This document shows, piece by piece, positions 1 through 40,035 of a stretch of 40,035 nt of DNA; position 1 is the first letter of the stretch; each line of letters begins with the position of its first letter. The stretch spans positions 1 through 40,035 of the forward strand of contig JAGORQ010000008.1 in the NCBI GenBank assembly GCA_018062705.1, read 5' to 3'. The notes beneath the pieces were generated by a model, which was given only the letters and a program-made list of their open reading frames with translations, had not been told where the DNA came from and ran no database searches. This DNA is from Candidatus Shapirobacteria bacterium (GTDB lineage Bacteria; Patescibacteriota; Microgenomatia; UBA12405). Both the position numbers and the translations under genes were made by a program.

Positions 1-3930
<3,930 letters not shown>

Positions 3931-3993
3931 CGAGGAAAGTTAAAATATAATTATGGGACGAGTTATGTACCAACCGCTCGCCGAATGTGGGTA

Positions 3994-4022
3994 ATTATAT
4001 ACGTATCAAAGAGGACTGGCAA
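3994..4022 (-). promoter_or_regulatory. rpoBC promoter
   Basis: On the minus strand TTGCCA (4022-4017), a 17-base spacer, then TATAAT (3999-3994). It is the best sigma70-type promoter in the window and lies in the gap between rpoB and the Cys-rich gene. Predicted transcription start is near 3987, leaving a leader of ~57 nt before rpoB. Confidence 0.8.
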
Positions 4023-4042
4023 GAAGCAAATTGGAGACGTAT

Positions 4043-4732
4043 TTAGTAGATACAGTTGGACCAGTAAAGACACCCATCGTCCCTTTTGTAACAGGCTTTG
4101 TATTTAGTTGAGTTGAAGCATTTTCTCATGACACCTTCTCCAACTGAGTTGCAACCCCAATAAGCGCCAAGATAGAGGCATTTAGCAGAGATTGTAGGTT
4201 TTATCGATGAGCTTGGAACTGGAACTCTTGTTGGCATCAAAGTTGGGGTACGAGAAGGCATTGGAGTAAATGTCGGTGTTGGGGAGAGATATGGTTGAAT
4301 GCAGTCACTAGTCCAGTACAAACACCCATCAGAGCGTAACTCACACACTTTATAACCGGCAACTCCAAAATTTGAGGTACAACTCTTCCTTTCATCTAAA
4401 GTTTCACAACCAAAATATAAACCCAGATACGCACATTTTAATGGTACGGTGGGTGTGGGTAAAACTTTGGTGACAGTAGGTAAGAGCGGGACTGAAGTTG
4501 CTCCAGAGGGAACACAGACCCAAGTACCAGTTCTGGTATCACAAGACCAACCGTAGGCACATGGTTGTTTCCAATTTGTAGGGTTAGTAACTTCAGAACA
4601 GTTGTAGGTGGCTTTGTTGCGATTATCTTGATTGGTGGAAACTAATAGTGAAGCAACAGGGAGGGCTACTGCCATAACGACTAAACCAACTAGTACCCAG
4701 AGCTGAGCGAGACCTGAATTTTTAGATGTCAT
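4043..4732 (-). CDS. Secreted Cys-rich protein with a duplicated six-cysteine domain
   Basis: 229 aa, function unknown. Residues ~9-31 form one hydrophobic N-terminal segment (signal anchor or uncleaved signal). Then comes a four-Cys stretch (C45, C58, C64, C73), a Pro/Thr linker, six-Cys domain A (C100-C144), a second Pro/Thr/Ser linker, and six-Cys domain B (C185-C227). A and B are clearly related: both begin C-x-YLG-x-Y-x-GC and end DGCLYW-x(2-3)-C. Sixteen cysteines outside the membrane suggest disulfide-bonded extracellular modules on flexible stalks. It follows the 4775-5617 gene by 42 bases in the same direction, and that gene also encodes a Cys module on a TM anchor, so they probably form one surface-protein operon. 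No catalytic motif is visible. Confidence 0.85.
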   Translation of the reverse strand: MTSKNSGLAQLWVLVGLVVMAVALPVASLLVSTNQDNRNKATYNCSEVTNPTNWKQPCAYGWSCDTRTGTWVCVPSGATSVPLLPTVTKVLPTPTVPLKCAYLGLYFGCETLDERKSCTSNFGVAGYKVCELRSDGCLYWTSDCIQPYLSPTPTFTPMPSRTPTLMPTRVPVPSSSIKPTISAKCLYLGAYWGCNSVGEGVMRKCFNSTKYKACYKRDDGCLYWSNCIY

Positions 4733-4774
4733 GAGTTAATGATAAGACTATTTTTGTTGATGTAAATAGTTTGT

Positions 4775-5617
4775 TTATTGGAAAAAATACCAAGTTAGTG
4801 CCTTCCATTTACCATCAGAGTAAGTCATCAAGATTGAGAGTGGTGTATTTGGGGGGACAACTTTGAAAGTCTTACCGTTTTTGTCGGTTAGATTTAGATA
4901 CACATGAAAGTAGTTCTTGTCGGAATCGTATTTTGAGCTAATGATTTTGTAACTGACTAGCTCATATCCAGCGGCGATTTTTTCGTCGAAGTTTTTGTCA
5001 GCCGATAACTCTTTTGTGGTAGCCCAATCAGCAGTGACGTAAGCATCAAGGTATTTTGTAGCTATTGATAACGGGTCCGTCTTGGTTGTTGTTGTTGTTG
5101 TTGTTGTTGTGATTGGATTAATTTTTGAAGTGGGAGAAGCAACCGTCTTCCCTGTGGGTTGCGGGGTAAATGCATCACAGGCTTTGTCGGTACAGGTGAT
5201 AGTCAAGTCTTTGGTACAACTACAAGTATTGCAACCATCGGCTGAAGGAAATGATTCATCGACCTGATAATTTGTATCGTTAAGCAAACAGGTTTCGCCT
5301 AAAACTGGCTGTGTTGGTAATGCTGTAGGTAAGGCAACAACCGGGGAAGAACCGCTCATTGAGCGATAAAAATTGTAGCCAATGGCTGATAAAACACCAA
5401 GAAATACCAGTAAGGAAATGAAAAATAAAAATTTGATAAAAACTGGTGTGGATTCAGAAACAATGGCAGGGCTGACAACAGCCGATCTTTCGGAAATCAT
5501 TGGCTTAACCTCTGATGGTGATAAGGCAATTTGTGAAGGTGGAGTAGATGCTTGTCCCATATCAGCGGCATATTTATCGATTATTTCTTGATATTTTTTG
5601 TTTGCATTTTCATCCAT
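4775..5617 (-). CDS. Membrane-anchored protein with pacifastin/VWC-like Cys module
   Basis: 280 aa from the ATG at 5617. The frame stays open upstream to 5779, but that would run across the start of the divergent surface gene, so the inner start is preferred. Order: cytoplasmic segment 1-57 with a Pro/Ser-rich part, TM helix ~59-81, Pro-rich stalk, Cys module C110-C129-C132-C134-C142-C147 with the signature CNTCSC-x7-CT-x3-C, then a Thr9 tract (from a GTT repeat on the plus strand), then a globular ~95-residue domain starting DPLSIATKYLDAYV that resembles small lipoprotein or NTF2-like folds. The CN-x-C-x-C...CT-x3-C pattern is that of pacifastin/VWC-like domains. Predicted surface role; ligand or protease target unknown. 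Confidence 0.85.
   Translation of the reverse strand: MDENANKKYQEIIDKYAADMGQASTPPSQIALSPSEVKPMISERSAVVSPAIVSESTPVFIKFLFFISLLVFLGVLSAIGYNFYRSMSGSSPVVALPTALPTQPVLGETCLLNDTNYQVDESFPSADGCNTCSCTKDLTITCTDKACDAFTPQPTGKTVASPTSKINPITTTTTTTTTKTDPLSIATKYLDAYVTADWATTKELSADKNFDEKIAAGYELVSYKIISSKYDSDKNYFHVYLNLTDKNGKTFKVVPPNTPLSILMTYSDGKWKALTWYFFQ
5085..5108. repeat. (GTT)8 trinucleotide microsatellite inside a coding region
   Basis: Eight perfect GTT units on the plus strand, read as ACA/ACC Thr codons on the coding strand, making a Thr9 linker between the Cys module and the C-terminal domain of the 4775-5617 protein. Unit changes would alter linker length without frameshift. Confidence 0.95.
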
Positions 5618-5661
5618 GGTTAAATCATCGCACTTTATAGACAGTAGTGTCAAATATTTGG

Positions 5662-5667
5662 TAGAGT
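5662..5667 (+). promoter_or_regulatory. Possible leaderless -10 box for the LPASG gene
   Basis: TAGAGT, 5 bases before the ATG at 5673; spacing fits the leaderless pattern seen at many genes here, but the hexamer is a weaker match. Confidence 0.4.
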
Positions 5668-5672
5668 TATTT

Positions 5673-6158
5673 ATGATAAAAAATATATTATTGATTTTGG
5701 TGGTTTTAGTCAGTCTAACAGTATTTCCTGCTAGAGCCAGTGGTTTTAATTTGCAATCGATTGGAGGAATGGACACCACAGGTAAACAAATATCCCATTG
5801 GTGGTATACCGGATTTAGACCAACATTTAAGGGAGAGGCGTCGCCAAGCGCTCCAGTAAATGTAACAATTGATGGAACTGCACTACAGGTTAATGCTGAC
5901 TCTTCGGGAAGTTGGCTGTTTACTCCAACTGATCAATTAGGTGAAGGCGACCATACTGTCAATCTAGAGAACAATGGTTCTAAAATTGACTTTACACTTA
6001 CTTTGGGGGCAAATAATGTAAATATGACGGCAGTAGAAAAAGGTGCTGGTGATGCCCTGCCAGCATCAGGGACTTTTGAAGTAACTGTAGCAATTATCGC
6101 AATTAGTGTGGTACTGATGGGATTTGGGATGTTTGGCTATGGTAAGATACTAGGGTGA
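5673..6158 (+). CDS. Sortase-substrate surface protein (LPASG signal)
   Basis: 161 aa from the ATG at 5673; an earlier in-frame ATG at 5598 would put non-signal sequence before the signal peptide and overlap the divergent gene. Signal peptide 1-23 (hydrophobic core ILLILVVLVSL, then ARA/SG as a cleavage region), an Ig-like beta domain ~45-112 with the bacterial Big-type pattern (PTFKGEASP...VNVTIDG...GSWLFTP...GDHTV), then LPASG at 129-133, hydrophobic segment ~137-156 and a short tail with one Lys. This is an LPxTG-like cell-wall sorting signal; a sortase is encoded at 9959-10699. The stop overlaps the GTG start of miaB (GTGA), so the two are translated from one message. Confidence 0.85.
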   Translation: MIKNILLILVVLVSLTVFPARASGFNLQSIGGMDTTGKQISHWWYTGFRPTFKGEASPSAPVNVTIDGTALQVNADSSGSWLFTPTDQLGEGDHTVNLENNGSKIDFTLTLGANNVNMTAVEKGAGDALPASGTFEVTVAIIAISVVLMGFGMFGYGKILG

Positions 6159-7222
6159 AAGTCTATATAAAAACATTTGGTTGTGCCCAAAATAAAGCGG
6201 ACTCGGAAAGGATTAAGGCCTATTATTGGGAAAAAGGATTTGAGACAACTGAAGACTGGAAAGAGGCGGATGAGGTGGTGATTAATACTTGTATTATCAG
6301 GGAGAGTGCTGAGAATAGAGCCTATGGACTAATCAACACAGTTAACAGTTACGAGTTACGAGTAAAAAAGAAAATAAATATAGTAGTTACAGGATGTTTG
6401 GTGGGGGCGAATCAAGATAAAATAAATAAATTAAAAATAAAATTTCCGGAGGTAGACGAATGGGCGGCGATTGGGAAGTTTTTGGTCTGGGAGCCAATTA
6501 GAACTAAAAAGGGGGCGGCATTGGTATCGATTAGTACCGGTTGCAACAACCATTGTTCGTTTTGTATTGTACCCAAGGCTCGAGGTAAAGAAGTGTCGCG
6601 GACAATGAGTAGTATTTTAAGCGAGATTGATAATGCGATAGAACAGGGATTTTCGGAGGTTGTACTGATTGGACAAAATGTAAATAGTTATGGGAGTGAT
6701 TTTGGGGGTGAGAGTTATGTCCACATGGGAAAAAAAAGAATTAAAAGCATGTTTCCAACTTTGTTGGAAAATGTTGCGAAGAAGAATTTGAAAAAGATTT
6801 CGTTTGTCAGTAGTAATCCCTGGGATTTTTCGGATGAACTGATTGCCACCATCGCTAAATACCCAAACATCGACCGATTGTTGCATCTCCCCTTCCAGGC
6901 AGGTAATGATGAAATTTTAAAAAGAATGAATAGAAGCTATACCAAACAGGAGTATTTGGAATTGGTGGAGAAAATTAAGGCCGGGATTAAGGATGTCAAA
7001 TTTTCAACTGATATTATTATTGGATTCCCGGGAGAAACTGATGAACAGTTTGAAGACACGGTGGATGTGTGCCAAAAAGTAGGGTTTGATATAGCCTACC
7101 TCAACAAGTACTCCCCTCGCCTCGGAACCGTCTCGGCTAAACTTTTTAAAAACGACGTGTCGATGAAGGTGAAGAAGGAAAGATGGGTGAGGTTGGAAGA
7201 ATTGGTAAATAAAAAGAACTAA
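6155..7222 (+). CDS. miaB: MiaB-type tRNA methylthiotransferase lacking the TRAM domain
   Basis: Radical-SAM enzyme that adds a methylthio group to i6A37 of tRNAs. N-terminal UPF0004 domain with Fe-S cysteines C10, C46 and C81; radical-SAM motif C130-x3-C134-x2-C137 (CNNHCSFC); NTC..RE.AE and IIGFPGET(D) motifs point to MiaB rather than RimO or MtaB. At 355 aa it ends ~70-80 residues before the usual end, so the RNA-binding TRAM domain is missing. The start is GTG at 6155, overlapping the stop of the LPASG gene. The last 4 bases overlap the convergent PIN gene. Confidence 0.9.
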   Translation: MKVYIKTFGCAQNKADSERIKAYYWEKGFETTEDWKEADEVVINTCIIRESAENRAYGLINTVNSYELRVKKKINIVVTGCLVGANQDKINKLKIKFPEVDEWAAIGKFLVWEPIRTKKGAALVSISTGCNNHCSFCIVPKARGKEVSRTMSSILSEIDNAIEQGFSEVVLIGQNVNSYGSDFGGESYVHMGKKRIKSMFPTLLENVAKKNLKKISFVSSNPWDFSDELIATIAKYPNIDRLLHLPFQAGNDEILKRMNRSYTKQEYLELVEKIKAGIKDVKFSTDIIIGFPGETDEQFEDTVDVCQKVGFDIAYLNKYSPRLGTVSAKLFKNDVSMKVKKERWVRLEELVNKKN

Positions 7223-7719
7223 CCACGCTCAGAAAACCTCTTCATCAGCAAATTTAGATCTGGACTGAAAGTTGCCACCAATATAGTTTTTGAGTAGTGA
7301 TTTTCATTAAAAACTAGAGGTGTGCGCTCTTGCTCAATGAAATATGGCCAAGGAAAATCTCTACCGTTCGTTGTTAAAATAAAGTTGTTAGTGATAATTG
7401 AAGTCGCAGCGATAATTTTGTCCCCATCACTTATTTTTTCGCATGGGATACTTTCCATTCGATAAACGGTTTCTAGTTGAGCTGCTGTTAGTAAAATATT
7501 TGTATCTACAGGATACTTTTTAAATTTATCTAATATGCTTACTAATTCTGTTTCGGTTTTTAATTTAGCGCCTCGAAGTAGCTCGAAGATTGAATATTCC
7601 GAAAAATAAAGTGAATGTCCTTGGCTATCTAGATCTGCTAATAGGTTGGTAAAGGGAATGCTAGTTCCACGACTTGAAGAATATTGAACTATATTTGTAT
7701 CTAAGATAAAACTGGCCAC
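7219..7719 (-). CDS. PIN-domain ribonuclease, VapC-like toxin
   Basis: 166 aa. PIN fold with the expected acidic residues: D7 (LDTN), E46 (FELLRG), D98/D100 (DGDKIIAAT) and D121 near the C-terminal strand (TTNGRDF). VapC-family enzymes are Mg-dependent RNases, often cutting tRNA or rRNA. The start is GTG at 7719, two bases after the stop of the small upstream gene at 7722-7898, the usual antitoxin-then-toxin order with tight coupling. Some 30 residues past the PIN core are of unknown role. The 3' end overlaps the end of miaB by 4 bases in convergent orientation. Confidence 0.85.
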   Translation of the reverse strand: MASFILDTNIVQYSSSRGTSIPFTNLLADLDSQGHSLYFSEYSIFELLRGAKLKTETELVSILDKFKKYPVDTNILLTAAQLETVYRMESIPCEKISDGDKIIAATSIITNNFILTTNGRDFPWPYFIEQERTPLVFNENHYSKTILVATFSPDLNLLMKRFSERG

Positions 7720-7721
7720 AA

Positions 7722-7898
7722 TTAATCTAAAGTATATTCAAAAACGTCCTTTTTTGATAAACGTCTCAACCCTTTTATAAGCTCACTAAACGATCCTCCC
7801 TTAGTACTCCTAACTGCACTTTTGCCTATTTTAATTTTTTTACCTCCGATAATTAACTCGGTAACTTTAGTATTTTTTTTAATTGCTTTTTTCACCAT
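7722..7898 (-). CDS. Small antitoxin partner of the PIN toxin
   Basis: 58 aa, very basic, beginning MVKKAIKKNTKV and ending KKDVFEYTLD. It has no recognised fold: a short beta-like stretch (ELIIGGKKIKIGKSAV) is followed by a helix (FSELIKGLRRL). The assignment rests on position: same strand, two bases before the GTG start of the PIN gene, with its own -10 box 5 bases before its ATG. The beta-then-helix layout would suit an AbrB- or Phd-like antitoxin, but this is inference. Confidence 0.7.
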   Translation of the reverse strand: MVKKAIKKNTKVTELIIGGKKIKIGKSAVRSTKGGSFSELIKGLRRLSKKDVFEYTLD

Positions 7899-7903
7899 AA
7901 ATA

Positions 7904-7909
7904 ATTATA
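7904..7909 (-). promoter_or_regulatory. Leaderless -10 box of the PIN toxin-antitoxin operon
   Basis: TATAAT on the minus strand, 5 bases before the ATG at 7898, so transcription should begin at or next to the start codon. Confidence 0.65.
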
Positions 7910-7958
7910 ACTCAAAACATTGCTTAGTGAAGACGGAGGAGTTGGTGGATATAAAGGA

Positions 7959-8258
7959 CTAAAAACAATTAGCAATTATAGAGTAAGGATCAAAGTCGGA
8001 CATACCCTGAGGTAAAGCATTTATATTAACACCATAATTTTTACCATCAGCACAGGTGGTTAGTTTTGTTTTTATTAATATTCTCCTAGCTGTTGGTTGA
8101 TCAGTAGCGCCAACAAGCAAAACTGGGAGAGTGCATCTATCACGAACGGGACAGAAAAATTGTTTCTCAGGAAGGTTTTGATTGCGTGGACAACCAGCGG
8201 TTAATCTCCAATGCAGTTCATTACTGTCGTTAACTAAAATTGCTGGTATTCTTGGCAT
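7959..8258 (-). CDS. Hypothetical small Cys protein (RC-x-L type)
   Basis: 99 aa, not recognised. Cysteines at 23, 36, 42, 69 and 98; no signal peptide or TM helix. The segment DRCTLPVLLVGATDQ resembles the RC-x-L segments of the small proteins at 14745-14996 and 33889-34086, hinting at a loose family. Its own promoter-like TATAAT lies 5 bases before the ATG and abuts the mltG stop, so it can be expressed apart from mltG. Real-gene status rests on that promoter and on codon use like its neighbours. Confidence 0.6.
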   Translation of the reverse strand: MPRIPAILVNDSNELHWRLTAGCPRNQNLPEKQFFCPVRDRCTLPVLLVGATDQPTARRILIKTKLTTCADGKNYGVNINALPQGMSDFDPYSIIANCF

Positions 8259-8263
8259 ATTGG

Positions 8264-8272
8264 ATTATATCA
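8264..8272 (-). promoter_or_regulatory. Leaderless extended -10 box
   Basis: TGATATAAT (TGn-TATAAT) on the minus strand, with TATAAT at 8269-8264, 5 bases before the ATG at 8258. It overlaps the mltG stop codon. Confidence 0.65.
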
Positions 8273-9229
8273 CTTCAAATATTTCGCTATGTTTTGATTG
8301 TGTTCATCAAGGGTTTTGGCATAATGCATGAGGCCGTCGTTGCCAGTGATATAGAAGAGATAGTCTGAGGTGATGGGATGGTAAGTGGCAAATAGCGAAT
8401 TGTAGCCGGGGCTACAAATGGGTGAGGGTGGCAAACCGGGATTGAGATAGGTGTTGAATGGTGAATTTATGGACAGATCGGCTTTTGAGATTGGTAGCCA
8501 GTAATCTTTTTGGGTGAATTTAGAGTCCTTGGCGTACTGGACAGTGGCATCGATTTGTAAAGCCATACCAATTTCTAGCCGATTAAGGAGAACACCGGCA
8601 ATTTCCTGTTTTGACTTGAGACTGCGTCCTTCGCGCTCGAGAAGTGAGGCAAAAGTGACAATTTCTGAGTCAGACATTTGTGTGTTAGTCGCACCCGCCT
8701 TGGCTTCGGCGAGCTTTTTATCAAAATTTTTTTGAATAACTGTCAAAACTTGGGGCGTAGTATAACTCTCGGGTATTAAATAGCTGTCGGGATACAAATA
8801 GCCTTCGTGGTTTTTGACATCAGCCAGAAATTCTGGTCGACTGGTTTTTAATTCTACTGGCAAATTTGAAGCAACCTCCTCAATTCGACTACCTTCAATT
8901 ATCTTGAACCAATAATCTTGGCTTCCACCTTGAGTTAATTTGGTAATAATTTGACTGGGAGTTAGGTTGGCAGATAGACGAAATTGGCCGGCTTTTAATT
9001 TATTATTTAATCCCATCTGACGGGCAATAAGTAAAAAAATATATTGATTCCTTATAAGTTTATTTTTTTGAAGCCGGGCGCTAATTTCATCAGCACCATC
9101 TCCTTGATTGACAACAAAATCTTTGACGGTGTTGTCAGAGCTTAGAGGGAGCGAATTGGTGTAAGACCAAAATATACCGGTACAAAAAATAAAAAATAAG
9201 GCTAGAACTAAAATGAACCAACGTTTCAT
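8270..9229 (-). CDS. mltG: Endolytic murein transglycosylase MltG
   Basis: 319 aa. Cuts nascent glycan strands in the membrane and limits peptidoglycan chain length. N-terminal TM helix ~4-22; LysM-like region ~36-100; YceG catalytic domain with ASLLERE (catalytic Glu198), the block LNRLEIGMALQIDATVQYA, SPFNTYLNPGLPP(S)PI and the C-terminal G.DG..H.AKTLDEHN. All family landmarks are present and the length is normal. The start overlaps the stop of the zinc-ribbon gene by one base (TGATG), and ruvX lies just upstream, so this is a ruvX / zinc-ribbon / mltG operon. A ruvX-mltG pairing is common in Gram-positive-like genomes. Confidence 0.95.
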   Translation of the reverse strand: MKRWFILVLALFFIFCTGIFWSYTNSLPLSSDNTVKDFVVNQGDGADEISARLQKNKLIRNQYIFLLIARQMGLNNKLKAGQFRLSANLTPSQIITKLTQGGSQDYWFKIIEGSRIEEVASNLPVELKTSRPEFLADVKNHEGYLYPDSYLIPESYTTPQVLTVIQKNFDKKLAEAKAGATNTQMSDSEIVTFASLLEREGRSLKSKQEIAGVLLNRLEIGMALQIDATVQYAKDSKFTQKDYWLPISKADLSINSPFNTYLNPGLPPSPICSPGYNSLFATYHPITSDYLFYITGNDGLMHYAKTLDEHNQNIAKYLK

Positions 9230-9423
9230 CAGACCTCGTCAAATAAAGCTCGACGATAATTACTTTTGGATGTTTCAATAAAAATTCGGCCACAACGACA
9301 AGTGACAGTGGTTCGACCGCCAACGGGTGCTCGCTTACCTTTGGATAAATCTTCACCACAACCAACACACCTGCCTTGGGATAATAACCAAGCTTGGATC
9401 GGAGCAATTAGGTTTTTGATCAT
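9229..9423 (-). CDS. Small zinc-ribbon protein
   Basis: 64 aa. Cys pairs C19-VG-C22 and C42-R-C44 form a plausible zinc ribbon around a basic loop (SKGKRAPVGGRT). No catalytic motif. It sits between ruvX (6 bases) and mltG (1-base overlap), so it is co-translated with them. Such mini zinc ribbons often bind nucleic acid or act as adaptors, but no specific role can be assigned here. Confidence 0.75.
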   Translation of the reverse strand: MIKNLIAPIQAWLLSQGRCVGCGEDLSKGKRAPVGGRTTVTCRCGRIFIETSKSNYRRALFDEV

Positions 9424-9429
9424 TATTGA

Positions 9430-9804
9430 TTAATCTGTAACAACACGGCGAAGGATGACGGCTGCCGCGACCGAGTCGATACTTTTTTTATAATTTTTGG
9501 CTTTACCAAAATTGTCTTTGAAAAGACTAGTAGCTTCTATTGTGCTAACTGCCTCTTCAACAGTTTCGACTTCTAAGTTTACCATGCTACGAAGTTTGTC
9601 GACAAAGACCAGTGTTGTTTTGGCAAACTCACCTTCGGATACACCAACAAAAATTTTTTCGATGGAATATTCAGTGATAGTTTTGTTGATTAAGACAAAA
9701 ATTTTGTCATCGTTGGGTATAGGAGGTAGGGTGGAAATAATGCCTAACGTTGAATAGGCCAAGCCGATTCTTTTAGTACCATAATCTATAGATAAAAGAT
9801 TCAT
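9430..9804 (-). CDS. ruvX: RuvX/YqgF-type RNase H-fold nuclease
   Basis: 124 aa, close to the family norm. Role: 16S rRNA 5'-end maturation and/or putative Holliday-junction resolution. RNase H-like fold with SIDYGTKRIGLA (D7), VEEAVST (E83/E84) and SIDSVAAAVIL (D110), the three acidic catalytic positions. The usual VGLP-x-(N) segment reads VGVSEGEF, a divergent version. First gene of the ruvX / zinc-ribbon / mltG operon. The 154-base gap upstream is AT-rich with a GC hairpin at 9817-9835. Confidence 0.93.
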   Translation of the reverse strand: MNLLSIDYGTKRIGLAYSTLGIISTLPPIPNDDKIFVLINKTITEYSIEKIFVGVSEGEFAKTTLVFVDKLRSMVNLEVETVEEAVSTIEATSLFKDNFGKAKNYKKSIDSVAAAVILRRVVTD

Positions 9805-9816
9805 AATTTAATTACT

Positions 9817-9835
9817 AATCCGCCAAAGGCGGATT
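9817..9835. repeat. Short GC palindrome, TCCGCC...GGCGGA type
   Basis: AATCCGCC-AAA-GGCGGATT, a perfect 8-bp stem with a 3-base loop in an otherwise very AT-rich gap of 154 bases (9805-9958) between ruvX and the sortase gene. The same core recurs inside dnaK at 39989-40003, so it is probably a dispersed repeat rather than a terminator; no T-run follows directly. Confidence 0.85.
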
Positions 9836-9958
9836 GTATTTTTGTGTAAAATTTTAAACTTCGTAAAAATTTTTCATGAAAATACTAAAATAAATTTATT
9901 CGTAATTGTAAAATAAAATTTTATTATAAACAGTATTTAGATTGTAGTGTTGGTGATT

Positions 9959-10699
9959 TTAATTATCAGCAATTCGAGCACGGACGACAAGGCGACGGAG
10001 ATAAGTGCCTGGAGGGGAACAGGTGACAAATGAAATATACTTGCCATCATAGCGTTGTTCGAGAATTGACAAGTCGGTGGGCTGAACCTCAAACATTTCT
10101 TCAACTAAATATTTATATTGGATATTGTCGTAGGTAACATCAATTTCATCACCTTGTTTGAGGCGATAGAGCGTGGCAAAAATAGTCAAATATGACTTTG
10201 GGTTAAAAAATTGAGGCAAAACCGAATGTCCAAAAACAACTCCATTTCCCAGCTGGCCAGGGAGAGCTGTTTGGGGATACTGGATCAGACTCTTTTTCAG
10301 ATCTTGACTCCCGATTATAACTACAGCATCTTTTATTTTAAGATTGGGGATAGAAATTACATAAGTGTTGCCACTCTTGGGGATGGAGGAGGTAACTTGG
10401 TTACCGCCAGGATCGGTAACAAACCAATTGTTGAGTCGGGTATAATCGGTGGACAAGTCACCTAGGACGCTACCAGAGTTGTTGTAGAAATGAGCCGATA
10501 ATGGGTTAATGATTTGACCGAACTTCGATGAATATTCTAGTTGATATTGAACTATAGGGAGAATGGCTGATGAGAAAATAAATAGTCCAACTACAAATAA
10601 AAGTCCAGCAAAAACCCGTTTATGCCGTTTAAGAACAGGTCTCAAACGGAAAGTTCGAGGAGTGGCTGGAGATGTCTCTTTGACGTATAAGTAACTCAC
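9959..10699 (-). CDS. Sortase (class D/E-like transpeptidase)
   Basis: 246 aa. Cysteine transpeptidase that cuts LPxTG-like signals and attaches surface proteins to the wall or to each other. Basic N-terminus, TM helix ~28-49, then the beta-barrel with catalytic His158 (VVFGHSVLP), Cys227 (FVTCSPPGTYLRR) and Arg235/236, all in the expected order. A likely substrate is the LPASG protein at 5673-6158. The start overlaps the stop region of the large membrane protein upstream by 4 bases, so the two are translationally coupled. The subclass is uncertain: TC-x-P-x-GT-x3-R-LVVRA fits class D/E better than A or B. Confidence 0.92.
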   Translation of the reverse strand: MSYLYVKETSPATPRTFRLRPVLKRHKRVFAGLLFVVGLFIFSSAILPIVQYQLEYSSKFGQIINPLSAHFYNNSGSVLGDLSTDYTRLNNWFVTDPGGNQVTSSIPKSGNTYVISIPNLKIKDAVVIIGSQDLKKSLIQYPQTALPGQLGNGVVFGHSVLPQFFNPKSYLTIFATLYRLKQGDEIDVTYDNIQYKYLVEEMFEVQPTDLSILEQRYDGKYISFVTCSPPGTYLRRLVVRARIADN

Positions 10700-12792
10700 T
10701 TAGATTCAATGGTAATATTTTTGGAGAGGAAGGGTAAGGGGTTAAAAAAATCGAAATAGGGCATATTGGTGTTTACTTTGTAATTGTAGGTTCGAGGAGC
10801 AATTTTGTGAATAATTGATTGAGCACTTTTTTGAGTTTTACCACTGAGATTTTTTTGAAGTAATTGAGAATTTATTTTTGGGATACCACTACCAGTTATT
10901 GTCAATTTGCCTTTTGATTTATCGGTGGAACTGGGTGTATAGACTAACTTAAAAGAAGCGGGGTCGATTTTTGAATTGGAAAAGTTGGGTACTGCAGACA
11001 GGACAGAGTCAATTATCTTTGATTTTTGGTCGTTAGTAAAATAATAGACAGAAACTGTATTACTCGAAGAGGCGGATACTTCTTCAGCCTCTTCCCCTAC
11101 CTCACGATTATATTCAATTCGGTTGCGCTTAATTTCGATAGTTTCACTAATGGCATCAGAAATTGTTTTGACATCTTGATTTAAACGACTATCGATTGAT
11201 GAAGTGACATCGGCTTTAATTTTTTGCTCTAGGCTGACTTTGTCGTCAGCACTGACAGCTGAGGCTTGACGCTTGGTACCTCCTGTAAAAACCTGGTTTG
11301 CCTTGGCAATTAAAGAGCTGTAGGCAGAATCCTTAAAAGTTAATTTTGCGTCTTTGGGTAGGTTGTATTCCGGTCCAATTTCGATAGCGGTGGCTAAAGT
11401 TTTTGTCTGACCCATGGTGATAGTACCTGAGTCGTAGTTGATGCTACTAGGAGCTAATTGAACCGATGAGGATAGCTCAAATTTAAGATTATTATCGCTT
11501 TGTAAAATAATTGACTTGGGGATGGTTTGAGTTTTGTCCAGTTTGTTAAAGATAATAATTTCACCTTTGGCTTGAGAACCGACAGTTTTTTGACCAGTGG
11601 ATTTAACTGAGGCGTTGGAGTTAATATCAAAAGATTTTTTGCTGGCAACTGAATTGAGGTCAACATCGGCGGTTTTGGAAAACTCGTAAGGAGTCAATAG
11701 AAGGGTAATTTTTACTTTTGACAGAAAAAATACTGTAGCCAGAAACGAAATAAATATTAGCGGTATTAGCCAGACCACTAAATTTAGACGAAAATTAATT
11801 TTAGGTATTTGAGGTAAAGTTATTTTGGGTAGTTTAAAACTTTTTTTTATTTTTGGCGGAGGTAAAGGAGTAATTTCTTTAACTACATCAAATTCTTCAG
11901 AAACTAAAGGTTGACTGTTTTCAACAAATTCAGTAGGTGCAAAACCGATTTCACTTGGGGTAACCTCGGCTATTTTAACTTCCTCGACTAATTCGTCCTC
12001 TGGTTCAACTTCGAGATCATCAACTTCGATATCATCTACCTGACTAATTGGGGCAGGAGTAATTGAAACGTTAGGCGAAAACTGGTGACTGATTACCTGG
12101 CAGTAGATATTGGTTAGTTGGTCGGAGCTGTAGACGGTAACTGAAGGAAAATGGAGGAAAGTTTCAACATTTTTTTTGCCGATCCAGGAATAATTTTTTA
12201 TCTGTTGAATAATTGTTTCATCAATTTGGCCAGCCAAAATTATTTGAGGTGGCAGTGTTGACTCACTTTGCAAATCGATTAAGGTTGATTCAATAATGCT
12301 TGGGTCGAAATTACCAGAGACCACTCGATTAAGACGGCTTTTAACTTTACCTAAATAGACTAAAGATAAGGTTAATAGTTGTCGATTGAGATAGACAAAT
12401 ATAAAACTGGCGGGAAATGAATCGGCAGTGTTGGCAGCCTCGGTCACCGCCTCATCATTAGCAATAAAACCAAGTGGCTTAAGCTTCAGATCTTTGCAGA
12501 CCGATTCTACTAATTTGAGATAATTGGGAGAAATTTTACCGTCGGGACCGATCCAAAATGGAGGGAGGATAAAGGCAGCAGTTGAAGGTTCGTCAACCTC
12601 GAGCACTCCGGCCTCTGAGGCCGTGGTAGATAGTGAAGCGTCGACAGCATTGATAATGGTGTCTGGGTTGGTAGCCAGCCAGTCTTGGGGGCAACCAACT
12701 TGGGCGACTCGATATTGACCATTAGAATGGTTGATGTACGATGCTGTGGCCGATAGATCATCGAGAGCGATCAACCAAAAACCTTTTTCCAT
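10696..12792 (-). CDS. Large one-pass membrane protein with baseplate-J-like outer region
   Basis: 698 aa. Residues 1-235 look like a degenerate actin/PilM-type domain (FWLIALDD..., regular alpha/beta pattern, no phosphate motifs I can confirm). Residues ~250-310 are acidic; ~313-335 is a Pro/Lys linker; TM helix ~336-357. The outer part 360-698 has beta-rich segments including KGEIIIFNK and GPEYNLPKDAKLTF followed by VFTGGT, a pattern seen in proteins of this lineage annotated as baseplate J-like. It ends in a conserved-looking hydrophobic tail. Its stop overlaps the sortase start by 4 bases, suggesting a joint role in surface assembly. Function unproven. Confidence 0.75.
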   Translation of the reverse strand: MEKGFWLIALDDLSATASYINHSNGQYRVAQVGCPQDWLATNPDTIINAVDASLSTTASEAGVLEVDEPSTAAFILPPFWIGPDGKISPNYLKLVESVCKDLKLKPLGFIANDEAVTEAANTADSFPASFIFVYLNRQLLTLSLVYLGKVKSRLNRVVSGNFDPSIIESTLIDLQSESTLPPQIILAGQIDETIIQQIKNYSWIGKKNVETFLHFPSVTVYSSDQLTNIYCQVISHQFSPNVSITPAPISQVDDIEVDDLEVEPEDELVEEVKIAEVTPSEIGFAPTEFVENSQPLVSEEFDVVKEITPLPPPKIKKSFKLPKITLPQIPKINFRLNLVVWLIPLIFISFLATVFFLSKVKITLLLTPYEFSKTADVDLNSVASKKSFDINSNASVKSTGQKTVGSQAKGEIIIFNKLDKTQTIPKSIILQSDNNLKFELSSSVQLAPSSINYDSGTITMGQTKTLATAIEIGPEYNLPKDAKLTFKDSAYSSLIAKANQVFTGGTKRQASAVSADDKVSLEQKIKADVTSSIDSRLNQDVKTISDAISETIEIKRNRIEYNREVGEEAEEVSASSSNTVSVYYFTNDQKSKIIDSVLSAVPNFSNSKIDPASFKLVYTPSSTDKSKGKLTITGSGIPKINSQLLQKNLSGKTQKSAQSIIHKIAPRTYNYKVNTNMPYFDFFNPLPFLSKNITIESK

Positions 12793-12810
12793 AGAATAAG
12801 AATACTACAA

Positions 12811-12846
12811 AATCCCCCCTCATTCCCCCCTTTGAAGAAAGGGGGG
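12811..12846. repeat. C-rich direct repeat and 9-bp GC hairpin
   Basis: Two ATCCCCCC/ATTCCCCCC units followed by a perfect stem, CCCCCCTTT (12825-12833), loop GAAG, AAAGGGGGG (12838-12846). It lies in the 80-base gap between alaS and the next minus-strand gene. It could attenuate alaS transcripts, but on the minus strand no T-run follows the stem, so a dispersed repeat is at least as likely. Confidence 0.7.
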
Positions 12847-12872
12847 AAGAAATTTATTTTTTTATGATTGTT

Positions 12873-14666
12873 TTACCTCAAAACAGCATACAAACGACGG
12901 TGGCCAGCGGAAGCAGATTCTTCTTTGGTGATTTCAAAAACACCTAACACTCCAGTATGTTCTACGTGTGGGCCGGTGCAAACTTCACGGGAGAAAAAGG
13001 AATCACCAGGACCTACCGTATACATAGTGACAGTTTCCGGATATTTGGCGCCAAAAAATGCCAGAGCGCCTTTTTTTTGAGCTTCGGTAAAGAGGAGTGT
13101 GTCGCAAGTGATAGTTAAATCTTTTTTAATTTGCTCATTGACCATATTTTCAACTTGTTTGATATGTTCGGGTGTTAATTTTTCCGGATGGGAAAAATCA
13201 AAGCGTAAACGCTCTGAGGTGATGTTGGAGCCGGTTTGATGGACATGATCACCCAAAATTTTGCGTAACGAAGCATGGAGTAAATGGGTGGCGGTGTGAT
13301 ATTTAGTAATAATTTCGCTATGATCAGCTAGACCAGATTTGAATTTACCTGCGGAGAGGGTTTGAGACAATTTGGAGTGTTCTTCGCGGAATTTATTAAA
13401 TTCAGCCTTATCGAGGGACAAATTGTTTTTGGATAATTCTTCTTGAATCATTTCCACAGGAAAACCAAAACTTTGATACAAATCAAAGGCTTCCTTACCC
13501 GTCACATTGTGATTACGAGTTATTAGTTTGTTGATTTCTGATAATCCCTTGTCAAGTGATTTACGGAAACGGTTTTCTTCGGTGTCAATAATAGTTAAGA
13601 TTTTTTCTGAGTTTAAATTTAATTCCGGATATACACCAGCATAGTTAATTTGATTATCTAAAACTGATTGGGCGATTATTTTAGTAAAGTTGGTATTAAT
13701 GTTGAGTAGTTTTCCTTGACGAATGGCACGGCGAATTAGTCGACGGAGAACATAGCCAGCTTCTTTGTTACTAGGTTCTACACCGTCAGCAATTATAAAA
13801 ACGGCGGAGCGTACATGATCAGCGACTATTCGCATTGATTTTTGGGCTCCAGCCAGTGGCGCCCCTACGGTGGTGTATTTTAAATTTGAAAGTTCTTCTA
13901 TTTTTTGAATAATTGGCAGAAAAATTGGTGACAAATAGTTGTCGGATAAGCCATTGAGGACGGCTGTAGTCCGTTCAACCCCCATGCCGGTATCAACGTT
14001 TGGTTTGGGTAATAATTCAAAAACTCCGGCAGAGTTTTTATTGTATTGCATAAAAACATCGTTCCAAATTTCCACCCAGCGGGAATCATCGGGATCAAAT
14101 TTTTGAGGCGGAGCATCGGTACCTATCCAATAAAACATTTCTGAGTCAGGACCGCAGGGACCGGTAACTCCGGCTGGCCCCCACCAATTGTTTTCTTTGG
14201 GAAGAAAGGCGATTCTATCTTCGGAAACTCCCTGTTTTAGCCATAAATCACGACTATCAGTATCTTTGGGGGCATTTTCGTCACCCAAAAAGCAAGTTAT
14301 GGCCAAATATTTAGGATCTATTCCTAAGTATTTTTTATCAGTCAAAAACTGATAACTCATAGGAATCATTTCTGATTTGAAGTAATCACCTAGTGACCAA
14401 TTACCGAGCATTTCAAAAAAAGTGTGATGAGTAGTATCACCTACTTCATCAATATCGCCGGTCCGAACGCATTTTTGGACATCGACAATTCGAGTGCCTT
14501 GAGGGTGTGGTTGTCCCAAAAGAAACGGCACTAGTGGGTGCATGCCAGCTGAGATAAACAAGGTGGTCGGATCGTTTTCAGGGACCAGCCGGGCACTAGG
14601 AATTTCCAGATGTTGGTGGTCCAAAAAAAACTTGATGTAGAGGTCTTTTAATTCTCGGGCGGTCAT
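12873..14666 (-). CDS. alaS: Alanyl-tRNA synthetase, compact form without C-Ala domain
   Basis: 597 aa (E. coli 876). Class II catalytic core with ARLVPENDPTTLFISAGM..LVPFLLG, GNWSLGDYF and DTGMGVERTTAVL; tRNA-recognition middle domain; editing domain with H457-x3-H461 (HTATH) and C563-TGP-H567. The protein stops right after the editing domain (AGHRRLYAVLR), so the C-terminal oligomerisation/C-Ala domain is absent. Start: ATG at 14666 directly after a TATAAT box, so probably leaderless. The frame is clean to the stop, so this is a real compact form and not a frameshift. Confidence 0.95.
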   Translation of the reverse strand: MTARELKDLYIKFFLDHQHLEIPSARLVPENDPTTLFISAGMHPLVPFLLGQPHPQGTRIVDVQKCVRTGDIDEVGDTTHHTFFEMLGNWSLGDYFKSEMIPMSYQFLTDKKYLGIDPKYLAITCFLGDENAPKDTDSRDLWLKQGVSEDRIAFLPKENNWWGPAGVTGPCGPDSEMFYWIGTDAPPQKFDPDDSRWVEIWNDVFMQYNKNSAGVFELLPKPNVDTGMGVERTTAVLNGLSDNYLSPIFLPIIQKIEELSNLKYTTVGAPLAGAQKSMRIVADHVRSAVFIIADGVEPSNKEAGYVLRRLIRRAIRQGKLLNINTNFTKIIAQSVLDNQINYAGVYPELNLNSEKILTIIDTEENRFRKSLDKGLSEINKLITRNHNVTGKEAFDLYQSFGFPVEMIQEELSKNNLSLDKAEFNKFREEHSKLSQTLSAGKFKSGLADHSEIITKYHTATHLLHASLRKILGDHVHQTGSNITSERLRFDFSHPEKLTPEHIKQVENMVNEQIKKDLTITCDTLLFTEAQKKGALAFFGAKYPETVTMYTVGPGDSFFSREVCTGPHVEHTGVLGVFEITKEESASAGHRRLYAVLR

Positions 14667-14671
14667 AAGGG

Positions 14672-14680
14672 ATTATAACA
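14672..14680 (-). promoter_or_regulatory. Leaderless extended -10 box of alaS
   Basis: TGTTATAAT on the minus strand (TATAAT at 14677-14672), 5 bases before the alaS ATG. Confidence 0.7.
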
Positions 14681-14744
14681 ACAAAAAACTACATCTTGAA
14701 ATTACCCATTTACTAAAGTAAAACCAGAACTGTAATTAGTGGGA

Positions 14745-14996
14745 CTAAGTTACATTTTCGGGACCAGAAATAACTCTCATTGTCTGGTTTTCGGCAATTA
14801 CTTCCTCTCCTGTTCTATCACCGCGACAGACAGCATTAAATATCAAATCACATCTACCATTCATATGATGTATACAAGCAGGTAGCTGATCAGTTGTAAT
14901 ATTACAATCGTGTATTACCCGCAAAAAACTCTTTAAATGGAAATAGGTTGTTTGAGGGTTTGTTGGCTCGACTTTAGTTTCTGGAGTATCTGGCAT
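14745..14996 (-). CDS. Hypothetical small Cys protein (RC-x-L type)
   Basis: 83 aa, not recognised. Pro/Thr-rich first ~18 residues, then C31, C41, C49 and C57, with the segment GRCDLIFNAVC matching the RC-x-L pattern of the proteins at 7959-8258 and 33889-34086. No signal peptide or TM helix. It has its own extended -10 box 7 bases before the ATG, in the gap between alaS and the divergent glycosyltransferase gene. A metal-binding or disulfide mini-protein is possible. Confidence 0.55.
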   Translation of the reverse strand: MPDTPETKVEPTNPQTTYFHLKSFLRVIHDCNITTDQLPACIHHMNGRCDLIFNAVCRGDRTGEEVIAENQTMRVISGPENVT

Positions 14997-15003
14997 GACG
15001 GTT

Positions 15004-15012
15004 ATTATAACA
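15004..15012 (-). promoter_or_regulatory. Leaderless extended -10 box
   Basis: TGTTATAAT on the minus strand (TATAAT at 15009-15004), 7 bases before the ATG at 14996. Confidence 0.65.
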
Positions 15013-15082
15013 TAATCTTATAATAATTTCAGTGTATGTATTAGCTGTGTAAGTTGCTAGTTGTTGATTTTGAATATTAATA

Positions 15083-15088
15083 TATAAT
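15083..15088 (+). promoter_or_regulatory. Leaderless -10 box of the HD-glycosyltransferase operon
   Basis: TATAAT, 6 bases before the ATG at 15095; TTGTTG at 15061-15066 could serve as -35 with a 16-base spacer. Confidence 0.65.
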
Positions 15089-15094
15089 AATGGC

Positions 15095-16879
15095 ATGAAA
15101 ATTGAATTAATTGACAAGAAAATTTGCAAATACCTGGAGCTGATGGAATTTCACCCAGCAGTTCAAAAAATTGGGAGCACTTTCCCGATAATATCCGTTC
15201 GTAACTTGTTGGATTTATATCGAGATTCATACATAAAAGATAATAAAAGAATTTATCTTCACATTTATTCACTGTTGAGTAGGGCTGAGGAGTTTGGAAA
15301 AATGAGGGGAGTTAGACAAAAAGACTTAATTGAAACTTACATAGCTATTTTCTATCACGACTGTCCAAAAGTATTGCAAAAAATAGTAAGCGAAAATTTA
15401 CTATTGTCACAAGTACTAAAATTAGAATCGGGTCACAGTATTAGTTCTCGAAGACTTTTTTTTTATGTTGATGAGCCATTAATTGCCCATCACATTAGGC
15501 ACAATAGCGTTGATTTTACTTTAGATATTGCAAATAATTGTGTTACGGTGCCTCAGTTATTACTCAACATAGTAGATAAAACCGATATCTCAGGAAAAAA
15601 AGTTAGTGTTGAAGAAAAATACAAAAACATTAAAAAAAACATAGGCAGCTCTCCCGATTATGATGATTATTCAGAAAAAATTGCTTGTAAGTACCTAAAC
15701 AGAGTATTAAATGAGGATGTAAATTTGTATGACTATGAGTTTATCTCGTTAGAAGAAATACCAGTCTTTTCTTCACTTTTTGTACAGAGATGGGATGGCA
15801 AGTACTGCTCTCCTGTAGGTAAATACCGACATACAAACTCAAATCTATATATCTCAAAGCACATTTCAAAATGGGGCTACAAAACTACAATTCTACATGA
15901 AGGAAACTTTAGGGACACGGTTCAAGAAGCTAACACCCAACTAATTGGGGTACCAGAAGACACATTGGAGGCAGCTCTCCCACTTTATTGCATGGATAAA
16001 AACTTAGTTATTGTTGAAGGATCAACTTCCCGCGTTAGTAGTTTAAGAAAAATAATAAACAGCTCGTCAGCATTAGTGCTATTGTTACGAACTTTAGCGT
16101 TAGGAAAAATGGGTGCTGAACGTTTAAAAAATGCGGCTTTGGCTGATGAAATCTGGGTAATGACTGAAGCGATGAAGGAAGCTGTCACTTCTGAGTTTGA
16201 GGAATATGGCATACCTACTAAAAATATTAGACTACTACAAAGCGGGGTTGACAGTGATGTTTTTAACATTAGTAAAACAGTCGAGCGAATACCAGGCAAA
16301 ATAACGTATGTTGGTGCTTTGACAAAAATTAAAGGCATAGATTTATTGATCGAGGCTTTTAAAAGAATAAAGGTTGAATTTCCGTACGCCGAACTCCATC
16401 TAATAGGTGATCAGGAAATATATGGGAGAGTGAATGATTTTATGTCAGTTGAGGAAATGAAAAAAATACCAGGAGTAGTGTTGCATGGATCAATGCTGGC
16501 CGACCAAATAGCCCCCCACCTTCAGACCGCACACGTGTCATGTTTGTTGACAACTATTTATGAGACTTATGGTAAGGCGGCAATGCAAGCTAGATGTTGT
16601 GGCACAAGGATGATAGTATCAAGTTTGGGTAACAACCCTTTCCATGTACAGTCTAAAAGTGAAGGACTGGTAGTAAAAAAACTAGATATAGACTCGATAA
16701 CAAAGGCGTTAAGAACTGTTCTATCTGAAAAACCAATAACAGTTGCACCACCAGCGGATAGATATCATACATGGAAAATTACAGCGCTTGATTTTGTGAC
16801 GAACTATAACCACTTGAGCCGTTCTGTTTTAAAAAGATGTTTAGAGGAGTCAAAAATAAATGAAGTTAGGTTACCGTGA
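15095..16879 (+). CDS. HD-domain and GT4 glycosyltransferase fusion
   Basis: 594 aa, two parts. Residues ~50-165 look like an HD-type metal phosphohydrolase: H56, H88-D89 (FYHDC), H132/H133 and D161/D164 in the right order. Residues ~225-575 are a GT-B glycosyltransferase of the GT4 type: an acceptor-side domain (TTILHEGNFRDTV...ADEIWVMTEAMKEAV), KITYVGALTKIKGIDLLIEAF, then the donor-side YETYGKAAMQARCCGTR in place of the usual E-x7-E motif. The HD assignment is by spacing only. It overlaps the kinase-like gene downstream by 20 bases, so they are co-translated. Gene content and orientation differ from the minus-strand housekeeping blocks around it. Substrate unknown. Confidence 0.75.
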   Translation: MKIELIDKKICKYLELMEFHPAVQKIGSTFPIISVRNLLDLYRDSYIKDNKRIYLHIYSLLSRAEEFGKMRGVRQKDLIETYIAIFYHDCPKVLQKIVSENLLLSQVLKLESGHSISSRRLFFYVDEPLIAHHIRHNSVDFTLDIANNCVTVPQLLLNIVDKTDISGKKVSVEEKYKNIKKNIGSSPDYDDYSEKIACKYLNRVLNEDVNLYDYEFISLEEIPVFSSLFVQRWDGKYCSPVGKYRHTNSNLYISKHISKWGYKTTILHEGNFRDTVQEANTQLIGVPEDTLEAALPLYCMDKNLVIVEGSTSRVSSLRKIINSSSALVLLLRTLALGKMGAERLKNAALADEIWVMTEAMKEAVTSEFEEYGIPTKNIRLLQSGVDSDVFNISKTVERIPGKITYVGALTKIKGIDLLIEAFKRIKVEFPYAELHLIGDQEIYGRVNDFMSVEEMKKIPGVVLHGSMLADQIAPHLQTAHVSCLLTTIYETYGKAAMQARCCGTRMIVSSLGNNPFHVQSKSEGLVVKKLDIDSITKALRTVLSEKPITVAPPADRYHTWKITALDFVTNYNHLSRSVLKRCLEESKINEVRLP

Positions 16880-17468
16880 GGGAGTTGACTTTTTGTCACA
16901 TTTTCTGAAATCGAAAAACAATAGTGATAGAACTGTTTTAGCAATATGCGGTGGTTCATGTTCTGGAAAATCCAGCTTGGCTCGAGATGTTTTAGCACAA
17001 GTAGGGACTAAACGAGTGACCTTAATTCCGGTGGATTCATATTCCAAAGGCATATCAGAGCAGACAGATGCGATTGAATTTGATAGCCCTCAAAGCTATG
17101 ACATACCATTATTAACCAAGCATGTAAATTCAATTACCAATGGTGCCGTCGAAATAGCTTTACCTGTTTACGATGCTAAAATTAGCTCTAGGAGGGGGTA
17201 CTCCAATATTTTGATATCTAATCTGGTGATTATTGAAGGGCTTTATGCAATCCAACCTCAATTCCTAGAAGCGATTAACTTGCCAGTATTTATAGATACA
17301 ACAGAAAATATAATGACAGAGCGACGAGTTTATCGAAGTGCAGAACTGTATGGAACTGACAGAGTGACAATCTTGAAAAAGATGAAAAATGTGGTCTTAC
17401 CAAACTACCGGAAAAATATTTATCCACTAAAAAGGTTCGCGTCCGTTGTGATTTCAAATAACATTTAA
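16860..17468 (+). CDS. Uridine-kinase-like P-loop enzyme
   Basis: 202 aa. Walker A at 31-39 (GGSCSGKSS), VDSY at 58-61 in the place of the usual D-x-FY, FDSPQSYD, P-x-YD (103-105) followed by an Arg pair, VIIEGLYAI, and the lid-type arginines TERRVYR. This is the layout of the uridine kinase/phosphoribulokinase family, which phosphorylates nucleosides or small metabolites with ATP. Its start lies 20 bases inside the HD-glycosyltransferase gene, so the kinase may make or recycle a sugar-nucleotide precursor for that enzyme (inference). It converges on the rel homologue with a 7-base gap. Confidence 0.82.
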   Translation: MKLGYREGVDFLSHFLKSKNNSDRTVLAICGGSCSGKSSLARDVLAQVGTKRVTLIPVDSYSKGISEQTDAIEFDSPQSYDIPLLTKHVNSITNGAVEIALPVYDAKISSRRGYSNILISNLVIIEGLYAIQPQFLEAINLPVFIDTTENIMTERRVYRSAELYGTDRVTILKKMKNVVLPNYRKNIYPLKRFASVVISNNI

Positions 17469-17475
17469 TTACTAG

Positions 17476-19284
17476 CTATAAAGTTATATCAATTTCGAGT
17501 TTGTCATCGACAAACTGTTTTAAAACTCGTCTATGAAAAGATCTGGTTTTGTTTTTTGACAGGTGCTGGAGCAAGACTCTCAGTTCAAAGGACTCTTTTG
17601 ATTTTACATGTCCAGTATTGTATATATTTACTCCTGTTTTTTCGACTTCGTCCATCAATTTCTTGAGAATACCTCGATGATCTTTGCCTCGGAGACGAAT
17701 AGTTACAAGGCCCAGTTTTTCTTTAGTTATGCCGCCAAGAAATAACTCTTGTGAAACGGTATGGATAAAAGATGGTTGACTGGCCATCTTGAAATAAAGA
17801 CCTGACAAGTCTTCACACTCTAGCTTATACAATACCGATTTTAGTATCGGATCGTGACCCAAATCTGCCAAATCAAATATACCGAGTTGCGAAATAAGTG
17901 GTTCAAGCATGTTTTTGCCAGTGGCTATTTTTTCCAGTCTTTTTTCTTGGGTTCTAAGTTGTCTTATTTTAAGTCTAGTTTCTGGAAATCGACAGTAGTT
18001 TTCGACTCCCGGTAAAGGTGCGGACCTAGACTCTCCGGTAACAACATAAAGATTAGTTCCGTTTCTAAGTGTTGTTGATAAGCTGGTAGGTACTCCATCT
18101 GTTGTGATTGAGTTAGCATCGGCTAATACTGAGTTATTTATACTTGCCGCAAAATCAACACCAGTTGCACCAACCTTAAAATAGCGGACATGTCCAGAGG
18201 CGGTAAAAACGTAGATTAAATTGTGTTTTTTGTCTTGATATTCACCGCTATTTATAAGTCCAACAACACCGTAATGGTTAAAACTATCCATTCCTGGAGT
18301 AACAACTGCCACATTAAAGTCCCCTTCAGTTGATCTAATAGCCGTTTCGATTGCCTGGTAACCATTTTCCCGAGCAGATTGATTTAAATACTCATGACTG
18401 CGGTTAAAATTTATAGCCCCATTAAATTCTTGGCGAACACGACCACAAGCCTGATACATTGAATCGATACTGTCCGTAACTACAATGAATCGAGTAATAT
18501 CTTCAATCTCAGTGACGTCTTCGGGTAAAGATTCTCCTCTTTGAGCTCTTTTTTGCATTTGGTCGTAGCTAGCCCAGTAGCCACCTGGTTCAGGTACGAT
18601 TCTTAGAATTTTTATGCCTTGGAGCGAGTGGTGTAAGCGAGAGGTAACATGATCAATAAACATTGACTGGCGTCGAGGATCTGAGTCAATTTTTGATTTA
18701 AATTCTTCGTATTTGACTGGATCGAGATATTTGAAACTAAGATCTTCTAGTTCTGTTTTGGCTTTCCACAGACCAATTGAGGCAGCTAGTCGAGTGTAGA
18801 CCGACATGGTTTCGTCAGCTTTTTTAACCCTTTTCGCTTCTGGCATAGCATCGAGCGTTCTCATGTTGTGTAGGCGATCGGCTAACTTGATTACTGCCAC
18901 ACCAAGATTAGTACTATCTTCACCTAAAACTTTTTTAACAGACTCACCGTCTGTTGAATTGGGTAAATTGGTGACTCCGACAATCAAATCAGCAACAGTG
19001 TCGCCGTAACCAGTCCGTAACTTATCGATGGGGTAGTTTGTATCTTCGCCAGTGTCGTGATGTAGGGCGGCAATAATCACATCTTCATTGGTTATGCCCC
19101 ACTCTTGCTGAAGAATCCTTGCCACCTCAAGGCAGTGATGATAATAAGGCTCACCAGAGGCCCTTTTTTTGTCTTTAAACAGCCTGACGCCAAGCTCGTA
19201 AGCACGTGCCATCTTGTCGGAGGTGATTATTAACCCACAAACTGTTTTACCTTTTTCCGCTCTTAGGGTGAGTTTTTCGGACAT
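17476..19284 (-). CDS. RelA/SpoT homologue, hydrolase-type with degenerate synthetase
   Basis: 602 aa. Order: HD (p)ppGpp hydrolase domain with H50, H76-D77 (ALHHDTGED) and D136 (KLADRLHNMRTL); synthetase-like domain ~220-345; TGS ~352-390 (LIYVFTASGHVRYFKVGATGVDFA); C-terminal ACT ~525-602. The hydrolase residues are intact. In the synthetase half, the G-R-x-K-x-x-Y-S segment reads GGYWASYDQM (234-243) and the E-x-Q-x-R-T segment reads FNVAVVTP (323-330), so key Arg/Lys and Glu/Gln/Arg residues are missing, although the NGYQ motif (307-310) remains. Likely a ppGpp hydrolase with regulatory domains. A TAGAAT box lies 7 bases upstream of the ATG. Confidence 0.88.
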   Translation of the reverse strand: MSEKLTLRAEKGKTVCGLIITSDKMARAYELGVRLFKDKKRASGEPYYHHCLEVARILQQEWGITNEDVIIAALHHDTGEDTNYPIDKLRTGYGDTVADLIVGVTNLPNSTDGESVKKVLGEDSTNLGVAVIKLADRLHNMRTLDAMPEAKRVKKADETMSVYTRLAASIGLWKAKTELEDLSFKYLDPVKYEEFKSKIDSDPRRQSMFIDHVTSRLHHSLQGIKILRIVPEPGGYWASYDQMQKRAQRGESLPEDVTEIEDITRFIVVTDSIDSMYQACGRVRQEFNGAINFNRSHEYLNQSARENGYQAIETAIRSTEGDFNVAVVTPGMDSFNHYGVVGLINSGEYQDKKHNLIYVFTASGHVRYFKVGATGVDFAASINNSVLADANSITTDGVPTSLSTTLRNGTNLYVVTGESRSAPLPGVENYCRFPETRLKIRQLRTQEKRLEKIATGKNMLEPLISQLGIFDLADLGHDPILKSVLYKLECEDLSGLYFKMASQPSFIHTVSQELFLGGITKEKLGLVTIRLRGKDHRGILKKLMDEVEKTGVNIYNTGHVKSKESFELRVLLQHLSKNKTRSFHRRVLKQFVDDKLEIDITL

Positions 19285-19291
19285 TTGGGCT

Positions 19292-19297
19292 ATTCTA
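19292..19297 (-). promoter_or_regulatory. Leaderless -10 box of the rel homologue
   Basis: TAGAAT on the minus strand, 7 bases before the ATG at 19284. Confidence 0.5.
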
Positions 19298-19321
19298 CTC
19301 CAAAATCACTTGAAATCAAGC

Positions 19322-19630
19322 TTACTTTACAAACATTTTCTTTGGCTTCTGGATTTTGACTGGTGCCAGACTGACGGTCTCGAGGGTTTTTGGAAGTGTG
19401 ACTTTGATTTTTTTGGTAGATTTAACTATTTTTTTCTTCTTTGGCTTGGAAAACATCGGAACAGTTTGGTTAGTATACTTTTTTAGTAGATCGTCGAACT
19501 TCGAACGGAGATTGTCAAAAATTTCAGTCCTATTATTTTTATATATGACAATAGCGATGACGGCGCCGATAATAGCACCGATTATTATGCCGAACAAAAA
19601 ACTTGAATTTGATTCGTTGTTTTCGGACAT
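19322..19630 (-). CDS. YtxH-like small membrane protein
   Basis: 102 aa. A Gly/Ile/Ala-rich TM helix at ~11-30 (FLFGIIIGAIIGAVIAIVIY), a short amphipathic helix (FDNLRSKFDDLLKKY), then a strongly Lys-rich tail. The Gly-rich TM helix followed by a coiled segment is the YtxH/gas-vesicle-like membrane protein layout. A TATAAT at 19649-19644 is 13 bases before the ATG, giving a very short leader. Role unknown. Confidence 0.7.
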   Translation of the reverse strand: MSENNESNSSFLFGIIIGAIIGAVIAIVIYKNNRTEIFDNLRSKFDDLLKKYTNQTVPMFSKPKKKKIVKSTKKIKVTLPKTLETVSLAPVKIQKPKKMFVK

Positions 19631-19712
19631 AATTTAAAAATCCATTATAATAAACTTATTCATAAAGGAATAAAAAAGTTTATTAATAAGTATTTGTATA
19701 ATTTGGCAAAAA

Positions 19713-19976
19713 TTAATCTGATTTATTACTCTTTGAGTCGAAGAATTTATTAAAAATAGTGAGGCCGTTTTTGAAACCCATGAGAAACTCGGAAAAAGAA
19801 GAGACGGGACGAGCCACAGAACTGGTAATCAGGTGGGTATCATCAAGAATTGCCGTGGTTTTGGCCAGGGCGTTTTTAAGTTCTTTAAGAAGCTGGACGG
19901 TATAAATACCGCAATAAAACAGTACCCCAGTAACAGCCAATAAACAGATGACAATGACAATTTGAGTGATATCCAT
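19713..19976 (-). CDS. Small membrane protein, DUF948-like
   Basis: 87 aa. TM helix ~5-27 followed by a long amphipathic helix (VQLLKELKNALAKTTAILDDTH...). This layout resembles DUF948-type general-stress membrane proteins, which are often next to YtxH-like genes, and one lies just downstream here. A TATACT box sits 6 bases before the ATG. Confidence 0.65.
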   Translation of the reverse strand: MDITQIVIVICLLAVTGVLFYCGIYTVQLLKELKNALAKTTAILDDTHLITSSVARPVSSFSEFLMGFKNGLTIFNKFFDSKSNKSD

Positions 19977-19982
19977 AGGGAA

Positions 19983-19988
19983 AGTATA
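19983..19988 (-). promoter_or_regulatory. Leaderless -10 box
   Basis: TATACT on the minus strand, 6 bases before the ATG at 19976. Confidence 0.55.
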
Positions 19989-19990
19989 AA

Positions 19991-20314
19991 CTAAATATCA
20001 AACATTTGCCGAAGTTTATTTTTGACTTCAGATGATTGTGCCGGCGTTAAACAACCGATTTCACTGAATAACACACTTGAACTAACAGTAGCTAATTTAT
20101 GGAGTCTAATTACTGATTTGTGTCGTAGTCCATTTTTTTTAGTTGGAGCGATAAGTATCTCAGTGGCTATTTTCTCAGGTGGTTGAGATGTAATATAAGC
20201 AACAACAATAAGTTTGTGTTTTCCCCAGGATTGGGGTGATAACAAAATACCAGGTCTTATTTTGAATTTAGTTTTTTCAATATAGGGGAACTTAACAAGG
20301 ACAACTTTATACAT
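19991..20314 (-). CDS. MazF/PemK-type endoribonuclease toxin
   Basis: 107 aa. MazF-like SH3 barrel: starts V-x-LVKFPYIEKTKFKIRPGILLS in place of the family's F-x-(D/E)...K-x-RP-x-(L/V)(V/I)(L/I)S, then VVAYITSQPP, a Lys/Gly loop (KKNGLRHKSVIRLHKLATV) corresponding to the G-L-x(2)-S-x-(V/I)-x(2)-D/H strand, and a C-terminal helix. Such toxins cut mRNA or tRNA. Its start overlaps the antitoxin gene by 8 bases. The classical catalytic Arg is present in KIRPG; the usual Thr/Ser region reads VSSSVLFSEIG. Confidence 0.82.
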   Translation of the reverse strand: MYKVVLVKFPYIEKTKFKIRPGILLSPQSWGKHKLIVVAYITSQPPEKIATEILIAPTKKNGLRHKSVIRLHKLATVSSSVLFSEIGCLTPAQSSEVKNKLRQMFDI

Positions 20315-20591
20315 TATTTTTAAGGGATATTGGCTTCATATTGGTATCATCCCAAAACTTAGTTTTATAATCTGGAGTAAATATTTTGTCTGCCTGTATA
20401 AGTAGCTCTTTCACTGTCGGATCTTTATCAAAGTAACTTGTCTTGGATGATTTTCGTTTTACTTTAGTGACTTCTTTGGCCAAGGCAACCTTAAAAACCT
20501 CTGAGTAGCTAAGCGTGGGGTATTCGGTGGCAGTTAAAAAGTCGAGTGCAAGTTTAATTTCGGGATTGAGGACTAGTCTGACAGTGTTCAT
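20307..20591 (-). CDS. Ribbon-helix-helix-like antitoxin of the MazF-type toxin
   Basis: 94 aa from the ATG at 20591 (MNTVRLVLNPEIK). The ATG three codons upstream (20600) overlaps the TATAAT box and is less likely. The N-terminal strand-helix-helix (VRLVLNPEIKLALDFL...YSEVFKVALAKEV) fits a ribbon-helix-helix DNA-binding domain; the C-terminal part (FTPDYKTKFWDD) would be the toxin-binding tail. The order antitoxin then toxin with an 8-base overlap is typical and implies autoregulation. Confidence 0.72.
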   Translation of the reverse strand: MNTVRLVLNPEIKLALDFLTATEYPTLSYSEVFKVALAKEVTKVKRKSSKTSYFDKDPTVKELLIQADKIFTPDYKTKFWDDTNMKPISLKNNV

Positions 20592-20598
20592 ATATGAC

Positions 20599-20604
20599 AT
20601 TATA
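20599..20604 (-). promoter_or_regulatory. Leaderless -10 box of the MazF-type operon
   Basis: TATAAT on the minus strand, 7 bases before the ATG at 20591. It overlaps the upstream in-frame ATG, which supports the inner start. Confidence 0.6.
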
Positions 20605-20618
20605 TATCCCTAAATGTA

Positions 20619-21218
20619 TTATTTCAACACTTTTTCAACCTTGGTAGTTTTGCCGTTGATTGATTTGGACTCGACTAGCACCTTGGTCTCGGTGCTATTT
20701 AGATTTATTTTTTTATTAAATCCACCATTAGCATCAACAATCACCAGGTCGCTATTTACCCGAACAGAAGACTCGGGATCAGTAGTGCCTTTTATTTCAA
20801 CCTGTGATGAATTTGGGTCCCGTGAAGGCCAGATAACCTCAAGCTGTGGAGGCTGATTAAACTTGACATACTCAAAAATCAAATAACTCAAGAAAATAAT
20901 AATAGTGAAAGCAACACTTATTTTGAAGGTAAATTGGGGGGTAAAAGATATCTGATTGTTTCTGTCGACTTTTGATTTGCGTTTGAAGGCGAAATCCCGA
21001 CGAAAAAGACTAAGAATTTCTTCACCATTTAGTCCTAAAAAATTAGCGTAGTCTTTGACGATGAGAGAACAATAAGGTTCTTGAGGAAGTAAATTTATTT
21101 TTTCATTTTCCAAAGCTTCAAGATATTTGGCAGGAACTTTGATTTTTTTACTGATTTCAAGATAATTCAAATCCTTGTCTTCACGAGTGTTTTTTAAGAT
21201 TGAAGAGACGCGAAACAT
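20619..21218 (-). CDS. RodZ-like HTH membrane protein
   Basis: 199 aa. N-terminal Xre/HTH_25 domain ~5-75 (EISKKIKVPAKYLEALENEKINLLPQ...YANFLGL), basic juxtamembrane stretch, TM helix ~95-114, then a beta-rich outer domain with a bacterial Big-like pattern (VEIKGTTDPESSVRVNSDLVIVDANGGF). RodZ couples MreB or the division machinery to the envelope. It lies just upstream of ftsK in the same direction, across a 94-base AT-rich inverted-repeat region, in keeping with a cell-shape or division cluster. Confidence 0.85.
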   Translation of the reverse strand: MFRVSSILKNTREDKDLNYLEISKKIKVPAKYLEALENEKINLLPQEPYCSLIVKDYANFLGLNGEEILSLFRRDFAFKRKSKVDRNNQISFTPQFTFKISVAFTIIIFLSYLIFEYVKFNQPPQLEVIWPSRDPNSSQVEIKGTTDPESSVRVNSDLVIVDANGGFNKKINLNSTETKVLVESKSINGKTTKVEKVLK

Positions 21219-21224
21219 GAGTAT

Positions 21225-21306
21225 TAATTACCAATTACTAATTAACAATTACTAATTAATAATCGAATTAGAATTTTTTTGGCATTAGTAATTAGTAATT
21301 CGTAAT
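21225..21306. repeat. AT-rich direct and inverted repeat (AATTACTAATTA units)
   Basis: CAATTACTAATTAA occurs twice in tandem (21232-21259) and is followed, from about 21284, by the inverse TTAGTAATTAGTAATTCG. Together they could form a long AT hairpin between the RodZ-like gene and ftsK. There is no GC stem or T-run typical of a terminator. Confidence 0.7.
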
Positions 21307-21312
21307 TAGTCA

Positions 21313-23448
21313 TTATATTTCGTCTCCGACACGGTGGGGAATCATGATTTGGCGGGCCTTGGCACCATTGACTGGACCAACAATACCACCACGCTCAAGT
21401 TCGTCTAATAGTCGAGCAGCCCGGGCATAACCTATCTTAAAGTGTCGTTGAAGGTAGGTGGCTGAGGCCTTGCCGGTGTCGGAAATAAACTTGACAGCGT
21501 CTTGGTACATGGCATCATGCTCTTCGCCATCAATCGATTGTAGATTGGGACTTTTAGAACCGGGAATATTGACAGGTAGGGAAACAATGTCATTTTGATA
21601 TTCAGCAGTGCGTTGGGCTTTGAGATAGTCAATCAACTTACCAATGTCTTTGTCAGTAACAAAACAGCCTTGGACGCGAACTGGCTTGGCAAGTTCTGGG
21701 GGGATAAACAACATGTCTCCTCGGCCCAGTAGTTTTTCAGCACCGGGGGTGTCAAGAATAACTCGGGAATCAGTCATTGAGGCGACGGCAAAAGCGATAC
21801 GTGTAGGAACGTTGGCCTTGATAAGACCGGTAATGACGTTGACCGATGGACGTTGAGTGGCCAAAACTAAGTGAATACCAACGGCGCGAGCCATTTGTGC
21901 AATCCGACAAATATTGTCTTCAACTTCAGTGGGGGAAAACAACATTATTTCGGCTAATTCGTCAATAATAATCACAATAAATGGCATAGATTGGAAACCG
22001 GCCATATTGTTGTAACCTTCGATATTTTTGGCTCCAACTTCGGTAAATACTTTATAGCGACGCTCCATTTCGCCAACTGCCCATTTGAGAGCAGAGACGA
22101 CTTTTTCTGGCTCAACAATAACTGGGGTTAATAAGTGAGGAATGCCGTTGTAGGGGGTAAGTTCAACCCGTTTAGGGTCGACCATAATTAGCTTAACTTC
22201 CTCAGGTGAAGCGCGGAAAAGCAAGGTGGAAATCCAAGAGTTGACACAAACTGATTTACCAGATCCAGTTTGGCCGGCAATAAGCACATGAGGCATTTTG
22301 GCAATATCAGCCACCTTGGGGTTGCCCGCCACATCAAGACCCAACGGAACCGTAATTTTTGACTTAGAATTTTTCATGACTGCCGACTCCATAATCGAAC
22401 GGATAGGAACTACTTCGAGGGAACGGTTGGGGACCTCAATACCGACCAATGATCGGCCGGGAATTGGGGCTTCAACCCGGATCATACCACCAGGGGCAGC
22501 CAGAGCCATAGCCATGTCATTACTAAGTGACAAAATTTTGGCCAGCTTGGTACCAAGTGCTACTTCGAGAGCATATTGAGTAACTGAGGGACTATTGTTG
22601 ATTTCGGCCACTCGGGCAGTGATGCCAAACGAATCAAGAGTTTGCTCGATGATGCCTGCATTTTTACGAACATCTCCTCTGTCTGCTTTGGCTCCAGGAG
22701 TATCGTCAAAAATATCAATTGAGGGATATTGCCAGACATGAGTTTCGTGACCATCTAAAGAACTATTTGACTTGGCAGGTAGCGGATAGGAGGCAGAGAC
22801 TGAGGGAGCAGACTTAAAAATTGGGGCGACGCCAACCACAGCAGGATCTTCTCTATCCTTGAGGTGCTCTTTCTTGAGAGGTTCCGATTGAATATATACT
22901 GTGTCGGAATTTTTAGATGAATTCTTTTTATCTTTTGATTTGAAAGAAGAGTTACCGACAGTATATTTTTGGATTGTAGCGAAGAGTCTTTGAAAAAATT
23001 TGATTAACTGGAGAATTGAAGTGTCAAACAAAACGACAAAACCAACAATAAAACAAAAAAAGAAAACTATAAAGGTGGGTAGTTCGCCAAAAAGAGAGAC
23101 GATTTGTTCGGAAAAGAAATTCCCGACAATTCCCTGACGAAATAAGCTAATGATGGAAACAAACATTACTGCAAAACCAAGAAATACATTTGGCTCTTTT
23201 AATTGAGATTTAATTTTGGCAAAAAGAAAGGCAATTAAGACCAGAAGGAAAGGAACAGCGGCAGCGCCGACACCAAAAAGCTGAGTTAGAATAACATTTA
23301 ATTTGGTAGGGACAGGTCCGGTTTGGAGAAATGAAAATATGGAAATTACCGATAAAATTATGAAGAATATAAAGAAGATTGACTGAACAGTTGATGGCTT
23401 AAGTTTGAAATGGGGTAGAAATGACTTTTTTTTGCGTCCGCGGGGCAT
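21313..23448 (-). CDS. ftsK: DNA translocase FtsK/SpoIIIE
   Basis: 711 aa. Pumps DNA through the closing septum. Four predicted TM helices within residues 21-145, a charged linker, then the alpha domain (~255-385), the RecA-like motor with Walker A AGQTGSGKS (391-399), MVDPKRVELTPY and Walker B IIIDELAE, and the C-terminal winged-helix gamma domain (ASATYLQRHFKIGYARAARLLDELE) that reads KOPS-like sites. All parts are present. Start ATG at 23448 follows a TATACT box by 6 bases. Confidence 0.96.
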   Translation of the reverse strand: MPRGRKKKSFLPHFKLKPSTVQSIFFIFFIILSVISIFSFLQTGPVPTKLNVILTQLFGVGAAAVPFLLVLIAFLFAKIKSQLKEPNVFLGFAVMFVSIISLFRQGIVGNFFSEQIVSLFGELPTFIVFFFCFIVGFVVLFDTSILQLIKFFQRLFATIQKYTVGNSSFKSKDKKNSSKNSDTVYIQSEPLKKEHLKDREDPAVVGVAPIFKSAPSVSASYPLPAKSNSSLDGHETHVWQYPSIDIFDDTPGAKADRGDVRKNAGIIEQTLDSFGITARVAEINNSPSVTQYALEVALGTKLAKILSLSNDMAMALAAPGGMIRVEAPIPGRSLVGIEVPNRSLEVVPIRSIMESAVMKNSKSKITVPLGLDVAGNPKVADIAKMPHVLIAGQTGSGKSVCVNSWISTLLFRASPEEVKLIMVDPKRVELTPYNGIPHLLTPVIVEPEKVVSALKWAVGEMERRYKVFTEVGAKNIEGYNNMAGFQSMPFIVIIIDELAEIMLFSPTEVEDNICRIAQMARAVGIHLVLATQRPSVNVITGLIKANVPTRIAFAVASMTDSRVILDTPGAEKLLGRGDMLFIPPELAKPVRVQGCFVTDKDIGKLIDYLKAQRTAEYQNDIVSLPVNIPGSKSPNLQSIDGEEHDAMYQDAVKFISDTGKASATYLQRHFKIGYARAARLLDELERGGIVGPVNGAKARQIMIPHRVGDEI

Positions 23449-23454
23449 GAATTC

Positions 23455-23460
23455 AGTATA
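23455..23460 (-). promoter_or_regulatory. Leaderless -10 box of ftsK
   Basis: TATACT then GAATTC then the ATG on the minus strand: a 6-base gap. The same TATACT-GAAT arrangement precedes the Lon-like gene at 30585-30590. Confidence 0.6.
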
Positions 23461-23505
23461 TAGTATTTAGTGGTAAGTATTAAGTATTAAAATAAAAATA
23501 CTTCG

Positions 23506-23637
23506 TTACTGATCACCAATAATCCGGTAGACCTCCGATTCGCTTTTTATTTTCATTTTCTTGGCTGTAGCTTTTCCAAAGTGACGAATTTTTTTCCAGT
23601 TTGTTTTATTTTGTTTAATTTCTTTGATATTTTTCAT
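23506..23637 (-). CDS. Mini-protein resembling an antitoxin C-terminus
   Basis: 43 aa, basic (MKNIKEIKQNKTNWKKIRHF...SEVYRIIGDQ). The segment TAKKMKIKSESEVYRII resembles the C-terminal helix of small VapB-like antitoxins, but no toxin gene is adjacent. It starts 6 bases after the stop of the tRNA-binding-domain gene, so it is the last gene of the csaA-proS operon. Codon use and tight spacing support it being real; the role is unknown. Confidence 0.5.
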   Translation of the reverse strand: MKNIKEIKQNKTNWKKIRHFGKATAKKMKIKSESEVYRIIGDQ

Positions 23638-23643
23638 AGTGAT

Positions 23644-23997
23644 TTATCCAGCACAAACTCCATTCGGAACTTCTTTTTCGGGAATGGCCAGCACGGGAGT
23701 AATGTCGTTACTGTAGCCAATGTCAAAAAACATGCCTTCAGACATAATGCCAAACATTTCTTTGGGTGGCAGATTGACTACAAAAAGCGCTTGTTTGCCT
23801 TCAATTTCCCTTGGGTTTTGACGTTCTTTTTTGAGACCGACCACAATCACCCGTTTGAATTCGCCAAAATCGACAGTGGTTTTGACAAGTTTGTCGGACT
23901 TTTCAATGTCTTCTACTTTTTCAATCGTACCAACTCGAATGTCGAGTTTGTCGAGATCGGGAAAGGCGATGTTAGGTTTTATGGGGATTATTTTCAT
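23644..23997 (-). CDS. Stand-alone tRNA-binding (EMAPII/OB) domain protein
   Basis: 117 aa from the ATG at 23997, which overlaps the upstream stop (ATGA); a frame extension to 24018 lies inside that upstream gene. OB-fold tRNA-binding domain of the MetRS C-terminal/Trbp111 type: FPDLDKLDIRVGTIEKVEDIEKSDKL, TVDFGE-x(3)-V-x-VGL, LFVVNLPPKEMFGIMSEGM. Such proteins bind the outer corner of tRNA in a structure-specific way. It is the second tRNA-binding-domain protein in this operon; csaA is the first gene. Confidence 0.88.
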   Translation of the reverse strand: MKIIPIKPNIAFPDLDKLDIRVGTIEKVEDIEKSDKLVKTTVDFGEFKRVIVVGLKKERQNPREIEGKQALFVVNLPPKEMFGIMSEGMFFDIGYSNDITPVLAIPEKEVPNGVCAG

Positions 23998-24416
23998 TTG
24001 GTTTTTTTGGGGCCGCACTCACCAGGTGCGTTGGTTTTAATTTTAGTTAAATAACCTTTGGCTTTGAGTGCTGTAAACTTGGCAAAAGCCAATGATGCTT
24101 TTACTTGATAGACATAAAACTTTCTTTTTTCATCATAAACCTTGGCGTTAAGTTTTTGGGCTTGCTCCTCGAGCTTGAAGGCATCGGCTTTTATTTGATA
24201 AATTTTTTTCCAAATAGGATCTTGGTTGTCGTCAGTCAGGCTTTCAAGTCTATATGCTTCCTCTTTAAGTTTGAGAGCATCGGCAAATAAACTATTTACT
24301 TTTGATCTAGTGGTGTAAGCGTCATAGCGAAACTTGTCGGCCTTAGCTTCCCATTTTTCAGCAATAATTTTGTATTTATACGATTCTTGATCGATTTGTT
24401 CGTCAATTCTTAACAT
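23994..24416 (-). CDS. Coiled-coil protein of unknown function
   Basis: 140 aa, almost wholly helical with Lys/Glu/Ala heptad-like repeats (DEQIDQESYKYKIIAEKWEAKADKF..., ADALKLKEEAYRL, IKADAFKLEEQAQKLNAKVYDEKRK). A lone Cys in the tail (GECGPKKTK). No enzyme motif. It lies between proS (11 bases) and the tRNA-binding-domain gene (4-base overlap), so it belongs to the same message and may scaffold tRNA-related proteins (inference). Confidence 0.75.
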   Translation of the reverse strand: MLRIDEQIDQESYKYKIIAEKWEAKADKFRYDAYTTRSKVNSLFADALKLKEEAYRLESLTDDNQDPIWKKIYQIKADAFKLEEQAQKLNAKVYDEKRKFYVYQVKASLAFAKFTALKAKGYLTKIKTNAPGECGPKKTK

Positions 24417-24427
24417 AATATTTTGAA

Positions 24428-25849
24428 TTAATAACTAAGTCCAAATAACCAACGGTGGGTGGAGGGTTGGCCACAGCGGACACACTTACCCGATTCTTCA
24501 GGTGCGTCGAGAGGTAGACAGCGAGTAGTAGCCTTAGTTTCGGTCTTGATCTTCCCTTCACACTCAGAATCTTCACACCAATGGGCACTGATAAAACCTC
24601 GAGTAGTTTCCATGACTTTTTTAAACTCATCATAATTCTCAACTTTGAAGGTATTGTCCTCGGTAAACTTTTTGTGTTTGGCAAGTAGATTAGCTTGGAT
24701 ATCCCTTAACAAATCTTCAATCTTCAAACTACAATCTTCAATATTAATTGATATTTTTTCACTGGTGTCGCGACGAGTGATTATCACCTTGTTTTCGGCC
24801 ACATCACGATCCCCTATTTCAATTCTTAGCGGGATACCCTTGAGTTCCCACTTATTGAATTTAAATCCGGCACTTTCGCCCTCGCGAGTATCAAGTTCTA
24901 CCCGATAAGTTTTTTTGAGTTCAGTATAAATTTCTTGAGCTTTGATAGAAGCTGTCTCGTGGGCCGGAATTGGGACAATTACAATTTGAGTCGGGGCGAC
25001 CATTGGGGGTAAAACTAGTCCGTTTTCATCACCGTGGGCCATGATTAGACCGCCGATGGAACGAGTAGAGAAACCCCAGGAGTTTTGATGTGGATAAAGT
25101 TTTTGACCATCCTTGCCTTGAACTGACCAATCAAAAGATTTGGAAAAATTTTGCGCCAGGTCGTGACTGGTGCACGATTGGAGAGCTTTGCCGTTCGGCA
25201 TCAGACTTTCAAAAGTGTAACTATCACCGGCACCGGCAAATTTTTCCGAATTACTTTTGCGACCTTTAATTCCATAAACAGACAATAAATCAACGTAGGT
25301 TTTTTCGTACATATCGAGAGCCCAGTTAACCATTTCCATGTTTTCCTCGTGAGTAGCATGGGCACAATGACCTTCCTGCCACAAAAATTCAGAGGTGCGT
25401 AAAAACAAGTAGGTGCGTTTTTCCCAACGAACCACGTTACACCATTGATTTATGAGAATTGGCAAGTCGCGCCAGGAACTAGTCCACTTGCGATACATCT
25501 CATACATGATAGTTTCTGAAGTAGGACGAACTGCCAATTTTTCGGACAATTCTTGACCGCCGCCGACTGTAACAACAGCTAGTTCTGGAGAGAAGCCAGC
25601 CACATGATTTTTTTCTTTTTCCAAAAAGTGCATCGGGATAAACAAAGGAAAGTAGGCATTTTTGACGCCTTTTTCCTTGATCATTTTGTCCATAAATTGC
25701 TGGATATTTTCCCAAATGGCGTAGCCATAGGGGCGAATTACCATACAACCCTTGACTGGGGCATAATCGGCGAGTTCGGATTGGAGAACAATATCATTGA
25801 ACCACTCAGATAAATTTGTTTTGAAATCAGCAAGTTGTTTTTTGGCCAT
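24428..25849 (-). CDS. proS: Prolyl-tRNA synthetase, archaeal/eukaryotic-like type
   Basis: 473 aa. Class II synthetase charging tRNA-Pro. Motif 1 region VKGCMVIRPYGYAIWENIQ, FPLFIP, motif 2 region PTSETIMYEMYRKWTSSWRDLP with RTSEFLWQEGH, motif 3 region GLIMAHGDENGLVLPP, anticodon-binding domain, and a C-terminal zinc-type domain (HWCEDSEC...GKCVRCGQPS) ending in a Tyr. It has no INS editing domain. This is the ProS type 3 layout. Second gene of an operon headed by csaA (gap 9 bases), under the T-box-like leader at 26198-26341. Confidence 0.95.
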   Translation of the reverse strand: MAKKQLADFKTNLSEWFNDIVLQSELADYAPVKGCMVIRPYGYAIWENIQQFMDKMIKEKGVKNAYFPLFIPMHFLEKEKNHVAGFSPELAVVTVGGGQELSEKLAVRPTSETIMYEMYRKWTSSWRDLPILINQWCNVVRWEKRTYLFLRTSEFLWQEGHCAHATHEENMEMVNWALDMYEKTYVDLLSVYGIKGRKSNSEKFAGAGDSYTFESLMPNGKALQSCTSHDLAQNFSKSFDWSVQGKDGQKLYPHQNSWGFSTRSIGGLIMAHGDENGLVLPPMVAPTQIVIVPIPAHETASIKAQEIYTELKKTYRVELDTREGESAGFKFNKWELKGIPLRIEIGDRDVAENKVIITRRDTSEKISINIEDCSLKIEDLLRDIQANLLAKHKKFTEDNTFKVENYDEFKKVMETTRGFISAHWCEDSECEGKIKTETKATTRCLPLDAPEESGKCVRCGQPSTHRWLFGLSY

Positions 25850-25858
25850 AGCTATATT

Positions 25859-26194
25859 TTAGAATAATTTTCCTCCTACAATCGCTTTTGTTTTATCAGG
25901 TGTGATTAAAATGCAATCACCGTTCTCATCAGGAACACCTAAAGTTAAAGACTCTGACATAAAAGGTCCAATTTGACGGACAGGAAAATTGACCACACCA
26001 AGAACTAATTTATCTACTAATTCTTCTTTTTTATAATATTTAACAATTTGAACACTAGAATGTTTAATGCCTATTTCTGGGCCAAAATCGATTGTTAGTT
26101 TGTAGGCGGGTTTTTTGGCTTCAGGAAAATCTTCAACTAAAATTACTTTACCGACACGTATGTCGAGCTTGACGAAATCGTCATATGTAGCCAT
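25859..26194 (-). CDS. csaA: CsaA-like tRNA-binding protein
   Basis: 111 aa from the ATG at 26194, chosen because GGAGG (26204-26200) lies 5 bases upstream; the earlier ATG at 26212 is upstream of that Shine-Dalgarno. EMAPII-type OB fold: YDDFVKLDIRVGKVILVEDFPEAKKPAYKL, IDFGPEIGIKHSSVQIVKYY, VVNFPVRQIGPFMSESLTLG. This is the standard CsaA length and sequence pattern. CsaA is described as a dimeric tRNA-binding or chaperone-like protein. It is the first gene of the csaA-proS operon, and its Shine-Dalgarno is the one hidden by the riboswitch hairpin. Confidence 0.93.
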   Translation of the reverse strand: MATYDDFVKLDIRVGKVILVEDFPEAKKPAYKLTIDFGPEIGIKHSSVQIVKYYKKEELVDKLVLGVVNFPVRQIGPFMSESLTLGVPDENGDCILITPDKTKAIVGGKLF

Positions 26195-26197
26195 ATT

Positions 26198-26341
26198 GAC
26201 CTCCAAAAACATTAATATGTTTTAGGGGTCTCGAAGTATCGGGACGGTACCACCCTAATTAAACTCTGGTGAATTTATACAGTTCAGTTCTGGCTAGCCT
26301 CATCGGTAGCACCTCGACGGCGGGAAACCGCTTCATTGGTT
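26198..26341 (-). promoter_or_regulatory. T-box riboswitch, translational type, upstream of csaA-proS
   Basis: Minus-strand leader of ~147 nt. It has the conserved T-box AGGGTGGTACCG (26256-26245). Antisequestrator: helix UUAGGG/CCCUAA (26258-26253 with 26227-26222), seven-base bulge UGGUACC (26252-26246), helix GUCCCGA/UCGAGAC (26245-26239 with 26234-26228, one C.A mismatch). Competing sequestrator: 26230-26217 pairs with 26212-26198, covering the GGAGG Shine-Dalgarno of csaA. The two share 26230-26222, so they exclude each other. UGGU would pair with an ACCA tRNA end. The specifier region upstream is short and I could not fold a classical Stem I; proline codons CCC (26324-26322) and CCA (26293-26291) are candidates. 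Confidence 0.85.
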
Positions 26342-26347
26342 TGGATG

Positions 26348-26356
26348 ATTATAACA
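26348..26356 (-). promoter_or_regulatory. Extended -10 promoter of the T-box-csaA-proS operon
   Basis: TGTTATAAT on the minus strand (TATAAT at 26353-26348); start of transcription expected near 26341, directly before the T-box leader. Confidence 0.75.
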
Positions 26357-26626
26357 GACAGAAGTTTGGTTGTGTTTATAATTTAATTTCTAAAAAACTA
26401 AACCTTTTTGAAAATCGTATGACAAACTTGGCTATGAACTTAAAACTTGTGAACCGAAAGTTATTAATCATATAGTCAGATTAGAAGTTATTTATTTAAA
26501 TATTTATGAATAAATACATAAAAAATATAATAAAAACACCAGAATTTACAAAAGGATGTTTTGGAATTTTGATGTTTTTTATTAAAAAGTTTTTTGCATA
26601 AAGACAAATATTGTTCATTTTTCAAA
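26357..26626. other. AT-rich intergenic stretch with no credible gene
   Basis: About 270 bases between the csaA promoter and the first REP-like palindrome. It holds only short frames, for example a 31-codon plus-strand frame at 26506-26601 that is Lys/Phe/Ile-rich. Nothing in it is recognisable, and it may be decayed sequence around the RAYT insertion. Confidence 0.5.
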
Positions 26627-26655
26627 GAGAGACGTGCCGTTGGCGCGTCTCTACC
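26627..26655 (-). repeat. REP-like GTAG palindrome upstream of the RAYT gene
   Basis: Read on the minus strand, GGTAG precedes AGACG, inner stem GCC, loop AAC, GGC, then an unpaired A and CGTCTC. It is in inverted orientation to the two copies inside the RAYT gene. The inner base pair is G-C here, versus C-G and T-A in the other copies. Confidence 0.85.
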
Positions 26656-26667
26656 AAACCGAAATTG

Positions 26668-26673
26668 TATAAT
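26668..26673 (+). promoter_or_regulatory. Leaderless -10 box of the RAYT gene
   Basis: TATAAT, 5 bases before the ATG at 26679. Confidence 0.6.
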
Positions 26674-26678
26674 TTATT

Positions 26679-27281
26679 ATGGTTTTGTTTGTCGATAAAT
26701 ATTTGGTTGACAGCTCAAGATTGGCTGGTTGGAATTATTCTTCAAAAGGTATATATTTTGTAACATTTTGCACCTATAGACACAATAAGCATTTTGGAGA
26801 AATAGTTGAAGGGAAAATGAAGTTAAATCAGATGGGAGCAATTGTTGATGAAGAAATAAAAAGAGTTTTCAGTTCAAGAATAAATTTTAAATTGCATAAA
26901 TATGTAGTTATGCCCAATCATGTTCATATATTATTTGAAATTTTGTTTTCGGTAGAGACGCCCCAACGGGACGTCTCAAATATAAACATAATTGATAATT
27001 TCAGACGTCCGGAAATTGCCACGCACAAATGGCAATCTAATTCCGTTGGATCAATAATCAATCAAATAAAATCAATTTCAACAAAAAGAATTAATAAAAT
27101 CCCTAAAATGTTTGGCTGGCAACCAAGATTTTACGATGAGGTAATTAGAAGTAACAATGAATTTTGGTCGAGATATAAATATATTGAAAATAATCCTAAA
27201 AATTGGGGTAAAGATCAATATAACGAGCTGGTAGAGACGCTCCAACGGAACGTCTCAAAAGAATATACAGATTTATCCTAA
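26679..27281 (+). CDS. REP-associated tyrosine transposase (Y1/HUH, RAYT)
   Basis: 200 aa. Single-strand HUH transposase of the TnpA_REP type: family start RLAGWNYSSKGIYFVTFCTYR, HUH motif H81-V-H83 (MPNHVHILFEI), catalytic Tyr152 (GWQPRFYDEVIR), and the tail YIENNPKNW. These proteins nick GTAG-footed REP hairpins. Palindromes of that type occur just upstream (26627-26655) and twice inside the gene, in frame: 26951-26978 (peptide VETPQRDVS) and 27230-27257 (peptide VETLQRNVS). The second forms most of the C-terminus after the conserved core. The gene is intact, plus strand, among minus-strand genes, and has its own promoter. Confidence 0.93.
   Translation: MVLFVDKYLVDSSRLAGWNYSSKGIYFVTFCTYRHNKHFGEIVEGKMKLNQMGAIVDEEIKRVFSSRINFKLHKYVVMPNHVHILFEILFSVETPQRDVSNINIIDNFRRPEIATHKWQSNSVGSIINQIKSISTKRINKIPKMFGWQPRFYDEVIRSNNEFWSRYKYIENNPKNWGKDQYNELVETLQRNVSKEYTDLS
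26951..26978 (+). repeat. REP-like palindrome inside the RAYT gene, copy 1
   Basis: GGTAG foot, AGACG/CGTCT outer stem, C.A mismatch, inner stem CCC/GGG, loop AAC. Encodes VETPQRDVS in frame. Confidence 0.9.
27230..27257 (+). repeat. REP-like palindrome inside the RAYT gene, copy 2
   Basis: Same as copy 1 except for two changes that restore a base pair: inner stem TCC/GGA instead of CCC/GGG. Encodes VETLQRNVS in frame. Confidence 0.9.
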
Positions 27282-27374
27282 CTGCTTAGTTCCAAATTTT
27301 GACCTAAAAAAACTAGAAAGCCTGCCGTGCACAGAATTACCTATACACTAACAGGCTTGATTTAAGAATAACAT

Positions 27375-27430
27375 GGTTTCCTGCTTTCGCAGGAATGACT
27401 AATGTGGGCGCCGGCGAGCGGCGCCCCTAC
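27375..27430. repeat. Composite repeat: GCAGGAATGAC hairpin plus GTAG-footed GC hairpin
   Basis: First hairpin TTCCTGC-TTTC-GCAGGAA (27378-27395), then the spacer TGACTAATGT, then GGGCGCCG/CGGCGCCC with loop GCGAG, ending CCTAC, so GTAG is the foot on the minus strand. It lies in the 155-base gap between the convergent RAYT and RNase J genes. The same two-part layout occurs in infB at 35538-35596. A separate 7-bp inverted repeat (AAGCCTG/CAGGCTT, 27318-27358) is weak. Confidence 0.8.
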
Positions 27431-27436
27431 AGTGGA

Positions 27437-29206
27437 CTAAACTTCAATAACTAACGGCAAGACCATTGGTTGGCGGCCGGTTTTGTCCAAAATCACTTGT
27501 TCGATATGAGCTTGGATTTGGGTACGAATATATTCAAAATTGGCTGGTGATGAAGTAGCCTCTTTGAATTTATTAGTTACCTGGAGCTTGAGGAAATCGA
27601 GGAGATCAGTGTTTTCTTTGACAAATACAAAACCTCGAGACAGAATTACTGGTTCCTTGGTCATCGCACCAGACTGGCTGTCAACCAACATAACAATGGT
27701 AAACATGCCATCTTCAGCCAAAAGCTTGCGATCGCGTAAGACGGTGGTACCGACATCGCCGACACCCAAACCATCAATCAACACTTTGCGCATAGGAATG
27801 TGATAGCTAGTATCAAAACCTTGAGAATTAAATGTGACGGCGGAATCAAAGTCGGGAGTAATAAACTGAGTATCTTGAAAGCCCATCCGTTTGGCCATTT
27901 CAAAATATTTTTTGATATGGCGATAATTTCCACCAATCGGGAGTAAATATTTTGGTTTGACTAGACTAATTAAGATGGCGTGTTCCTTTTGGTAGCCGTG
28001 ACCAGAAACGTGCAACTCGCCTTTTTCACCATAGATAACCTCGACCCCCATTTTGGATAAAGTATCAATCATAGTGTTGATATTGCCAGTGGTACCGGGA
28101 ATATAATCTGGAGAAGAGAAAATTACCTTGTCACTTGGTTTTATCTTTACACGATGTTTACCCATGACCATTTTAGATAGAGCTGAGTCGGGTTGACCGG
28201 CAAAACCGGCTACCAAAAACATAAGCTTATTGTCGGCAAAATTTCGAGTTCGTTCGACAGGGATAATATCAGAATCAAGAAGATTTAAGTAGCCCAATTC
28301 TTTGGCAATATTGACGGCTTTGTCAACTGAATAACCAACTATACAGATCTTGCGACCGGTACCTTTGGCGTATTGAATGGCTTGACCCCAACGAACGATA
28401 TTACTAGAAATCGAGGTGACAAAAATTCGACCTTTGGCACGGTCAATTTCATATTTAAAATTTTCGGCAATGGAGCCTTCAGAAGGTGAATAACCTTCAT
28501 GATCGGAACCAAGAGAGTCTGACATTAGGGCAATAACTTTACCCGTAGCGCCAATTGAAGCGATCTTAATTAAATCGGCTGGTTTACCGTCGAGAGGGAA
28601 CATGTCAAATTTGAAATCTGAACCATGATACAAGATACCCATGGGGGTGGTAATGGCGAAGTGATGAGTGTCGGGGATGGAATGAGTGACGCGGATAGGC
28701 TCAACTGTAAATGGACCGACATTAAAAATTTCACCAGACTCGTAAACGGTGATTTTGGCACGAATAGTTGATTCGGCTAATCGAGATTCGATAAAGGCGG
28801 CGGCGAGTTTTGGAGCATAAAGAGGTATATTTGTACCGAGGATAGGCAAAATAAATCTAATTGCGCCAATATGATCTTCATGGCCGTGAGTAATAAACAT
28901 ACCGAGAATTCGGTCTTTTCTATCGGCTAAATATTTGGTATCAGGAATTTGCAGGTCAACACCAAAAGCATCTTCTTCGGGAAAACCGACACCACAATCA
29001 ACGATGATGATTTGACTTTTGGCAAAATCGCCACCGGGGGCAAATTCGTAAACAAACATGTTTTGAGTAACATCACCAAACGTACCAAGTGAACAAATAC
29101 GGACTTGGTCACGGCTACCGGAAATTACTCGGACCGGATTTGGAACATTACTAAAATTGGTAAGTGGTCTGGCCACTTGGGTTGGGTTTAAAGGTTGTTT
29201 AAACAT
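27437..29206 (-). CDS. rnj: Ribonuclease J
   Basis: 589 aa. Metallo-beta-lactamase/beta-CASP ribonuclease with 5'-3' exo- and endonuclease activity. Zinc motif H107-G-H-E-D-H112 (THGHEDHIGA), VTHSIPDTHHFAI, DFKFD, and the beta-CASP block (IFVTSISSNIVRWGQAI; VSGHGYQKEHAILI), with the C-terminal domain after KVLIDGLGVGDVG. About 26 residues precede the usual RNase J start. The message seems to start near 29408 at an extended -10 box, giving an unusually long ~200 nt leader in a window where most leaders are absent. Confidence 0.95.
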   Translation of the reverse strand: MFKQPLNPTQVARPLTNFSNVPNPVRVISGSRDQVRICSLGTFGDVTQNMFVYEFAPGGDFAKSQIIIVDCGVGFPEEDAFGVDLQIPDTKYLADRKDRILGMFITHGHEDHIGAIRFILPILGTNIPLYAPKLAAAFIESRLAESTIRAKITVYESGEIFNVGPFTVEPIRVTHSIPDTHHFAITTPMGILYHGSDFKFDMFPLDGKPADLIKIASIGATGKVIALMSDSLGSDHEGYSPSEGSIAENFKYEIDRAKGRIFVTSISSNIVRWGQAIQYAKGTGRKICIVGYSVDKAVNIAKELGYLNLLDSDIIPVERTRNFADNKLMFLVAGFAGQPDSALSKMVMGKHRVKIKPSDKVIFSSPDYIPGTTGNINTMIDTLSKMGVEVIYGEKGELHVSGHGYQKEHAILISLVKPKYLLPIGGNYRHIKKYFEMAKRMGFQDTQFITPDFDSAVTFNSQGFDTSYHIPMRKVLIDGLGVGDVGTTVLRDRKLLAEDGMFTIVMLVDSQSGAMTKEPVILSRGFVFVKENTDLLDFLKLQVTNKFKEATSSPANFEYIRTQIQAHIEQVILDKTGRQPMVLPLVIEV

Positions 29207-29412
29207 AGACTAAAGTTTATAAAGTTTATAAAGTTCATCAAGTTTGTAAAGCTCAAGATGAAAGTAATAAACAATAAATAATAATAAAACTTAAAGTAGA
29301 GAAACGGTCTTGCGACCAATTGAATGGCTATTGTGGGGAAAACGGTTTTTTGTCAATTCCTGCCAGTTAGTCAAATTCGAAGTATAAAAAATTCTTTTCG
29401 ATAAGCTTGAAA
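29207..29412 (-). promoter_or_regulatory. Long 5' leader of RNase J
   Basis: About 200 nt without a convincing gene. It contains a small hairpin, GGTC-GCAA-GACC on the minus strand (29317-29306, GNRA-type loop), and AT-rich near-repeats of AAGTTTATA at 29211-29240. RNase genes are often autoregulated through their leaders; that is an inference here. Confidence 0.45.
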
Positions 29413-29523
29413 TCATTGTAACACAAAATAGGGTGAAAGACTAACAAGTAAAATTATGAAGGCAATTGCCAGTAAAATAAAGGGGAGTAGAAAAAAGGAT
29501 AGATTGTATTCTTTTTTTACCAT
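29413..29523 (-). CDS. Possible 36-residue single-TM protein coupled to the Lon-like ATPase
   Basis: ATG at 29523 overlaps the stop of the Lon-like gene by 7 bases. The product is MVKKEYNLS followed by one long hydrophobic helix and SPYFVLQ: charged inside, one TM helix. It is too short for standard gene finders. Against it: its last codons coincide with the RNase J -10 box, so the open frame may be fortuitous. Confidence 0.4.
   Translation of the reverse strand: MVKKEYNLSFFLLPFILLAIAFIILLVSLSPYFVLQ
29415..29423 (-). promoter_or_regulatory. Extended -10 promoter of RNase J
   Basis: TGTTACAAT on the minus strand, preceded by TATTTTG. The same TTTTGTG-n-TACAAT block precedes rpsO (33589-33597) and the gene at 33603-33836 (33875-33883). 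Confidence 0.6.
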
Positions 29524-30578
29524 TGGGGGAGGAAGATTTTAACGTTGGATTCGTCGACAGTGACTTGCTTGATTTGACCAGACAAAATCATCATAGCGAC
29601 TTTGCGACACATACCTTCGATATTTCTTTTGAGTGTACGAACTCCGGAATCAAAACCCAGAGGGCGAACGATATTTGGCCAGACGTTGGGCGAAATAATG
29701 ATTTCCTCTGGACCAAGTCCCGAGTCTTTGAGGGCTTTGGGGAGTAGATAGTCGCGACCAATAGCCACTTTTTCTTCATCGGTATAAGAAGGCATTTGGA
29801 TAGTTTCCAGACGGTCCATAACGGCAGTGGCAATTCGAGCGGTGTTGTTGCAGGTAGCCACAAAAAAGGCTTGGGATAAATCAAAAGGATAGTCCAGGAA
29901 ATGGTCGGTAAATCGACTGTTCTGTTCGGGGTCGAGAAGTTCGACGAGCACACCCATAATGGTGTTCAATGCTTCATCTGCCACACGGTCGATTTCATCC
30001 AGAAGGATGACTGGATTGTTGGTTTTGACTTGAGCCAGACCGCGAATAATTGCCCCCGGTTCGGCGTTGGGATAAAGTCGTGATTGGCCGCGGAGATAGA
30101 GAGGGTCACCCAAACCGCCAAAAGGAATACGGATAAGTTGGCGACCCATAACTTCAGCAATTGATTTGGCCATGGTGGTTTTTCCGGTACCGACTAGGCC
30201 GACAAATAACATGATGGGGGCGCGAAGTGGTTGGTCAGGGTGACGATTTTTTTGAAGAGCAAGAACGGAGACGTATTCTAAAATACGCTCTTTGACCATG
30301 TCGAGCCCAAAGTGGCCTTCGTTCAATTTTTTCTTGGAATAATCCAGGTCAAGAATGTCTTGGGAGGAATTTTGCCAAGGAAGCGAAACTACCCACTCAA
30401 CATATTTGGAGATACCTTGATAGTTCTGCCAAAAAGTATCTTCCGAGCGAGAATTTATCCTAAGTTCGGCAAAAAGCTCTTCGAGCTTGTCTTTGAGCCC
30501 ATCGGGGACCGGCACTGATTGAGAGCGGGAGACTAACTTGGCAATAGCCTCATCGGCCGACATGATTCGCGTGTCCAT
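29517..30578 (-). CDS. Lon-like AAA+ ATPase without protease domain
   Basis: 353 aa from the ATG at 30578, which follows a TATACT box by 6 bases (an in-frame start at 30614 lies upstream of that box). A short helical N-terminus, then the Lon AAA+ module: GLDMVKERILEYVSVLAL, Walker A GLVGTGKT (127-134), Lon-specific P-(F/L)GG...RGQSRLYPNAEPGAII, Walker B VILLDEID (190-197), sensor RLETIQMPSYTDEEK and the C-terminal alpha subdomain. It ends where Lon's linker to the Ser-Lys peptidase would begin; no peptidase sequence follows. The N-terminal LON substrate domain is also missing. Probably an unfoldase or remodelling ATPase. Confidence 0.88.
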   Translation of the reverse strand: MDTRIMSADEAIAKLVSRSQSVPVPDGLKDKLEELFAELRINSRSEDTFWQNYQGISKYVEWVVSLPWQNSSQDILDLDYSKKKLNEGHFGLDMVKERILEYVSVLALQKNRHPDQPLRAPIMLFVGLVGTGKTTMAKSIAEVMGRQLIRIPFGGLGDPLYLRGQSRLYPNAEPGAIIRGLAQVKTNNPVILLDEIDRVADEALNTIMGVLVELLDPEQNSRFTDHFLDYPFDLSQAFFVATCNNTARIATAVMDRLETIQMPSYTDEEKVAIGRDYLLPKALKDSGLGPEEIIISPNVWPNIVRPLGFDSGVRTLKRNIEGMCRKVAMMILSGQIKQVTVDESNVKIFLPQW

Positions 30579-30584
30579 ATATTC

Positions 30585-30590
30585 AGTATA
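30585..30590 (-). promoter_or_regulatory. Leaderless -10 box of the Lon-like gene
   Basis: TATACT on the minus strand, then GAATAT and the ATG at 30578: a 6-base gap. Confidence 0.6.
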
Positions 30591-30675
30591 TGCTAAATTT
30601 TGACTAATAACCAATCACCAAAAAACAAGATCCAAACAATTTCCAATCACCAATAACCAAATTACAAAATAAAGG

Positions 30676-30699
30676 TCATTCCTGCGAAGGCAGGAATCT
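30676..30699. repeat. Dispersed hairpin, GATTCCTGC-N4-GCAGGAATGAC type
   Basis: ATTCCTGC-GAAG-GCAGGAAT, 8-bp stem. On the minus strand it reads GGAATGAC after the stem, as in the composite repeats at 27375 and 35538. It lies in the gap between the Lon-like gene and the 56-aa gene. Confidence 0.8.
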
Positions 30700-30705
30700 A
30701 TTTTT

Positions 30706-30876
30706 TTATAAACCGTATTTTCCGTTTCGTTTTATGCCGTACAAATAATCGTCGTTGGTGCTCAAATCTCGCGGTGCTTTTTTGCCGCGATATGCATGTT
30801 TAATTAGATACTCTAAAAATTCGATACCGGTCATTTTCTTTATTGGATTAGCTTGTGTTTTTGTTTTTTGTTTCAT
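30706..30876 (-). CDS. Hypothetical 56-residue basic protein
   Basis: Starts MKQKTKTQANPIKKMTGIEFLEYLIKHAYRGKKAPRDL (written in parts: basic head, then the helix GIEFLEYLIKHAY) and ends DDYLYGIKRNGKYGL. Basic and soluble. The DDYLYG ending is seen in some small antitoxin-like proteins, but no toxin is adjacent. A TATAAC box 7 bases before the ATG supports independent expression. Function not recognised. Confidence 0.5.
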   Translation of the reverse strand: MKQKTKTQANPIKKMTGIEFLEYLIKHAYRGKKAPRDLSTNDDYLYGIKRNGKYGL

Positions 30877-30883
30877 AAATAAT

Positions 30884-30889
30884 GTTATA
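30884..30889 (-). promoter_or_regulatory. Leaderless -10 box of the 56-aa gene
   Basis: TATAAC on the minus strand, 7 bases before the ATG at 30876. Confidence 0.45.
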
Positions 30890-30902
30890 CCAACTTTCGT
30901 AT

Positions 30903-30934
30903 ATAAAAAAATACCCGCTGGGGCGGGTATTTAA
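30903..30934 (-). terminator. Rho-independent terminator of pnp
   Basis: Perfect 10-bp stem AAATACCCGC/GCGGGTATTT with a 4-base loop; on the minus strand TTTTTT follows the stem. It lies 17 bases after the pnp stop. The best terminator in the window; the A-run on the other side makes it potentially bidirectional. Confidence 0.9.
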
Positions 30935-30950
30935 TTGTTGATAAAAAATT

Positions 30951-33155
30951 TTATCTTCTGGGACTTCGGGAGGGGAAATTGCGGAAGCCGGCGCGGTTGC
31001 CACCGCCAAAGCTGGGGCGAGGAGCACCACCAAAACTACCTTGACCTTCTGGTCGGGCTTCTCCCTGGTGGGCTTGCTTGAATTCAGAAGCGGATAATTT
31101 TATTTGATGATTATCGTTGAATCCAGAAATGGTGACATGAATTTTGTCGCCGATTTTGACAATAGCATGGGGATTACTTAAATAACCCATAGCCATTTCG
31201 GAGACATGGAGTAGAGCTTCACGGCCAGGAAGGAATTCAACAAAAGCACCATAGTCTTCAACTCGGGTAACTTCGCCGTCAAACTGTTCACCAATTTGAA
31301 GATCGCGAACCATCGACTCAATAGCAAAAACTGCTTTGGCAATTTTTTCCTTGTCTTGTGAGGAAATTGATGCACGGCCAAAGTCGTCAATATCAATTTC
31401 AACACTATATTTCTCCATCAAGGCTTTGATAGTTTTGCCACCAGAACCAATGACCTCGCCGATTTTGTCTTCGGGGAGAGTAATCATTTTAATCTTGGGA
31501 GCATAATCAGACAGTTCGGTACGAGGAGCACTGAGAACTGACTCGATTTTATCCAAGATTTGGAGACGAGCTTTGAGAGAAGCCACAAAAGTGTCGGCAA
31601 TCATTTGGTAAGACAAGCCCATTCGTTTGATATCTAGTTGGATAGCGGTAACACCAGTACGAGTACCAGTGATTTTGAAGTCCATATCACCACAATGATC
31701 CTCAATACCGGCGATATCGGTAAGCAATACATATTTACCTGTTTTATCCGACATCATACCAATAGATATGCCAGCAACTTTGTCCTTGATAGGGACACCA
31801 GCAGCCATAAGCGAGAGAGTTGAACCACAAGTAGAAGCCATAGAGGATGAACCATTTTGGGACAGAACTTCTGAAGTTAGAGTTATCATGTAGGGAAACT
31901 CTTCAACAGAAGGTATTACTGCCCACAGGGCTTTTTCTGCCAGGGCACCATGTCCGATTTCGCGGCGACCAGGGCGACCAGTGCGACCAGTTTCACCAGT
32001 GGAAAAAGGAGCGGCGGAATAATAGTGGATGTAGTGTTTATTGGTTTCACCAGTACTGTCTTGGAGAGTTTGTTGTTCAGACAAAGGCCCAAGAGTGGTG
32101 ATGGTTAGTGCCTGGGTTAATCCCCTTTCAAACAGGGCGGAGCCGTGGGTGCAGGGAAGAATGTCTACTTCGGCATTAAGGGCTCTGATTTCGTCGAGAG
32201 ATCGCTTGTCGTAACGCTGACCGTTCAGGGTAGCAGTACGAATAGCATCTGCCACCAAATTGCCTACGGTAGCTAAAACTATATTCTCGGCAACTTCTTC
32301 CGATTTAATTTTTGATTCGAAATGAGCTAAGACTTTGTCTTTGATCAGATTTTCACCAGCAATGTGAGCACCGTCAATGCCAGCCTTGAGGAAATCAGCC
32401 AAATCGTTTTTGATAAGATCAGCAATTTCTTGGGTTAACTCTGCAGATGGAAGTTGGGTCTTATAGCTAACTTTAGTTTTGCCAAACTTTTTGGCGAACT
32501 CAGAAAGCTGATTGTTAAATTCTTTGGCTGTATCCATGGCGAGCTTGACAGCACCAAGCATGGTGTCATTGTCAACAATTTTGGCGTCAGCCTCAATCAT
32601 ATTGACACCTTCAGGATCGTGACAGATTAAGAGATCAAATAGTGACTTTGATTGTTCAGTTAATGTGGGAAATAAAATATTTTGCCCATCAATTTGTCCA
32701 ACGCGAACAGCGGAAACTGGACCATTAAACGGAATTGAAGAAATCATTAAAGCTGCTGAAGCAGCGGTAAAAGCAGGGATAATGACATCGTTTTCTTTGT
32801 CGTTACTCAAAACTGAGATGATGAGTTGAACTTCGTTTTGAAAACCGGCGGGAAAAAGCGGACGGACCGAGCGATCAATAATTCTACCCAAAAGGACGGA
32901 GGTATCAGAAGGACCACCTTCGCGTTTGATCCATTTACCACCTTTGATCAGACCTCCGGCATAGAGTTTGTCTTGGAATTCGACAGATAATGGAAAATAA
33001 TCTTTGGATTTATCGAGTTTGCCAAGAACGACGGTAGCCAAAACGACAGTTTTGCCAAGAGTGGCGAGGACTGCCCCATTGGCCTGAGGTGCGAGCTGAC
33101 CAGTAGTGAGAGTAATAACTTTGTTGCCGACAGATACGTCAAATGATTGTTTCAT
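30951..33155 (-). CDS. pnp: Polynucleotide phosphorylase
   Basis: 734 aa. 3'-5' phosphorolytic exoribonuclease. Two RNase PH domains (LATVVLGK...FPLSVEFQDKLYAGG...GRIIDRSVRPLFP; then ALFERGLTQAL, VLSQNGSSSMA, DIAGIEDHCGDMDFKITGT), a KH domain (KIGEVIGSGGKTIKALMEKY), an S1 domain (GEQFDGEVTRVEDYGAFVEFLPGREALLHVSEM) and a short Gly/Arg/Phe tail (RGG-like) that could bind RNA. Downstream of rpsO in the common rpsO-pnp order, with a two-hairpin element between them. A strong terminator follows. Confidence 0.97.
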   Translation of the reverse strand: MKQSFDVSVGNKVITLTTGQLAPQANGAVLATLGKTVVLATVVLGKLDKSKDYFPLSVEFQDKLYAGGLIKGGKWIKREGGPSDTSVLLGRIIDRSVRPLFPAGFQNEVQLIISVLSNDKENDVIIPAFTAASAALMISSIPFNGPVSAVRVGQIDGQNILFPTLTEQSKSLFDLLICHDPEGVNMIEADAKIVDNDTMLGAVKLAMDTAKEFNNQLSEFAKKFGKTKVSYKTQLPSAELTQEIADLIKNDLADFLKAGIDGAHIAGENLIKDKVLAHFESKIKSEEVAENIVLATVGNLVADAIRTATLNGQRYDKRSLDEIRALNAEVDILPCTHGSALFERGLTQALTITTLGPLSEQQTLQDSTGETNKHYIHYYSAAPFSTGETGRTGRPGRREIGHGALAEKALWAVIPSVEEFPYMITLTSEVLSQNGSSSMASTCGSTLSLMAAGVPIKDKVAGISIGMMSDKTGKYVLLTDIAGIEDHCGDMDFKITGTRTGVTAIQLDIKRMGLSYQMIADTFVASLKARLQILDKIESVLSAPRTELSDYAPKIKMITLPEDKIGEVIGSGGKTIKALMEKYSVEIDIDDFGRASISSQDKEKIAKAVFAIESMVRDLQIGEQFDGEVTRVEDYGAFVEFLPGREALLHVSEMAMGYLSNPHAIVKIGDKIHVTISGFNDNHQIKLSASEFKQAHQGEARPEGQGSFGGAPRPSFGGGNRAGFRNFPSRSPRR

Positions 33156-33187
33156 GTGTTAATAAATATTAATGTTCAAATCCACCC

Positions 33188-33230
33188 CGGTCCGAGAATG
33201 TCGGACCGACCCTCCTTTAACAAGGAGGGT
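33188..33230. repeat. Double hairpin between rpsO and pnp
   Basis: Hairpin A: CGGTCCGA-GAATG-TCGGACCG (33188-33208). Hairpin B: ACCCTCCTT-TAAC-AAGGAGGGT (33209-33230). They abut exactly. In other bacteria an rpsO-pnp hairpin is an RNase III/PNPase autoregulation site; here it may do that, or be a dispersed repeat. Confidence 0.8.
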
Positions 33231-33242
33231 AGAGCACTATTT

Positions 33243-33512
33243 TTATTTCTTTAAACCGAGGTCTTTAATGATTTTAGTATATCTTTCAAGATTGTGAGCA
33301 GATAGATAGCGGAGCAAACGGCGGCGTTTGGCGATTTTGGCCAAAAGACCACGCTTGGCAGGAGAATCGTGCTTGTTGTCACCCAAATGACCTTGAAGTT
33401 TTTTGATTTCTTCGGAAAGCAGGGCTACTTGGATCTCGGGAGAACCGGTGTCACCTTTGGCTTGGGAATACTTTTTAATAACGTCGTTTTTCTCGTCTTT
33501 GGTTAATGCCAT
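33243..33512 (-). CDS. rpsO: 30S ribosomal protein S15
   Basis: 89 aa, standard S15 length. Landmarks: DTGSPEIQVALLSEEIKKLQGHL, DNKHDSPAKRGLLAKIAKRRRLLRYL, ending ERYTKIIKDLGLKK. Binds 16S rRNA helix 22 early in 30S assembly. Precedes pnp. Its promoter is at 33589-33597 with a ~70 nt leader holding alternative CTTCG/CGAAG hairpins. Confidence 0.98.
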   Translation of the reverse strand: MALTKDEKNDVIKKYSQAKGDTGSPEIQVALLSEEIKKLQGHLGDNKHDSPAKRGLLAKIAKRRRLLRYLSAHNLERYTKIIKDLGLKK

Positions 33513-33597
33513 AGAGATAAATCGCTTGTATCGGTGAAAATGTAATATCGAAGAATGGTGACTTCGAAACCGAAGGAAGCGTAGAGGTATTGTAGCA
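33513..33597 (-). promoter_or_regulatory. rpsO promoter and structured leader
   Basis: Extended -10 TGCTACAAT (33597-33589), start of transcription near 33582. In the leader, CTTCG at ~33575-33571, CGAAG at ~33566-33562 and CTTCG at ~33553-33549 could pair in two exclusive ways, a possible S15 autoregulatory switch. Confidence 0.5.
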
Positions 33598-33605
33598 CAA
33601 AATTA
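33575..33605 (-). repeat. Direct repeat copy 1 (stop codon plus rpsO promoter)
   Basis: 31 bases matching 33861-33891 at 27 positions. It contains the stop TAA of the 33603-33836 gene and the rpsO -10 box. Confidence 0.85.
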
Positions 33606-33836
33606 AGCTTGTTCGACAGGTGTATCTGAGGCAACAGGGACAGGACTAATTATACAATTACGATCAGGATTAGTACTAGTAATCACAAAAATTGTACTAT
33701 CAAGATCGGTACGAGTTAAACGACAGCCATCACAAGGAGATTTACCAATCATGTAATGAACATGGGCCACTTTTTGATGTTCGGACACTCTAGAGGTGGC
33801 GTGGCATTTAGCTTCGGCAGTGGCTTTGATAGGCAT
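33603..33836 (-). CDS. Hypothetical small Cys protein
   Basis: 77 aa from the ATG at 33836 (MPIKATAEAKC); the frame is open to 33884, but that part lies across the -10 box. Cysteines at 11, 35, 38 and 61, with C35-DG-C38 like half of a zinc ribbon, and a beta-type stretch DSTIFVITSTN. No signal peptide. It is bounded on both sides by the 31-base promoter repeat, so it looks like an inserted cassette between the 65-aa gene and rpsO. Confidence 0.55.
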   Translation of the reverse strand: MPIKATAEAKCHATSRVSEHQKVAHVHYMIGKSPCDGCRLTRTDLDSTIFVITSTNPDRNCIISPVPVASDTPVEQA

Positions 33837-33860
33837 GATAGTACAAGTTATAAAATTAAT

Positions 33861-33891
33861 GGAAGTGTAGGGATATTGTAACACAAAATTA
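33861..33891 (-). repeat. Direct repeat copy 2 (stop codon plus promoter)
   Basis: Contains the stop TAA of the 65-aa gene and TGTTACAAT (33883-33875); matches 33575-33605 at 27 of 31 bases. Confidence 0.85.
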
Positions 33892-34086
33892 TTCTATTTC
33901 CTCAGGTTTTGTTTTGGCACAACCACGTTCCTTTTCGTAGTTACAGGTAGCAACACCTCTAAAGATAAATTGACCATCAGTGTAAAATGGACACAACCCA
34001 ACCAAAGGTAAATTACATCTCTTGGTTTCAGAGTCAAAAAAGGGATACCTATTTGCCAGTTCTTTAGAAGTTGCTGGAAAGTCCAT
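33889..34086 (-). CDS. Hypothetical small Cys protein (RC-x-L type)
   Basis: 65 aa. Cysteines at 24, 32, 48 and 56 in the pattern C-x7-C-x15-C-x7-C, with KRCNLPLVGLCPF matching the RC-x-L motif of the proteins at 7959-8258 and 14745-14996. It begins 8 bases after the stop of the DHH-like gene, so it belongs to the nusA-infB side operon. Function not recognised; metal binding is possible. Confidence 0.6.
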   Translation of the reverse strand: MDFPATSKELANRYPFFDSETKRCNLPLVGLCPFYTDGQFIFRGVATCNYEKERGCAKTKPEEIE

Positions 34087-34094
34087 ATTTTACT

Positions 34095-34958
34095 TTAATT
34101 GGTGGAATTAAAGGTAGGATTAGGGATGTTGGTTAGAGGCATGCCGGCGGATTTTTCGACATTTTGAACTGGAATTTGTTCAATTGGAGTTGTTGGTGTA
34201 GCTTGAACTGCAGGAGTTTCTGGTTGAGTAGCCCGTAAGCAGACAGCACCAGCTTCAAAAGATTCTGGCGAGACATTGACACTAAATGATTGAGTGGCGA
34301 CTCGAAGTCCAATTAACAAATCTTTACCAGAATCAACATCAAGCTCTAGGCCGATCATCGGCATAAAGAAGGTGAAGATTTCGGAAAAAGGTGCATCAGG
34401 ATCAAGCAAGGTAGCCTTGGCCCAAGATTTGGTGACATTTTGTGGAGTCACAAAAATCCAATTGCCTTTTGAAGTCATACTAGCGGTTGCCCCAAGAGCG
34501 GTTTCATCACCGAGCATGAAGCAAACATCGGCAGAAGTAGCATCGTTGTTGATAATAATTTTGTTATTTTCAATTTTGGGGGCGTTTGTTTTGGTTTTTA
34601 CCACCAAATTTAGCTTGCCACCGTTATCGTTGTAAGAAACTTGATCGATTTGATCAAGAGGATAGTCAAGAGTAACCATTAAATCATTAGCTACATAAAC
34701 GTCGGTTAATAGCTCAAGACCACTTAATTTTGAATAATTTTGATCAGTTTTGGTGGGGCAATAAACTCGAGCTTCTTTACCTTGTTTTTTGAGGGCAATA
34801 GCCAAACCTAGAGCAGCACCGATAGCATCAATACTAATGGTTGGCACGACAATCAAAGCAGACTTAGCGGAATCAACTAAAGTTTTGATTTCAGAAACAT
34901 TATAGTTTTTCATAGCTTTCCCCACCTGCTGGGAGGTTAAAGTATTAATTCGGTTCAT
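34095..34958 (-). CDS. DHH-like protein with degenerate active site
   Basis: 287 aa. The N-terminal segment ALIVVPTISIDAIGAALGLAIALKKQGKEARVYCP has the shape of the DHH/NrnA start (H-x-(N)-x-D-x-D-(A)IGS-x-LAL...), but the metal ligands are mostly lost: only one Asp remains in the motif. No DHH triad or DHHA1 GGGH motif follows. Residues ~245-287 are a Pro/Thr-rich tail. It starts 2 bases after infB, where NrnA-type genes often lie in other bacteria, which supports descent from NrnA with loss of nuclease activity (inference). Confidence 0.6.
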   Translation of the reverse strand: MNRINTLTSQQVGKAMKNYNVSEIKTLVDSAKSALIVVPTISIDAIGAALGLAIALKKQGKEARVYCPTKTDQNYSKLSGLELLTDVYVANDLMVTLDYPLDQIDQVSYNDNGGKLNLVVKTKTNAPKIENNKIIINNDATSADVCFMLGDETALGATASMTSKGNWIFVTPQNVTKSWAKATLLDPDAPFSEIFTFFMPMIGLELDVDSGKDLLIGLRVATQSFSVNVSPESFEAGAVCLRATQPETPAVQATPTTPIEQIPVQNVEKSAGMPLTNIPNPTFNSTN

Positions 34959-34960
34959 TG

Positions 34961-36391
34961 TTAAACCTTATAGGCTATTATAACATCATTTAATTTAAAG
35001 TCAACATAAGGTCTAAAGGTCATGCCACATTCACTACCAGACTTAATTTTGTCGAGAATATTTTTGGCTTGATGGATGCCTTCGACAATGGTGTCTTTGA
35101 TAATTTTATCGTCGCGTTTCAGGTGGATTCGATCACCCTTGGTGATTTCACCTTTGGTGACCTGGATACCAGCAATTCGAACCTTATCAATTTTGAACTC
35201 GGCTATAATTTTTCCCTCACCTAAGGTAGTTTCCTCGATGGTTGGATCGAGAAGCTTGAGAACTTGGTTTTGGATATTTTCAATGATTTCGTAGATTATT
35301 TTGGATTCAAAAACTTTGACTTTTTGATTGTCAGCCAGATTCTTGATAAATCGGGGGATTGAGACATTAAAGGCATAAATCTGGGCTTTGGCCGATTCGG
35401 CCAAAAAGACATCATTATCAGTCACCGGACCAACACCAGCCGAGACAACTACTACATCATCACTAAAGCTATTTTTAAGGGCTTCGAGTGTGCCTTCAAC
35501 ATCAGCCTTGATGACTACGGGCAATTTTACGGTTCCTGGATTCCCGCCTACGCGGGAATGACTAACATTATGAGACGCCAGACCTGGCGTCTCTACAAGG
35601 TGATCCCGAACAACAGAGCCGACCGAAGGCGTTGATACAAAACCCAGTATCTCTACTGTAGCCGAAGGTAGGGCAAATTTGACGTTTTCTTTGTCGCTAT
35701 TGACCAAGGCCTTAATTTTACAGGAAATATTCTCAGCAAAAACTGTATCACCGAGGTGGAGAGTGCCTTTTTTGACAATGACTGAGGCGACAGGGCCACG
35801 ACTATTGTCGAGGCGAGATTCGATAACAATGGCTTCAAGCGGAGCGTCTGGTTCATTTTTGAGCTCAAGGACATCGGCGTTAAGTAATATATTCTCAAGT
35901 AAATCGTCTATACCGGCGCCGGTTTTGGCAGAAACAGGGATAACGGCCACCTGACCACCATACTCCTCGGGTGTGAGTTCAAGTTCGACCAGTTGACCTT
36001 TGATTTTTTCAGGAGAGGCGCCCTCAAGATCAATTTTGTTCATAGCCACAATGACTGGGACTCCAGACAGCTTGATATCTTTGACAACTTCCTTGGTTTG
36101 AGCCATGACACCATCAACAGCCGAAATGACCAGAACGGCAATATCGGTGGTGTTGGCACCGCGAGAACGCATGTTGGCAAAAGCGGCATGGCCTGGGGTG
36201 TCTATAAAAGTAATTGTGCCGGTTTTACCGGATTTTAGCTTAACTGTAGTTTGGTAAGAAGAGATATGTTGAGTAATACCGCCAGCTTCTTTCTTGGCAA
36301 TATTGGCATTACGGATTTTATCCAAAAGCGAGGTTTTACCATGGTCAATATGACCCATGACAGCAACAATAGGGGGACGGAATGAGTTCAT
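34961..36391 (-). CDS. infB: Translation initiation factor IF-2, short form with repeat-derived insert
   Basis: 476 aa, lacking the long N-terminal region of E. coli IF-2 (890 aa). GTPase motifs: GHIDHGKT (13-20), DTPGHAAF (64-71), NKID (118-121). Domain II, then a linker, then the IF2 core ([15 protein letters not shown]) and the C-terminal fMet-tRNA-binding domain ([14 protein letters not shown]...GSECGM). Residues ~265-288 ([11 protein letters not shown]...HSRVGGNPG) are encoded by two dispersed palindromic repeats inserted in frame in the linker. Upstream is nusA; downstream, 2 bases away, the DHH-like gene. Confidence 0.96.
35538..35596. repeat. Composite palindromic repeat inside infB
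   Basis: ATTCCCGC-CTAC-GCGGGAAT (35540-35559), then TGACTAACATTA, then GAGACGCCA-GACC-TGGCGTCTC followed by TAC (35572-35596), so GTAG is the foot on the minus strand. Same two-part order as at 27375-27430. In frame with infB. Confidence 0.9.
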
Positions 36392-36394
36392 AAA

Positions 36395-36448
36395 TTTTCA
36401 ATTTACAATTTTCAATTTTCAATCAATTTTCAATTTATTAATTGAAAA
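36395..36448. repeat. AT-rich TTTTCAATT repeats and hairpin
   Basis: About six degenerate CAATTT units, ending in the inverted repeat TTTTCAAT-TTATTA-ATTGAAAA (36427-36448), in the infB-nusA gap. Confidence 0.75.
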
Positions 36449-36564
36449 CAAAAAATTAAAAATGTTTAGTAGAAATAAGTAACAAAGTACAAAAATGAAA
36501 AATCTATGAATTATACTCTAAATTCAGGAAAATTAGCTACGACGATATTTTTTTATTTTTAGTG

Positions 36565-36594
36565 GAGAGACGTCCCGGTGGGGGCGTCTCTACC
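36565..36594 (-). repeat. REP-like GTAG palindrome between nusA and infB
   Basis: On the minus strand GGTAG, AGACG, C.A mismatch, inner CCC/GGG, loop CACC, CGTCT. Same subfamily as the copies at the RAYT gene. Confidence 0.85.
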
Positions 36595-36601
36595 AGAAAA
36601 A

Positions 36602-37588
36602 TTATTTTGCAATTGCCTGGACTTTGATTTCGAGGCCAGTAAGTACGCCAGCGAGGCGGACATTTTCGCCACCAGAACCGATAGCTAGGGCCAGCTGATC
36701 CTCCGGAACTTCAACAATAGCGTAACTATCCTTGATTGAAAGCACATGAGCCTTGTCGGCAGGAGAGAGGGCATTAACTATAAATTGCTGGGCATTGCGG
36801 GCAAAAGCGATAACGTCAACTTTTTCGTTTTGTGGTAACTCATTAAGAACTGCTTGAATGCGGGAGCCCTTTTGACCGATGCAGGAACCAACCGGGTCAA
36901 CCCCAGGCTGGCTACTGGAAACGGCGATTTTGGTGCGTTCCCCAGCGGTACGAGCAATTTTGTCAATAACAACAGTCCGATTACCTACTTCAGGAACTTC
37001 GCGGGCAAATAATTCTTTGACAAACTCAGGATCGCGTCGGGACACGATAATGTCACGGCGACCGGTGTCATCTTCGGAAATACTTTTGATTAAGAATAGT
37101 TTTTTGGAACCGAGAGGAATTACTTCGTTTTTGATTTGCTCATCCTTGGGACAAACAGCTTCAGTTTTACCAATACCAACAGTTAGCCGGTAGGGGTCGT
37201 CACGAAGAACTACACCCATAACCAAACTGCCGAGTTTTCGGCGATATTCGTCAATGATAGTGTCTTTTTCGGCACCGCGAATTTTTTGATCGATGACTTG
37301 CTTGGCAGTTTGAGCAGCAATCCGGCCAAAACCGGGCGGGGTAACGTCAATTCTTTTTTTGTCGGTGACATGAAAGATAGCAAAAGAACCTGTCTGTGGG
37401 GCAATTTCGACTTCGAAAATGTACTCGTCTGGGACAATTACACCCTTTTCCTTTTGATCACGTTTGTAAGCGGAAACTAAACCTAGTTCGATAGCATCGA
37501 GAATCTCTTGAGGTTCAATATTGCGTTCGCCAGCGATTTGGGCCACAGCTACTGCGAATTCGGTTTTTGGTAGTTTCTTGATGTCCAT
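36602..37588 (-). CDS. nusA: Transcription factor NusA
   Basis: 328 aa. N-terminal RNAP-binding domain (1-120: EILDAIELGLVSAYKRDQ...), S1 domain ~125-195, KH1 and KH2 (DPVGSCIGQKGSRIQAVLNEL...EKVDVIAF; LALAIGSGGENVRLAG). It ends after KH2, with no acidic repeats as in E. coli. Controls pausing, termination and antitermination. Upstream of infB in the usual order; rimP is not seen between the flanking genes. A TATAAT at 37655-37650 gives a leader of ~55 nt. Confidence 0.96.
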   Translation of the reverse strand: MDIKKLPKTEFAVAVAQIAGERNIEPQEILDAIELGLVSAYKRDQKEKGVIVPDEYIFEVEIAPQTGSFAIFHVTDKKRIDVTPPGFGRIAAQTAKQVIDQKIRGAEKDTIIDEYRRKLGSLVMGVVLRDDPYRLTVGIGKTEAVCPKDEQIKNEVIPLGSKKLFLIKSISEDDTGRRDIIVSRRDPEFVKELFAREVPEVGNRTVVIDKIARTAGERTKIAVSSSQPGVDPVGSCIGQKGSRIQAVLNELPQNEKVDVIAFARNAQQFIVNALSPADKAHVLSIKDSYAIVEVPEDQLALAIGSGGENVRLAGVLTGLEIKVQAIAK

Positions 37589-37649
37589 ATTTTGAATAAT
37601 TTAAAATTTAGAATTTAATAATTTAAAAACTAAAGAGTAAATTTGTGTA

Positions 37650-37655
37650 ATTATA
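37650..37655 (-). promoter_or_regulatory. nusA -10 box
   Basis: TATAAT on the minus strand, ~62 bases before the nusA ATG; no convincing -35. The leader between is AT-rich (AATTTAAAATTT-type repeats). Confidence 0.5.
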
Positions 37656-37659
37656 TAAA

Positions 37660-37683
37660 TGAAAACGGGGACGCGCACGCCCC
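37660..37683 (-). terminator. GC hairpin, probable terminator of the 37715-38104 gene
   Basis: Stem GGGG-(A)-CG / CG-CCCC with loop CGCA (37667-37683); on the minus strand it is followed by GTTTTCATTT. It lies 32 bases after the stop of the small gene. Confidence 0.5.
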
Positions 37684-37714
37684 CATTCCGTAATAAGAGA
37701 TTATAGCAGAAAAT

Positions 37715-38104
37715 CTACCTAACAACCACCATTGTGGCCAACATTGGTTTTTTTTCGTCCAACACCATTACCGCTGAACCCAAGCCTGACAACTTAATTC
37801 GTCCCTGCCGATAAGCAGAATCAACATCTACTCTGTGAGACTCGCGAAATAATCCTGGTTCTGGCGATACACCTACCAATATTGACCTACCACCTCTAGT
37901 GACTAAATATAAGTAATCCAGACTAATTTCCCTTCTAAATTGATACAAAAAAGAAATTGGATAAGGCTGTGTACTGCTAAGTCTCCCTGGTTTAATAACT
38001 TCAGTTGATACATAGCCGACTGCTCGGATAACACCTTCGTCTGCCGGTTTTGGTTTGTGTATTTGGAACCTTTCAATACTTAAGGGTAATACTCTAGCTA
38101 ACAT
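37715..38104 (-). CDS. Hypothetical 129-residue protein
   Basis: Not recognised. Predicted beta-rich and soluble; ends ...GSAVMVLDEKKPMLATMVVVR. The ATG at 38104 is preferred over a GTG at 38119 because a TAAAAT box ends 5 bases before it. Its promoter and the 3' tail of dnaJ lie just upstream as a 52-base copy of the true dnaJ end (38591-38642). The next gene upstream (130 aa) has a similar length and a similar final pattern (LVLKQVR), but I cannot show homology. A terminator-like hairpin follows. Confidence 0.6.
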   Translation of the reverse strand: MLARVLPLSIERFQIHKPKPADEGVIRAVGYVSTEVIKPGRLSSTQPYPISFLYQFRREISLDYLYLVTRGGRSILVGVSPEPGLFRESHRVDVDSAYRQGRIKLSGLGSAVMVLDEKKPMLATMVVVR

Positions 38105-38109
38105 GATGG

Positions 38110-38118
38110 ATTTTAACA
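38110..38118 (-). promoter_or_regulatory. Leaderless extended -10 box
   Basis: TGTTAAAAT on the minus strand (TAAAAT at 38115-38110), 5 bases before the ATG at 38104. A copy of the promoter at 38587-38595. Confidence 0.55.
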
Positions 38119-38165
38119 CAAGGTTATAAGTCTAGTTCTCGGATCAACTCTTTTTGTTTTGAATT
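38114..38165 (-). repeat. Duplicated dnaJ 3' end (remnant copy)
   Basis: Matches 38591-38642 at 50 of 52 bases. Read in the dnaJ frame it encodes the same peptide [13 protein letters not shown] and stop; both differences (GAG/GAA, CTA/CTG) are synonymous. Confidence 0.95.
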
Positions 38166-38188
38166 TATTACCTGAAAGGTTAACTAAT

Positions 38189-38581
38189 TTATCGTACTTG
38201 TTTTAGAACCAAAAGATTGGCTCTCCAGGTGGGTGAAGCGGTAGTGATCAACCCGGTAGCAGCTAAATCAGTTACTGTCCATTCAATATCAAAATCCACT
38301 GGTGTCCTGTTGGTATAAACTTGTGAAACAGTAAACCTATCATCAGCCAATTTCCCAAATCTGACAGGTCGCTCTAAAACTGCTCTGCAAGTTAAAAAAA
38401 TCGAGCTACTTAATGGAGAAGTGGCAATTATCGGTGACATATCTGTAATATTTTTTCTTTGTAGAGGAACAACTACATCCAAGAAAGGTTGACCATCAAT
38501 TTGATACAAATTACGGGTTAAAAGTCTTACTGGCAATATTATATGGTGTAGTTCGTAGTTATCTATCGGATGATTTACCAT
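38189..38581 (-). CDS. Hypothetical 130-residue protein between two dnaJ tails
   Basis: Not recognised. Soluble, beta-rich, one Cys (SIFLTCRAV). Starts MVNHPIDNYELHHIILPV; the ATG is 5 bases after a TATAAT box that itself begins 8 bases after the dnaJ stop. The gene lies exactly between the functional dnaJ end and a 52-base copy of that end, which marks it as a probable insertion. Confidence 0.6.
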   Translation of the reverse strand: MVNHPIDNYELHHIILPVRLLTRNLYQIDGQPFLDVVVPLQRKNITDMSPIIATSPLSSSIFLTCRAVLERPVRFGKLADDRFTVSQVYTNRTPVDFDIEWTVTDLAATGLITTASPTWRANLLVLKQVR

Positions 38582-38586
38582 GGTGA

Positions 38587-38595
38587 ATTATAACA
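38587..38595 (-). promoter_or_regulatory. Leaderless extended -10 box after dnaJ
   Basis: TGTTATAAT on the minus strand (TATAAT at 38592-38587), 5 bases before the ATG at 38581. Confidence 0.65.
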
Positions 38596-38642
38596 CAAGG
38601 TTATAAGTCCAGTTCTCGGATCAATTCTTTTTGTTTTGAATT
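38591..38642 (-). repeat. dnaJ 3' end, source or second copy of the duplication
   Basis: Last 13 codons and stop of dnaJ plus the start of the following promoter; copy at 38114-38165. Confidence 0.95.
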
Positions 38643-39467
38643 CAATTTGGAAGGAATGGTGATCATTAGGCGGATGTAGAGGTCACCCTGACCATAACCA
38701 TTGACGTCTTTAATCCCCTGACTCCGGAGGCGAACCAGAGTATTGGGCTGAGTGCCGGGCTTAACGCGAATTTTGAGAGGTTGAGTTAGGGTGGGGACTT
38801 CGATGTCTGCACCAAGGATGGCCTGACTTAAGGAAATATCTTGATTAACAAAAACATCATTGCCTTCTCGTTTGAAGACTTTGTCGGGGAGAACATCGAT
38901 GTATAAAATAAATTCGTTAAAACGGATTCGCTGACCATCGTCGACACCGGCGGGAATTTTGATTTTGCGTCGCTGACCATCGATACTGGCTTCTTTTTCG
39001 CAACCAAGGGCGGCCTCGAGAAAACTAATCTGGATTTTGTAGGTTTGAAGTTGTTGGCGCTGACGACCACCACCAAAATTGCCACCACCCCCAAAGAACT
39101 GCTCGAAAATATCAAACGGATTGCTAAATCCGCCAAAGTCAAATTCTTGACCACCGAAGGGATTGCCACCACCGCTACTTTGCCAAGTATAGCTAAAGGG
39201 TCCATTTTGAGTTGAGTGAGTTTGACCGCCAAAACCGCCGGCTGACGGGTCAAAGGCGGCGTGGCCGAATTGGTCGTAAGCAGTTTTCTTCTGACCATTA
39301 CTTAAAACCTCGTAGGCCTCGTTGATTTCTTTAAACTTTTCCTCGGCATCAGGAGATTTATTACGGTCGGGGTGCCACTCCATGGCTTTTTTGCGGTAGG
39401 CCGACTTGATATCTGCCGCCGAGGCGGACTTGTTGACTCCGAGGGTGTCGTAAAAATCTCGTTTCAT
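38601..39467 (-). CDS. dnaJ: DnaJ-type co-chaperone without zinc finger
   Basis: 288 aa. J domain 1-70 with HPD at 32-34 ([26 protein letters not shown]), Gly/Phe region ~75-135 (FGG repeats), then two C-terminal substrate-binding beta domains. The four CxxCxGxG zinc repeats are absent, as in class B/CbpA-type J proteins. It stimulates DnaK, whose 3' end lies upstream at 39914-40035. It starts directly after the stop of the 117-aa gene (TAAATG), so the message is dnaK / 117-aa gene / dnaJ or a part of it. The 3' end is duplicated at 38114-38165. Confidence 0.95.
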
Positions 39468-39821
39468 TTATCTTAAATCACCATCAATTAATGCTTGGAG
39501 CTGATTCGAAGAAGCTATGGCGTTTTGGACTACTTGTCTGACTGCGGGCATATCCCCGGCAGGTGCAACAAATCCCAACTTAACCTCACCAGTGTAACTG
39601 ATTATTGCGGATAGTATCTTTGGGCTGGTAGTAGTTTTCTGCGATTTAAATCTTTCATTAAATAAAAGTTCGACTTGCTCAAGATTGGCGCGATCTGAAA
39701 CCGGAGCAACATAGATGGTTGGAAGCACCTCGAAACCATCACTCTGCTTACGTTTAGTTTTAGCAAAGAGTGCACTAACATCATACTCATCAGCTCTTCT
39801 ACTATTAATATTGTTTGACAT
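39468..39821 (-). CDS. Hypothetical 117-residue protein between dnaK and dnaJ
   Basis: Not recognised. A polar N-terminus (NSRRADEYDVSALFAKTKRKQSD), a strand-helix pattern (VLPTIYVAPVSDRANLEQVELLFNERF) and a C-terminal helix (AVRQVVQNAIASSNQLQALI). No motif of GrpE (which is longer, with a coiled coil). Its stop abuts the dnaJ ATG, so it is coupled to dnaJ. TACAAT at 39848-39843 is a possible promoter 21 bases upstream. Confidence 0.65.
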   Translation of the reverse strand: MSNNINSRRADEYDVSALFAKTKRKQSDGFEVLPTIYVAPVSDRANLEQVELLFNERFKSQKTTTSPKILSAIISYTGEVKLGFVAPAGDMPAVRQVVQNAIASSNQLQALIDGDLR

Positions 39822-39842
39822 AATGGTTAATTTAATAGAGGT

Positions 39843-39848
39843 ATTGTA
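39843..39848 (-). promoter_or_regulatory. -10 box of the 117-aa gene and dnaJ
   Basis: TACAAT followed by ACCTCTA, a 13-base match to the rpsO promoter and start region (33594-33582). Leader ~15 nt. Confidence 0.5.
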
Positions 39849-39873
39849 CCGCAGATTAATGTCTTTCTATTTT

Positions 39874-39901
39874 GTAGAGACGTTGCGCGCAACGTCTCTA
39901 C
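39874..39901. repeat. Perfect 28-bp REP-like palindrome between dnaK and the 117-aa gene
   Basis: GTAGAGACGTTGCG and its exact reverse complement, with GTAG at both ends. It could also serve as a dnaK terminator in part, but no T-run follows. Confidence 0.9.
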
Positions 39902-39913
39902 AGTTATAAATAT

Positions 39914-40035
39914 TTATTTTATAACCTCACCTTCTTCGGCGGATTTTTTGTCATCAGATTTATCAGCTTTTTTTCCGCCAGAGGAGGATCCGCCTGTGGC
40001 GGAGTCTGTCTCTTTTGTCTCCTCACCTGGTGCAC
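39914..40035 (-). CDS. dnaK: Chaperone DnaK, C-terminal tail only
   Basis: Last ~40 codons; the rest is beyond the right window edge. The sequence is a disordered Gly/Ser/Lys/Asp/Glu tail ending AEEGEVIK, the usual DnaK C-terminus type (cf. EEVKDK/GEVVK endings). The neighbour dnaJ supports the call. Part of the tail (SATGGSSSGG) is encoded by a tandem palindromic repeat at 39974-40003. Confidence 0.8.
   Translation of the reverse strand, partial: APGEETKETDSATGGSSSGGKKADKSDDKKSAEEGEVIK
39974..40003. repeat. Tandem TCCGCC-N3-GGCGGA palindrome inside the dnaK tail
   Basis: TCCGCC-AGA-GGAGGA followed directly by TCCGCC-TGT-GGCGGA (second one perfect). Same core as the hairpin at 9817-9835. 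In frame with dnaK. Confidence 0.85.

Follow-up and report, generated by a model that had tools for sequence, protein, structure and literature searches.

The window analysed here, a 40,035-nt stretch of a Candidatus Shapirobacteria contig, carries a T-box leader in front of csaA and proS, on the minus strand at about 26345-26198. We consider it very probable that this leader, a T-box with an ultrashort Stem I, controls the translation of csaA-proS according to the charging state of tRNA-Pro; no wet-lab evidence is available. A translational T-box at this position of a CPR genome was proposed in the initial annotation, and each of its parts found support here, the translational mode being inferred from the sequence and not demonstrated. 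The downstream gene pair, which had been read as coding for a tRNA-binding protein and a prolyl-tRNA synthetase, matched both families above their cut-offs. The product of csaA (25859-26194, minus strand, ATG at 26194) exceeds those of NCBIfam NF007495 and TIGR02222 and contains PF01588, while proS (24428-25849, minus strand) codes for a prolyl-tRNA synthetase (ProRS) of the archaeal/eukaryal type (TIGR00408 proS_fam_I, 559.9 bits for a cut-off of 437).

No match was found in the window at the Rfam gathering threshold, and routine annotation would therefore miss the T-box. A permissive search of 901 bases against all Rfam families aligned the leader over its full length with RF00230, with 24.2 bits (E = 0.0035; E = 0.001 in its own genome), though below the curated gathering score of 93 bits. 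Since the RF00230 consensus has a long Stem I, whereas the alignment of the window leader contains Stem I in a shortened form, the low score limits detection and does not define the functional family. Weak, chance-level matches to Lacto-rpoB, RF_site6, K10_TLS and mir-3 near the leader were discarded.

T-box identity was settled by covariation in 11 related Pro leaders despite the sub-threshold score. In the alignment of these leaders, in which the helices scored were P1, Stem I and the two of the antisequestrator, 94.6% of the cells were paired and changes on both sides occurred in 13 of 17 pairs, with examples in every scored helix. The covariation score reached 0.615 compared to 0.225 in shuffles, none out of 500 being as high, and partner structures that had been slid out of register gave at most 0.135. 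A lack of covariation in related leaders would have refuted the initial proposal; what we observed was strong. RNAalifold, when applied to the Pro leaders without any supplied structure, recovered these helices and, in addition, a short Stem II. The folding energy of the whole leader (z = −2.3) is on its own no strong evidence. The helices, the specifier, the kink-turn, the antisequestrator and the agreement between codon and gene are thus features established by comparison of leader sequences.

Upstream of the leader lies an extended −10 promoter element, TG-T-TATAAT (26353-26348), identified by consensus match only. All leader coordinates are given on the minus strand. From the position of this element, transcription is predicted to start at about 26343-26340, directly at the base of Stem I. 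As the TATAAT ends at 26348, the transcript would begin right at Stem I, leaving no longer Stem I hidden upstream; a −10-like hexamer is also found just upstream of 38 of the 43 ultrashort leaders of the class. The upstream part had been judged too short for a canonical Stem I. A long Stem I with distal loops is indeed absent, but the upstream part is no useless remnant: a complete ultrashort Stem I of 30 nt with P1, kink-turn and apical specifier loop, supported by covariation, extends from 26340 to 26311 (ACC-AAU-GA-A-GCGG-UUUCCCG-CCGU-C-GA-GGU). Its covarying P1 helix, ACC/GGU, pairs 26340-26338 with 26313-26311; pair 7-37 is C-G in the window and in the related leader L040, and G-C in others. 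The kink-turn, made of the bulge AAU and tandem G.A/A.G pairs (GA at 26334-26333 and GA at 26315-26314), sits between two covarying helices, the upper one being GCGG/CCGU (26331-26328 with 26320-26317). The 7-nt apical specifier loop UUUCCCG (26327-26321), conserved in the 11 Pro leaders, presents the proline codon CCC (26324-26322) followed by a purine, G 26321, as in known T-boxes.

The Pro leaders have in common a Stem I of about 30 nt that consists of a three-pair P1, a kink-turn with a three-base bulge plus tandem G.A, a helix of four to six pairs and an apical loop. The loop consensus is [UA][UA]UCC[CU][GA] (n = 11), mostly U[UA]UCC[CU]G, and according to RNAalifold a U.G pair closes the loop to five bases in 10 of the 11. 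The specifier CCC or CCU is kept in front of proS, csaA-proS and proB-proS alike, thereby providing the conserved proline codon whose absence would have argued against the T-box. Three further hairpins come after Stem I, namely Stem II, a small one resembling IIA/B, and Stem III. Stem II is a short plain hairpin, GCUACC-GAUGA-GG(C)UAGC (26310-26293), with changes on both sides in the RNAalifold pairs 39-58 to 44-52. Neither reading of the window sequence nor RNAalifold on the Pro leaders revealed an S-turn in Stem II or an AGUA/GAA internal loop; about half of the remaining leaders have both AGUA and GAA. The IIA/B-like hairpin CAG-AACUGAA-CUG (26292-26280) was recognised by reading and corresponds to CGG/CCG in relatives, while Stem III, UAAAUUC-ACCA-GAGUUUA (26277-26260), rests on reading alone, its conservation being too low for covariation.

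The elements of the expression platform were all located where they had been placed, including UUAGGG, UGGUACC, CCCUAA, the sequestrator and GGAGG. The antisequestrator (26258-26222), supported by the RF00230 alignment and by covariation of its helices, comprises a lower helix UUAGGG/CCCUAA (26258-26253 with 26227-26222), the 7-nt T-box bulge UGGUACC (26252-26246), formed by the T-box sequence AGGGUGGUACCG, and an upper helix in which GUC/GAC (26245-26243 with 26230-26228) is followed by CGA/UCG above a C.A mismatch. Folding predicts an alternative hairpin, GACCCC-U-AAAACAU-AUUA-AUGUUUU-U-GGAGGUC (26230-26198), which covers the Shine-Dalgarno (SD) sequence GGAGG (26204-26200), located 5 nt before the csaA start codon, and ends 3 nt before that codon. 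The competition between the two structures claimed in the initial annotation is supported by folding energies and by the strand 26230-26222, which is common to both and renders them mutually exclusive. In predictions on the platform together with 12 coding bases, the sequestered form comes to −20.3 kcal/mol compared to −15.5 kcal/mol for the antisequestrator form. Being the more stable, it would keep the genes OFF without help, and expression would be ON if something stabilised the antisequestrator. The anti-SD sequence is intact in the 3′ end of the 16S rRNA of this genome (CACCTCCTTT; GGATCACCTCCTTT).

The anticodons of the genome's tRNA-Pro are GGG, UGG and CGG, and all three tRNAs, each of which was read, carry A73, the base complementary to the U in UGGU. 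Any other discriminator base would have contradicted the bulge; yet A73 is common, making this agreement a weak test. Anticodon GGG reads the codon CCC without wobble. A second, divergent tRNA-Pro(GGG)-like gene, also with A73, was noticed on a 3.4-kb contig (L144, G000:C4). We propose that uncharged tRNA-Pro(GGG) would make two contacts, the anticodon pairing with the CCC that the apical loop of Stem I presents, and the 3′ end ACCA with UGGU of the T-box bulge. The bound tRNA would hold the antisequestrator, GGAGG would remain free, and CsaA and ProRS would be made. Charged tRNA-Pro, being unable to engage the bulge, would allow the stabler hairpin 26230-26198 to form and the ribosome-binding site to be hidden. 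In this scheme tRNA binding, the sensing of charging, the direction of switching and a translational rather than transcriptional output are all inferences.

Control by the window leader is most likely translational, judging from the lack of a terminator, the hairpin that covers the SD sequence, the intact anti-SD sequence and the SD-hiding hairpins of the same design found in two glyS leaders (L154 and L158). Against this explanation stand the csaA SD sequestrator, which was seen in the window leader only, the platform, which alone is not unusually stable (z = −1.3), and the missing S-turn of Stem II. Moreover, since most genes of the window have no SD sequence and are apparently leaderless, SD-based control would be an exception here. 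In several of these genes, such as those at 14666 and 38581 (minus strand), a hexamer resembling TATAAT lies 5-7 nt ahead of the start codon, as would be expected of leaderless transcripts, and the GGAGG of the csaA leader departs from this pattern.

A tRNA-Pro T-box with transcriptional output, in which hairpin 26230-26198 or pausing of the RNA polymerase stops transcription unless tRNA is bound, appears improbable to us. Such an output is the rule among the ultrashort leaders of the class, of which 33 out of 43 end in a terminator, as does the closely related leader L036, and the 3′ arm of the hairpin does contain a run of five U. That run, however, belongs to the hairpin itself, and what comes after it is GGAGGUC rather than U; a stricter scan and a terminator tool detected no terminator on the leader strand of the window; and the position of the hairpin over the SD sequence, so close to the start codon, points elsewhere. 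We give even less credit to a relic, that is, a leader in which the aptamer is recognisable and the switch matters little, proS being driven mainly by a promoter of its own, the TAAAAT hexamer found just before its start. Genes of this lineage often look leaderless, and most proS genes of Shapirobacteria have no T-box in front, which implies that the T-box is dispensable; but in the window the kink-turn, the specifier, the bulge and every helix have remained intact, and compensatory changes are seen. Hardly any room is left for a protein-binding leader that merely resembles a T-box, for instance one serving CsaA autoregulation. CsaA, as a tRNA-binding protein, could bind a structured leader, whereas leaders built in the same way, but carrying different specifiers, precede unrelated, codon-matching genes for ArgH, SerB-SerRS, TrpE, GlyRS and TyrRS, mostly without csaA.

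Translational control by tRNA-Pro remains our reading of the window leader; its nearest relative combines the aptamer with another platform. In Ca. Shapirobacteria NC_groundwater_416 (L036), the nearest named relative, whose ProRS is 82% identical, the same aptamer directly precedes proS and is followed by the terminator TAGCTCGTC-N5-GACGGGCTA-TTTTTG, so that sister species share the aptamer and differ in the platform. This leader and the proS leaders L149, L157, L174, L192 and L199 share the ultrashort Stem I with the loop UUUCCCG or UAUCCCG and have a Rho-independent terminator where the window has its SD sequestrator. Neither an obvious terminator nor an SD sequence was seen in L037, L039 and L040. 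The genome of the window contains a second T-box (C10; RF00230, 47.2 bits, E = 1e-9), with a short Stem I, the loop ACAUAAUACAC bearing the Tyr codon UAC, and a terminator. Downstream are genes for an M20-type hydrolase and tyrosyl-tRNA synthetase (tyrS), and the tRNA-Tyr of this genome has A73.

We then surveyed the class, taken as Microgenomatia because the members near the window are Ca. Shapirobacteria and L036 and L127 share the proS locus. RF00230 matched 152 of 281 genomes of the class at E≤0.01 (17 above cut-off) and 110 of 380 genomes of the phylum at E≤1e-6 (13 above cut-off). Among 14 control genomes, only five had matches, namely Bacillus, Lactococcus, Corynebacterium and two Deinococcota. 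Each genome of the seven named proS loci gave at least one match. As the model used has a long Stem I, T-boxes of the phylum are undercounted; leaders with a long Stem I (L006-L035) and short ones both occur in the class. Contamination by Firmicutes DNA was considered and rejected, given that the leaders precede these genomes' own genes and have an architecture of their own; leaders are also present in single-contig genomes (G033, G086 and G220).

Specificity was assessed in 60 shorter RF00230 matches with downstream genes, in which Stem I was placed by a covariance model built from the Pro leaders and blind to the genes. Among held-out ultrashort leaders with a clean apical loop, 29 of 33 loops contained a codon that is followed by a purine and specifies the downstream gene's amino acid, compared to a mean of 5.6 and a maximum of 16 in 50,000 permutations of the genes. 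The amino acids matched were Pro, Arg, Ile, Asp, Asn, Tyr, Val, Thr, Trp and Gly, with ArgH, ArgRS and an acetyltransferase behind Arg leaders, TrpE behind Trp leaders, and GlyRS, GlyA and PurU behind Gly leaders. The four exceptions were Ser leaders of SerB, SerA and SerRS operons, in which the loop has UCC followed by C. A stricter rule based on the last codon, applied to the same alignment, gave 21 of 57 compared to 4.2 by chance. Because the gene labels were assigned from the sequence and only a sample was checked against families, the test is not fully blind. Terminators lie at or just after the 3′ strand of the antiterminator in 49 of 64 sampled leaders.

Several features of individual leaders were also recorded. 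Tandem T-boxes occur in L168 (1436-1568 and 1601-1718, minus strand) and L185 (17-143 and 201-321, plus strand), before glyS and glyA, all four loops containing GGC (Gly). In L193 a ValRS-like gene lies behind the loop CCAACCA, which reads Thr ACC rather than Val, possibly reflecting a misread gene or a recent change of specificity. The Asp leaders L162, L164 and L167 have a UGGU bulge, for which A73 is expected, and L178 has UGGC, for which G73 is expected.

Of the known systems, class III T-boxes (Nocardia farcinica, Mycobacterium ileS; PMC10482949, PMC7583486) share with the window leader a short Stem I with a kink-turn and no distal elbow-binding module, an apical-loop specifier followed by a purine, an antisequestrator with a UGGN bulge, and SD sequestration, which in the window leader is inferred from the sequence. 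The short Stem I is met by the 30 nt from P1 to P1 with a promoter-like hexamer just upstream, the penta- or hexanucleotide apical loop by the 7-nt loop or the 5-nt loop closed by U.G, and the kink-turn at the base of Stem I by the AAU bulge and GA/GA. The window leader differs in its phylum, in its specifier for proline instead of isoleucine, and in that close relatives of its aptamer drive terminators. The Stem II S-turn, which class III T-boxes need (PMC10651847), is not met in the window or the Pro leaders. The leader behaves like a T-box in every defining feature that sequence can check, and it is close to class III but no clean member, having no S-turn and no established pseudoknot. With class I T-boxes (Bacillus subtilis tyrS type, RF00230) it shares the T-box sequence, the antiterminator fold, the kink-turn and aminoacyl-tRNA synthetase targets, but it has no long Stem I with distal loops, and its score of 24 bits falls short of the cut-off of 93; leaders of the class I type with a long Stem I also occur in its bacterial class (L006-L035).

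According to reviews, transcriptional T-boxes as a rule require a long Stem I that includes an elbow-binding module, ultrashort ones being translational and mostly actinobacterial (PMC7583486, PMC10482949), and the long Stem I is expected to serve fast tRNA capture (PMC7583486). The ultrashort Patescibacteria T-boxes with terminators contradict this division. In the T-box database, only Actinobacteria were searched with the translational model (PMC7778990). The initial annotation had supposed that a T-box in a CPR-like genome may be new. We found no published report of T-boxes in CPR, Patescibacteria, Microgenomates or Saccharibacteria in the open-licence PMC literature, reports elsewhere not being excluded; the leader does not stand alone and belongs to a phylum-wide set that mostly uses termination. 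We lean towards the view that the ultrasmall Patescibacteria hold a large number of diverse T-boxes that have so far gone undescribed. In these, a minimal Stem I of 30 nt would suffice to decode many different tRNAs and to control both termination and translation, even though the elbow-binding module is missing and, in the Pro group, the Stem II S-turn too. On this view, the window leader would represent the translational version of a proline aptamer whose platform changes from one sister species to the next. T-boxes have been described as chiefly a system of Firmicutes, with Actinobacteria, Chloroflexi, Deinococcus and a few more groups as outliers; no decision was reached between an ancient origin and an invention by Firmicutes (PMC2494555). 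That question is reopened by how widely they occur in Patescibacteria. Patescibacteria depend on hosts for amino acids. The broad occurrence of T-boxes also provides them with a concrete regulatory circuit, regulation in these bacteria being largely unknown (PMC11665869).

Two further observations concern the surroundings of proS. Proteins with a PF01588 tRNA-binding domain flank it on both sides (23644-24018 and 25859-26194, minus strand), in several families (L165, L188, L047 and L050) a Pro T-box is followed by csaA and then proS, and in L201 an Arg T-box is followed by a csaA-like gene and then argS. These pairings suggest that small csaA-like tRNA-binding proteins assist particular synthetases. 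Palindromes of the form GAGACG-N10-12-CGTCTC are present in six copies in the window (26629-26651, 26955-26977, 27234-27256, 35572-35593, 36567-36590 and 39877-39898) compared to 0.01 expected. Three copies fall within or next to a gene for a Y1-type transposase (26679-27281, plus strand, PF01797), and the same kind of palindrome was seen near proS in L038, L039, L040 and L080. Together, the palindromes of the window and the transposase look like a REP/RAYT element system.
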